Position numbers and translations under genes: made by a program. A stretch of DNA of 52,308 nucleotides from assembly GCA_003586005.1 (NCBI GenBank), contig NSKI01000017.1:1-52308 (forward strand), written 5' to 3'. The notes below the pieces were generated by a model that worked only from the letters and a program-made list of their open reading frames with translations, did no database searches and was not told the DNA's origin. This document shows positions 1 through 52,308 of this stretch, one piece after another; the stretch's first letter is position 1, and each line of letters starts with the position of its first letter. The stretch is from Haloplasmatales bacterium 4B (GTDB lineage Bacteria; Bacillota_I; Bacilli_A; Haloplasmatales; Haloplasmataceae).

Positions 1-68
1 AGCCCAAGCATTTCTGCTTAGACTTCACAGTATTAGAATTTTGGATTTTCTTCACCAACACTAGTTGA
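1..68 (+). other. Possible 3' end of an insertion-sequence transposase (truncated by window edge)
   Basis: A reading frame open from the window edge ends at TGA 66-68 with the tail FFTNTS; another frame is also open to TAG at 62. The stretch CACCAACACTAGTTGACAAAG resembles text I remember from the 3' ends of several Firmicutes insertion sequences. That memory is the only ground for the call. Too short to identify. Confidence 0.2.
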
Positions 69-80
69 CAAAGAACCTTT

Positions 81-117
81 AAAATCAGTAGAAATAAATA
101 TTATTTCTACTGATTTT
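81..117 (-). terminator. Perfect 17-bp hairpin downstream of the lipoprotein gene
   Basis: The arms at 81-97 and 101-117 are perfect inverted repeats with a 3-nt loop. The hairpin lies just after the stop of the lipoprotein gene on the minus strand and has T runs on both sides, so it could stop transcription from both directions. Confidence 0.7.
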
Positions 118-121
118 ATTT

Positions 122-937
122 TTATATATCTGTGCTAATCGCTTGTGATTTTACATCTGCTGGAATAGTTACCTCAACATTTCCGAAATTATAAAATTCC
201 ATAATTACATTAGCAGTTGCAAATGTGTCTGTGATACTAGAATCTTTTGATTTTGCTAAATCTAATATATCATTTAAAATTGGCTTCATGTCTATTTCAA
301 TTTTTCTGATCAATTTTTCTTTTTCATCTATTGATATTATATAAACTACATTTTCAAAAATTCCATCCAATTCCTCTTCTGACAATCCAAACTCACTTAT
401 ATCATAGTTTTCACCCAAAGAATCAATTATAATATCAGAATCGTTAATTGTAAACTCAAATACTTTGACATCAGTTCCATCAGATAAAGTATCATCATCT
501 ATTGCTTTATAAGATAAATAATCAGTTAATACCAATGCATAATCATCTGTACCAATTTCCTCTTCATAAAATTCAGAAATTAATAAACTTGTTTTTGTCC
601 ACACTTCTAAAAAATCAAAATATAAATATGTAATCGCATTTTGTCCGTCAAGGTCAATATAACCCGTTAAAACAGTGTTGCTCACCTCTAATTCTAACTC
701 TATCTCGCCAACAGTGTCCGATTCCATATCCATTTTCATTTTTGTTTCAGATGATAAGTCTACTCCATTAATGTTTAAAAATAATGACATATCAAAATTA
801 CAATTATATTGCTTCAACATATTATCATACGTCTCTTTAAATAATTTAGCATCTTGATCGCTTTCACTAGTACATCCTGTTAAAATTAGTAATGTTGAAA
901 ACATTATAGTAACTAACAATAATTTTGCGTATTTCAT
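122..937 (-). CDS. Putative lipoprotein of unknown function
   Basis: The protein has about 271 residues. Its N-terminus is a lipoprotein signal: a short basic start, a hydrophobic stretch and the lipobox LTGC followed by Ser/Thr, so it should be lipid-anchored on the outer face of the membrane. The rest is acidic and soluble-looking with no motif I recognise. A start two codons upstream (943) would leave only one base after the GAGGAGGG ribosome binding site; the ATG at 937 gives 7 nt, so I prefer 937. It is a single gene between a downstream hairpin and uvrB. The export call is firm; the function is unknown. Confidence 0.8.
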   Translation of the reverse strand: MKYAKLLLVTIMFSTLLILTGCTSESDQDAKLFKETYDNMLKQYNCNFDMSLFLNINGVDLSSETKMKMDMESDTVGEIELELEVSNTVLTGYIDLDGQNAITYLYFDFLEVWTKTSLLISEFYEEEIGTDDYALVLTDYLSYKAIDDDTLSDGTDVKVFEFTINDSDIIIDSLGENYDISEFGLSEEELDGIFENVVYIISIDEKEKLIRKIEIDMKPILNDILDLAKSKDSSITDTFATANVIMEFYNFGNVEVTIPADVKSQAISTDI

Positions 938-1013
938 AATCATCCCTCCTCTTATATATAAGATTATTATACTATATATAAATTAATTTTGTTAGTAAAA
1001 AATGAATATATAT

Positions 1014-2996
1014 TTATTTTGTATCAACTTTTAATTCAAAAATAACATCGCGAAGTGATGCAGCGCGCTCAAAATCTAAATCTTTTGCGGCTTTTCGCAT
1101 ATCTTTTTCAAGTTTTGCAATCATTTCTAATTTTTCAACCTTACTCATGGATTTAATGGAACGAGTTTTTGCAACTGGTTCATCACTTTCTGAAGTTGCT
1201 TTTATTAAATCACGAATATCTTTTTTAATTGTTTGCGGAGTTATATTATGTAAAGTATTATATTCTTCTTGAACCTCACGTCGCCTATTTGTTTCTTCAA
1301 TAGCAAAACTCATTGAATCAGTTACTTTATCAGCATACATTATAACTTTCCCATTCACATTACGTGCAGCTCTTCCTGTAGTTTGGATTAGTGATCGTTG
1401 GCTTCTTAGAAAACCTTGTTTATCAGCATCCAAAATCGCAACAAGGGAGACTTCAGGGATATCTAAACCTTCACGTAGTAGATTTATTCCAACTAATACA
1501 TCATATTTACCTATTCTTAAATCTCTTAGTATCTCAATTCTTTCTAAAGTCTTAATTTCCGAATGTAAATAAGCTACTTTAAACCCAACATCTTGAAAAT
1601 AATCCGTTAATTTTTCTGACATCCTTATGGTAAGAGTTGTTACTAAGACTCTCTCATTTTTCTCAATTCGCTCCCTAATTTCATCAATCAAATCATCAAT
1701 TTGATTTTCTGTAGGACGGACATCAACAACTGGATCTAATAAACCTGTTGGCCTTATTATCTGTTCAACAACATCATTTACATGTGATAATTCGTAATCT
1801 CCTGGTGTTGCCGAGACATAAATAACTTGATTAATTTTCTTTTCAAATTCTTCAAACTTTAAAGGTCTATTATCTAAAGCTGATGGAAGTCTGAAACCAT
1901 ATTCTACAAGCGTTGTTTTCCTTGAGCGGTCACCATTGAACATTCCCCGTACTTGAGGAACTGAAACATGTGATTCATCTATAACTAGTAACCAATCATC
2001 CTTAGGAAAGAAATCTAACAGAGTATATGGTGTGTCCCCAGGATTTCTTCCTGTTAGATGTCGTGAATAGTTTTCAATCCCTGAACAAAAACCTACCTCT
2101 TTCATCATTTCCAAATCATAATTTGTTCTTTGTTCAAGACGCTGTGCTTCAAGTAATCGGTTATTATCATTTAATTCTTTTAATCTTTCATTTAATTCAA
2201 CTTTGATTCCTTTAATGGCTCTTTCTAACTTTTCTTCACTCGTCACAAAGTGTGAAGCAGGAAAAATTGCTACATGGTTTCTTTCTCCAATAATTTCACC
2301 AGTTACAATGTCAATTTCTCTAATTCGATCGATTTCATCACCAAAAAACTCCACACGAATACAGTTGTTTTCATGAGAAGCTGGTATAATCTCTATTACA
2401 TCTCCACGAACACGAAAGGTAGCTCGATGAAAATCTAAATCATTTCTCTCATATTGAATTCGTACTAATTCACTTAACAACATATTACGATCCATTTGCA
2501 TTCCTACCCTAACAGAGACAACCATTTTGTGATATTCTTCAGGGTCACCTAATCCATAAATACATGAAACAGAAGCCACTATAATTACATCATTTCTTTC
2601 AAATAATGAACTTGTAGCACTATGACGTAATTTATCTATTTCATCATTTATACTAGCATCCTTTTCAATATAAGTATCACTAGATGGAACATATGCTTCT
2701 GGTTGATAGTAATCATAATAACTAACAAAATATTCCACAGCATTATTGGGAAAGAATTCTTTAAACTCAGAATATAATTGCCCTGCTAAGGTTTTATTAT
2801 GAGCTAGGATAAGGGTAGGTTTATTAATTTCTTTTATTACATTGGAAATTGTATAAGTTTTACCAGTTCCCGTTGCTCCTAATAGTACCTGTTCTCTATC
2901 TCCCTTTTCTATTCCCTTAACTAGTTTTTTTATCGCTTTCGGTTGATCTCCAGTTGGTTGATATTTAGAAATTAGTTCAAATTTATTAAATTTCAA
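1014..2996 (-). CDS. uvrB: Excinuclease ABC subunit B
   Basis: UvrB is the DNA-damage-verifying helicase-like subunit of nucleotide excision repair; it works with UvrA and then recruits UvrC. The 660 residues match the normal family length. Visible are Walker A GATGTGKT at about 40-47, the [12 protein letters not shown] beta-hairpin region near 92-103, the helicase motifs including TTGRAAR, and the C-terminal UVR motif around 630-655 that contacts UvrC. The start is TTG at 2996 with GAGGTGG 4 nt upstream. Its usual partner uvrA is not in this window; downstream is an unrelated lipoprotein gene. Its promoter carries a LexA-like box (separate entries), which fits SOS induction. Confidence 0.98.
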
Positions 2997-3014
2997 CTTA
3001 CCACCTCATTTTCC

Positions 3015-3043
3015 ATTATAGTTTTATTATAATCCATTTTCAA
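3015..3043 (-). promoter_or_regulatory. SigA-type promoter of uvrB
   Basis: On the minus strand TTGAAA (3043-3038) and TATAAT (3020-3015) are separated by 17 nt. The start codon is about 19 nt after the -10 box, so the leader is short. Confidence 0.65.
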
Positions 3044-3056
3044 GTTTAAATTATAT

Positions 3057-3070
3057 CAAACAAACGTTCT
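3057..3070 (-). promoter_or_regulatory. LexA/DinR-like SOS box upstream of uvrB
   Basis: The minus strand reads AGAACGTTTGTTTG. Against the Bacillus consensus CGAACRNRYGTTYG, 12 of 14 positions agree (the free N counted as agreeing). It lies 13 nt upstream of the uvrB -35 box. uvrB is a classical LexA target in Bacillota. Confidence 0.5.
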
Positions 3071-3092
3071 GTTGTAAATGAATACAAAAAAG

Positions 3093-3125
3093 AAAGGTAT
3101 AATATCCTAAGACATTATACTTTTT
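3093..3125 (-). terminator. Terminator after ctpB
   Basis: An imperfect stem (AAAGTATAAT with ATTATACCTTT) follows the stop of ctpB by a few bases and has a T-rich tail on the minus strand. Confidence 0.6.
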
Positions 3126-3128
3126 AGT

Positions 3129-4547
3129 TTAATCGTTTTTAATATAATCTAAAGCTTTTTGATATTGAGAATCATTTTTAATTTCATTTATGTAACTTAG
3201 TATATCTTTATTGAGGTAATAGATTGTATTAGCATCTAATTCACCTGATACATTTATATTTTTTAATGTTTGATAAGTTTTTATCGCATTCTCAGTATCG
3301 CTATCAAAATAGCCATCACTTCTTAAATTATAACCTTTTCTATATAAAAATAGTTGCGCTTCCTTAATTTCTTGATTAACATTACCAAGTTTATAAGTTT
3401 TTTCTGGGTTTATGTAACCTAGTCCGATAAAATTAGTCTGTAAGGCAGGTATTGTCGGCTCAACTCCAACATTACCAATCCATTCATTTTTAGAAGTTTT
3501 CCAAATATTAGTTGTCAATTTAACCCATCTGGTTCCTGTTAAATTCAGCGGAAAAAATGACTGCATTGTCCCTTTTCCATATGTTGTTTGACCAATTAAT
3601 GGATAACCTCCTAATTCATTCATACTTGATGCAAAGATTTCTGATGCCGATGCACTAAATTCATCCATTAAAACAACTATATCATAATTGACCTCATGAG
3701 TATTTTTATCAATATAATAAGGAATTTCTTCCCCGTTTCTTCCCTCAGAATACATAAATGCTTCATTAGTATTAATAAAATAATCTAATATATCAGTAAC
3801 TGAACTTAACAAACCACCTGGATTCCCTCTAACATCTACAATTAAATCGGTAATAAATTTATTTTCTAAATGTTCCATTGCACTAGTTAATTCACTATAA
3901 GTTTTATCCATAAATGAATTTATCTTCAAATAGCCTATTTTTTGATTATTTGTATTTATATAACTATATTCAATACTTTTTTGATAAATTTCATCCAAAG
4001 TAACATAGATATCAAACATTACTTTCGGGTCATTTGTAGTTACTGTTATTTCTCGTACTGTGCCTTTAATGCCCTTGATTAAACTGGCGACTTCACTTAT
4101 TGACATATTTTTAACATCTTTTTTATCAACAGCCCTAATCACTTGTCCAGCTTCGATACCAGCAATTTTTGCTGGTGAACTATTTATAACACTTGTTATT
4201 ATCGGATATGGCCCATTATCAGATAAAGTTACTCCAATACCAACCATATTCCCTTCAAATTCGTCAGTAAATTTTTGATAGTCTTCACTAGATAAATAAA
4301 CTGAATAAGGATCATTTAATGATTCAACCATCCCTTTTAAAGCACCATCTAATAATAACTCTTCGTTTTCATAAAAATATGAATATTCACCTATCACCTC
4401 AGATAAATAATCTAATATTGTTTCTTGTGATTTAGTTGCTGGCGTTTTATCCATTATGTCAAAAGATAAAGTTGTACCTAATATACCCATAACTACGCCT
4501 AATGAAACAAGTAATATCCCTATAATGATGTTAGTTTTTTTTCCCAT
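3129..4547 (-). CDS. ctpB: S41-family C-terminal processing protease
   Basis: Membrane-anchored serine protease of the CtpA/CtpB family, active outside the membrane. The order of parts over 472 residues is one N-terminal transmembrane helix (about 7-28), a PDZ domain (about 95-170), the S41 catalytic core, and a C-terminal peptidoglycan-binding domain (about 395-450). The catalytic set is visible and correctly spaced: Ser300 in FSASASE, Lys325 in YGKG and Gln329. In Bacillus subtilis CtpB cleaves SpoIVFA in the sigma-K checkpoint, which would fit the sporulation genes here, but CtpA-like roles are equally possible. It starts 10 nt after prfB. In Bacillus ftsE/ftsX lie between prfB and ctpB; they are absent here. 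Confidence 0.93.
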   Translation of the reverse strand: MGKKTNIIIGILLVSLGVVMGILGTTLSFDIMDKTPATKSQETILDYLSEVIGEYSYFYENEELLLDGALKGMVESLNDPYSVYLSSEDYQKFTDEFEGNMVGIGVTLSDNGPYPIITSVINSSPAKIAGIEAGQVIRAVDKKDVKNMSISEVASLIKGIKGTVREITVTTNDPKVMFDIYVTLDEIYQKSIEYSYINTNNQKIGYLKINSFMDKTYSELTSAMEHLENKFITDLIVDVRGNPGGLLSSVTDILDYFINTNEAFMYSEGRNGEEIPYYIDKNTHEVNYDIVVLMDEFSASASEIFASSMNELGGYPLIGQTTYGKGTMQSFFPLNLTGTRWVKLTTNIWKTSKNEWIGNVGVEPTIPALQTNFIGLGYINPEKTYKLGNVNQEIKEAQLFLYRKGYNLRSDGYFDSDTENAIKTYQTLKNINVSGELDANTIYYLNKDILSYINEIKNDSQYQKALDYIKND

Positions 4548-4557
4548 ACTAACCGCC

Positions 4558-5661
4558 TTATGCTTTTATTTGATTTTTTAAATACTCATAAATAAAATAT
4601 TCAATATTACCATCCATAACCGCTTGAACGTTTCCTATCTCAGCATTTGTACGGTGATCTTTAACTAACGAATATGGATGAAATACATATGAACGAATCT
4701 GACTTCCCCACCCAATTTCTTTCATTTCTCCTCGTAGATTTTGCATTTGTTCTTGTTGTTTTTGAATTTCTAATTGATATAATTTATTCTTTAAAGTTTT
4801 CAAAGCTCTTTCACGATTTGATACTTGACTTCGTTCATGTTGACAAGTTACAACAACACCAGTTGGTAAATGAGTAATTCTGATAGCTGAATCAGTTGTA
4901 TTAACATGCTGCCCACCTGCACCACTAGAACGATAAGTATCAATTCTTAAGTCTTCTTGTTTAATATCAATTTCAATATCTTCATCTATTTCTGGTATGA
5001 CATCAACTGAGGCAAAAGATGTATGGCGTCTACCTGAAGAATCAAATGGAGAAATTCTGACTAACCTGTGAACCCCTTTTTCTGCCTTCAAATAACCATA
5101 TGCATTAACTCCTTTAATTAGAAGTGTAACACTTTTTAATCCTGCTTCATCACCATGCAAATAATCAAGTATTTCCACTTTGAAATTTTTCAATTCAGCA
5201 TACCTATTGTACATTCTAAGTAGCATTTCTCCCCAGTCTTGACTTTCTGTACCTCCAGCTCCAGGATGAATTTCTAATATCACATTATTGTTGTCATATG
5301 GACCTGACAACAATAAATCTATTTCAAACTTATGTGTATCTATATCAAGTTTTTTTAATAAAGCAACTATTTCTTTCGATAAATTTTCATCTTCAGTTTC
5401 TTCTATCAAAGCAAATCCAACTTCTACTTCATCAATTAGCTTTTTAATATCATCTATTGAGTCCAATTTATTTTTTAATTTATTACTTTTATCAATTATT
5501 TTTTTTGCTTCTCTCTGGTCACTCCAAAAATCACTTTCATTCATTACTAGATTTAAATCATCAATTTCATTTTTAATTTCATTAATATCAATATAATTTA
5601 TTAATTCTTTAAAATGTTCTCTAAGCTCCTTAAATTGTTGTTTTTTTTCAAAAATGTCCAT
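4558..5661 (-). CDS. prfB: Peptide chain release factor 2
   Basis: RF2 releases the peptide at UGA and UAA stops. The tripeptide GGQ is in SGAGGQHVN, and the region after it matches RF2 of Bacillus closely. I start it at ATG 5661 ([10 protein letters not shown]), after AAAGGATGG, giving about 367 residues, the normal length. The open frame runs on upstream to 5910 but that part overlaps the secA end and looks unlike any protein. The usual programmed +1 frameshift (CTT TGA C near codon 25) is missing: the corresponding stretch reads TAT ATT GAT ATT in frame, so RF2 is made without autoregulatory frameshifting. It follows secA as in Bacillus and probably shares its transcript. Confidence 0.95.
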
Positions 5662-5713
5662 TACTTGCCATCCTTTTATTAAAATTGACCGTTGATAACA
5701 ACGGTCATTAAAA

Positions 5714-8221
5714 TTATGCTCCGCAGCATTGTTTGTATTTTTTACCACTTCCGCATGGGCAAGGATCATTTCGTCCAATTTTATCCTTACGAACAGGCTG
5801 TTTCCTATTTTCCTCTTTACCTGATTTTGCGGCAATAGGTTTTGCCACTTGCTCACGTTGTAAGTTTTCTTGCACTTGAGCTCTAATAATATATTGTAAT
5901 ACTTCTTCATTAATTGCCTTAATCATATTATTAAATAATTCAAAGCCTGCTTGTTGGTATTCAAGCAGTGGATTAGTTTGTCCATAAGCAACTAAGCCAA
6001 TACTTTGTCTCAATCCATCCATTGTATCGATATGAGCCATCCATTTTAAATCTACAATTCTTAAAACAATTACTTTCAGAAATTCTTGAAATACCTCTGG
6101 TTCAAAAATCTTTTGTTTTTCGCTTAACTTAGCCAATGCTTCTTTATGTAACAGTTCATAAATCGCTTCTCTATTAAGTTTTTCTATTTCTGGTAACTTA
6201 AAAAAGTTTGGGCCAAAAACATTATTATTAAAATATGTTACTAATTGTTTGATTCCTTCTTTATGGACTGTGTCTTCTTTAGTATTTTCAACTTGTAAAT
6301 ATTTATTTATAAGATTATTAATTGCATCTTCAAACATACTTTCAACAATCGGTTTAATATTTTCATCTGTTAAAATTCTATAACGTTGTCCATAAATAAT
6401 TTCCCGTTGTTGACCAATAACTTCATCATATTGAAGTAACGTTTTACGACTATCAAAGTTGTTTCCCTCAACTCGCTTTTGAGCTGATTCTACTGAACGA
6501 CTTATAAGACCATGTTCAATAGCTTGATCATCCTTCAAACCAAATCTTGCTAACATTCCTTGAAGTCTATCAGAACCGAATCTTCTTAACAAATCATCTT
6601 GTAATGATAAATAAAACCTTGAAAAACCAGGGTCACCTTGACGTCCTGAACGGCCACGTAACTGGTTATCAATACGACGAGACTCATGACGCTCAGTACC
6701 GATAACAGCTAGTCCGCCGAGTTCTTTTACACCTTCACCTAATTTAATATCAGTACCACGACCAGCCATATTTGTGGCAATCGTAACTGAACCTTTTTCT
6801 CCAGCATGCGCAATGATTTCAGCTTCACGTTCATGGTTTTTGGCATTCAGAACGTTATGTTTAACACCTTTTTTTCGTAAATATTCAGATATTAATTCTG
6901 ATGTTTCTACTGCAACTGTACCTATCAACATTGGTTGACCAATTTTATGTCTTTCAACAATATCCTGAGTTAATGCTTTAAACTTAGCTTCCATATTGGC
7001 AAATATTAAATCATTAGCATCATTTCGGACAATTGGTTTATTTGTAGGTATTTCAACAACATACATATTATAAATATTTCGGAATTCTTCTTCCTCTGTT
7101 TTTGCTGTACCAGTCATCCCAGATAATTTATTATACATTCTAAATAAATTTTGGAATGTAATAGTTGCTAGAGTTTGCGTTTCTTGTTTTATTTTAACTG
7201 ATTCTTTAGCTTCAACAGCTTGATGTAATCCTTCACTCCATTGACGTCCATGCATTAAACGCCCTGTAAATGGATCAACGATAATAACTTCTCCTTCTTG
7301 GACAACATAATCAACATTATTTTGCATTACAATATTAGCTTTTAAAGCATTATTTATATGGTGCACTAATGTTGCATGTTGAACATCAAATAGATTTGTG
7401 ACATTAAAGGCTTTTTCAGCTTTTTCAATTCCGTCCTCAGTTAATTGCACATTTCTCGTTTTAATATCATGATCGTAATCTTCTTCTTTTAAATTTTTAA
7501 CGAACATATCAGCATGTTTATACAAATTAGCATTTCTTTTTTGCCCACCTGATATAATAAGTGGTGTTCTTGCCTCATCTATTAAAATTGAGTCAACCTC
7601 ATCAATAATCGCAAAATTCAGTGGCTTTAAAACCATATCTTTTTTATAAATAACCATATTATCTCGTAGATAATCAAAACCTAATTCATTATTAGTCGTA
7701 TAAGTAATATCGCAATGATATGCCTCTCTTTTTTCTTCTTTACTCATTGAATTTAAATTTAAACCAACAGTTAATCCTAACCATTGATATAATTCACCCA
7801 TCTCACGAGCGTCACGACTAGCTAAATACTCATTAACAGTAACAATATGCACACCTTGACCTGCCAAAGCATTCAAATAAGCTGGCATTGTTGATGTCAA
7901 TGTCTTACCTTCACCAGTTTTCATTTCTGCTACGTTCCCATAATGCATAACTAATCCACCAATTAATTGCACATAAAACGGCTTCAAGTGTAGTACTCTT
8001 GTCGCAGCTTCTTTTACAACTGCAAAGGCTTCAACTAAAATATCTTCTATCGTTTCTCCGTTTTTTAACCTGTTTTTGAATTCAATAGTTTTATTTTGAA
8101 GTTCTTCATCAGTTAACTGACTCATTTCATTTTCTAAGTTAACTACTTTATCAGCGATAGTCTCTAATCTTTTCATTTCTCTATATCCTGAGTCAAAAAT
8201 CTTCTTTAGAAAATTTGCCAT
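5714..8221 (-). CDS. secA: Preprotein translocase ATPase SecA
   Basis: SecA drives unfolded preproteins through SecYEG using ATP. It is full length at 835 residues. Walker A is MKTGEGKT (about 100-107), Walker B is IIDEVD, the helicase motif [10 protein letters not shown] is present, and the C-terminal zinc tail [16 protein letters not shown], which binds SecB or ribosomes, ends the protein. The start ATG follows AAGGAG. The order hpf...secA-prfB is that of Bacillus, but here a SUKH gene, sbcCD and a transposase relic lie between hpf and secA. Confidence 0.98.
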
Positions 8222-8412
8222 TATTTCACTCCTTAAACCTGTTTAAATATTTATATCAAAATTATCTATCAACTTATATAATAACATTTTTTTATATCAT
8301 TATACAAGTTTATTAGTTAATATTTTAGGGTAAACGCATCAATTTTCAACGAAATCATATTAATTTTCAAGAAAATTCTAATCGTTTCTTTATTATTTAG
8401 GAGAAAATATTT

Positions 8413-8499
8413 ATGCCGAAACACCCTGATTGGGTACTAAAACACAAAATAATAGGTAATGAGAATGTATTAAAGGTAGGTATTACCTTTAATGCTTAA
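8413..8499 (+). pseudogene. N-terminal relic of an IS1634-type transposase
   Basis: An AGGAG site is followed by ATG and the peptide MPKHPDWVLKHK, which is the typical opening of IS1634/IS4-group transposases (KHP(D/E)WVLKHK). Similarity fades after about 20 residues and the frame stops at codon 29, inside a 9-bp-stem hairpin at 8470-8492. No further transposase sequence follows. I read it as a decayed remnant; a 28-residue functional peptide is unlikely. Confidence 0.45.
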
Positions 8500-8540
8500 T
8501 TTTATATCAAACAAGATATAGAAAAAATAATCACAAAAAG

Positions 8541-8557
8541 AAATACCTCGTGTATTT
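8541..8557 (-). terminator. Weak terminator downstream of the SUKH gene
   Basis: The arms AAATAC and GTATTT enclose a 5-nt loop; on the minus strand the stem is followed by CTTTTTG. The stem is short, and a second hairpin (8598-8627) closer to the gene could serve instead. Confidence 0.35.
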
Positions 8558-8631
8558 TTTACAAGATATTCCTTTTATATTTACTGTTTTATCGATTGGA
8601 ATAATAATTTGCCCAATATTATTATCCATTT

Positions 8632-9177
8632 TCACATTTTTTTTACTTTAGTAAATCCATCATGGAAATTAATTACTGTTTCTTCTAACCAATCATAAAA
8701 AGATAGATTGCATAGCTTAAAATTATTAGTAACTTTCTTTTTAAGATACACTTTATTAGCTTCATTTTTATTAAAATAGAAACTATCTCCATTAGAGCTA
8801 GCTGCAAATTTATAAAAATGTTTATTTTTTAATAGTAAATTTTCCATAATTATATCAATAGGTTGAAATACATCTTTAAAACTATTTCTAACATTTTTTT
8901 TACTTAAACCTAATACACAAATATTACTTTCAAAAATATTCATCCCATTATAAGAAAACAAAAAGTCTTTATATTCTATAGGTAATTTTAAATTTAATAA
9001 AGTTTCTATTTTTTTTATCTCTGGATAATTTAAAGGAGGAAATAAGCTATGCAAATAAGTGAATGGTGAAAAATTATTGTTGTTACAAATTAAAATTGTT
9101 CCATTTTTTAAATAAACTTTCGCACATTCCTCATTTTGATTAAGTTTTTCCACAATTTTACATAATCGTTCGTTCAT
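8632..9177 (-). CDS. SMI1/KNR4 (SUKH)-family protein
   Basis: The protein has 181 residues. The core matches the SUKH fold: an acidic helix (YPEIKKIETLLNLKLP), then IEYKDFLFSYNG, and near the end the FYDWLEETV helix. In bacteria this family is mainly immunity proteins that block toxins of polymorphic or contact-dependent systems; others are stand-alone. No toxin gene is next to it, so it may be an orphan immunity gene or act otherwise. The frame can start at 9216, but ATG 9177 has AGGTG 5 nt upstream and is preferred. It breaks the normal hpf-secA linkage and sits beside a transposase relic, consistent with acquisition. Confidence 0.7.
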   Translation of the reverse strand: MNERLCKIVEKLNQNEECAKVYLKNGTILICNNNNFSPFTYLHSLFPPLNYPEIKKIETLLNLKLPIEYKDFLFSYNGMNIFESNICVLGLSKKNVRNSFKDVFQPIDIIMENLLLKNKHFYKFAASSNGDSFYFNKNEANKVYLKKKVTNNFKLCNLSFYDWLEETVINFHDGFTKVKKM

Positions 9178-9330
9178 AAAATCACCTACCGATATAGATA
9201 TTATTAATTTTAACATATAACTTATCTTATAAGGTAGTATATATAAAAAGTAGTGTTTTCACTCGCATAGGAGACAAAATATGAAGTAATTTATAAGAAG
9301 AAACAAAATTTTCTTCCACTCTTTATCAAT

Positions 9331-12300
9331 TTAATATCTCAATTTTGCTGAACTTCCTTGTTTACTTGGACTAATCTCTATTTTAACATCAATTCTTTCT
9401 TTCAATTCTTGTACATGTGAAATTATACCTACAAGCCTTCCTGCTTTTTGAATATTAGCTAATGTATCAATCGCATTTTCTAAACTTTCGGGATCTAAAG
9501 ATCCAAAACCTTCATCAATAAATATAGTATCAAGTTGAATACCACCAGAATAACTTTGAACTACATCAGCTAAACCTAAAGCTAATGCTAGTGATGCTAT
9601 AAATGCTTCACCGCCAGATAAGGTTTTTACGGTTCTATTTTTACATGTAAAATTATCGATTACCTCTAGATCTAATCCTTGTTGGCTTGAGCCTTTCCCT
9701 TTTTCTTCTTTACGACATAAATAATATCTTCCACTAGTCATGTCACTTAAATGAAGGTTAGCTGAATAAATGATTTCATCAAAATAAGCTGCTAGTACAT
9801 ATCTTTCAAATGTAAGTTTTTGAGGATTATCACCATTAGCAACCTTAGAAATATCACTCAAAATCCCAAATTCTTCAAGCTTAGTTTTTATTTTTTTAAA
9901 TAATTCTTCAATATCAGACAAGATTTTTACATTAATTTGTAAAACCAAGTGCATTTCACTTTCTTCAATGCGTAATTTTTCTAATTCAGCTTTTAAATTT
10001 GACTGATCTGTGATTAACTCCTCTAGATTGATTATTTCAAAGTCATTCAATTCTTCACTTATCTTTAACAGTGATTTGTTTATATAACTAACTTCGTCAT
10101 AATAATTTCTAACTTTCTTTTCAAAAGCAAATGTGTCTTTATCACTAAATAAATACTCTTTGTACTCTTCAACGTCAGAAAAATTTAATTCACTTAATTT
10201 CCTTTCAAATTGTTTTACTTCTACATCATAGGCTCCAAGATTCAATTTTAAATTTTTCTCTAGGCTTTTCAATTCGGTTTGTAATACTATCAAAGCTTCA
10301 TTTTTTTCTTGAATTAAATTACTTATTTTCTGGTACTCACTTGTAATTTTTTCAATCTGTGCTTCTAAAACTGCTATTTTAGCCTTGATTTCTTGAGTAT
10401 TTTCAGTTAATTCGAATTCTAGTTTTTTTATGCTTGAAAACCTAACATGGTAATCATTATCCACCTTATGATAAATTTCCTTAAGCTCTGTTAACTCATT
10501 TTCCTTACTTTGAATATCTTCGTTAATTAATTTAAGCTTTTCTTCAATTTCTTTCTTATTAAGAAATTGTTTTTCTAATACAGTTAAACTATTTGATGTT
10601 TTTGATTGACTATCATTATTTTCATTTATTAAGTCACGATAAATAACAAGTAACTGGTCTATATCATTATTACCCTCTATTTTTTCATCTAACCCCTCTA
10701 CTAATTTCTTCTTGTCAAGGATAATCTGATGTTTACTTAATAAATTCGTATAAGCTTTGTTGTAGATATTTTCTTGAACTTCTAATTTCTCTTTAGATTC
10801 TTCTAATTTCTCAACACTGCAACTATCAAGGGGAATTTCAGCCTTATTAGGATGATTTGGAGAGCCGCAGACAGGGCAAGGCTCATTTGGTTTTAAGGAA
10901 CTAGCCAAGATACCAGCTTGCCCACTTTTATATATATCAAAATTAGATTCATACCTATTTTTTAATTTTACATATATCTTCTTTTCTTTTTGATAAGTTT
11001 CACTTAAAGATAGATGTTCTACCAATAAATTTTTTATCTCTAATAAAAGTTTATAGGCAAAATTTATTGATTTTAAACGAATATCAAGAGATTCTTTACG
11101 TAACTTAAGATTGTTTAGTTCATTATTAATATAATCGTATTCTGTTAATTGTTGTATTATCTCTTTCTCACTTTCATTTAGCTGATCTATTGCGTTTTTT
11201 TTATTTTGTATATTTTTTTCATATTCGCTTCTTTTTATCTCGATAGCTTCTAAGTTAGCTTTTTCACATTCATATACTTCTGACTTTTTCAATTTATCTT
11301 TTAATATATACAATTCTTCATTTAACTTATTTATGTTTTTATAATCTTTTTGGATTGATTTTAAGTCTTCATTTAATTTTATTAAGTCTTCATTGTATAA
11401 TTTTTCTCTAAGACATAAACTTTCCTCAACTTGTTTTAATTCAGTAATTGATTCCTTTAATTTATTTACTTGAACTTCAATTTGGTAGATTATTTGAGCT
11501 AACCTACCTTTTGAAATTCTAACCTCCAATAATTCAATATTATCCAACTCTTTATCTAATCGTTGTTTTTGAAATTTTAATTCATCAATATCGTTAAATT
11601 TTTGGTTTATCATCTTTCCTTCAGTTATTTTTTTTTCAAATGTAAAAATTGCTTTTTCTTTTTCTTTTATCACTAATTTGTGTTGGTCTAGTTTTTTATC
11701 ATTTGCTTTAATAGTCTCTTTAAGTAAAGAAATAATTAAATCAAAATCTTTATATTCACTGTAAGTGTTGGTTTGTAATAGTTCATCATCTGTTTTTATT
11801 TGACAAACTAAATTGTTTAAGATTAAATAATTTTCCCCAATTTCATTTTTAAGTAGACTGGCGCGATTTTTTAAATTTTCTTGAATAGCTAAAAAAGCTT
11901 CTGTTTTAAATATTTTACGGAAAATGGTTTCACGATCAAGACTGTTTGCTTCTAATAACTTACGGAATTCACCTTGGGGCAACATTACAATTTGCTTAAA
12001 CTGCTGATAATTAATGCCTAGAATAAATAATATTTGTTTATTGACTTCCACCACACCCGTGTATGTCTTGCCATTACGAATTTCCAAAACGGCTTCTGGT
12101 GGTTTAATAGTTATCCCTTCACCTTTAACTTTTCGTTTTTCTTGTTTAGGACTTCGACGTACAATATACTTAATACCTTTTATTTCAAACTCTAAGCGAA
12201 CATATGTTTCTTCATCGATTGAGGCAAAATGACTACGAAAAGTATCACCATCACGATCGTTACCACTAGATAGTCCATACAAGGCATAACTAATCGCATC

Positions 12301-12435
12301 AAAAATTGCCGTTTTTCCAGCTCCTGTTGGACCGGTTATTAAAAACAGTTTCTTATTGTTGATTTCTGAAAAATTAATAACTTGTTCACACTTATATGGG
12401 CCAAAGGCACACATTGTTAATTTTAGAAGTTTCAA
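9331..12435 (-). CDS. sbcC: Nuclease SbcCD ATPase subunit C
   Basis: SbcC is the SMC/Rad50-like ATPase of the SbcCD nuclease, which cuts DNA hairpins and processes double-strand breaks. Over 1034 residues: Walker A GPTGAGKT at about 35-42, two long coiled coils, a zinc hook CPVCGSPNHP at about 518-527 in the middle, the ABC signature LSGGEAF, and Walker B TIFIDEGFGSLD near the C-terminus. The start is TTG at 12435 with GAGGTG upstream and overlaps the TGA of sbcD (TTGA), so the two are translationally coupled. Confidence 0.95.
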   Translation of the reverse strand: MKLLKLTMCAFGPYKCEQVINFSEINNKKLFLITGPTGAGKTAIFDAISYALYGLSSGNDRDGDTFRSHFASIDEETYVRLEFEIKGIKYIVRRSPKQEKRKVKGEGITIKPPEAVLEIRNGKTYTGVVEVNKQILFILGINYQQFKQIVMLPQGEFRKLLEANSLDRETIFRKIFKTEAFLAIQENLKNRASLLKNEIGENYLILNNLVCQIKTDDELLQTNTYSEYKDFDLIISLLKETIKANDKKLDQHKLVIKEKEKAIFTFEKKITEGKMINQKFNDIDELKFQKQRLDKELDNIELLEVRISKGRLAQIIYQIEVQVNKLKESITELKQVEESLCLREKLYNEDLIKLNEDLKSIQKDYKNINKLNEELYILKDKLKKSEVYECEKANLEAIEIKRSEYEKNIQNKKNAIDQLNESEKEIIQQLTEYDYINNELNNLKLRKESLDIRLKSINFAYKLLLEIKNLLVEHLSLSETYQKEKKIYVKLKNRYESNFDIYKSGQAGILASSLKPNEPCPVCGSPNHPNKAEIPLDSCSVEKLEESKEKLEVQENIYNKAYTNLLSKHQIILDKKKLVEGLDEKIEGNNDIDQLLVIYRDLINENNDSQSKTSNSLTVLEKQFLNKKEIEEKLKLINEDIQSKENELTELKEIYHKVDNDYHVRFSSIKKLEFELTENTQEIKAKIAVLEAQIEKITSEYQKISNLIQEKNEALIVLQTELKSLEKNLKLNLGAYDVEVKQFERKLSELNFSDVEEYKEYLFSDKDTFAFEKKVRNYYDEVSYINKSLLKISEELNDFEIINLEELITDQSNLKAELEKLRIEESEMHLVLQINVKILSDIEELFKKIKTKLEEFGILSDISKVANGDNPQKLTFERYVLAAYFDEIIYSANLHLSDMTSGRYYLCRKEEKGKGSSQQGLDLEVIDNFTCKNRTVKTLSGGEAFIASLALALGLADVVQSYSGGIQLDTIFIDEGFGSLDPESLENAIDTLANIQKAGRLVGIISHVQELKERIDVKIEISPSKQGSSAKLRY

Positions 12436-13598
12436 CTTTTCACCTCACTTCTATCAACCTCATCAATTATTAATTCTATTAAGGCCAATTTATTTTCACT
12501 TAACTCTTGCGACATTATATTATTGTAAAACTCTTTAAATAAAACTGTTTTACTCTTTTTCTTGAAATCACCATTTGCTTTTGTTCCACTTTCAATATTC
12601 ATTATTTGGTTATTTCTTTGAATTCGCATAATATTAGGATAGATTGCTCGAAGGCTTGATATTGGGTCGTATAAATCATCTTCGTCTGTTAATATCGCGA
12701 AAATATAGTCTTCACAATTAATTTCCTTATAATAGCTGGGACTAACTAGATCATTTAATTTACCTTTTATAATTTTCATATCCTTTAATGGTGTTAATTT
12801 TACAAAGTGATAATTAAATTCTCCTTTTTGTTTCAAGTCAACTATGACAACACCTTTATCACTATCATGTTCTGAAAATGAATATTTTAATAAAGACCCA
12901 CTATAACGAATATTATCTTTTTTAACTTTTTGAGTTCTATGTAAGTGCCCTAGTGCGACATAATCAAAGTCTTCAATTAGGGTAACATCCACAAAATCAG
13001 TACCGCCAATTGATAAACTTCTTTCTGATTCCGATAATTCATTTTCTTCATTACTATAAATAATAAAGTTATGATTAATTAAGACATTGCGTTCATTGGG
13101 GTTAAAATCATCTTTTATTTGCTTTATTAAAGCATTAAAGGCATCACTGTGATCATGTATACTATCATCATTAAGCAAATTTCTTATTAGAACTGGATGA
13201 ACATATGGCAGAAGATAGAAATTTACATTCCCAAACTCATCTTCTAGTATCACTTTTTTAATATTGCTAGAAATTACTCCTTCAATATACAACTTTTTAT
13301 GCTCTAATACCTTATTCCCAAAACTTAATCTTTCTTGACTATCGTGATTACCAGAGACAATTAATGTTGGTATCGAAAATTCTTCGATAATTCTCGTTAA
13401 TGTAGCATTAAGTAGTTCAACTGCTTCTTTTGGTGGTATCGACCTATCATAAATGTCCCCTGAAATGATAATCACATCTGGTTGTTCTAAGGAAACTATA
13501 TCAAAGAATTTACTTAATATATATTTTTGGTCAGGAAGAAGCGAAAACTCATTAATGACTTTACCTAGATGCCAATCACCTGTGTGAAGTATTTTCAT
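12432..13598 (-). CDS. sbcD: Nuclease SbcCD exonuclease subunit D
   Basis: Mre11-like metallophosphoesterase partner of SbcC. The five phosphoesterase motifs are seen in order: GDWHLGK, GDIYDR, SGNHDS, the INHNF region, and LGHLHR. About 388 residues, a normal size. I start it at ATG 13598, which has GTGGGTG about 6 nt upstream; a GTG at 13607 is part of that binding site. It ends in TGA, showing that UGA is a stop in this organism. Upstream is a strong hairpin that separates it from hpf. Confidence 0.95.
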   Translation of the reverse strand: MKILHTGDWHLGKVINEFSLLPDQKYILSKFFDIVSLEQPDVIIISGDIYDRSIPPKEAVELLNATLTRIIEEFSIPTLIVSGNHDSQERLSFGNKVLEHKKLYIEGVISSNIKKVILEDEFGNVNFYLLPYVHPVLIRNLLNDDSIHDHSDAFNALIKQIKDDFNPNERNVLINHNFIIYSNEENELSESERSLSIGGTDFVDVTLIEDFDYVALGHLHRTQKVKKDNIRYSGSLLKYSFSEHDSDKGVVIVDLKQKGEFNYHFVKLTPLKDMKIIKGKLNDLVSPSYYKEINCEDYIFAILTDEDDLYDPISSLRAIYPNIMRIQRNNQIMNIESGTKANGDFKKKSKTVLFKEFYNNIMSQELSENKLALIELIIDEVDRSEVKS

Positions 13599-13630
13599 AT
13601 ATATCACCCACTTTATATAAGTTTAAAATA

Positions 13631-13657
13631 AAAAAGCCTACAAAAGTAGGCGTTTTT
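13631..13657 (-). terminator. Terminator after hpf
   Basis: GCCTAC and GTAGGC pair around a 4-nt loop, flanked by A and T runs on both sides. The minus-strand reading ends the hpf transcript right after its stop. Confidence 0.85.
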
Positions 13658-13659
13658 AA

Positions 13660-14217
13660 CTATTCTGTCTGAATAACTGCGTAATTCTCATCTTTTGAAC
13701 GCTTATAAATAATTGAAACCTTAGATGTTTCCTTATCTAGGAATACATAAAAGTCATGGTCAACTAATTCCATATTCATCGCTGCTTCATCAGCTGTCAT
13801 AGGCTCTAATTCTACTTTTTTATTTTTAACTAAATTAGTCCCTACAATTTCAGCCTCTAGTCCTTTAATATCTAATTCATCATTAGATTTAAAAAAATCA
13901 GCGATACCCTCTCTTTGTCGATATAGGGAGTTAATTTTATCTTTATGTCTTTTAATTTGAGTTTCTAACTTATCAATCGCAAAATCAACAGCTGTGTATA
14001 AATCATGCTCATTTACTTCTGCACGTAAAATAGTGTGTTTAGTTGGAATAGTAATCTCAATTGTTTGTATTTCATGAAGAACACTACATACAATTCTTGC
14101 TTCAACCTCATCTGGACTATTAAAATATTGACTAACTCTCTTTAATTTTTCACTAATATAGCTTTCAATTGCTTTAGTGAAAACAAATCCATTTTTCCCA
14201 CGAAAATTAATTTTCAT
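13660..14217 (-). CDS. hpf: Long-form ribosome hibernation promoting factor
   Basis: Binds the 30S subunit and, through its C-terminal domain, pairs 70S ribosomes into inactive 100S dimers in stationary phase. About 185 residues: the N-terminal S30AE domain (1-110) and the C-terminal dimerisation domain (about 125-185, starting LEPMTADEAAMNME). The ATG at 14217 has AAGGAG 8 nt upstream; frames 1-3 codons longer would eat into that site. As in Bacillus it lies upstream of secA, though other genes now separate them. Confidence 0.95.
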   Translation of the reverse strand: MKINFRGKNGFVFTKAIESYISEKLKRVSQYFNSPDEVEARIVCSVLHEIQTIEITIPTKHTILRAEVNEHDLYTAVDFAIDKLETQIKRHKDKINSLYRQREGIADFFKSNDELDIKGLEAEIVGTNLVKNKKVELEPMTADEAAMNMELVDHDFYVFLDKETSKVSIIYKRSKDENYAVIQTE

Positions 14218-14292
14218 ACTCAACACTCCTTTACATCTATTAATTCTATTTTAGCACAAGTTGAGTATTTTAAGAACAATTATACACAAATT

Positions 14293-14511
14293 TTATATTT
14301 TTACGACATTTGTAGCCTGAAGACCTTTATCTCCCTTTATTAGCTCGAATTCAACATCTTGACCTTCCTCGAGTGTTTTATACCCTTTGTGGGCAATTGC
14401 TGAGTAGTGAACGAAAATATCCTCTACTTCATCTTCGCGACGTATAAAACCATAACCTTTTTCGTTATTAAACCATTTTACTTTACCCCTAGTAAGATTT
14501 GAATTAGTCAT
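14293..14511 (-). CDS. cspA: Cold-shock domain protein
   Basis: Small single-stranded nucleic acid-binding protein (72 residues) of the CspA/CspB family, an RNA chaperone. The two RNA-binding motifs are clear: RNP1 KGYGFIRR and RNP2 DIFVHYSAI. The ribosome binding site AGGAGG is strong. The predicted leader is only about 25 nt, so the long structured leader of the E. coli cold-induced cspA is not evident, and it may be expressed constitutively. The paralogue name within the family cannot be settled. Confidence 0.95.
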
Positions 14512-14543
14512 ACAACCTACCTCCTAAAACTTATTTTATATAT

Positions 14544-14572
14544 ATATTAAACTATTTTTAAGTAAATTACAA
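14544..14572 (-). promoter_or_regulatory. SigA-type promoter of the cold-shock gene
   Basis: Minus-strand TTGTAA (14572-14567) and TAATAT (14549-14544), 17 nt apart, lie about 33 nt upstream of the ATG. Confidence 0.5.
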
Positions 14573-14608
14573 ATTATTTCATCATATAAATTTCGACAAA
14601 TTTCAACA

Positions 14609-15289
14609 TTAACTACGAAAAAGAGTAAAACTAAGTATTTCTTTGACTTTTTTTTCATAAAGAAGTCTTCCAATTTGATGAACTGTAGATCCTGTAGTAT
14701 AGATATCATCGACAATCATAACCCTCTTATTTTCGATGTTAACTCCTGGCTTAATATCAAATAAGTTATTAAACTCCATCCTCATTGCTTTGATTTTTTT
14801 GCTTTGTTTTTCATTATTTACCTTGACTAGTACATCTAATATCGGAAGATTAAACAATTTTGCAATATATAAACTCTGATTAAAACCTCTTTCCTCTAGT
14901 CTTTCATTATGAATAGGAACAGGAACTAAAGTTATGTCTTTAAATCTATACTTTTTTATAAATAGTCGGATTTCATTTTTAAATGCGTAGATTAATTTTA
15001 AGTCACCCGAAAATTTAATCCTTCGTAAAATTTCCTTCCCAAAATCATTATAGTAAAATAGTGAATAATTTACGATTTCAAACAATTTTGTCAGATTATA
15101 ATTTCGCCAATAAAGACAATCAGAACAAATAATATCTTTTGTTTTCTTACCACACTTCACACAACCATTATTAACACGTTCTAATAAAATAAGACATTTT
15201 TCACACAACAGTTTATTACCTAGACCAAAGATGTGACAATAATTAAACAAATTATTTGTGTGTTGACCACATAATAGACACTTCTCCAT
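14609..15289 (-). CDS. comFC: ComF-family amidophosphoribosyltransferase-like protein
   Basis: Late competence protein needed for uptake of transforming DNA in Bacillus; it binds ComFA and DprA. Over 226 residues there are Cys pairs at the N-terminus (CLLCG, CEKC, CVKCG, CSDC), likely zinc sites, followed by a phosphoribosyltransferase-like fold with the PRPP motif VMIVDDIYTTGST near residue 190. Its GAGGTAATT binding site lies in the end of comFA, 2 nt away, so the two are coupled. Confidence 0.9.
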   Translation of the reverse strand: MEKCLLCGQHTNNLFNYCHIFGLGNKLLCEKCLILLERVNNGCVKCGKKTKDIICSDCLYWRNYNLTKLFEIVNYSLFYYNDFGKEILRRIKFSGDLKLIYAFKNEIRLFIKKYRFKDITLVPVPIHNERLEERGFNQSLYIAKLFNLPILDVLVKVNNEKQSKKIKAMRMEFNNLFDIKPGVNIENKRVMIVDDIYTTGSTVHQIGRLLYEKKVKEILSFTLFRS

Positions 15290-15291
15290 AA

Positions 15292-16569
15292 TTACCTCAA
15301 TAAATTTTTTTCTTTTGCTATATTATTCATCCTTTTAATTTGTTTAATTGCAGCTTTAATCGCTAAAGTATTATAGTCAGAAAACAAAACAACATTAGAA
15401 TTCGGATAATATTTATCACGACCAGCCCTTCCTACTATCTGAACAATTGCTCGATCATCAAATATAACATCATCACATTTTATTATACATACATCAACAT
15501 TGGATACTGTAACTCCCCTTTCTAAAACTGTGGTTGTGATAATAAATTGGATTTTATTTTCTCTAAATAGTTTAACAATCTTCTTTCTTCCTTTCATTTG
15601 GGCATAAACAAATCTACAGTTAAATTCCTTCTTTAGTATATTTTCCAAAAGTTTTCCACAATTAATGCTAGGTACGAAAATAAAGACTCGCTTTTTATTT
15701 TTTTTTCTTAATACCAACCATCTCTTTATCTTTCTGGGGCAGTGATTTTTATTTAGCTTTTGTAATGTATTATTTGTTAGTTTAACAGTAGGTAAGGGAA
15801 TGGGGTATCTGTGATACCTAGAAGGGATAATAAAATAAGCTAGTTTCCCTGAACTCATTAAATATTTTATTTTTTTAGTAGGTGTAGCAGTCAATAAGAT
15901 CACTGGAGCATTATCTTTCTTTGCTTTTTTCACGAATCCTTCTAACATTTTATTGTTGTAATATGGAAAAGCATCAACTTCATCTATTATAATTAGATCA
16001 AAATAATGATAATAATTAATTAATTGATGTGTTGTACTGATATACAAGTTACCTAACTTACCTTTATCAGGTGAATCACCATATAAACTTACAATTTTGA
16101 CTTGATAAAAATCACGTTTAAACCGTGGCGTTAGCTCTAAAACAACATCTTTTCTAGGTGTTGCAAAGCAGATAACTTTATTATCATTTAATGCTTTTAA
16201 TATTACTTCATATACTATTTCCGTTTTACCTGCTCCACATACTGCATATATCAACAAATCTTCACTCAATTTATAAGCTTCAACACATCTTTTTGATGCA
16301 ATTTTTTGGATATCTGACAAAAAAATTACTTTTTTTAAACAATATTCCTCAATAAATTCACTACTTATCTTTTTTCTCCATATTTTTTGATAAGTAGAAC
16401 TCTTCCCAAACACCAAGCAATTTCTACAATATGTTCCAAGTTGATCCTTAAAAAAAGATTTTTGATTATGATTCCCACATCTTCGACAATAATAGCGATT
16501 ATTTTTCTTATCTACCGAAATAACTTTACTTTCTACATCTTTTGTATATTCAATCAGCAATTTAATCAC
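15292..16569 (-). CDS. comFA: Competence DNA-uptake helicase ComFA
   Basis: DEAD-box-like ATPase that helps pull single-stranded DNA into the cytoplasm. In 425 residues: a four-Cys zinc finger (CRRC and CRNC, about 28-55), Walker A VCGAGKTE, Walker B IIIDEVDAF, motif III TATPT and motif VI QIVGRAGR. A GTG at 16569 is the longest start; TTG 16560 has GGGTG 6 nt upstream and may be the true one. No other competence genes are in the window. In Bacillus the comF operon is followed by flagellar genes, which are missing here. Confidence 0.92.
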   Translation of the reverse strand: MIKLLIEYTKDVESKVISVDKKNNRYYCRRCGNHNQKSFFKDQLGTYCRNCLVFGKSSTYQKIWRKKISSEFIEEYCLKKVIFLSDIQKIASKRCVEAYKLSEDLLIYAVCGAGKTEIVYEVILKALNDNKVICFATPRKDVVLELTPRFKRDFYQVKIVSLYGDSPDKGKLGNLYISTTHQLINYYHYFDLIIIDEVDAFPYYNNKMLEGFVKKAKKDNAPVILLTATPTKKIKYLMSSGKLAYFIIPSRYHRYPIPLPTVKLTNNTLQKLNKNHCPRKIKRWLVLRKKNKKRVFIFVPSINCGKLLENILKKEFNCRFVYAQMKGRKKIVKLFRENKIQFIITTTVLERGVTVSNVDVCIIKCDDVIFDDRAIVQIVGRAGRDKYYPNSNVVLFSDYNTLAIKAAIKQIKRMNNIAKEKNLLR

Positions 16570-16867
16570 CCATAATTATATACGACAAAATACTATTATT
16601 TCCTTTGCATTTTAAAGAAGCAGGTAAATTTTTTATTATAAATGTACCCTATAGGATGACGATTTGAAAAAGGTTAGAGAAATAGATAGCTATTTTGATT
16701 TTTACAACAATAGAAGATTTTAATCAAAATTATAAGGCTTAACTCCGATGGAATATCGAAATCAAGCCTCAACTAATTAAAGTATTTAATTTTTTATACT
16801 GTCTATTTGGCAGGGAGCAGTTCAAAAAGTTGCAATTTATATTTACATAAGTTTTATAATATTAATA
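16570..16867. other. Intergenic region, possibly with insertion-sequence debris
   Basis: No gene seen. A nested inverted repeat lies at about 16736-16770 (outer arms AGGCTT/AAGCCT, inner CGAT/ATCG). The segment around 16798-16832 (CTGTCTATTTGGCAGGGAGC) resembles text often found at the ends of insertion sequences, by memory only. No clear terminator for degV and no clear comFA promoter could be chosen. Confidence 0.3.
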
Positions 16868-17728
16868 CTATTTTTCAATTATAAAATAACCTAATGAAAC
16901 TACACCATTACCTACATGAGCACCAATTACTGGTGGAAGTGGTAATATCAAAATATTTTCTAAATCAGTAAGAGTTTTAAGTTCTTCTTTAAACTTATTA
17001 AGTAATTCCATGTCTAATCCATGACAAACAGTATATTGGACCTTTTTACAATCTTTTGTTGCTTCCTTAACATTTCTAACAATTGTTTCCATTGTTTTTT
17101 TAATTGTCCGGATTTTTTCAGTTCCAACAATCCTACCATAATCATCAAATTCTAATACTGGTTTTATTTTCAACATCGAAGCGATAAATCCAGCAGCGTT
17201 GGATAAACGACCATTTTTAACTAAGTATTTCAAATCATCAACCATAAAATAGATTTTTAAATTATCTCTTAAATACTCAACAAAATTTATAATTTCTTCT
17301 ACAGTCTTATTTTCAGTTGTTAACCTGGCAGCTTCCAAAACCATAAACGCTAGGTGAACTGCGGTTGCCTTTGTATCAACTATATGAAAGTTTATACCTT
17401 CAATTAAATCTTTTGCTCCAACAATAGAAGCATATGTTCCACTTATCCCTTTAGATAATGGCATAAAAATTACATCTTCATACCCCTTAGACTTAATTTC
17501 ACCACAAATTTCTATTACTGAACCAATAGATGGTTGTGATGTAGAAGGAATCACGTCCTCTTCTACAATACGACGGAAAAATTCCACATTTGTTATATCT
17601 ACTCCGTCTACATATTCTTCATCTTTGAAGTTTACAATTTGGCGCAATTGAAAAATGTTATCATATGGATATTCTGCATAGTCTAAAGAAGAAGAGCTAT
17701 CGGTTAAAATCGCAATTTTTTTATTCAT
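16868..17728 (-). CDS. DegV-family fatty acid-binding protein (copy 1)
   Basis: EDD-fold protein that binds a fatty acid; members such as FakB hand it to the kinase FakA for phosphorylation. Typical features: the opening IAILTDSSSSLDY, the STSQPSIG loop, SGTYAS, and a C-terminal GAHVGNGVV near the ligand head group. 286 residues, full length. It starts 16 nt after the neighbouring paralogue, with AAAGGTGG upstream, so both form one transcript. No fakA kinase gene is in the window. Confidence 0.92.
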   Translation of the reverse strand: MNKKIAILTDSSSSLDYAEYPYDNIFQLRQIVNFKDEEYVDGVDITNVEFFRRIVEEDVIPSTSQPSIGSVIEICGEIKSKGYEDVIFMPLSKGISGTYASIVGAKDLIEGINFHIVDTKATAVHLAFMVLEAARLTTENKTVEEIINFVEYLRDNLKIYFMVDDLKYLVKNGRLSNAAGFIASMLKIKPVLEFDDYGRIVGTEKIRTIKKTMETIVRNVKEATKDCKKVQYTVCHGLDMELLNKFKEELKTLTDLENILILPLPPVIGAHVGNGVVSLGYFIIEK

Positions 17729-17744
17729 AAGTTACCACCTTTAT

Positions 17745-18605
17745 TTATTTTTCTAAAACAAAGTATCCTAAAGCTACAATACCAGCACCTACATGTGCAC
17801 CTATTACAGAAGGCATTACACTTTCTAATACGTTATCTAAATTTATAACCTGTGCAACTTGCTCTTTAAAATTTTGGGTTAATCCTTGATCTGCACCATA
17901 GGCAATAAAATATTGTACTTTATGATAATCTTTTGTTTCATCCATGATTTTGCTGATAATATGATTCATAGCTTTTTTAGTTGTACGAATCTTCTCTATC
18001 CCAATAATTTCTCCTTCATTATTAAAGGTTAATATTGGTTTGATTTTTAATACACTACCGATAAATCCAGCAGCATTTGATAAGCGTCCATTTTTTATTA
18101 AATACTTCAGATCATCAACCATAAAATATGGTCTAAAATTATTAATTAGATAATCACTATAATTTATGATTTCTGAAACTGTTTTCCCTAATTTAACAAA
18201 TTTTAAAGCTTCTAATACAATAAATCCTAGAATAACTGCAGTGCTCTTGGTATCAACAATATGAATATTTACACCATCCACTAAATCCTTTATAGAAAAT
18301 AACGATTGATACGTACCACTTATTCCTTTTGAGATCGGGTAATGAATAATGTCCGTATAACCTTCACTTTTTAAGTGTTCATATAATTCTAATGTTTCCC
18401 CTAAAGATGGCTGAGAGGTTGAAGGAATTATATCTTCTGTTTTAATTCTTTCATAAAATTCTTCTACAGTTATTGTTTTCCCATCTATATATTCTTTATC
18501 ATCAAAATAGATTGGCATTCTTACCATGTATAAATGTTCAAAATCATGCTTCAAAAAATCTAGTGACGATGAACTATCTGTCACAATAGCTATTTTTTTA
18601 CTCAT
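17745..18605 (-). CDS. DegV-family fatty acid-binding protein (copy 2)
   Basis: Paralogue of the following gene with the same length (286) and the same motifs: TDSSSSLDF, STSQPSLG, SGTYQSL, VDDLKYLIKNGRLSNAAG and IGAHVGAGIV. The pair is clearly a tandem duplication, with divergence mainly in the middle and near the ligand pocket, which suggests different fatty-acid preference (inference). It is the first gene of the pair and is read from a good promoter at 18683-18711, divergent from the YigZ-family gene. Confidence 0.92.
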   Translation of the reverse strand: MSKKIAIVTDSSSSLDFLKHDFEHLYMVRMPIYFDDKEYIDGKTITVEEFYERIKTEDIIPSTSQPSLGETLELYEHLKSEGYTDIIHYPISKGISGTYQSLFSIKDLVDGVNIHIVDTKSTAVILGFIVLEALKFVKLGKTVSEIINYSDYLINNFRPYFMVDDLKYLIKNGRLSNAAGFIGSVLKIKPILTFNNEGEIIGIEKIRTTKKAMNHIISKIMDETKDYHKVQYFIAYGADQGLTQNFKEQVAQVINLDNVLESVMPSVIGAHVGAGIVALGYFVLEK

Positions 18606-18682
18606 ACCTTCCCACCTAACACTTATTATTTCTTTTATTTTATCAATTTTAGAACATAAAGTATAGTCTTTTAAACATTTTA

Positions 18683-18711
18683 ATTATAGCACACACTATT
18701 TTGTAATTCAA
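18683..18711 (-). promoter_or_regulatory. SigA-type promoter of the degV pair
   Basis: Minus-strand TTGAAT (18711-18706), 17-nt spacer and TATAAT (18688-18683). Confidence 0.6.
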
Positions 18712-18722
18712 ACTAATATTGC

Positions 18723-18750
18723 TTGCATTAATTATCAGATGTTTTATAAT
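18723..18750 (+). promoter_or_regulatory. Likely promoter of the YigZ-family gene
   Basis: TTGCAT (18723-18728), 16-nt spacer and TATAAT (18745-18750), about 18 nt before the start codon. Confidence 0.45.
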
Positions 18751-18768
18751 AGTTAAGTAGGTGATTAT

Positions 18769-19392
18769 ATGTATTTAGCAATTAAAGAATATGGTGAAAA
18801 TGAAATTATTATTAATAAATCCCGATTTATCACTTATATTAATCGAGTAACAACAGAAGCTGAAGCTGTGTCTTTTATTAGCAAAATTAAAAAATTACAT
18901 TATAATGCTAATCATAACTGTTCAGCATATATAATCGGTGAAGATAAACTTCATCAAAGAGCAAATGATGACGGTGAACCAAACAAAACCGCAGGAATTC
19001 CCATGCTTGAAGTACTACGAAAAAATAATTTAACCGACACAGTTTGTGTTGTAACCCGCTATTTTGGCGGCATTAAATTAGGTGCCGGTGGTCTAATAAG
19101 AGCTTACGGAAATTCTGTGGCAACAGCAATTAAAAAAATAGGTATTATCGAGAAAAAGAAAATGCAAATAATTGAAGTTGAAATTGATTATTCGCAAATA
19201 GGTTTAGTGGACAACAAATTAAATGATTATCAAGTTATAACTAAAAGATATTTAGAAAAAGTCTATTACTCATTTCAGATTGATATAGACAAAACCCAAA
19301 TATTTATAGACGATTTAATTAATGTTACTAATAATCAAATACATTATATTATTAAAGATATTAATATATGTGAAATAGCTATCGATAACTAA
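18769..19392 (+). CDS. yvyE: YigZ/YvyE (IMPACT-family) protein
   Basis: A 207-residue IMPACT-family protein with the N-terminal UPF0029 domain (SRFITYI, HNCSAYIIG, DDGEPNKTAGIPML, VTRYFGGIKLGAGGL) and a C-terminal DUF1949-like part that is somewhat variable. The biochemical role in bacteria is unclear; eukaryotic IMPACT acts on translation control. The start ATG follows TAGGTGATT. In Bacillus yvyE also lies near the comF/degV region, so this is conserved neighbourhood. It converges with spoIIID at a shared hairpin. Confidence 0.88.
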   Translation: MYLAIKEYGENEIIINKSRFITYINRVTTEAEAVSFISKIKKLHYNANHNCSAYIIGEDKLHQRANDDGEPNKTAGIPMLEVLRKNNLTDTVCVVTRYFGGIKLGAGGLIRAYGNSVATAIKKIGIIEKKKMQIIEVEIDYSQIGLVDNKLNDYQVITKRYLEKVYYSFQIDIDKTQIFIDDLINVTNNQIHYIIKDINICEIAIDN

Positions 19393-19402
19393 TAAATAAT
19401 AT

Positions 19403-19438
19403 GAGGTAGATATACTTTTAAATAAGTATATCTACCTC
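19403..19438. terminator. Bidirectional terminator shared by the YigZ-family gene and spoIIID
   Basis: Perfect 15-bp arms (19403-19417 and 19424-19438, GAGGTAGATATACTT) with a 6-nt loop. The stop codon of spoIIID lies in the loop and its last residues are encoded in one arm. Confidence 0.75.
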
Positions 19439-19693
19439 ATTATTACTTATATATAGATATTTTAATTTAGTTGAGTATCCCCCTCTAATATGCCTAACTG
19501 ACTTGTTATAATCTAATAAGTTTTTGACTTTAACAAATAAATTAGGATCTAATCCTTCTAATCTTTCTGTAAGGTCCTTATGAACCGTACTTTTAGATAC
19601 TCCGAATAAATTGGCTGTACTTCTTATTGTCCCTTTACTTTTTAAAATTAGCTTAGCTAAAGTTATTACCCTCTCTGTTATTTGTTCATTCAT
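19418..19693 (-). CDS. spoIIID: Sporulation transcriptional regulator SpoIIID
   Basis: DNA-binding protein that, in the mother cell, switches many sigma-E genes on or off and is needed for sigK expression. It has 91 residues, against 93 in Bacillus subtilis. Helix-turn-helix: KGTIRSTANLFGVSKSTVHK (about 20-39); then RHIRGGYSTKLKY, the basic C-terminal element used for DNA binding. The last residues are encoded inside a terminator arm. A sigma-E-like promoter lies at 19727-19755. Its presence strongly suggests that the organism has, or recently had, a sporulation programme. Confidence 0.95.
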   Translation of the reverse strand: MNEQITERVITLAKLILKSKGTIRSTANLFGVSKSTVHKDLTERLEGLDPNLFVKVKNLLDYNKSVRHIRGGYSTKLKYLYISNNEVDILI

Positions 19694-19726
19694 ATTTAAC
19701 TCTCTTTCAAAGTGCTTACTTAGTTA

Positions 19727-19755
19727 AATATATTTCAAAATTGTTAAAAATATGA
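19727..19755 (-). promoter_or_regulatory. Sigma-E-like promoter of spoIIID
   Basis: Minus-strand TCATATT (19755-19749) matches the sigma-E -35 consensus kmATATT fully; after 14 nt AATATATT (19734-19727) matches -10 CATACAnT at ATA, A and T. spoIIID is a sigma-E gene in Bacillus. Confidence 0.5.
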
Positions 19756-19768
19756 TTAAAATAAAAAA

Positions 19769-19793
19769 GCCATTAAACAATTTCTTTAATGGC
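19769..19793 (-). terminator. Terminator after spoIIQ
   Basis: GCCATTAAA pairs with TTTAATGGC around a 7-nt loop, followed by T-rich sequence on the minus strand. Confidence 0.85.
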
Positions 19794-19807
19794 TTTATTT
19801 ATTAATA

Positions 19808-20461
19808 TTATTCATTGTCAAATTCGTTAATTTTTGTACCAATCAATTCATTAGGATTCAATTTTGTAGTTCCATTTAACACTTCAAAGTGTACATGTAT
19901 TCCTGATTCACTATCAAAACTATTTGAACCAGCTTTTCCTATTATATCACCTTGTTCGATTTCATCACCGATAACTACAGTAACAGTATCTAAACTCTTG
20001 TATACAGTTTTAATACCATATAAATGTTCTACCTCAACAATATACCCGTGTAAACTATCCTGCCTTACTTCAGTAACTTTACCAGTTAAAGAAGCTAATA
20101 CATTAAAATCAGTTTCTTTATCAATTGTATAGTTAACACCTGAATTTAAGAAGAATGTATTATCTACTTGAATAATTGCTGCAATTTGTTCTTCTTTTGT
20201 AGCATTTGTGCAATAAATATCCCGTGCTATATCGTAATTTCCTTCTGCAAGTGGTAGCTTAAATACTTCGTCTTCTACCAAATCGTTAGTTTGATTAATT
20301 GGTTCTGTTGTAGTTGTAACATTTGTACCAGCAGGTTTATCTTTGTCATCTTTACTTAATTGTGCTAAAACAAAGAACGCTCCTAATATCAGTGCTAAAA
20401 AGATTATAAATGAATATGATTGGAATTTTTTAAAAACAACATCTACGATTTTGTTTTTCAC
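19808..20461 (-). CDS. spoIIQ: Stage II sporulation protein Q (M23-fold)
   Basis: Forespore membrane protein that binds SpoIIIAH across the intermembrane space and keeps engulfment going. I start it at GTG 20461, which has GAGGTGA 5-6 nt upstream, giving about 217 residues: a short basic cytoplasmic tail, one transmembrane helix (FIIFLALILGAFFVL) and an outer M23/LytM-type domain. The longer frame to 20521 has no ribosome binding site. Of the LytM zinc ligands only the last HVH is visible; the first His is not at its expected place (the region reads SGVNYTID), so it is probably not an active peptidase, as reported for Bacillus subtilis SpoIIQ. Neighbours spoIIID and DUF1146 match Bacillus, but murA and spoIID are missing from between. 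Confidence 0.85.
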   Translation of the reverse strand: MKNKIVDVVFKKFQSYSFIIFLALILGAFFVLAQLSKDDKDKPAGTNVTTTTEPINQTNDLVEDEVFKLPLAEGNYDIARDIYCTNATKEEQIAAIIQVDNTFFLNSGVNYTIDKETDFNVLASLTGKVTEVRQDSLHGYIVEVEHLYGIKTVYKSLDTVTVVIGDEIEQGDIIGKAGSNSFDSESGIHVHFEVLNGTTKLNPNELIGTKINEFDNE

Positions 20462-20577
20462 TTGTCTCACCTCGCTTTTAGTATGAGCAGTGAATTTCCA
20501 ATTATTCATCAAAATTAGCAAATTTTACATATTTTTTTATATATTTTTCCATAACTGGTATATTTTAGTTTATGCTG

Positions 20578-20793
20578 TTATAACAATATTAATCTAAGAT
20601 ATCTTAAGATTACAATTATAAAATCTCCAATGATTTTTGTTATTATAACAACAACAAAAATATAAAAGATCTTCGCTTCAGTAGTATAACCTTTTTTAAA
20701 TATTTTACTAATATCTATGGCCATAATCACCTTATACACAATTGGTAGCAATACAAGGTATACACATAGTTCCATTAAATAATATAGACTCAT
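20578..20793 (-). CDS. ywzB: DUF1146 (YwzB-like) small membrane protein
   Basis: 71 residues with two transmembrane helices (about 5-24 and 41-62) and the middle motif DISKIFKKG that marks the YwzB/DUF1146 family. Function unknown. In Bacillus the gene lies just after the atp operon and before the murA-spoIID-spoIIQ cluster. Here it keeps that relative position, but the regulator cluster at 21255-25541 is inserted between it and atpC. Its ATG follows AAGGAG. Confidence 0.75.
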   Translation of the reverse strand: MSLYYLMELCVYLVLLPIVYKVIMAIDISKIFKKGYTTEAKIFYIFVVVIITKIIGDFIIVILRYLRLILL

Positions 20794-21254
20794 TTTCGAT
20801 TCTCCTTTTAGTATAAATAACTCTACTTTCGCAAGGGAAAAATTTAAATTTACTTTTATATATTAGAGTAATGATTTTTATAATGACAATATTATGTGTT
20901 ATACTAATTTTCCTATTACTATTGAACTTTCTTCTAATAGTGAATTTATAAAAAAACTAGCATTACGACAGCTGAGTTAATAAGCTTACAAAAATTATAT
21001 CATTATAATTATAATCTGTAAAAACAATTTTTTTCTATAAAAAGACAATAAAAAGAAATGATAAGTTATCATTTCTTTTTATCACCTTTTCATAAACCCA
21101 TTTATACTAAATACCACTAATATAACCCACTTATATTATACCCCATAATCTAGTAGATTTTAAAAATATATAAAAAAGCTAATTTTAAGTCCTAAAAAAG
21201 AGTAAACTTAACACTTTTTATATTATTTTTTAAAGAAAATGCCAATTTATATTA
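20794..21254. other. Intergenic region with a strong hairpin
   Basis: 461 bp. The 31-nt hairpin at 21050-21080 is listed apart. A 26-codon plus-strand frame at 20871-20951 encodes only hydrophobic residues and has a poor ribosome binding site, so I do not call it. I find no secreted-peptide gene after the regulator at 21255, and the DUF1146 promoter is not clear. Confidence 0.5.
21050..21080 (-). terminator. Terminator after regulator copy 1
   Basis: Arms AAAAAGAAATGATAA and TTATCATTTCTTTTT are perfect inverted repeats separated by one base; with a few loop bases unpaired this leaves a stem of about 14 bp with A/T ends on both strands. Confidence 0.75.
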
Positions 21255-22511
21255 TTAATCATACAAATCTTCATAAAAGGATAATAGAACAATTTTCATG
21301 GCTTTCATTGTTTGAAGTTTTGGTATGACTTTTTTGAGAGCAAATCTACGACTATAATTTGGATTATTAAGTTTGTAATTATAATACCGGAAAATATTTT
21401 GTTCTATTTCAACTGAAAATTGATAATAATCTTTGCCTTTTTCTATTAATTCAATATATATTTTTTTATTACTTCCTATTTTTGTATAAACAAGCAGTAG
21501 ACGGTTTATAATTTTTAACATTTTATCACTTTCAAAACAACAATTTAAAGCTAAATTAAAAAAACTTAACGATTGTTCATATTCATAAGTATATATCTTC
21601 TTCAAACCCCAATTAAAGTGAAGCGAATGCAATAAGTGTTTTAATTTTTTATCATTATCTGCTAGATATATGGACTCATCATAATATCTTTTAGCAAAAT
21701 TATGAGAGTTAATCAGCAAATAATATGAAGATAGAAGCATATATATCTGTAATAACCTCATTTTATTATTTGTGTTAATATAATGTTCTTCTAATTCATT
21801 ACATATTTTCAAGACTTCAAGGTAATTAAATTCCTTCATATATACCCTGATTAAAGGCAAATAACTTAATCCACCGCTGATATTATGTTCTTTGTATAAT
21901 TCAATAGCTTCTAAACAATATGTTTTTGCTTCTTCAATAATATGAGTTTGATAATAACAATAAGATATTGTATGTAAAGCTATTGCTTTAAATATTCCTT
22001 CATAAACACCAATGTAATTAACTAATTTTTCTGTTGTTTTTTTATCCTTTTCTAATTTTATAAACACCCTATAACTATAAATCAAAAGTTCTAAGTACAT
22101 ACTAGCAATACAATCACGATCAAAATTTAACTCGTATAAATGATCTATAATCTTTATGTCAAGATTATAATCTCCATATTCTATTACCTTTAGTAACTGA
22201 TAAGCCAAATCATTCAGAACATTAATATTTTCTCTATGATCTTCACCTTCAATTTGAAAAAACAAATTCAATTTATTTAAGAATAAGTGATAAACATAAT
22301 CTTCTTTTATAAAATCTGATTCGAGCTTAGTTAATGTATGATAATGACAAATTTGATTATTTTCACAAAATCTAACTTTTGTAAATGGATTCCCATCAAT
22401 ATAATTGGTTTTTTTAAATTCGTTTAGACGTTTTATTCTAGTCTCACGTATAATAATTCCGAGTTGAGTTTTTACTTGTTCAGATATACTATAATCTTTT
22501 ATTTCTAACAT
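21255..22511 (-). CDS. HTH-TPR (RRNPP-like) regulator, copy 1
   Basis: 418 residues, one of three tandem paralogues. The N-terminal ~80 residues look like an XRE-type DNA-binding domain with an insertion: QLGIIIRETRIKRL, then FTKVRFCENNQICHYHTLTKLE, where the last part resembles the recognition helix and closing helix of PlcR/NprR-type proteins. The remaining ~330 residues are helical repeats with TPR-like spacing, and the C-terminus carries the shared ending SFYEDLYD. The size is that of NprR (about 420). Such proteins bind short exported peptides and control transcription. ATG follows ATGGTGATT. No peptide gene follows it. A near-copy of the operator palindrome of the peptide gene lies just upstream at 22529-22544. 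Family placement is inference. Confidence 0.65.
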   Translation of the reverse strand: MLEIKDYSISEQVKTQLGIIIRETRIKRLNEFKKTNYIDGNPFTKVRFCENNQICHYHTLTKLESDFIKEDYVYHLFLNKLNLFFQIEGEDHRENINVLNDLAYQLLKVIEYGDYNLDIKIIDHLYELNFDRDCIASMYLELLIYSYRVFIKLEKDKKTTEKLVNYIGVYEGIFKAIALHTISYCYYQTHIIEEAKTYCLEAIELYKEHNISGGLSYLPLIRVYMKEFNYLEVLKICNELEEHYINTNNKMRLLQIYMLLSSYYLLINSHNFAKRYYDESIYLADNDKKLKHLLHSLHFNWGLKKIYTYEYEQSLSFFNLALNCCFESDKMLKIINRLLLVYTKIGSNKKIYIELIEKGKDYYQFSVEIEQNIFRYYNYKLNNPNYSRRFALKKVIPKLQTMKAMKIVLLSFYEDLYD

Positions 22512-22528
22512 TCAATCACCATTATTTC

Positions 22529-22544
22529 AAAAAAGTATAATTTT
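22529..22544. promoter_or_regulatory. Near-copy of the peptide-gene palindrome upstream of regulator copy 1
   Basis: AAAAAGTATAATTTTA agrees at 14 of 16 positions with the perfect palindrome AAAAAGTATACTTTTT at 24246-24261. In this AT-rich DNA chance similarity is possible. Confidence 0.3.
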
Positions 22545-22607
22545 ACATTATTCGACTATTTTTTCTTTTATAAATATTACAAATAATTATACCTTGAACT
22601 AATTAAA

Positions 22608-23846
22608 TCATAATTCGTAAAGATCTTCATAAAGTAACAAGGCAAAATCAATTCTTGTCGGATCAGACTTTAAAACTGGCAAAACATTTTCGATAGCGTA
22701 CTTTCTATAATACATGTTTTTTTCGTGTTTATATTTAAAGTACTTAAAAGTGATTTGATCTATTGAATTTCCATGCATCAAACAATCTTTTCCTTCGTCT
22801 AGAAACTTATTATTCATTTCATTATTTTTCAATTTTGAATTTAAAAATAATAATATGTTTATAGATTTAAATTTTTCAGAATCATTATTACTTTTTGCAT
22901 ATGCTAAATTCATAAAATTATAAGCTTCTTTAATTAAAATTTCTTTTATACAAAATAATCCCATATTATAATGAATTGAAAATTCAAAACGCGATAAATA
23001 ACTGTATGAATCTATGAAGTTAATTGTTTTATAATAATTTTCAAAAGCTAAATTTTTCGCATTTATTAAAAAATAGTATTTAGACAGGTAGCTATAAGTA
23101 TATATCAATCTCTTGTAATTTTTTGTTTCATTAAAGAAAAGTTCCATTTCAATGCATAAGTTTAACAACTCTAAATATCTATGCTTCACAAAATAAAGTG
23201 ATATAAAGCAAGTTTTTATCACACCAACACTTACCTTGTATTTTTCATATACTTTATCAGCTATTATAAAACATTTTTCTGCTTCATCTAAATTTTTGGT
23301 ATTTAGGTAATAAGTTCCTAAACTATGATGTAATAACCCTTTTGGCAGCCCTATAAAAAAGGCTTTGTATATTTGTAATTCTTCTACATCCTTATCTTCT
23401 ATTTTTTTAACCAAAAATAAATTATAATGAAAAAGAATTAATTTATAAAATACTTGTGTAATACAATCATCATTAAAGTTAATAGAATCTAATTTTATTT
23501 TTATGTTTTCTATTGTTTCAATATTTAAATATTCGACTGCTTTTAGTAATTCATATATAATTTTCTCTATCATCTTCATGTCTTCATTATGTTTTTTGAT
23601 TGATACTTTAAATGATAATCCTAATTTACTCAACAACATATAATACACTTTTGTGTTTGTTATATAATCATTTTCTAAAGTTGAAAGTGTATTATAATGA
23701 CATACCTTATTGTTTTCACAAAAATTCGATTTAGTATAAGGGTTAATTAATAGTCCTTGCTTTCTAGACTCCTTAAGCTTCACCAGTCTGTTCTCTCGTA
23801 TAATATAACCTAATTGTTTCCTAATTTCTATCGGTAAATTCTCCAT
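22608..23846 (-). CDS. HTH-TPR (RRNPP-like) regulator, copy 2
   Basis: 412 residues, the middle and most diverged of the three paralogues. The N-terminal domain keeps QLGYIIRENRLVKL, FCENNKVCHYNTLSTLE and the VYYMLLSKLGL helix; the C-terminus keeps the YYRKYAIENVLPVL and LYEDLYEL signature. The middle is a chain of helical repeats (for example the AEKCFIIADKVYEKY and YSYLSKYYFLINAKNLA units). The ribosome binding site is weak (TTAGGTTGTGAAGTATA). A terminator separates it from the peptide gene upstream, and only 96 bp without a peptide frame lie between it and copy 1. It may respond to the same peptide, to another one, or be an orphan receptor. Confidence 0.63.
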   Translation of the reverse strand: MENLPIEIRKQLGYIIRENRLVKLKESRKQGLLINPYTKSNFCENNKVCHYNTLSTLENDYITNTKVYYMLLSKLGLSFKVSIKKHNEDMKMIEKIIYELLKAVEYLNIETIENIKIKLDSINFNDDCITQVFYKLILFHYNLFLVKKIEDKDVEELQIYKAFFIGLPKGLLHHSLGTYYLNTKNLDEAEKCFIIADKVYEKYKVSVGVIKTCFISLYFVKHRYLELLNLCIEMELFFNETKNYKRLIYTYSYLSKYYFLINAKNLAFENYYKTINFIDSYSYLSRFEFSIHYNMGLFCIKEILIKEAYNFMNLAYAKSNNDSEKFKSINILLFLNSKLKNNEMNNKFLDEGKDCLMHGNSIDQITFKYFKYKHEKNMYYRKYAIENVLPVLKSDPTRIDFALLLYEDLYEL

Positions 23847-23908
23847 TATACTTCACAACCTAACTGTTTTAAATATGATTAAAATCATTATAATATATTA
23901 AAAAAATG

Positions 23909-23963
23909 AAAAAAGACCAATAGTATATCTCTTAAATTATGATATATTATAATGGCCTTTTTT
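23909..23963 (-). terminator. Terminator between the peptide gene and regulator copy 2
   Basis: On the minus strand AAAAAAGGCCA pairs with TGGTCTTTTTT (one G-U pair), continued by TATAATATAT/ATATACTAT. The wobble pair exists only in the minus-strand RNA; the plus-strand RNA would have a mismatch, so it is oriented to end the peptide transcript. Confidence 0.75.
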
Positions 23964-24048
23964 GGATTTGAATGTAATCCTTGTGGAATATTTTTTTATT
24001 TTTTTTATCCAAAATTAGTAAATAAATCTTTTTCAACAACAGAATAAT

Positions 24049-24183
24049 TTAACTAAATACCGAAAATGGTAAAGGTAACATTTCCACATTTATATCATTT
24101 TGAACAGCTATGTTAAAAGTTACACAAAGAAATAACAATAAAACCATAATTAAAACAAAAAATATACTTTTTAATTTTTTCAT
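24049..24183 (-). CDS. Putative secreted quorum-sensing propeptide (PapR-like)
   Basis: 44 codons. The N-terminus is a clear export signal (MKKLKSIFFVLIMVLLLFLC), followed by a short polar part beginning QNDINVE and a C-terminal tail LPLPFSVFS. This is the layout of PapR/NprX-type signalling precursors, and the tail resembles the PapR core LPFEF. GAGGAGG lies 8 nt before the ATG. It directly follows regulator copy 3 on the same strand, as papR follows plcR, has its own promoter with a palindrome, and is closed by a terminator. Too short for usual gene calling, but the binding site, signal, promoter and terminator together make it a real gene. Peptide processing and receptor pairing are inferred. 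Confidence 0.72.
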   Translation of the reverse strand: MKKLKSIFFVLIMVLLLFLCVTFNIAVQNDINVEMLPLPFSVFS

Positions 24184-24209
24184 TTTACAGTCCTCCTCTT
24201 TTTTTATAT

Positions 24210-24238
24210 TTTATAACAAAAACCGAAAAAAAGGGCAA
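24210..24238 (-). promoter_or_regulatory. Promoter of the putative signalling-peptide gene
   Basis: Minus-strand TTGCCC (24238-24233), 17-nt spacer, TATAAA (24215-24210). The imperfect -35 together with a palindrome just upstream suggests activator dependence. Confidence 0.6.
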
Positions 24239-24245
24239 AACTTAT

Positions 24246-24261
24246 AAAAAGTATACTTTTT
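24246..24261. promoter_or_regulatory. Perfect 16-bp palindrome, candidate operator
   Basis: AAAAAGTATACTTTTT, centred about 50 bp upstream of the expected transcription start and 7 nt from the -35 box. This is where activators usually bind. A second palindrome, TCGTACGA, lies at 24266-24273. Confidence 0.5.
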
Positions 24262-24287
24262 AGTCTCGTACGACCACGATTTTTGGA

Positions 24288-25541
24288 TTATTTATATAAA
24301 TCTTCATAAAAAAACAACAAAATTTCATTTTTACTACGATCATCTGATAACATAGGTATTATTTTTTCATGAGCATATTTACGATAATATTTGCTTTTTC
24401 TAAATTTAAATCGAAAATATTTAAATATATTTTGATTTAATTCATTACTGTAAGAAAAATCCTTTTCACCTTCATTATAATATTTATTAATTTCTTCTTC
24501 AGAATAATTAAGTTTTGTCATTAAAATAATTATAAGATTTATTGCATGTAATTTATTAGAGTTATTACCGCAAAAATTAAATGCAATTATAAAATTATCT
24601 AGTGCTTCTTGTAACCTATATTCCTTGAAACACCTAAATCCCCAATTGTAATGTAAAGAAAATTTATAACGTTCTAAAGTATTATCCTTATTAACTATCT
24701 CAATTGCTTTATCAAAATAGTCTTTAGCAACATCATGTGCATTTATTAAGAAATGATATTCTGACAAATAGTTATAAACATGCATTAATCGCTTATAATT
24801 ATTAGTTTTTTTATAATAAACTTCCATTTCATTACATAATGGGACAGACTCATAATAGTTATTGATATGTACATACACACTTATAAGATATGAACTTATT
24901 AATCCTTTACTAATATTATTTTCATTATAAATTTTTTGTGATGTTAAAAAATGTATTTGCGCCCTGTCAATCTTTAATTGATTCAAATAATATATTCCTA
25001 AACACTGGTGAGCCAAACCTTGATAAACACCAGTATAAAATCTGGTAAAGTTATTCATAAATTCAATTGTTGTTTCATTAACCGTTGTTACTAATTGTAA
25101 TTTTATAAACAATTTAATTAATTCTAAATGAAAATAAGCAATTACGTCATTTTTATAATCAATGTTTTTTATTTCATTTAAAATTTCCATTGCGAGTTCA
25201 TCATTAATATATTCTCCTGCGTCTAATACTCTAATAATTAATGATTCTAAGTAATTCAAATTTTTTTTATGATTTGTTCTTGATATTTGATAGTAGTAAC
25301 CTAATTTGTGTAACAGTTTGTGATAAACTGCATCTTCCTTTATCAAATCAGTCTCTAGTTTTGTTAATGTGTGATAATGGCAAATTAAATTATTTTCACA
25401 AAAATTTTCTTTAGTAAATGGATTGTTTTCAATGAGATTACTATCTTTATATTTTTGAAATTTAATTTTTCTTTTTTCCCTAATTATACAACCAAGTTGT
25501 TTTTTTATTTCATCTGAAAGTGCATAATTTTTTATTTCCAT
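24288..25541 (-). CDS. HTH-TPR (RRNPP-like) regulator, copy 3, putative peptide receptor
   Basis: 417 residues. XRE-like N-terminal domain (QLGCIIREKRKIKF, FTKENFCENNLICHYHTLTKLE, VYHKLLHKLGY), then TPR-like helical repeats to the end (for example YKRLMHVYNYLSEYHFLINAHDVAKDYF, read as two helices), and the family ending FFYEDLYK. Length and order fit NprR/PlcR-type regulators, which bind re-imported peptides through the TPR groove and DNA through the HTH. The peptide gene follows it by 104 bp, which makes this copy the likely cognate receptor. It has AGGTGAG before the ATG and a TATAAT at about -10. It lies right after the atp operon terminator. The peptide link is inference. Confidence 0.7.
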   Translation of the reverse strand: MEIKNYALSDEIKKQLGCIIREKRKIKFQKYKDSNLIENNPFTKENFCENNLICHYHTLTKLETDLIKEDAVYHKLLHKLGYYYQISRTNHKKNLNYLESLIIRVLDAGEYINDELAMEILNEIKNIDYKNDVIAYFHLELIKLFIKLQLVTTVNETTIEFMNNFTRFYTGVYQGLAHQCLGIYYLNQLKIDRAQIHFLTSQKIYNENNISKGLISSYLISVYVHINNYYESVPLCNEMEVYYKKTNNYKRLMHVYNYLSEYHFLINAHDVAKDYFDKAIEIVNKDNTLERYKFSLHYNWGFRCFKEYRLQEALDNFIIAFNFCGNNSNKLHAINLIIILMTKLNYSEEEINKYYNEGEKDFSYSNELNQNIFKYFRFKFRKSKYYRKYAHEKIIPMLSDDRSKNEILLFFYEDLYK

Positions 25542-25607
25542 TTATCTCACCTACTTCAATTTAATTATAGCAAATATTATTATAGCGATAAATAGATTAA
25601 GAATAAA

Positions 25608-25627
25608 AGGGCAACAATAATTGCCCT
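25608..25627 (-). terminator. Terminator of the atp operon
   Basis: AGGGCAA and TTGCCCT pair around a 6-nt loop; a T-rich tail follows on the minus strand, 14 nt after atpC. Confidence 0.88.
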
Positions 25628-25641
25628 AAACATCTTATGGC

Positions 25642-26046
25642 TTATATACTATTTTTGTATTTACTTGCATTTACGTTTTTAATTTGTTCTTTTAATTCAC
25701 GTTCAGCCTTTGTAAAGTCAATGTTTTTTCGCTTATTTTCTGCCAGTCTTTCTTTTCTAAGATCAGATAAGTGTTTTAACGCAGATTCATGATCTCTACC
25801 AATTTCAGCTTCTTGACATACAACATTAACAACATTATTAGAAAACTCTAAAAAACCTCCAACAATAGTTACATATAATGTTTCGTCCCCTTTAATTAAT
25901 CGAACATATCCCGGGTTTATCGCAATAACAATAGGTATATGATCTTTTAATATTGCTTGTTCTCCATCTATATTACGAACTATAATACTTGTAGTTTCTT
26001 CTTCAAATAGCTTTCCACTTGGTGTAACAACATTAATTTTTATCAT
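25642..26046 (-). CDS. atpC: ATP synthase epsilon subunit
   Basis: Central-stalk subunit of F1 that couples rotation and can inhibit ATP hydrolysis. 134 residues: the N-terminal beta-sandwich (VTPSGKLFEEE, GEQAILKDHIPIV, VVGGFLEF-type strand) and a C-terminal pair of helices. ATG 26046 has GGAGGTTAAC just upstream; the open frame to 26088 overlaps the end of atpD and is not used. Last gene of the operon. Confidence 0.96.
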   Translation of the reverse strand: MIKINVVTPSGKLFEEETTSIIVRNIDGEQAILKDHIPIVIAINPGYVRLIKGDETLYVTIVGGFLEFSNNVVNVVCQEAEIGRDHESALKHLSDLRKERLAENKRKNIDFTKAERELKEQIKNVNASKYKNSI

Positions 26047-26059
26047 TGTTAACCTCCAA

Positions 26060-27475
<1,416 letters not shown>

Positions 27476-27501
27476 TTAAGTTTCCTCCTCTACTTGTAGA
27501 G

Positions 27502-28365
27502 TTACTTTAATGCTGCAGCACCACCAACAATTTCGGTAATTTCTTGTGTAATGGCTGCTTGTCTAGCACGATTATAATGCAGAGTTAAATTATCTACTAT
27601 TTCTTTTGCATTATCTGTAGCGTTTTTCATCGCTGTCATAGTAGCTGCATGTTCACTTGCTTTAGCATTTAATATATATCCATATATAACATTTTGTATA
27701 TAAACTGGCATTAATGTATTTAATACCTCTTGTGGAGATGGTTCTAAAACGTACAGAACCTGTTTTTCATCTCCTTCGATTTTTTCTACTGGCAATATTT
27801 TTTCCGCGATAATATCCTGTTTAATAGAGTTTACATATTTATTATAATAAACAATTATTTCATCAATTTCTTCTAATAAATACATATCAATCATTTTTTG
27901 AATCAATAAAATAATATCAATAAATTGAACATCATCTCGGTTATATATTACTTGATCATTTATAATCTGAACATCTTTATTCTTAAAATATCCATATCCT
28001 TTATTCCCAATTATGCCAACGGCATAATCATCGGTCGTTTCATGTTTTCCTTTTACATCATTCAAAAATTGGCGAAACAAATTATTATTATATCCACCAG
28101 CAAGACCTCTGTCAGATGTTATTAATAAATATCCGGTTTTTTTTACCACTCGTCTTTCTAACATCTTATGAGAAACATCAATGTTTGAACTTAAAATATG
28201 TCCAATAGTATCTTTTACACTTTTTAAAAAAGGTCGATAATCCTTCATTACTTTTTCAGCACGACGTAATTTTGATGCTGATACCATGTGCATAGCTTTA
28301 GTAATTTGAGATATTTTTTTGGTTGATGTAATCTTATTTTTAATATCACGAGCTGATCCAGCCAC
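27502..28365 (-). CDS. atpG: ATP synthase gamma subunit
   Basis: Rotor shaft of F1, 287 residues. The N-terminal helix (AGSARDIKNKITSTKKISQITKAM, read as the usual IKxRIxSxxxxxKIT pattern) and the C-terminal helix (ATDNAKEIVDNLTLHYNRARQA) that form the coiled coil are clear. GTG start with GGTGAG upstream. Standard place between atpA and atpD. Confidence 0.97.
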   Translation of the reverse strand: MAGSARDIKNKITSTKKISQITKAMHMVSASKLRRAEKVMKDYRPFLKSVKDTIGHILSSNIDVSHKMLERRVVKKTGYLLITSDRGLAGGYNNNLFRQFLNDVKGKHETTDDYAVGIIGNKGYGYFKNKDVQIINDQVIYNRDDVQFIDIILLIQKMIDMYLLEEIDEIIVYYNKYVNSIKQDIIAEKILPVEKIEGDEKQVLYVLEPSPQEVLNTLMPVYIQNVIYGYILNAKASEHAATMTAMKNATDNAKEIVDNLTLHYNRARQAAITQEITEIVGGAAALK

Positions 28366-28399
28366 TTTTTCTCACCATCCTTTATTATGGTGTATTTTT

Positions 28400-29917
<1,518 letters not shown>

Positions 29918-29928
29918 CTACCTTGTTC

Positions 29929-30465
29929 TTAAGATTGTTTTAATATGTGTGATTTTAAATTTATTATTTGATTTCTAATTGAATAATCTAGTATTTCATT
30001 ATTAATTTTTATCAGTAGTCCACCAACTAATGTGTTATCAATAAAATTATTAATCACAATTTTATGGCGATACTTGACAGTTAATTTAAACTTTATATTA
30101 TCTATTTGTTCATTTGATAGTAATATAGTTGAATAAGCATCGGCATAAATTACTTCTTTATATTCATTATATAATTTGATAAATTCATCATTTATAAATA
30201 AAATATCAGAAATTCGATCATTTTCTATTAATACATACAAAAAATTAATTAATGTATGATTAACTTTACTAAAAACATCAAAAACAATTTCTTTTTTTTC
30301 TTCTTTACTTAATTGTGGATGAGTTAATATTTTTATAAATTTTTTGTTTTCTAAAAATGAGTTACTAACTATCTTTAATTCATCCTTAATTATATCTATT
30401 AAGCTTTTTTCTAGGGACGTGTCAAATAGGGCAGTAGCATATTCCTTCGCATATTCTTTTTTCAT
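29929..30465 (-). CDS. atpH: ATP synthase delta subunit
   Basis: Peripheral-stalk subunit that joins F1 to subunit b. 178 residues, helical N-terminal domain and the typical C-terminal DNTLVGGLLIKINNEILDYSIRNQI (motif split: GGLLIKI, DYSIRNQI). Its ATG directly follows the atpF stop (TAG ATG), so it is coupled to atpF. Confidence 0.95.
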   Translation of the reverse strand: MKKEYAKEYATALFDTSLEKSLIDIIKDELKIVSNSFLENKKFIKILTHPQLSKEEKKEIVFDVFSKVNHTLINFLYVLIENDRISDILFINDEFIKLYNEYKEVIYADAYSTILLSNEQIDNIKFKLTVKYRHKIVINNFIDNTLVGGLLIKINNEILDYSIRNQIINLKSHILKQS

Positions 30466-30990
30466 CTACTGTTCTCCTACTTCTGTAATAAATTTATCTA
30501 TTAATCTCCGATTTTTATCGTCATCAATATTTTCATTAACTAATTTTTCAGCTGCAGAGAAAGCAATATCAATAGCCTGATTTTTTAGTTCTTGTTCCAC
30601 TTTACTTTTTTCTAATAATATTTGTTTATTGGCTTTTTCTATTTTGTATTCAGCTTCCCTTTGTGCTTCTGAAATAATACCCTCTTTTGTTTCTAGTGCT
30701 TGAACACGGGCATTTTCTAAAATCATCCCTGCTTTGTCTTGAGCACTTTTTAAATCATTTTCATATTTTAATTTCATGCTTTCTGCTTCAAGGTGTGCTT
30801 TTTTGGCTCCTTCTAATTCTCCAACAATAGCGTCACTTCTTTTTGCAAGAAATTCTTGCATTGGTTTCCAAACTAATCTTTTTAAAAAGTAAAATAAAAT
30901 TAAAGTAGAAATAATTTGTGTTAAAAAAGTGATTATATTAGGAAATAATCCACCCTGAACTAAATCCGAAAGTCTCTTGCTTATGTCCAC
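30466..30990 (-). CDS. atpF: ATP synthase subunit b
   Basis: Peripheral-stalk subunit: one N-terminal membrane helix (ITFLTQIISTLILFYFLKRL) and a long charged coiled coil to the end. 174 residues; GTG start with AGGAGG upstream. The ending is directly followed by atpH. Confidence 0.95.
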   Translation of the reverse strand: MDISKRLSDLVQGGLFPNIITFLTQIISTLILFYFLKRLVWKPMQEFLAKRSDAIVGELEGAKKAHLEAESMKLKYENDLKSAQDKAGMILENARVQALETKEGIISEAQREAEYKIEKANKQILLEKSKVEQELKNQAIDIAFSAAEKLVNENIDDDKNRRLIDKFITEVGEQ

Positions 30991-31044
30991 TATATGCCTC
31001 CTTTTTAACTAATCTGAGGCTAATCCTCGATTTAATGTTTACAA

Positions 31045-31365
<321 letters not shown>

Positions 31366-32262
31366 TTATTCTGAAGCATTTGAGATAAACACTGCCGTTA
31401 ATAAGATAAACACAAATGTTTGTATTAACGCAGAGAATAAATCAAAATAAATATGAATTAATGGCACAAACCCTAAGAATGGTGCAAATATTTCACCAAA
31501 TTCAGCATTTGTTTGAAATACATTTGTTAGTAAAGTATTGAATCCTAAACCAATACCTCCGTAAATTAGAGCCATAATAATCACCCCACTTAAAATGTTA
31601 CCAAATAAACGGAGTGATAAAGAGAATGGAATCGCTAGTTCTCCTATAATATTAATAGGGGATAATAAAATGGGCTGAAATAGTGATTTAAAATGTCCCC
31701 ATCCATTATATTTAATCCCATAATACCTAATTAAGATAAAAGTTGTTAATCCAAAAGTTAAGGTAACTGATAGATTTGCTGTTGGTGGAGGTGTAAACCC
31801 TATTAGACCAAAGACATTTGCGGCAAACAAATAGATTGCTAAATAACCAATATATGGTGCAAATGACTTAAGCTTTTCCCCAAGCATTTCTACAGTAAAA
31901 TTATCAATTGATGAAACAAATATTTCTACTAGTAAAAGTAATCCCTTAGGTTTTACAAATGGATCTGATTTTTTTATCTTAACATTAATTATAATCATAA
32001 GCAAAAGTAAAAATACTACGATAATTATAATTGAAATCACATGTGGTACAAGAACAAATGCATCACTTTCTACCCATTTAAGATGAAACATCATTTTAGT
32101 CTCATTATTAATTGTTACTTCTTCATAATTGAAAAGTGAACTTACAATTATACCTATCAAAGTAACTACTATGAAGAATCCAGCTACAATAGCGGCTATT
32201 GATAATATTAATGAAGAAGACCGCTTTGGTATGATTACTTTACTATCATTACTATACTGCAA
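31366..32262 (-). CDS. atpB: ATP synthase subunit a
   Basis: Membrane stator that provides the ion half-channels. 298 residues with five to six transmembrane helices. The essential arginine is in SLSLRLFGNILSG. An extra hydrophilic loop lies between helix 1 and helix 2 (residues ~50-65). TTG start with GGAGGGGG upstream. Length and order are normal. Confidence 0.96.
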   Translation of the reverse strand: MQYSNDSKVIIPKRSSSLILSIAAIVAGFFIVVTLIGIIVSSLFNYEEVTINNETKMMFHLKWVESDAFVLVPHVISIIIIVVFLLLLMIIINVKIKKSDPFVKPKGLLLLVEIFVSSIDNFTVEMLGEKLKSFAPYIGYLAIYLFAANVFGLIGFTPPPTANLSVTLTFGLTTFILIRYYGIKYNGWGHFKSLFQPILLSPINIIGELAIPFSLSLRLFGNILSGVIIMALIYGGIGLGFNTLLTNVFQTNAEFGEIFAPFLGFVPLIHIYFDLFSALIQTFVFILLTAVFISNASE

Positions 32263-32277
32263 AATTCCCCCTCCTTT

Positions 32278-32673
32278 CTACTGTTTTCTATTTAACCAAG
32301 AATAAATATAAATTGATATTCTAACAGTCAGAAACCCCAATGCGACAAAATAGGGATTTAACTTTTCATTATCTAAACTAATAAATAGAACAAAACCATA
32401 AATTAATAGTCTAACTGCATAATTAGTAAAAGAGCCTGTTATGGCGCTTGTATTATCAGCTGAAATATTAGCGATGTTATTTTTTAATAAATTAAAAGCA
32501 AATACATTAGTCATCGCGCCTAATATATAACTTATTGTTAATATATACCATGGTTGTTTAGCTAAAAATATTATTGATACTAAACTCAATATGATACTAA
32601 CAGATATCATGATTAACCATGAAATTCCAATTATTTTTCGATAAGTTGTATTAAAATCTTGATTATCACTCAT
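32278..32673 (-). CDS. atpI: AtpI-like ATP synthase accessory membrane protein
   Basis: 131 residues, four predicted transmembrane helices (about 14-35, 39-62, 82-100, 104-125). Its place just before atpB and its topology fit AtpI, which helps assemble the c-ring and, with AtpZ, has been linked to divalent-cation transport. Sequence is little conserved, so the call rests mainly on context. Confidence 0.75.
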   Translation of the reverse strand: MSDNQDFNTTYRKIIGISWLIMISVSIILSLVSIIFLAKQPWYILTISYILGAMTNVFAFNLLKNNIANISADNTSAITGSFTNYAVRLLIYGFVLFISLDNEKLNPYFVALGFLTVRISIYIYSWLNRKQ

Positions 32674-32688
32674 TTAATAAAACATCCT

Positions 32689-32985
32689 TTACTTTTTTCT
32701 AAATGCATCTTTAAACAGATTGCGATAACTTGCAGCTATTCCTAAAAAGGTAAAGATGATTATAAAAAGAGGGGTAGTATTTAATTTTTTATCCAATTTA
32801 TATCCTAAGAAAACTCCAAGGGAAGTTAAGATGATGATGGTTACTAAAAAAGAAACTATCATTTGATAATCACTAGCAAATTCCTTTACTTTATGTTTAT
32901 CATTATTATTTGGTGTTTTCTCGAGATATTTATTACTTAATTGTTCATAAGTATATTTTGGTTTATCTTTGTTTTCTTCATTCAT
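32689..32985 (-). CDS. atpZ: AtpZ/AtpQ-like small membrane protein
   Basis: 98-99 residues: a charged N-terminal half, then a hairpin of two transmembrane helices (about 44-66 and 74-92) with the glycine-rich turn LGVFLGYKLDKKLNT typical of AtpZ. First gene of the atp run. Two ATGs in a row follow AGGTGAA; the second (32985) has the better spacing. Confidence 0.72.
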   Translation of the reverse strand: MNEENKDKPKYTYEQLSNKYLEKTPNNNDKHKVKEFASDYQMIVSFLVTIIILTSLGVFLGYKLDKKLNTTPLFIIIFTFLGIAASYRNLFKDAFRKK

Positions 32986-32993
32986 CATTTCAC

Positions 32994-33641
32994 CTATTTA
33001 GTTCCGTAGATTCTATCTCCACAGTCACCAAGTCCAGGTACTATATAACTTTTTTCATTTAATCCTTCATCTAATGCTGCAACGATAACCGGTACATCAG
33101 GATGTTTTTCTCTAATTAGCGCTACACCTTCAGGAGCTGCAACTAAACATACAAATTTAATATTTTTTGCTCCTTTGTTTTTAACTAATTCAATAGCGGC
33201 AACGGCTGAACCTCCAGTAGCAAGCATAGGATCAACTATAATTACTAATCTTTCGTCTAGCTTATTTGGGAACTTAGCAAAGTATTCAACAGGTTGTAAA
33301 GTATCTTCATCTCTGTATAAACCTATATGACCTACACGAGCAGAAGGTAACATTTGTAAAATCCCATCTACCATTCCTAAGCCCGCACGTAAAATCGGGC
33401 AGATCACTAATTTTTCTCCTGCTATCTGTTTCGCTTTCATAGGAGCAACAGGCGTTTTTATGTCAACTTCCTCAAGTTCTAAATCTCGAGTGATCTCGTA
33501 AACCATTAGTCCACCAATCTCATTCACAATTTTTCTGAATTCGTTTGTTCCTGTTTCTTCTTTACGAATTTGAGTTAATTTATGAGTCACTAACGGATGG
33601 TCTATGACTACAACCATTTTGTCATCTTTAAAATTATACAT
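32994..33641 (-). CDS. upp: Uracil phosphoribosyltransferase
   Basis: Makes UMP from uracil and PRPP for pyrimidine salvage. 215 residues, close to the usual 209. The PRPP-binding motif [16 protein letters not shown] is intact and the C-terminal uracil-binding loop [18 protein letters not shown] ends the protein. ATG follows AAGGAG. glyA-upp-atp is the Bacillus order; the gap to atpZ is 8 nt. Confidence 0.97.
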
Positions 33642-33731
33642 CTATTTATCTCCTTTCGTTTTAAGCATCATTTAGATTTTACCAAAAAACTTCCAAAAAT
33701 ACTATATAATTTCTCTTTTTACGTATTTCTT

Positions 33732-34979
33732 TTAATTAAAAGAAGGATATAATGGGAAAAGTTCAACTAACTTACTAACTCTAAAACTTTGAACTTCAAT
33801 ATTATTGTTAACATCCTTGTTTTTCAAAGTTTCATAGATTATATCAGCTATTTCTTCCATGTCTACAAGCGTCATTCCTCTTGTTGTAACTGCAGGTGTT
33901 CCTAAACGGATTCCACTTGTCACAAAAGGTTTTTCAGTATCAAATGGTATCATATTTTTATTAGAAGTAATCCCCACTAACTCTAATAATTTTTCAGCTT
34001 CTTTTCCAGTGACTCCGAAACTTGATTTTACATCTACTAGTATCATGTGATTATCAGTTCCACCAGAAATAATTTTAAATCCTTTTGTTTTTAAACTTTC
34101 AGCTAATTTTTTAGCATTTTCTTTAACTTTTAACATATATTCTTTATATTCAGGTTGTAAAGCTTCATGGAAACTTACAGCCTTAGCAGCTATTGCGTGC
34201 ATTAATGGTCCACCTTGCATTCCTGGGAATACAGCCTTATCAAGGGCAGGACCAAATTGCTCCTTAGTTAAAACAATTCCTCCACGTGGTCCACGTAAAG
34301 TTTTGTGTGTAGTTGAAGTAACAAAGTCAGCATAAGGGATTGGACTCATATGAAGACCTGCAGCTACAAGCCCAGCGATATGCGCCATATCAACCATTAA
34401 ATATGCTCCAACTTCATTTGCGATATCGCGAAACTTCTTGAAATCAATTTCTCTAGGGTAAGCACTAGCTCCTGCTACAATTAATTTTGGTTTTGTATCA
34501 AGAGCGATTCTTCTTACTTCCTCATAATCGATTGTTTCTGTCTCTTTTGACACACCATAACTAACAAATTTATAATTTTTCCCTGAAAAGTTTAAAGGAT
34601 GCCCATGCGTTAAATGTCCCCCATGTGCTAAATCCATCCCTAATACTGTGTCGCCATGCTCAAGAATGGTCATGTAAACAGACATATTAGCTTGTGAACC
34701 TGAATGTGGTTGAACATTTACATATTCAGCATTAAATAATTTTTTCAAACGATTTCTTGCTAAATCCTCAACTTTGTCTACATTCACGCATCCACCATAA
34801 TACCTTTTGTTCGGATAGCCCTCTGCATACTTGTTTGTTAATACAGATCCTTGCGCTTCCAATACTGCCTCTGAGACAAAGTTTTCTGATGCTATTAACT
34901 CAAGCCCATTTCTCTGCCTACTTAATTCTAACTCTACTTTTTCAAAGATTTCAGGATCTTTCTCCTTTAAATAACTCAT
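33732..34979 (-). CDS. glyA: Serine hydroxymethyltransferase
   Basis: PLP enzyme that converts serine and tetrahydrofolate to glycine and 5,10-methylene-THF. 415 residues, normal length. The PLP lysine lies in [14 protein letters not shown]; substrate-binding parts [15 protein letters not shown] and [13 protein letters not shown] are present. ATG follows GGAGGG. It starts 14 nt after rpiB. Confidence 0.98.
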
Positions 34980-34993
34980 ATTTTCCCTCCAAA

Positions 34994-35440
34994 TTATCTA
35001 TTTAAATTTTCATAATCCATAATTTTACCAATTCTTCTATTATGTTTTCCACCAATAAAATCCGTTCCCAACCAAAGTTTTACAATTTCTTCAGCAATTA
35101 CTGGTCCAATAACTCTCCCACCTAAGCATAAAACATTGCTGTCATTATGCTCCCTTGTCATCTTTGCAGAATATAAGTTTTCAACAAGTGCGGCTCTTAC
35201 GCCACTTACTTTGTTGGCTGCAATGCTCATTCCAATACCTGTACCGCAAACTAGAATTCCTCGATCATATTCTTTTTTTCCTACAGCTTCGCTTACATTA
35301 ATAGCGTAATCAGAATAATCACAACTATTTTCATCTTCTGTTCCAAAATCCTTGTAATCTAATTTTAATTCATCTAAAATTTTCTTGATTTGTTGTTTTA
35401 ATTCATATCCAGCATGATCGCTTCCTAAAGCAATTTTCAT
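34994..35440 (-). CDS. rpiB: Ribose-5-phosphate isomerase B
   Basis: Interconverts ribose-5-phosphate and ribulose-5-phosphate. 148 residues. Motifs SDHAGYELK, the catalytic Cys in [15 protein letters not shown], and [21 protein letters not shown]-type region (key residues RAAL, HNDSNVL) are present. First gene of the rpiB-glyA-upp-atp run. A related allose-6-phosphate isomerase role is possible but unlikely in this context. Confidence 0.95.
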
Positions 35441-35561
35441 CTAATTCACCTCTATTTATTATTATCGTTGTAATTATAACATATTAAACAATTTTTATTA
35501 ACAATTTATTGATTACTAATACAACTTTCGACATATTTTTTGATAGATTATTAAAATAAAA

Positions 35562-35579
35562 GGGGTGCACAAGCATCCC
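35562..35579. terminator. Small hairpin between rpiB and the XRE gene
   Basis: GGGGTGC and GCATCCC enclose a 4-nt loop. On the minus strand a T-rich tail follows, but one pair becomes an A-C mismatch there. It may end the XRE transcript (stop at 35723). Confidence 0.45.
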
Positions 35580-35722
35580 TATTAGTTATTATCATTAAAA
35601 TAATTACAAACATCCCAAATTAATCTTTCTACCTGAATAAATTCGTCCCGTTTTTGCTCATTTTATCATGATCAATAGTTGATAAACGGCTAAAATTAAA
35701 AAAATATTTCGATTATACTATA

Positions 35723-36433
35723 CTACTCATTATTTTTGATTTCATTATATTTTTTTAGTAAATCTACAACTTCTTTTTGAGAAATATTTGAATATCCTAA
35801 TTCAGACAATGATTTTTTTAAAGCATCTATATCAATATTATTTTGTTTTTTTGTACTATTAACAAACATTTCGTATACATCTTTATATTCATTAAAATCT
35901 AATTTATCATTTTCAAATAATTGAAATAATAATGCTTCTCTGCTTTTATTTAAATCACTATTAAATCGAGAATCATCAAAATTAATTAATAAATATTTTT
36001 TACCTATATAACTTAATAAAGATTTGTAGGCTTCTTCTTTAGAAATATTATCTATTAGTATCGCAAATGATTCTAATAAATCTTGATCAAATTTAGACAA
36101 TATTTGAAAATATTCAACAATTCTAAAAAGTTCTAACTTTTTGTCATGTTCAATATTAAATAAATTATCGATACTTTCTTTAGTTGAGCGAACAATACCC
36201 ATCCTTCTTTTAATGGTTTTAGCATATCTAATAAAAGATTCATCATATAACTCTTCCCTTGTTTTACACTCAAATAAAAATAAAATATTATCCAAATATT
36301 TTTGTGGTAATTGAGGATCTTCTAATGTTTCATCTAAATAACTATTTAAATATTGTCTAGAGATTCCTAAATAGTCGGCTAATTCTTGTTGAGTTATACC
36401 CGTTTTTTTTAATAACTCTCTAAAATTGCTCAT
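35723..36433 (-). CDS. XRE-family transcriptional regulator
   Basis: 236 residues. The N-terminus is a clean Cro/C1-type helix-turn-helix (LLKKTGITQQELADYLGISR, residues ~8-27, then QYLNSYLDE). The rest is helical and charged, with no domain I recognise; it may sense a ligand or protein. It is divergent from clpP. Its promoter is near consensus and carries an 8-bp inverted repeat over the start site, so it probably represses itself. Whether it controls clpP is open. Confidence 0.8.
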   Translation of the reverse strand: MSNFRELLKKTGITQQELADYLGISRQYLNSYLDETLEDPQLPQKYLDNILFLFECKTREELYDESFIRYAKTIKRRMGIVRSTKESIDNLFNIEHDKKLELFRIVEYFQILSKFDQDLLESFAILIDNISKEEAYKSLLSYIGKKYLLINFDDSRFNSDLNKSREALLFQLFENDKLDFNEYKDVYEMFVNSTKKQNNIDIDALKKSLSELGYSNISQKEVVDLLKKYNEIKNNE

Positions 36434-36448
36434 TTGATCACCTGCTTA

Positions 36449-36470
36449 TATTGTAATACTTTTTACAATA
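36449..36470. promoter_or_regulatory. Candidate operator of the XRE regulator
   Basis: TATTGTAA, six bases, TTACAATA: perfect 8-bp inverted repeat directly after the -10 box, at the expected transcription start. Confidence 0.55.
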
Positions 36471-36498
36471 ATTATATCAATTATAAAAATTATGTCAA
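36471..36498 (-). promoter_or_regulatory. Near-consensus SigA promoter of the XRE gene
   Basis: Minus-strand TTGACA (36498-36493), 16-nt spacer and TATAAT (36476-36471). Confidence 0.75.
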
Positions 36499-36587
36499 TT
36501 TTTTTACAGAATTATACCTAACAAACTTCCTCTAAGATAGAAATCATAATTTTTAATTTTTTTACCTTTTTTTTACATTTTTTTCAT

Positions 36588-36616
36588 TTGTTGTTTTGTA
36601 TGATTCATGATAGAAT
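36588..36616 (+). promoter_or_regulatory. Promoter of clpP with a dyad over the -10
   Basis: TTGTTG (36588-36593), 17-nt spacer and TAGAAT (36611-36616). GATTC...GAATC (36602-36617) forms an inverted repeat over the -10. No CtsR heptad repeat was seen. Confidence 0.5.
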
Positions 36617-36646
36617 CAATAATATATATAATCAAGGAGGAAGTTT

Positions 36647-37225
36647 ATGAATCTAGTACCAACAGTTATTGAACAAACCGGTAAAGGTGAAAGAGCTTAT
36701 GATATATACTCTCGACTACTAAAAGACCGCATAATTATGTTAAGTGGTGAGATAACTGATCAATTAGCTAACAGTATAATAGCTCAACTATTATTCTTAG
36801 CTAGTGAAGATAGTGAAAAAGATATTCAACTTTATATTAATAGCCCAGGCGGGGTTATTACAGCCGGTATGGCAATTTATGACACTATGGAATACATTAA
36901 ACCTCATGTTAACACAATATGCATGGGAATGGCTGCATCTATGGCTGCTTTTATTCTTGCCTGTGGTGAAAAGGGAAAACGTTTTGCACTTCCAAATAGT
37001 GAAATTATGATCCACCAGCCATTAGGTGGTGCTCAAGGTCAAGCTACAGAAATTCGAATTGCTGCTGAAAGAATTATTAAAATAAAAAGTCGTCTCAACA
37101 AAATATTGTCAGATAAAACTGGCCAATCTATTGAGACTATTGAAAGGGATACAGAGCGTGATCACTTCTTATTTTCAGAAGATGCTTTAGAATATGGATT
37201 AATTGATGAAATTATTAAAAAGTAA
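36647..37225 (+). CDS. clpP: ATP-dependent Clp protease proteolytic subunit
   Basis: Serine peptidase that forms the double seven-membered barrel used by ClpX or ClpC. 192 residues. The catalytic triad is at standard numbering: Ser98 (GMAASMA), His123 (MIHQPLG) and Asp172 (ERDHF). AAGGAGGAAGTTT precedes the ATG. Divergent from the XRE gene; a methyltransferase gene follows by 12 nt in the same transcript. Confidence 0.98.
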
Positions 37226-37237
37226 ATAAGAGGTATC

Positions 37238-37984
37238 ATGATATTAAATGATTTGATTTTACAGGATATAAACCAAGAATTCACTGGTTGGGATTTCTCT
37301 TACCTTAATCAGTCTTCAAGAATGGTGGAATTTCCGCTTACATGGAATTATACTATTGAAATACTAAAGCACATTAAAAATGTAAATTCTTTACTAGATA
37401 TGGGTACAGGTGGTGGTGAATTTTTAAAAACATTACCACTTCCAACTCTAACTTATGCTACTGAAGGTTATAAGCCAAATATTAAAATCGCCAAAGAATT
37501 TCTTGAGCCATTAGGAGTAAAGGTGTTTTCAGTTTTTGATGATAATCATTTACCATTTAACAATAATTTATTCGATTTAGTAATAAATCGTCATGAATCT
37601 TATTCACCAATAGAAGTTAAGAGAATTATTAAAGACAAAGGAATATTTATTACTCAGCAAGTTGGTGGTTTAAATGACCAAGAGTTAAATGAGTATTTAA
37701 AAGCTGAAAAAAGTGAATATTATGATTGGAATTTGAAAAAGGCAACCGATGAATTGATATCTCATGGTTTTAATATAATTCAGCACAAAGAAGATATTAC
37801 AAAAACAAGATTTTATGATATTGGTGCAATTTGTTATTACTTAAAAGCTATACCATGGCAAATACCAAACTTTTCAATCCAAAAATATCAAAATGAGCTT
37901 ATCAACATCCATAATTTTATAGAAAAAGAAGGTTATATAGATATAACTTGTCATAGATTTTTAATAATAGCTCAAAAATTATAA
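37238..37984 (+). CDS. Class I SAM-dependent methyltransferase
   Basis: 248 residues of unknown substrate. The SAM-binding motif is LLDMGTGGGEFLKTLP (about 52-67), followed by the acidic motif II (YATEGYKPN) and a motif near FDLVINRHESYSP. The family resembles small-molecule or RNA methyltransferases of the Methyltransf_11/25 type. It follows clpP by 12 nt and is closed by a strong hairpin, whose left arm takes in the stop codon. Confidence 0.82.
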   Translation: MILNDLILQDINQEFTGWDFSYLNQSSRMVEFPLTWNYTIEILKHIKNVNSLLDMGTGGGEFLKTLPLPTLTYATEGYKPNIKIAKEFLEPLGVKVFSVFDDNHLPFNNNLFDLVINRHESYSPIEVKRIIKDKGIFITQQVGGLNDQELNEYLKAEKSEYYDWNLKKATDELISHGFNIIQHKEDITKTRFYDIGAICYYLKAIPWQIPNFSIQKYQNELINIHNFIEKEGYIDITCHRFLIIAQKL

Positions 37985-38008
37985 AAGAACCAAATTTTTG
38001 GTTCTTTT
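37983..38008 (+). terminator. Terminator of the clpP-methyltransferase transcript
   Basis: AAAAGAACCAAA and TTTGGTTCTTTT are perfect inverted repeats; the stop codon of the methyltransferase overlaps the left arm. Confidence 0.8.
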
Positions 38009-38022
38009 ATAATTATTTACAA

Positions 38023-38427
38023 TTAAACATTAATTTTAAATGTAATACTATTTAATTTTTCAACATCTCCATCTTTAGTCTTATAAATTTTCATAGCTTT
38101 CTTTACAACATGCACTTGATAAAGATATTTTCCTAATCTATAAATAATAAAAGTCAATACCCCAATAACAAATCCTGAAATAATTCGTGATTTTTCAATG
38201 ATGTATCCTTTTATAATAACCGTGCCATCTAAACCTAAGCCATTAAATATATTTCCTTCTAAAATTAAAAATAATAAAGAAAATAATACTAAATAAGAAA
38301 TATACTTTAATATACGATATAAAACTTGATTGAAATTTAACCATTTATTTAAAGGTTTACGATTAATTATCCCCTTTTTGTAAGCTACTACTAGTGCTGT
38401 CAAAATTCTCCTATTATACTTACGCAT
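38023..38427 (-). CDS. Small membrane protein of unknown function
   Basis: 134 residues, basic, with two transmembrane helices (about 39-60 and 84-105) and a charged C-terminal tail. I recognise no family. GGAGG lies 6 nt before the ATG, which supports a real gene. It lies downstream of ddl but after a terminator, so it is probably transcribed on its own. Confidence 0.65.
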   Translation of the reverse strand: MRKYNRRILTALVVAYKKGIINRKPLNKWLNFNQVLYRILKYISYLVLFSLLFLILEGNIFNGLGLDGTVIIKGYIIEKSRIISGFVIGVLTFIIYRLGKYLYQVHVVKKAMKIYKTKDGDVEKLNSITFKINV

Positions 38428-38507
38428 TTATATTCCTCCACTTCATATAATCATTCTAACATATACCTAAATCAATGTTAATGCTAAGAAAAAATTACCA
38501 TATATAA

Positions 38508-38534
38508 AAACTAATTTATTAAACATATTAGTTT
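38508..38534 (-). terminator. Terminator overlapping the ddl stop codon
   Basis: AAACTAAT and ATTAGTTT pair around an 11-nt loop; the TAA of ddl is inside the first arm, and T-rich sequence follows on the minus strand. Confidence 0.55.
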
Positions 38535-39700
38535 GATATTTTCCCTTTGTTAAAGTTTTTTGGTAGTGATAATAAATTAGTATCGTATGAAGAAATCTTA
38601 GTATTTTTAGTTCGATATTTATTTAGTGCTAGAACAATTAGATCATCAATTAAGGTTTTATACTCCTTACCTTTTGCTGCCCATAAATAAAAAGCTAGTG
38701 AACCTGGAATTGTATTAATTTCATTTAAGTACAATTTTCCCTCACTTTTATCATATAAAAAGTCGATTCTTGAAACCCCAGATCCCCCTATTATTTTAAT
38801 CGCATTTACAGCAGTTGTTTCTATTTCTAGTCGTAATTTTTCATTTATTTTAGCTGGTAGCTCCCTATTTGTAGATTCCATGCCCTTTGAATTTTTAGTT
38901 TTTCCACGTAGATATTTATCTTGATAGCTTAAGATTTCATCTTTTTGAAAAACTTGTTCGATACTTGATACTTCTAAATTACTATAATCCCCTAATGCAG
39001 AACAGTTGAGTTCTAATAGATCCAAAATAACCTTTTCTACAACAATTTCTACATCATATTGAAGAGATGTTATTATTGCCTTATTAAGACCTTCTCTATC
39101 ATAACATTTTGTAATCCCCACACTAGAACCCAAAGACGCTGGTTTTATAATTAATGGGTATCCTATTTCCTCACATTTCCTAATAATATGTTCTTTATTA
39201 TTATAATAATCACTCTCATAAAACCCAATATATGAAACTGATTGAATATTATTATTCTCTAGAATTTGTTTCATTTTCCATTTGTTTTGGTTGATCGCAG
39301 ATGATAAAATACCACTTCCAACATAAGGCATATCTAGTAACTCAAAAAAAGCAGATAATGTTCCATCTTCGCTAGTTGTTCCATGTACTAATAAAAATAC
39401 TAAATCAATTGGATAAAGTTTCTTTAATCGATTGTTCTTTATTTCGTGAATTTCATTACTTGGATGATTTTTTTGAAACAGTATCTTTTTAGAAACTAAT
39501 TTTACTCGATTAAGATCTTTGAAGAAATCAATCTTATTCATGTCTTTATGATAATAAAATTCATTTTCTTTTGATAGATATATTGTTATTGGATTATATT
39601 TTAACTTATTCATGTTTTCAACCATCTGCAGTGCTGAAATAATTGATACTTCATGCTCTACTGATTTACCACCAAAAACAACACCAACATTTAATCGCAA
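38528..39700 (-). CDS. ddl: D-alanine-D-alanine ligase-family protein
   Basis: ATP-grasp ligase of 390 residues, longer than the usual 350-370. Present are the N-terminal VVFGGKSVEHEVSIISA, HGTTSEDGTLSAFFELLDMPYVGSG (seen as HGTTSEDG and MPYVGSG), PASLGSSVG and the Mg-binding RIDF...LNEINTIPGS. The ending GSLAFYLWAAKG is a variant known from Clostridia-type Ddl. It should make D-Ala-D-Ala for peptidoglycan, although the dipeptide specificity cannot be read from here. The start is TTG with AAGGTGGGG upstream; it follows the membrane Mur ligase by 14 nt, a natural partner that would use D-Ala-D-Ala. Confidence 0.88.
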   Translation of the reverse strand: MRLNVGVVFGGKSVEHEVSIISALQMVENMNKLKYNPITIYLSKENEFYYHKDMNKIDFFKDLNRVKLVSKKILFQKNHPSNEIHEIKNNRLKKLYPIDLVFLLVHGTTSEDGTLSAFFELLDMPYVGSGILSSAINQNKWKMKQILENNNIQSVSYIGFYESDYYNNKEHIIRKCEEIGYPLIIKPASLGSSVGITKCYDREGLNKAIITSLQYDVEIVVEKVILDLLELNCSALGDYSNLEVSSIEQVFQKDEILSYQDKYLRGKTKNSKGMESTNRELPAKINEKLRLEIETTAVNAIKIIGGSGVSRIDFLYDKSEGKLYLNEINTIPGSLAFYLWAAKGKEYKTLIDDLIVLALNKYRTKNTKISSYDTNLLSLPKNFNKGKISN

Positions 39701-39714
39701 TGCAAATCCCCACC

Positions 39715-41313
39715 TTAAACTTCATTATAATTATCAGGTAAATCATTTTCGATTAACACAGTAAAATTATCTTTGAATTTGTTAATCACATGATTTAGTC
39801 CTTCATTAAAGTTATTAGTTATAAATATCTTTTCCTCTGAAAATTGAATATCTGTAAGTGCATTAACAATTGGTTTAGTTTGTTTTTTCCCTACTAAAAC
39901 CACATAGTCACAAACTTGAGCAATTTTCTCACCAAATCGATAATTATGTTCATATTGCTCCTTACCTAATTCAATCATTCCAGGTGTAATGATTACTTTT
40001 AAAGTATTTATATGACTTAAGATATCCAACGCATTCGCGCAACCTTCAATGTTTGCATTAAATGAGTCATCAATGACATTATAATTTGCAAAATTTCTTA
40101 ACTCTAACCTATGGCTTATTGGTTTAATCTGCTCTATAGCATTTATGACATGATTAATATCTATTTTCAAATAATCAGCTAAAGCAACGCCAGCTAAAAT
40201 ATTCGATATATGATGTTTACCTAACAATTTAGTTTTAAATAAATATCTTTGCTTGTCAGGAAACTCTACTTCAAATGTTGACCCCTTGATACCGTAATGA
40301 ATATTTAGAGCATAATAATCTACGTTAGATTGTTCTATACCATATGTTAATATTTTCACTCTATTTTTTACATAGTAATTTCTTATATAATAATTATCAT
40401 AATTTAAGACTGCTACACCATCTTGGGGTAAAGACTCTACTAATTCAAACTTAGTATTTACTATATTTTTAATATTTCCAAAGGTTTCTAAATGTTGAGG
40501 TCCAATGGACGTAATTATTCCAATATTAGGAAATGTAATTCTACATAATTCCTCTATTTCTCCTAATTTACATGCCCCCATCTCACAAACAAAATAATCA
40601 TCAATATTTTTTAAATATTGATTAATAGTTAAAGTTATTCCCATTGGCGTGTTATATGAATTTGGTGTAATGCATACATTACAAACTTTTTTTAAAATAT
40701 CTCCAACAATAAATTTTGTTGATGTTTTTCCATAACTACCCGTTATCCCAATAACATTTAATTTTTCATTTTCTAATATTTTATTTCTTGCTTTTTCTAT
40801 AAATTTCTTTTGAAAGTTCTTTTCCAAAGGTAAACTAAGCAATTCAGAAACTAAGACAATATCAAATACTAAAAAATTATAAACTAATAAATTTATAAAA
40901 ATTAATTCTTTAAAATCAAATTTATTTCTTAAAACAATATAGTTTATAACATATATTATGATAACTAATCCTAAACTAAAAGCGAATAATCTTTTCATCC
41001 GATTTGTTACTCTTATTGATTTCTTTTCTTGTTTTTTATTAATAATGACCAATGTTATAATTCCAATTAACAGTTCAAAATACAATAAATATATAAAGGA
41101 AACAAATATAATTAATAAAATTGACAAAAATGACAAAATTAATGGAATTACTATTTTTGGATTAGTTTTATTATTATAAAACCAATCTAAAAATTTTCTA
41201 ATTTTATAATGCTCTAATTGTAGCATATAACAACTATATATAAATCTTTTTAAAAATAGATAAATATAAACAATTGAAGTGATACTAAGTAATAGCACTA
41301 ACCAACTATTCAT
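39715..41313 (-). CDS. murF: Membrane-anchored MurF-like Mur ligase
   Basis: 532 residues. The C-terminal ~340 residues are a Mur ligase: P-loop TGSYGKTST (191-199), EMGACKLGEI, the IGPQHLETFG motif, GKHHISNILAGVALA and IDDSFNANIEG (MurF-type DD(S/A)(Y/F)NAN). MurF adds D-Ala-D-Ala to UDP-MurNAc-tripeptide. Its normal N-terminal UDP-binding domain is absent; instead the first ~160 residues form about five transmembrane helices. The protein may therefore act at the membrane or on a lipid-linked substrate. The following gene is ddl and the preceding one a hydrolase (18 nt away), one transcript. Whether it is the only MurF of the cell is unknown. Confidence 0.8.
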   Translation of the reverse strand: MNSWLVLLLSITSIVYIYLFLKRFIYSCYMLQLEHYKIRKFLDWFYNNKTNPKIVIPLILSFLSILLIIFVSFIYLLYFELLIGIITLVIINKKQEKKSIRVTNRMKRLFAFSLGLVIIIYVINYIVLRNKFDFKELIFINLLVYNFLVFDIVLVSELLSLPLEKNFQKKFIEKARNKILENEKLNVIGITGSYGKTSTKFIVGDILKKVCNVCITPNSYNTPMGITLTINQYLKNIDDYFVCEMGACKLGEIEELCRITFPNIGIITSIGPQHLETFGNIKNIVNTKFELVESLPQDGVAVLNYDNYYIRNYYVKNRVKILTYGIEQSNVDYYALNIHYGIKGSTFEVEFPDKQRYLFKTKLLGKHHISNILAGVALADYLKIDINHVINAIEQIKPISHRLELRNFANYNVIDDSFNANIEGCANALDILSHINTLKVIITPGMIELGKEQYEHNYRFGEKIAQVCDYVVLVGKKQTKPIVNALTDIQFSEEKIFITNNFNEGLNHVINKFKDNFTVLIENDLPDNYNEV

Positions 41314-41331
41314 TTACAACCCCTCATTTCT

Positions 41332-42081
41332 TTATTCATCTTCTGTAAAAAATGAATCTAACACTTTTAAGAATAAGTCAAGATTTTCTAAATAGGAAAA
41401 ATGTCCTGCATTTTCAATTTTTACAATCCCTGCATCTTTGATATTATTTTTCATTACATATGCATCTCTTAATGGTGTAACTGTATCATTAACACCCCAA
41501 ACTAATAATGTTGGGCACTTAATTTCTTTTAAATCTTCTCTTAAGTCTTCATTTACAACATTAACGAGTATTTTCTTCATCATTCCATCTGCATTTTTAT
41601 AATCAGATGATCCAAATTTATTTAACACACTTTCTTTACAACGATTTAGTAAAGGGAGCGATAATGCTTTTTTTAGGATTTTAAAATAATGAATCCTGCA
41701 TTTTGTTTTAAATGACTTTTTGTTGACAATACCTGCACTATCAATTAATACTAACTTTTTAACAATATGTTCTTTAGCATATTTTATAGCTATTCTACCG
41801 CCAAAGGAATGTCCTATTATAATTACGTCTTGAAGACTGTAGTAATTAACTATTTCAAATATTATCTCTTTATAATCAAATGTATTAAAAGCATATCTTG
41901 GTTTTTCACTTAACCCAAATCCAGGAAGATCAATATTATAAACTGAAAATCTATTTTCTAAATGAGTTGCGATGGTTTCAAATATTTTCATATTTTGTCC
42001 CCATCCATGTAGTAATAATATATTTGTCTTCCCATCGCCATATTTTTTGATATTAATTTTCAAATTTTTAATCGTTATCAT
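41332..42081 (-). CDS. Alpha/beta hydrolase
   Basis: 249 residues with the full catalytic set: oxyanion LLHGWGQN, nucleophile elbow IGHSFGGR, acid in VWGVNDTVTPL and His in NAGHFSYLE. Substrate unknown; the sequence is close to small carboxylesterases or MhpC-like hydrolases. It is the first gene of the hydrolase-Mur ligase-Ddl transcript, so a role in envelope precursor metabolism is possible, by context only. RBS AAGGTGA. Confidence 0.85.
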   Translation of the reverse strand: MITIKNLKINIKKYGDGKTNILLLHGWGQNMKIFETIATHLENRFSVYNIDLPGFGLSEKPRYAFNTFDYKEIIFEIVNYYSLQDVIIIGHSFGGRIAIKYAKEHIVKKLVLIDSAGIVNKKSFKTKCRIHYFKILKKALSLPLLNRCKESVLNKFGSSDYKNADGMMKKILVNVVNEDLREDLKEIKCPTLLVWGVNDTVTPLRDAYVMKNNIKDAGIVKIENAGHFSYLENLDLFLKVLDSFFTEDE

Positions 42082-42151
42082 ATTTTCACCTTATTCTTTA
42101 CTCAGACTAAGTATATTCATTTTTTTAATATTTTTGACAAAAAAATAAAAA

Positions 42152-42175
42152 AAGCAAGTAATTTTTTACTTGCTT
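42152..42175 (-). terminator. Terminator of the cdaA-glmM-acetyltransferase transcript
   Basis: AAGCAAGTAA and TTACTTGCTT pair around a 4-nt loop; a long T run follows on the minus strand. The stop and last codons of the acetyltransferase gene lie inside the arm. Confidence 0.85.
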
Positions 42176-42963
42176 AAATATTTAGTTGTAAAGTCAATTA
42201 AATCACAAAATTCTATTAGCTTAGAATTAGCATATCCAACATTCAAAGACTTAATTAATTTACTTTTTTCATACTCTATGCCTATAGTATTAAATATATC
42301 ACTATCAATATCTAAATCGTTATATTGAATCCATTTTCTTTTTCCATTTTCCATAACAGCACATTCTCTAGTAATTCCACTTCGATAATTTGCTCGATAC
42401 TCTGACAAATGCATAGCTGTGCAAGAATCATAATTTGTCCCTAGCATTAAGATTTTAAAATTCCATTTATACATTAATCCTAAAGGACTTGCATCACTCA
42501 ATTCATAATCATATGGATGATTTTTCAATAATTCTTTACGTCTTTTCCCATAAGCAGCAAATGAAACCATTGGATGATTACTTCGAAAGACATTATCATA
42601 CCTACGAAAAAATTCTGGTACTACTCCTACTCCACGAGTAGGAGTTAAAAACTTATCATAGGCCGGTATATTTTGTTTTAGTGGTAAAAACCAAGATTTC
42701 GGAACTGGAGGATTTGACCACTCTTCAGGATTAGAATTATCCCCAGAATGAGTAGGCATAACAACTAGTCCGTCAAAGCCAACTACTTCTATTAATGCTT
42801 CAACCAACGTTTGTTCTTTACCAATTATATATCCAATTTTATTAAGAGATGAGTGAACTAATAGGTAATCTCCATTACATATACCTAAATTCTTTAAATC
42901 ATCAATTAACATTTCTTTTGTAAGAGGAACTCTATCTAAACTAATTATATCTAAAAAAGCCAT
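42166..42963 (-). CDS. AAC(3)-family aminoglycoside N-acetyltransferase
   Basis: 265 residues of the antibiotic N-acetyltransferase family (AAC(3)/YokD). Family marks: DYLLVHSSLNKIGYI near the N-terminus, VVMPTHSGDNSNPEEW, FRSNHPMVSFAAYG and LMLGTNYDSCTAMHLSEYR, which includes the catalytic His. Acetyl-CoA-dependent acetylation is expected; whether the substrate is an aminoglycoside or a cell metabolite cannot be told. Its ATG starts one base after the glmM stop, so it is coupled to the c-di-AMP/glmM transcript, an unusual place for a resistance gene and one that suggests a housekeeping role. Confidence 0.87.
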   Translation of the reverse strand: MAFLDIISLDRVPLTKEMLIDDLKNLGICNGDYLLVHSSLNKIGYIIGKEQTLVEALIEVVGFDGLVVMPTHSGDNSNPEEWSNPPVPKSWFLPLKQNIPAYDKFLTPTRGVGVVPEFFRRYDNVFRSNHPMVSFAAYGKRRKELLKNHPYDYELSDASPLGLMYKWNFKILMLGTNYDSCTAMHLSEYRANYRSGITRECAVMENGKRKWIQYNDLDIDSDIFNTIGIEYEKSKLIKSLNVGYANSKLIEFCDLIDFTTKYLSK

Positions 42964-42964
42964 A

Positions 42965-44302
42965 CTATACTCTAAATAAATTTATTACTTCAATAATTTC
43001 ATTTACATACTGCTCACAAATTTCATCTGTTTTAGCTTCAACCATCACTCTTACTAAATCTTCTGTTCCAGAAGCTCTAACTAAAACTCGCCCCTCGTCA
43101 CCTAATTCAGTTTCTACCTTTTTAATAACTTCCTTTACTTTGTTATTTTCTAATATTTCACTTTTGTTTTTAACATTTATATTTTTTAAAAGTTGTGGAT
43201 AAATTGTCATTTCAGATGCGAGTTCTGATAGTGTAGCATTTTTTTCTACTAATATGTTAATTAATTGTAAAGCTGTTAATAATCCATCACCTGTTGAACT
43301 GTAATCAAGATAAATAATATGTCCTGATTGCTCGCCACCTAAGTTATAGTTATTTTTCAACATTTCTTCTAAAACGTATCGATCACCAACCTGAGTTTGA
43401 GCACTTTTTAAACCTATTTCATCAATTGATTTATAATAACCTAGGTTACTCATAACTGTAGTTACAATTGTATTATTATTCAAATTACTTTTTTCACTTA
43501 GGTATTTACCTATAATATATAGGATATAATCGCCATTAATAACGTTTCCTAATTCATCAACAGCGATTAAGCGATCTCCATCTCCGTCAAAAGCTATTCC
43601 TACGTCAACTGAGTTCTGTTTAACATAATTTTGAATTGCACTTGGATTTGTTGAGCCACAATTTACATTAATATTTGTTCCATTTGGATTATTATTAATT
43701 AATAAAACTTCTGCTCCTAAATTAGCAAATAGATGTGGAGCTAAATTTGATGTCGATCCATTAGCACAATCAATCGCAATTTTTAACCCTTCAAAAGTAT
43801 TATCAATTGATTTTTGTAAATTTGATAAGTATTTATGTTGCCCTTCAAAATAGTTTTCAACAACACCAATTTTATCGTTTATTGGTCTTGCAAAATCATC
43901 TTCTTCATCAATAAGCCGTTCAATTTCTTTTTCTAAATTATCCATTAATTTATAACCATCACTACCAAATATTTTAATTCCATTATCAGGATATGGGTTG
44001 TGCGAAGCAGAAATCATGATTCCGGCCTGGGCATTTAATGATTTTGTTAAATAAGCAACAGCAGGTGTTGAAACAATGCCTAATCTCATCACATTTGCGC
44101 CAACAGATAATAACCCTGAGATAAGTGAATATTCTAATAATTCCCCAGATATTCTTGTATCTCGTCCTAGTAAAATGTTAATAACTTCAAAATTCTTTTG
44201 AAGTACATGACCTAACACCCTACCTAATTTATAACTAAGTTCAGGAGTTAATGATTCATTAGCAACGCCCCTGATCCCATCAGTTCCAAAGTATTTTTTC
44301 AT
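42965..44302 (-). CDS. glmM: Phosphoglucosamine mutase
   Basis: Converts glucosamine-6-phosphate to glucosamine-1-phosphate, the route to UDP-GlcNAc and peptidoglycan. 445 residues. The phosphoserine is Ser100 in MISASHNPYPDNGIK, the metal site is AFDGDGDR, the sugar-specificity loop is GGEQSGHI and the phosphate loop is RASGTEDLVRVM. AGGAGG precedes the ATG. It is encoded in the cdaA transcript as in Bacillota generally; GlmM is known to bind and inhibit CdaA. Confidence 0.97.
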   Translation of the reverse strand: MKKYFGTDGIRGVANESLTPELSYKLGRVLGHVLQKNFEVINILLGRDTRISGELLEYSLISGLLSVGANVMRLGIVSTPAVAYLTKSLNAQAGIMISASHNPYPDNGIKIFGSDGYKLMDNLEKEIERLIDEEDDFARPINDKIGVVENYFEGQHKYLSNLQKSIDNTFEGLKIAIDCANGSTSNLAPHLFANLGAEVLLINNNPNGTNINVNCGSTNPSAIQNYVKQNSVDVGIAFDGDGDRLIAVDELGNVINGDYILYIIGKYLSEKSNLNNNTIVTTVMSNLGYYKSIDEIGLKSAQTQVGDRYVLEEMLKNNYNLGGEQSGHIIYLDYSSTGDGLLTALQLINILVEKNATLSELASEMTIYPQLLKNINVKNKSEILENNKVKEVIKKVETELGDEGRVLVRASGTEDLVRVMVEAKTDEICEQYVNEIIEVINLFRV

Positions 44303-44325
44303 AAAAATTTTTTCCTCCTATAGAT

Positions 44326-44556
44326 CTAATCAAAAATGAAATATATTATAATCGTTATGATAAGGGCTATAAATTTTAAAAATAAAGAGTTTTTGAAATA
44401 AATATTCATATGATTTTCAATAGATTCAATATTAATTATTTTACTTATATATTTACTAGGTATAAACATAGTTAAAAACATATAAAGAAAATAAAAAAGA
44501 AAAACAAATGGTAATTTAATTATGTATACTAACATATTATATTGACTATCTTCCAT
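44326..44556 (-). CDS. Small membrane protein in the position of CdaR
   Basis: 76 residues (ATG 44556; GGGTG 6 nt upstream). Two hydrophobic segments: about 8-35 (VYIIKLPFVFLFYFLYMFLT) and 57-75. I recognise no family. In most Bacillota the gene between cdaA and glmM is cdaR, a large YbbR-domain regulator of CdaA. That protein is absent here and this short membrane protein is in its place, so it might act on CdaA; this is an inference from context. Confidence 0.6.
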   Translation of the reverse strand: MEDSQYNMLVYIIKLPFVFLFYFLYMFLTMFIPSKYISKIINIESIENHMNIYFKNSLFLKFIALIITIIIYFIFD

Positions 44557-44566
44557 ATAATTCACC

Positions 44567-45337
44567 CTATTCTTTATTTACTTTCGTAATAATATATTTA
44601 TCAAGATATAAACGCAAACTTTCACGAGTTATTCCATAGTCTAATTTAGCGTTTAAGCTTACAGAAATATTACCAGTTTCTTCTGATACAGCTATAACCA
44701 AAGCATCAGTTTGTTCGCTAAGGCCTAATGCTGCTCTATGTCTTGTGCCAACTTTAGGTGGTAAGTCTTCTTCATTTTTGCAGTTTGGCAGTACAGCACG
44801 AGCGCACAAGATTTTTTCACCTCTAATTATAACAGCACCATCATGTACAGGTGTACTAGGTATAAAGATAGTTTGTAAAACCTCACTTGAAACACGAATT
44901 CTATACGGAGTAGCTTCTCTTACAAAATCTTCTAGTGATTCATTTCGTTCGATTGCAATTAATGCACCAATACGCCGTTTAGATAGGTATTCAACTGTTT
45001 TAATTAATTCTTCAACAATATAATCCTTTCCAACTTTCTCAACATTTATTTTTTTATTAGTCGCATAACTTCTGCCAACTCGCTCTAAGATCATTCTAAT
45101 CTCAGGTGTAAATGTAACAGCTAATAAAATAATCCAATTTTCAAATAAACGAGTAAAAAATATCATCATAAAATGTAATTGCAATAAATCTGATATGAAA
45201 AAGATTAATAAAAAATACATTAATCCTTTAAAAATATTAACGATTCTAGATGAAAATGTTAATATTTTTAAAGAAAAAAATATTATGAGAAATAAGAAAA
45301 AAAAATCAACTGTTTGTTTTAAAATATCTAAAAACAT
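44567..45337 (-). CDS. cdaA: Diadenylate cyclase CdaA
   Basis: Membrane enzyme that makes c-di-AMP from two ATP. About 256 residues: three N-terminal membrane helices (about 10-80) followed by the DAC domain with the catalytic DGA (VHDGAVII) and RHR (TRHRAALG) motifs. ATG 45337 has GGCGGTGG upstream; a GTG three codons earlier lies within that site. First gene of the cdaA-small ORF-glmM-acetyltransferase transcript. Confidence 0.96.
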   Translation of the reverse strand: MFLDILKQTVDFFFLFLIIFFSLKILTFSSRIVNIFKGLMYFLLIFFISDLLQLHFMMIFFTRLFENWIILLAVTFTPEIRMILERVGRSYATNKKINVEKVGKDYIVEELIKTVEYLSKRRIGALIAIERNESLEDFVREATPYRIRVSSEVLQTIFIPSTPVHDGAVIIRGEKILCARAVLPNCKNEEDLPPKVGTRHRAALGLSEQTDALVIAVSEETGNISVSLNAKLDYGITRESLRLYLDKYIITKVNKE

Positions 45338-45403
45338 TTTGACCACCGCCGTTATTCATAGTGTTTATATTATATCACGTATCATTCAAGATATAAAGAT
45401 TCT

Positions 45404-45646
45404 TTAATTAAATTGATTTATAGGCAAATCTTTATTTTTATTTAAATATTTTTTTCTTAGTTTATCTATTAATTTCTTTCTTTTTTCAGTCTCTAATTTA
45501 TCAACTTCAATCTTAATGTTAATTACGTCCCCTTCTAAGACTTTAGCATTTAATAAAGCTAAAGGAATACTAAACGTCTTCTTACCATACTCAATTACTG
45601 CCCATTCTTCTTCAAAACGGTCAATAATGGATAAAACTTTTTCCAT
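45404..45646 (-). CDS. DUF3006-family protein
   Basis: 80 residues (ATG 45646; GAGGTG 4 nt upstream). Begins LSIIDRFEEEWAVIE and contains the LLNAKVLEGDVI segment typical of DUF3006, a small beta-rich family often found beside ComEC-like metallo-beta-lactamase proteins, as here. The basic C-terminus (KRKKLIDKLRKKYLNKNKD) may bind RNA or DNA or simply be disordered. Function unknown. Confidence 0.7.
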   Translation of the reverse strand: MEKVLSIIDRFEEEWAVIEYGKKTFSIPLALLNAKVLEGDVINIKIEVDKLETEKRKKLIDKLRKKYLNKNKDLPINQFN

Positions 45647-45661
45647 AATACACCTCATTTA

Positions 45662-45979
45662 TTAATTTTTAAGACCTTGAGTCGGATTTTGACACATAGC
45701 TTGACTCCAATCTTTTCCATCTAATATCCGACACCACGATTTATCCACTTCAGTTATGTTATACACAAAACTATCTATAATTGTTTTAAATTTATTAATT
45801 AAACGGACATCATCATCATTATTTGAAACATTATCTAAATATACTACATAATAACCATTTGCCTTAATTATTGATCCTGATTCAATTGTTTTAGCTGATC
45901 TTCCACCTTCAGCATCATCAATTTTGTAATCGCTTATATCAACGGGCAAATCAGTTCCGTTATATAATTCAATCCATTC
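45662..45979 (-). pseudogene. Lamin-tail domain cut off from the upstream hydrolase by an in-frame stop
   Basis: Directly after the TAA at 45980-45982 and in the same frame, the sequence continues EWIELYNGTDLPVDISDYKI and on to a normal end. This is the second part of a lamin-tail domain (LTD): the hydrolase upstream ends IFINEILPKPSTGN, the LTD opening (INEILP), and the LTD goes on here (EWIELYN). The end WCRILDGKDWSQAMCQNPTQ fits the LTD C-terminus. There is no good ribosome binding site or start in this part. It is best read as the 3' part of one gene interrupted by a nonsense codon; readthrough or a sequencing error are alternatives. Confidence 0.7.
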
Positions 45980-46888
45980 TTAATTACCCGTTGATGGTTT
46001 CGGCAAAATTTCATTAATAAATATTTTGCCCATACTTTTATTGATATTGATATTAAATCCACCTGATTTTAGGACAATTGTCCCTTGTTGGTCAGTACGA
46101 TAGCAATCAATTGCTTTGTTGGTTAACCTCTCAACTGTTTCTTCATTAGGATGCCCATAATTATTATCATTTCCTACAGAAATTACCGCAATATCTGGGT
46201 CAACTAGTTCCTGAAAAGCCTGACTTGTAGATGTTTTAGAGCCATGATGCCCTAATTTTAGAACATCAGCTTTTATATCAACAACACTATCAATAATTAT
46301 TTGTTCAGCACTGGCTTCTGCATCACCTGTAAATAGATACGTAGTATCTCCATAACTTAATTTTATAACTGCAGAATAATCATTAATGTTAGCATAGTTT
46401 TGGTTTATTGGTGATAACATAATTGCTTTCAAAGTTACATTGTTACTTTTTGTATCAAAAAGAATTACTCCCTTTTTAGCTGTAGTTATATCCAAATTCT
46501 TTGCAAATATTGCTTTTAGGACATCTTCATAGGTATTCGTTGTTGTATTAATTTCAGGCATATAGACAATACCAATTTCATAATTATTAATAACATCATC
46601 AAGGCCACCTATGTGGTCTTCATGTGGATGTGTCCCTATTACATAATCGAGTTTTGTGACACCTAGATTATTTAAATATTCTAATATTAATTGTCCATCT
46701 TCATTATTACCAGCATCAATCAACATATTTTCATCATTAGGTAGTTTAAAATAAATACTATCTGCTTGCCCAACATCAATAAAATGGATTTCTAATAATT
46801 TTGTACTAGTTAATCCTTCAAGGGAACCTTTACAACTAAATAATAAAATGAATGTTAATGAAAATAATAAAAACCCTAGCTTTTTCAT
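45980..46888 (-). CDS. ComEC-like metallo-beta-lactamase lipoprotein (truncated)
   Basis: 302 residues. A signal peptide with a likely lipobox (LLFSCKG) is followed by a metallo-beta-lactamase domain of the ComEC/Rec2 C-terminal type: FIDVGQADS, THPHEDHIGGLD (metal ligands), FTGDAEASAE, LKLGHHGSKTS and ISVGNDNNYGHP. This group is thought to hydrolyse nucleic acids or phosphoesters outside the membrane. The original product very probably had an additional lamin-tail domain, now cut off by TAA at 45980 (see neighbour). The catalytic domain is complete, so the product could still be active. A DUF3006 gene follows, a common pair. Confidence 0.85.
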   Translation of the reverse strand: MKKLGFLLFSLTFILLFSCKGSLEGLTSTKLLEIHFIDVGQADSIYFKLPNDENMLIDAGNNEDGQLILEYLNNLGVTKLDYVIGTHPHEDHIGGLDDVINNYEIGIVYMPEINTTTNTYEDVLKAIFAKNLDITTAKKGVILFDTKSNNVTLKAIMLSPINQNYANINDYSAVIKLSYGDTTYLFTGDAEASAEQIIIDSVVDIKADVLKLGHHGSKTSTSQAFQELVDPDIAVISVGNDNNYGHPNEETVERLTNKAIDCYRTDQQGTIVLKSGGFNININKSMGKIFINEILPKPSTGN

Positions 46889-47154
46889 AAATTCCCCCTA
46901 TTTCTTTATCATTATAAACTACATTTTACTAAAAAGAAAAACTCTACTAAAATATGCTACTATTTGTATATTATAGCAAATTTTAGTGAGTTTTTCATTA
47001 ATTTGTAAATACAACGTATTACTTATAAACTTATATTTGTAACTGTTGAGAATTAAATTGTTTTTTAGCAGGAGGTTTGTCTCTTTATTATAATTATTTT
47101 TGGTTATATTTTTATTATATTCAATTTACATATAATATGCCTTTACGAAAATCT

Positions 47155-48366
47155 TTAAGTCCATCCATCAGTAAATACTAGTTTAAATTTTATCTTTTCA
47201 GCAGCTCTTTTTGCGTTTTCTACTGCGTCTATTTCATTATCACCAGTAGCTATAACATAAGCATATCTATCAGCTAAAGAATTTGGAGGAGTAAGCATTG
47301 ATCCCTTTTTAGGCTTAATAAAGACTGATTTTACCCCTTTACTTTTTATGGCATCATTAAGACCAATTACTTCTAATAGTTTTCCTGCATTTGATAAGAC
47401 AATATATTCAGTATACGTATATTTTTTATGTTGAGGAACAAGGTCTGGAATACCACCTACAGCTAATTTAATTGTTTCTTTAACAATATTTATTCCTAAA
47501 CCGATTTCAATAAATTCATTCATTGAGCTTCCAGAAATTCTTGGATTTATTTCAATTAATTTCCAACTATTATTTACATAACGCATTTCTAGATGACAAC
47601 TTCCATTTTCCATTCCATGAAGTTTTATAATATCTTTTACAACAGTTTTAAGTTTAGAATAAAATGCTTTGGTTAGATTATTAACTAAATTATACCCAGT
47701 TACAATAAAATGTCCATTAATGATAATTATGTTTTGTTTAATAACAGCAATTATTTTTACTTCTTTACCCACAACTAAAGTTTCAATTAGATATTGTGGT
47801 CCATCAAGGTATTCTTCAATTAGATATTTTTTTGAGTGATCCCTACAGGCAATAAAGTCATTATAATTATTTATTATATGTACATCTTTTGAACCTGTTG
47901 AATTTGGATTTTTCATAATAAACGGACTCATCTGCACTATTTCAGTTTCTGAAAGAGTTTTACTATTTTCTATTACTTTATACCATGGAGCATATGAAGA
48001 CCCCTTTAATGCTTCTCTGGATAATATCTTATCTTGCATTTTCAGAACAGCACTTGAGGTAAATCTACCAACTTCAAACTCATCAGCTAATTTGCATGCT
48101 ATATAACAATTGGGTTCAACAAAACTTACGATCGCTTCAATTGTAAAACCATTTAAAATTAGTTGGTTAATTTTACTTTTCATCATCTCAAAATCACTCA
48201 AATTACAAAATTCCATATAATGAACATCTGGATATTCTTTTCTTCTTCTAAGATGAATTGAACGATTAGTAAGTAATACTGTGAAATAACCTAATAATTC
48301 TGCTGCCTTAATTGCTTCCCTGCTAGAACCTGAACTTAATGTTCCGATAAATACAATTGTTTTCAT
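47155..48366 (-). CDS. ATP-grasp ligase of unknown specificity
   Basis: 403 residues. The N-terminus is Rossmann-like (TIVFIGTLSSGSSREAIKAAELLG), followed by the ATP-grasp fold of the carbamoyl-phosphate synthetase type: the nucleotide-binding loop FIMKNPNSTGSKDV, the hinge YLIEEYLDGP, and the metal-binding ends HLEMRY and LIEINPRISGSS. Relatives form amide or peptide bonds from a carboxyl and an amine. It lies 35 nt after a YheC/YheD-type ATP-grasp gene on the same strand. Substrate unknown. Confidence 0.82.
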   Translation of the reverse strand: MKTIVFIGTLSSGSSREAIKAAELLGYFTVLLTNRSIHLRRRKEYPDVHYMEFCNLSDFEMMKSKINQLILNGFTIEAIVSFVEPNCYIACKLADEFEVGRFTSSAVLKMQDKILSREALKGSSYAPWYKVIENSKTLSETEIVQMSPFIMKNPNSTGSKDVHIINNYNDFIACRDHSKKYLIEEYLDGPQYLIETLVVGKEVKIIAVIKQNIIIINGHFIVTGYNLVNNLTKAFYSKLKTVVKDIIKLHGMENGSCHLEMRYVNNSWKLIEINPRISGSSMNEFIEIGLGINIVKETIKLAVGGIPDLVPQHKKYTYTEYIVLSNAGKLLEVIGLNDAIKSKGVKSVFIKPKKGSMLTPPNSLADRYAYVIATGDNEIDAVENAKRAAEKIKFKLVFTDGWT

Positions 48367-48401
48367 TATCTCAACTGCCCTTCTAAAATAATAATAAGGT
48401 A

Positions 48402-49454
48402 TCAGCTACCTTCCTTTTTCACATTATTTAGCGCTAAATAAACCGCATAATTTATCATATTTTTAACTACATCTAATTCTAAATAAAAAGCTGGGGGGCA
48501 ACCAGGTCTCCAATTAATTTCATAAATCCATATTTTGTTAGATTCATCTAACCCTACATCAATTCCTAATTCATCAATTGACTCATTGTAATTTTTTAAT
48601 TGAATCTTATCCATTTTTTTAGCTAGTTGAATTGAAAAGTGCTCTAAATAGCTTTTTATATTAAAATGATTTTCTCCAAACTCTTGTTTTAAAAATGGTT
48701 CTATGTAGATTGTAGACCCCCCACTGCTAATATTTGATACAATACTTCCAGCAGGTCCTATTCTCGGATAAATAGCAGTAATTACCCATTCACCTTTTTC
48801 ATTTTTTTGAGTATGCAAACGAAAATCATATGAATTTCCACTTTTTGTTTTACATTTAATATATTTTTGAATAAGACATACTTCATCTTTAATATTATAT
48901 TTCAAAAATCTTAATAAAGCGTTATAACTTAATGTCATTTTTTCAGAAAGAATACGGACAATATATTTTTCTTTATCCTTTTCTATAAAGATAATTCCAT
49001 GGCCTTTATGACCATTCACAGGTTTAATGACCACTTTGCGATATAGGTTTAAATAATATATAATCTGTCTTTGAAAATACATTATTTGGGATGGTATTAA
49101 GTATTTAGAAAATTCACCATCTTTAAATAATCTATTATACACTATTAATTTGTTTCCAATTGAATGAGTAGTAAAAGGAATTTCTTTTTTTAATCTTTTT
49201 ATTATATTATATGAACGCTTTAAAACTTCAGGACTTCCTGCATTATAAATTACATCGGGAAATCTACTAGATATTTGGACCCAATTACCGTTTTTATAAA
49301 TATATCCATTTATTTTTTTAGTTTCAAAATTAACATTCTTTGGCGAAAAATATAATAATTCTGTACCTTCAGCTTTAGCAACAGCTGCAAAGGCATAAGC
49401 TTTTCTTATTTTATACGGGCTTTTACGATGATGCAGCAAACCTATAAGAATCAT
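48402..49454 (-). CDS. YheC/YheD-family ATP-grasp protein (spore-coat associated family)
   Basis: 350 residues with ATG 49454, which has AAGGAGGG upstream; the frame continues to 49541 without a site. Family marks: HHRKSPYKIRKAYAFAAVAK-type opening (seen as HHRKSP, KAYAFA), PDVIYNAG, VIKPVNGHKGHGI (ATP loop), YDFRLHTQKN, RIGPAGSIVSNISSGG and IYEINWRPG (metal site). In Bacillus YheC and YheD are associated with the spore coat and made in the mother cell; the reaction is not known. Together with its neighbours it forms a locus of amide-forming enzymes. Confidence 0.82.
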   Translation of the reverse strand: MILIGLLHHRKSPYKIRKAYAFAAVAKAEGTELLYFSPKNVNFETKKINGYIYKNGNWVQISSRFPDVIYNAGSPEVLKRSYNIIKRLKKEIPFTTHSIGNKLIVYNRLFKDGEFSKYLIPSQIMYFQRQIIYYLNLYRKVVIKPVNGHKGHGIIFIEKDKEKYIVRILSEKMTLSYNALLRFLKYNIKDEVCLIQKYIKCKTKSGNSYDFRLHTQKNEKGEWVITAIYPRIGPAGSIVSNISSGGSTIYIEPFLKQEFGENHFNIKSYLEHFSIQLAKKMDKIQLKNYNESIDELGIDVGLDESNKIWIYEINWRPGCPPAFYLELDVVKNMINYAVYLALNNVKKEGS

Positions 49455-49582
49455 CTTATATCCCTCCTTTACCATATATGTTGCATTAACTATTATATGA
49501 TATGAACAATTTCTAAAATAGCATATGATTCTAATCCACAAAAATATTTTTACACAAAAATGTATTTATATATCATGTAAAA

Positions 49583-49603
49583 AACCTTGGTATTACTAAG
49601 GTT
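49583..49603 (-). terminator. Terminator of the DUF2156 gene
   Basis: AACCTT and AAGGTT pair around a 9-nt loop, followed by TTTTT on the minus strand. Confidence 0.6.
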
Positions 49604-49640
49604 AATCTTCATCTAGAGCCTAAGTATTACTAAGGTTAAT
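49590..49640. repeat. 17-bp direct repeat, two copies
   Basis: GTATTACTAAGGTTAAT occurs at 49590-49606 and again at 49624-49640 (34-bp period). The first copy forms part of the terminator hairpin, so the repeat may be a duplicated terminator arm. Confidence 0.8.
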
Positions 49641-49654
49641 TCAGTGGTAATCAA

Positions 49655-50644
49655 TTAATTTTTATAAAATACAGCATATCTTTCATAACTCATTACAGGT
49701 CTATACCTTTCTTTTGAGAATGCTAAACCTTTACTTCCTAAATCACTTCCAACATTAATAAACTGAACTTTTGGGTCAATTTTGTTTATTTCTTTTACTA
49801 TAGAGACTGTAAGAAATTCTGTAAGTCCAGTATATTCTTTTTTATACTTAGTTAAGCATCCCCAAGCTTGCCCAGTTGGCAAAATCTCTCCTGAGGTCAT
49901 TCCAATAATTTCGCCATCTAGTTCCACTACCAATATTATATGGTTTAAAGTCTGATAATTTTTAATAATACTCTCAAAATAAAATCCATCTATTATACGT
50001 TTATATTTTTTGCCTGAGGTATTTTTCCAATAATTTCCAACTTTCATTACTGAATTAAAATCTGTTTTTTTATATCTTCTAACTAGAGCGTTTGGATATG
50101 TTTTACAGAATTTATTTCTTTTATTTCTGATATTACTAAACTCTCTTCCTTTTAATTCAATAAGTTTATTTATCGAGAAATGCCTTTCAAGTCCAGTCAG
50201 TTTTTCAACCTTAAATAAATTCTCAAATCTTTTTGATCTATTAAGGAACTCAAGTTGTACTGAATTTATTGGATTTACAATAGACATGTTCTTATATTTG
50301 CTTTCTAGATTCCATATGTAGAAAAAATTTGCACACTTTAGGAGAACATGTATTATATGTTCAGCATCACCTTTGCCAAAAGGTAAACATGGAAGGTATA
50401 ATCTACCATTTTTATATAAAATAATTGTTACTAGCATATTATCAATATATGCTTTGAAAATCTTAAGATTATTTGATTTAGTATGTGCCCACAGATAGGA
50501 AAAATTAGAGGACCAAACATTTACCTGATAATTAGTTTCTTTTATATATTTGGCATATAAATTAGCATCACTTATGTCTAATTCTTCTATTTTCCATCGT
50601 CTAAATTCTTCTTGCCTTTTAAATTTTAATAACCATTCAATCAT
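49655..50644 (-). CDS. DUF2156 (phosphatidylglycerol lysyltransferase C-terminal-like) protein
   Basis: 329 residues with the double-GNAT fold of DUF2156. Seen: SNFSYLWAHT near the N-terminus, the family motif LIELKGREFSNIRNKRNKF (about 165-183), VVELDGEIIGMTSGE and the end NVGSDLGSKGLAFSKERYRP. In MprF the related domain transfers an amino acid from tRNA to lipid; stand-alone members are little studied but may move aminoacyl or acyl groups. RBS AAGGTG. Divergent from the Mur ligase and upstream of the ATP-grasp pair, though a terminator separates it from the latter. Confidence 0.82.
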   Translation of the reverse strand: MIEWLLKFKRQEEFRRWKIEELDISDANLYAKYIKETNYQVNVWSSNFSYLWAHTKSNNLKIFKAYIDNMLVTIILYKNGRLYLPCLPFGKGDAEHIIHVLLKCANFFYIWNLESKYKNMSIVNPINSVQLEFLNRSKRFENLFKVEKLTGLERHFSINKLIELKGREFSNIRNKRNKFCKTYPNALVRRYKKTDFNSVMKVGNYWKNTSGKKYKRIIDGFYFESIIKNYQTLNHIILVVELDGEIIGMTSGEILPTGQAWGCLTKYKKEYTGLTEFLTVSIVKEINKIDPKVQFINVGSDLGSKGLAFSKERYRPVMSYERYAVFYKN

Positions 50645-50780
50645 ATATGCACCTTCTTCTTAATTCTATATATATTATGTCAATCTTTTATATGTGAATA
50701 GATATGTATCATAAAACATTGTTCTTTGTTGCATTGTCACATCTAAAATTTTGTAGGTATGTCTTTATATTTAATACCCA

Positions 50781-50808
50781 AACAATATTTTTTGTCTTTC
50801 ATATACTA
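50781..50808 (+). promoter_or_regulatory. Sigma-K-like promoter of the Mur ligase gene
   Basis: AAC (50781-50783), exactly 16 nt, and CATATACTA (50800-50808) match the sigma-K consensus mAC-N16-CATAnnnTA in full. Transcription would begin near 50815, well placed for the ATG at 50858. Confidence 0.45.
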
Positions 50809-50857
50809 AAGTATGAACAGCAATTTTAAGCTGTTAATAAATTTAAGGGGAAAAGAT

Positions 50858-52255
50858 ATGAAAGAAATTGAACTATATAAGATTTGTGACATGTTAAATA
50901 TAGATAAAGAAATAAGTAAACAAATTATAATTAAGAGTGTTGTTACAACTGTTAGTGAATTAGCTGATAACACATTATTGTTTCATTTACATAAGACTCA
51001 AGAAATTGACGATAAAAAGTTTAAACTCTTACACGACTGTTATGTGGTTACTGACCAACCAACACTATTAAATCAAAAACATTTACAAAAACATACTCTT
51101 AACGTCACAGATATAGATGAGGCTTATAAACAATTTATTAATTATTACAGAAATTTATTTTCTTTACCGATAGTAGCAATTACTGGTACTTGCGGAAAAA
51201 CAACTACTAAAGAAATAATAAAACAAGTCATTGAGAAAAAGCATAAAATTTCAGCTACAATCGATAGTAAAAATTCGCTAAGATTTACTCATGATTATTT
51301 AATGAGTATTGATGACAGCTTAAGTGTTGCTGTTTTTGAAACAGGCTTAACCCATCCTGGCGATTTAATATATAATTGTAATTTTTATAAGCCCGAAATT
51401 GGTGTTATCACAAATATCGGAATAGATCATTTAACCGGATGTAAAACTTTTAGTAATTATATTCGTGCAAAAGGGGAAATGCTTGCAGGACTTCGATACA
51501 AGGGAGTACTAATTATAAATAGTGACGACAATAATATTAAAAATATTGATTTTGCACCTTTTAAAGGAACAATCTTAACATTTGGTATTAAGGATAAAGC
51601 AGATTTTTATGGAACCAATATAAAACAAGGTAAAAATGGAATAAATTTTAGACTAATATATAAAAATAAAGAATACGAGATTTATATGCCAGGGTTAGGT
51701 GAACATAATGTTTACAATGCCCTCGGGGCGCTTGCTGTCCTAAAAACACTAGGCCTAAAATTGGAAGAGTCTATCTCCCACTTAACAACATTTAAACATG
51801 TAAAATCTCATTTAGAACAATATGTAGGATATAATAACAGTATTATATTTGATGATACTTGGAGTTCTAATCCAACATCTGTTAAAGCAGCGTTTGAATC
51901 TTTAAATAATTTTAAAAATCCTAAAATAGCTGTATTAGGAAACATCGCATATCTTGGTGATTTTGTATTAGAACAATGCAAAGAAATAGGTAAAATGCTT
52001 GTAGATTATAAATTTGATTATCTTGTCGCAAAAGACAGATTTTCAAAGCAAATAGGAAAAGAATCTGAAAAATTTGGTATGAACAAAGATCAAATCTTTT
52101 ATTGTAATAATGAAGATGAGATAAAAAAAACGCTTGAAAGTCTTTTAAAACCAAAAACCGTTGTCTTATTTAAAATGTCAATGCTTGATAAATCAATGGT
52201 TGATGTTATGAAATATTTTATTAAAACCAAAAAAAAAGGGGCTGTAAAAAAATAA
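50858..52255 (+). CDS. Mur ligase-family protein
   Basis: 465 residues with ATG 50858 (AAGGGG 7 nt upstream); an upstream ATG at 50813 lies at the predicted transcription start. MurF-like layout: a poorly conserved N-terminal domain (1-100), the P-loop TGTCGKTTTK (109-118), the central domain with ETGLTHPGDL, NIGIDHLTG and AKGEML, the GLGEHNVYNALGALA motif, and the C-terminal domain opening IFDDTWSSNPTSVKAA. Mur ligases join an amino acid or peptide to a carboxyl. A second, membrane-linked MurF-like gene is in the window, so this one may serve another polymer. The sigma-K-like promoter and the YheC/YheD neighbour hint at a spore-envelope role (inference). Confidence 0.85.
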   Translation: MKEIELYKICDMLNIDKEISKQIIIKSVVTTVSELADNTLLFHLHKTQEIDDKKFKLLHDCYVVTDQPTLLNQKHLQKHTLNVTDIDEAYKQFINYYRNLFSLPIVAITGTCGKTTTKEIIKQVIEKKHKISATIDSKNSLRFTHDYLMSIDDSLSVAVFETGLTHPGDLIYNCNFYKPEIGVITNIGIDHLTGCKTFSNYIRAKGEMLAGLRYKGVLIINSDDNNIKNIDFAPFKGTILTFGIKDKADFYGTNIKQGKNGINFRLIYKNKEYEIYMPGLGEHNVYNALGALAVLKTLGLKLEESISHLTTFKHVKSHLEQYVGYNNSIIFDDTWSSNPTSVKAAFESLNNFKNPKIAVLGNIAYLGDFVLEQCKEIGKMLVDYKFDYLVAKDRFSKQIGKESEKFGMNKDQIFYCNNEDEIKKTLESLLKPKTVVLFKMSMLDKSMVDVMKYFIKTKKKGAVKK

Positions 52256-52264
52256 ATTGCCCCT
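52237..52264 (+). terminator. Hairpin over the end of the Mur ligase gene
   Basis: AGGGGC and GCCCCT pair around the last codons and stop of the gene (16-nt loop). No clear T run follows, so it is a weak terminator candidate. Confidence 0.35.
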
Positions 52265-52308
52265 AATATAAAAAAGGAACTAAATTCTAGATAATAAATC
52301 TGGAAAGA

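Follow-up and report, generated by a model that had tools for sequence, protein, structure and literature searches.

Described members of the RRNPPA class pair a receptor of 250-500 aa that carries a TPR peptide-binding domain with an adjacent gene, at a distance of -60 to 400 bp, for a Sec-secreted propeptide of 10-100 aa (PMC10075063). Such propeptides characteristically keep a short conserved core within a variable tail (PMC9765709, PMC10075063). In the PlcR-PapR system of the Bacillus cereus group, the peptide gene is under the control of the receptor, the dispersed regulon is rich in exported proteins, and PapR7 has the sequence ADLPFEF (PMC6568020; PMC2464732). The ComR-ComS/XIP system of streptococci combines an XRE HTH with a pseudo-palindromic box that has inner GACA/TGTC sequences, includes its signal gene in its own regulon, and has the mature peptide LPYFAGCL (PMC5131891). 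A 2022 survey that describes the architectures of the RRNPPA subfamilies assigns these to Bacillales and Lactobacillales (PMC9765709); systems of this kind have been reported from clostridia as well (PMC7376267, PMC7206700).

The window analyzed here, a stretch of 52,308 nucleotides from a member of the Haloplasmataceae, very probably encodes an RRNPP-type peptide quorum-sensing circuit that forms a subfamily of its own, found in Haloplasmataceae only, with an autoactivating pheromone and a dispersed regulon. The kind of system is known; what is new is its lineage, the Haloplasmatales, which NCBI places in the Mollicutes. Our literature search found no report of such a system for Haloplasmatales, and Haloplasma goes unmentioned in the main texts of the two large RRNPP surveys, with automatic listing in supplements or subscription papers being possible. 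An earlier, sequence-only reading of this DNA had placed the gene pair in a lineage different from those of PlcR and NprR; this is borne out by the nearest named relatives, which are Haloplasma contractile and Haloplasmataceae bins.

The locus, which is flanked by atpC (25642-) and DUF1146/spoIIQ (20578-, 19808-), occupies the minus strand and comprises three tandem regulators of 412-418 aa (receptors A, B and C), with the peptide gene situated between A and B, 104 nt after A (Table 1). The sequence-only reading had described receptor A as being followed by a 44-codon gene with a GAGGAGG ribosome site, the tail LPLPFSVFS and a terminator, and each of these elements is present. Adjacent peptide genes were also sought for receptors B and C, and none were found. 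The gap between B and C measures 12-18 nt in three relatives (G007, G002 and G004) and 60-100 nt in G001 and the window. The HTH regions of the three receptors are alike, and the TPR helix at residues 249-265 is the best conserved in the A clade (94%, versus 62-69% in B and C). Judged by this conservation, the helix is a candidate peptide contact of receptor A.

Table 1. Features of the locus and of related loci. Positions without a locus handle are those of the window (genome G000). Relatives were read at L004 (G007), L005 (G001), L006 (G004), L007/L019 (G006) and L011 (G002).
Feature	Position	Strand	Remarks
Receptor A (copy 3 of the sequence-only reading)	24288..25541	-	417 aa; XRE-like HTH (about residues 10-80) and TPR superhelix
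Operator part 1, palindromic element TGGTCGTACGAGAC	24263..24276	-	family consensus GTCTCnTAnGAGAC
Operator part 2, AT element TATACTTTTTATA	24243..24255	-	7 bp after part 1
-10 element TATAAA of peptide promoter	24210..24215	-	without consensus -35
Ribosome binding site GAGGAGG	24192..24198	-	ahead of ATG of peptide gene
Predicted pheromone precursor	24049..24183	-	44 aa, MKKLKSIFFVLIMVLLLFLCVTFNIAVQNDINVEMLPLPFSVFS; KK start, hydrophobic export segment, tail LPLPFSVFS
Codons of conserved core P-L-P-F	24064..24075	-	within peptide gene
Terminator hairpin of peptide gene	23909..23963	-	55 nt, U run, -14.9 kcal/mol, z -3.8
Receptor B, paralogue of A	22608..23846	-	39% identity to A
Receptor C, paralogue of A	21255..22511	-	38% identity to A
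Short transcription unit between receptor C and DUF1146	21000-21150	-	counterparts L005 9755-9930, L006 9210-9365, L004 about 6880-7000
Second operator, GTCTCCTATGCGAG then TGAAAACAC then TACTTTTTATA	9242..9275	-	upstream of SUKH gene; 25.5 bits, E 2.3e-5; outside R1 training
SUKH (SMI1/KNR4) superfamily protein, predicted target	8632..9177	-	181 aa, adjoins secA
Peptide orthologues	L004 3925-4086; L005 6363-6509; L006 6369-6539; L007 1179-1388; L011 2853-3008		48-69 aa
Distant receptor paralogue	L106 3166-4410 (G000:C14); L107 3773-4987 (G003)		surroundings conserved
Empty site of G003, atpC	L166 1141-1536		DUF1146 70 bp on
Divergent operator of G001	L156 4053-4999 (G001:C4)		yabP-yabQ on one side, ABC-transporter gene cluster on the other
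RHS-repeat protein gene of G001	L158 (G001:C22)		1480+ aa; operator-bearing
Secreted protein paired with membrane protein	L155 2884-4514; L150 497-859		426 aa and 117 aa; operator-bearing
MreB/Mbl-like genes of G004	L069 1478-2760 and beyond (G004:C53)		three genes
Protein without Pfam match	L146 2168-2722 (G000:C19)		184 aa
Genes behind best held-out operator of G000	L145 4577-5193 (G000:C37)		protein without clear start codon, and 122-aa membrane protein

Two further observations concern the surroundings of these genes. The short transcription unit between receptor C and DUF1146, about 100-120 nt long, seems to be conserved; it has a TATAAT element, a start like A.GTGGGTTA, no clear reading frame and then a terminator, and the AT element of the operator described below is present in the G001 and G004 units. 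It might encode a small RNA that belongs to the circuit. Separately, no secreted-type small frame was found next to the distant receptor paralogue or its G003 counterpart.

Structure prediction agrees with the TPR/HTH fold that had been proposed for the long protein. AlphaFold2, applied to 15 receptors, predicts receptor A to be all helical (pLDDT 93, pTM 0.87), and every one of the 27 PDB matches to this fold at E≤1e-3 is an NprR or a Rap protein, with NprR ranking first. Residues 1-90 are predicted to form four helices, for which the top fold matches are XRE-type HTH proteins (HipB, C.BclI and ComR). The matches of this HTH fragment reach a probability of 0.99 with E>0.1, weak E-values for a query this short; the ComR DNA-binding domain matches the receptor A N-terminus at 2.0-2.3 Å. 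At the level of sequence, Pfam detects TPR_2 in receptor A (E 8.6e-6, just under the curated cut-off) and no HTH, NCBIfam provides no assignment for the receptor, and no RRNPP chain is retrieved at E≤10 when PDB sequences are searched with a profile. A viral fold library gives unspecific TPR proteins only. Because Pfam, NCBIfam and the PDB profile yield just weak or generic TPR matches, we rejected a sequence-based assignment to a known family, and homology to any of the seven named subfamilies (PlcR, NprR, Rap, AimR, Rgg, ComR and PrgX) is not detectable by sequence. Since sequence search finds no RRNPP protein, the kinship to PlcR and NprR is one of fold and layout, not of membership in a named subfamily. 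The earlier placement in the PlcR/NprR class is to be read in this sense: fold and layout agree with it, and sequence profiles do not.

Receptor A and its homologues (410-420 aa) fall within the size range of RRNPPA receptors, and the TPR domain as well as the size and distance of the adjacent propeptide gene also correspond to those of the class, as does the N-terminal XRE HTH to that of its DNA-binding members. Across 395 class and 392 phylum genomes, sampled evenly, the receptor family is confined to these relatives. A mobile-element origin was rejected because collections of phages, plasmids and viral contigs yielded no receptor relatives.

The peptide gene is kept along with its receptor. 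In five relatives, the frame directly follows receptor A and has a strong ribosome site, and its product combines a basic N-terminus with a hydrophobic segment; the G002 contig stops before A, so that only the peptide gene and receptors B and C fall on it, and in G006 receptor A is found with the peptide as the sole receptor matched. In total, six Haloplasmataceae genomes retain a small signal-peptide-like frame at this place, all with the core P-[LIM]-P-[FY] (PLPF in the window, G007, G004 and G002; PIPF in G001; PMPY in G006). Thus, the small secreted-type frame that the sequence-only reading would have sought after homologues is kept at all homologous loci. Each of the six precursors joins a basic start, KK in most, to a 16-residue segment with a mean hydropathy of 2.7-3.4. 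AT-rich as it is, this DNA contains many short frames, but it is exceedingly improbable that this one is a chance ORF: place, architecture and core are the same in six genomes, ribosome sites are strong, and dN<dS holds in all 15 pairs of peptide genes (0.33 versus 1.32 for G007-G002), with dS saturated in some pairs. The motif codons vary synonymously among the six genomes, and the joint frequency of the core in shuffled tails is about 8e-14, a rough value that treats orthologues as independent.

One might instead regard the 44-codon gene as encoding a small membrane protein or another short protein outside signaling, with PxPF serving that function. A hydrophobic N-terminal half whose cleavage site is putative, tails of differing length and a varying distance from the core to the C-terminus would all suit such a protein. 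We nevertheless consider it highly unlikely, given the strict linkage to a receptor with an NprR/Rap fold, the shared operator carried by the promoter, and the presence of an export segment together with a short conserved core inside a variable tail. For the favored pheromone precursor, the sequence-only reading had located the mature signal in the last 5-10 residues. The core ends 2, 4, 8, 12, 12 and 27 residues ahead of the C-terminus in the six precursors; it lies within the last 8 residues in the window and the last 6 in G001, in keeping with that placement, and starts farther in for G004 (12), G007 and G002 (16) and G006 (31), which do not fit. Given this variable position, the mature signal does not have to coincide with the final 5-10 residues, and processing may remove residues on both sides of it.

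The peptide promoters carry a composite operator that is newly recognized here and goes beyond the previously noted gene pair. Its arrangement is rigid: the palindrome GTCTCnTAnGAGAC is followed after 7 bp by TATACTTTTTATA and, in most sites, by a TATAAT-like -10 element about 27-29 bp further on. The composite is present in all five peptide promoters with readable sequence, several of which have a degenerate left palindrome half, and about 21 bp, or two helical turns, separate the centers of its two parts. In G001, a single palindrome with an AT element on each side serves two divergent promoters. A PlcR box was also considered and rejected, as its matches in the window are at chance level and none falls in the peptide promoter between the -10 and the palindrome.

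The promoter that had been ascribed to the peptide gene exists in this form, of activator type, and a generic sigma-70 scan finds no promoter-like site on the minus strand between receptor and peptide. Specifically, the operator is located at about -75 to -41 with near-constant spacing to the -10, and the -35 is unrecognizable. An operator upstream of the polymerase core contacts, combined with a good -10 but a missing -35, has the layout of an activator site. This layout argues against a pheromone circuit in which A is a repressor, or is inactivated by peptide, and the operator silences its targets until peptide arrives. RRNPP members differ in regulatory sign, and the sign of regulation is unreadable from sequence alone, but we judge repression quite improbable and favor activation.

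A pattern allowing three mismatches is near chance level in its total count, and we therefore used a calibrated, sequence-only operator model (R1) trained on the five peptide promoters together with nine sites of G001. Scores reach 66.8 bits in receptor-bearing genomes. The maximum among 54 receptor-less genomes is 21.1 bits; within the family, the receptor-less G003 (13.1 bits) and G005 (11.6 bits) stay lower still. Held-out sites score 41.6 (C37), 34.8 (C19) and 25.5 bits (window 9205-9274) in G000, 34.4 bits in both G002 and G007, 32.5 bits in G001 (C57), 30.0, 25.8, 24.5 and 24.3 bits in G004, and 23.7 bits in G006. A match at G000:C47 (21.9 bits, without a -10) was discounted as too near background. 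Neither operator nor receptor occurs beyond this one family, and common descent therefore accounts for part of their association; G003 and G005 are its only within-family negatives.

At the empty site of G003, DUF1146 follows atpC with no receptor or peptide between them. This genome lacks the operator together with the A-peptide-B-C module, and G006 has A, the peptide and the operator with no match to B or C. Both cases speak against the operator being read by another protein (B, C, an unrelated regulator or a sigma factor), with A merely neighboring one target. Although A, B and C share a similar HTH, such that B and C could bind the same operator, we regard this alternative as unlikely; receptor A would be the operator-binding protein.

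The operator also marks genes away from the locus. A second site in the window precedes a SUKH gene, and all five receptor-bearing genomes that have this gene (G000, G001, G002, G006 and G007) have it with an operator, whereas G003 has the gene and lacks the operator. In G001, the divergent operator stands between the spore genes yabP-yabQ and an ABC-transporter gene cluster, and another operator accompanies the RHS-repeat gene. In G006, a secreted protein with a matrixin-like stretch lies behind a weak operator (E 0.002). In G004, the 30.0-bit site precedes the three MreB/Mbl-like genes and might tie the signal to the cytoskeleton. The 34.8-bit operator of G000 is directly followed by the protein without a Pfam match, and the membrane protein behind its 41.6-bit operator resembles ones behind G001 operators. 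Elsewhere, the operator-bearing pair of a secreted and a membrane protein could be a toxin/immunity or bacteriocin pair.

We hypothesize that receptor A is a cytoplasmic HTH-TPR regulator, and that the gene after it yields a precursor of 44-69 aa with an N-terminal export segment, from which a peptide around the P-x-P-F/Y core would be released outside. The peptide would then be re-imported, probably by an Opp-type permease, and would bind the TPR groove of A; OppA-type binding proteins (PF00496) occur in all eight family genomes, receptor-less ones included. Loaded A would bind the composite operator upstream of the -35-less promoter to activate the peptide gene, a positive feedback like that of PlcR and ComR, as well as a dispersed regulon. 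Besides the SUKH-family gene, this regulon would comprise, varying with the species, secreted proteins, the RHS-repeat protein, ABC transporters, yabP-yabQ and the mreB cluster. A tentative and rather doubtful extension is that the A-peptide-B-C cassette is a decoder with one signal and three receptors, where A, B and C read one PxPF pheromone with different thresholds or targets, coupling population density in this lineage to competition genes (SUKH, RHS and secreted proteins), with sporulation (yabPQ) and the MreB cytoskeleton added in some of the species.

These findings suggest density control of competition genes and, in some of the species, also of sporulation and MreB genes. More generally, where a receptor cannot be linked to known ones by sequence homology, its quorum regulon can still come to light through a conserved operator. 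For tests, the locus offers short peptides as candidates, a defined promoter, G003 as a relative with a naturally empty site, and predicted targets that can be named.

Compared with described systems, the circuit resembles Rap-Phr and AimR-AimP in its TPR superhelix and in a small exported-type precursor encoded by the receptor, with the Rap of phage phi3T and cellular Rap among the fold matches. Rap has no HTH to our knowledge, whereas receptor A is predicted to carry one, and A is without relatives in phage, plasmid and viral collections. Like ComR-ComS/XIP, the system has an XRE-like HTH, a palindromic box and a signal gene predicted to belong to its own regulon; unlike it, the palindrome here is joined by a second, rigid AT element, and the TPR part is nearer to NprR/Rap than to ComR. 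PlcR-PapR likewise has the peptide gene after the receptor and an LPF-type peptide core, and its receptor-controlled peptide gene and dispersed regulon with many exported proteins parallel what is predicted here. The operator here is not a PlcR box (wTATGnAwwwwTnCATAw), however, and receptor A is longer than PlcR, which has about 285 aa. NprR-NprX of the Bacillus cereus group differs in sequence, with about 13% identity to receptor A in the fold alignment and no sequence-profile match, and we know of no PxPF in NprX. Even so, NprR is the best fold match (4gpk, 5dbk), and the two systems share a receptor composed of an HTH and a TPR superhelix with a neighboring peptide gene.
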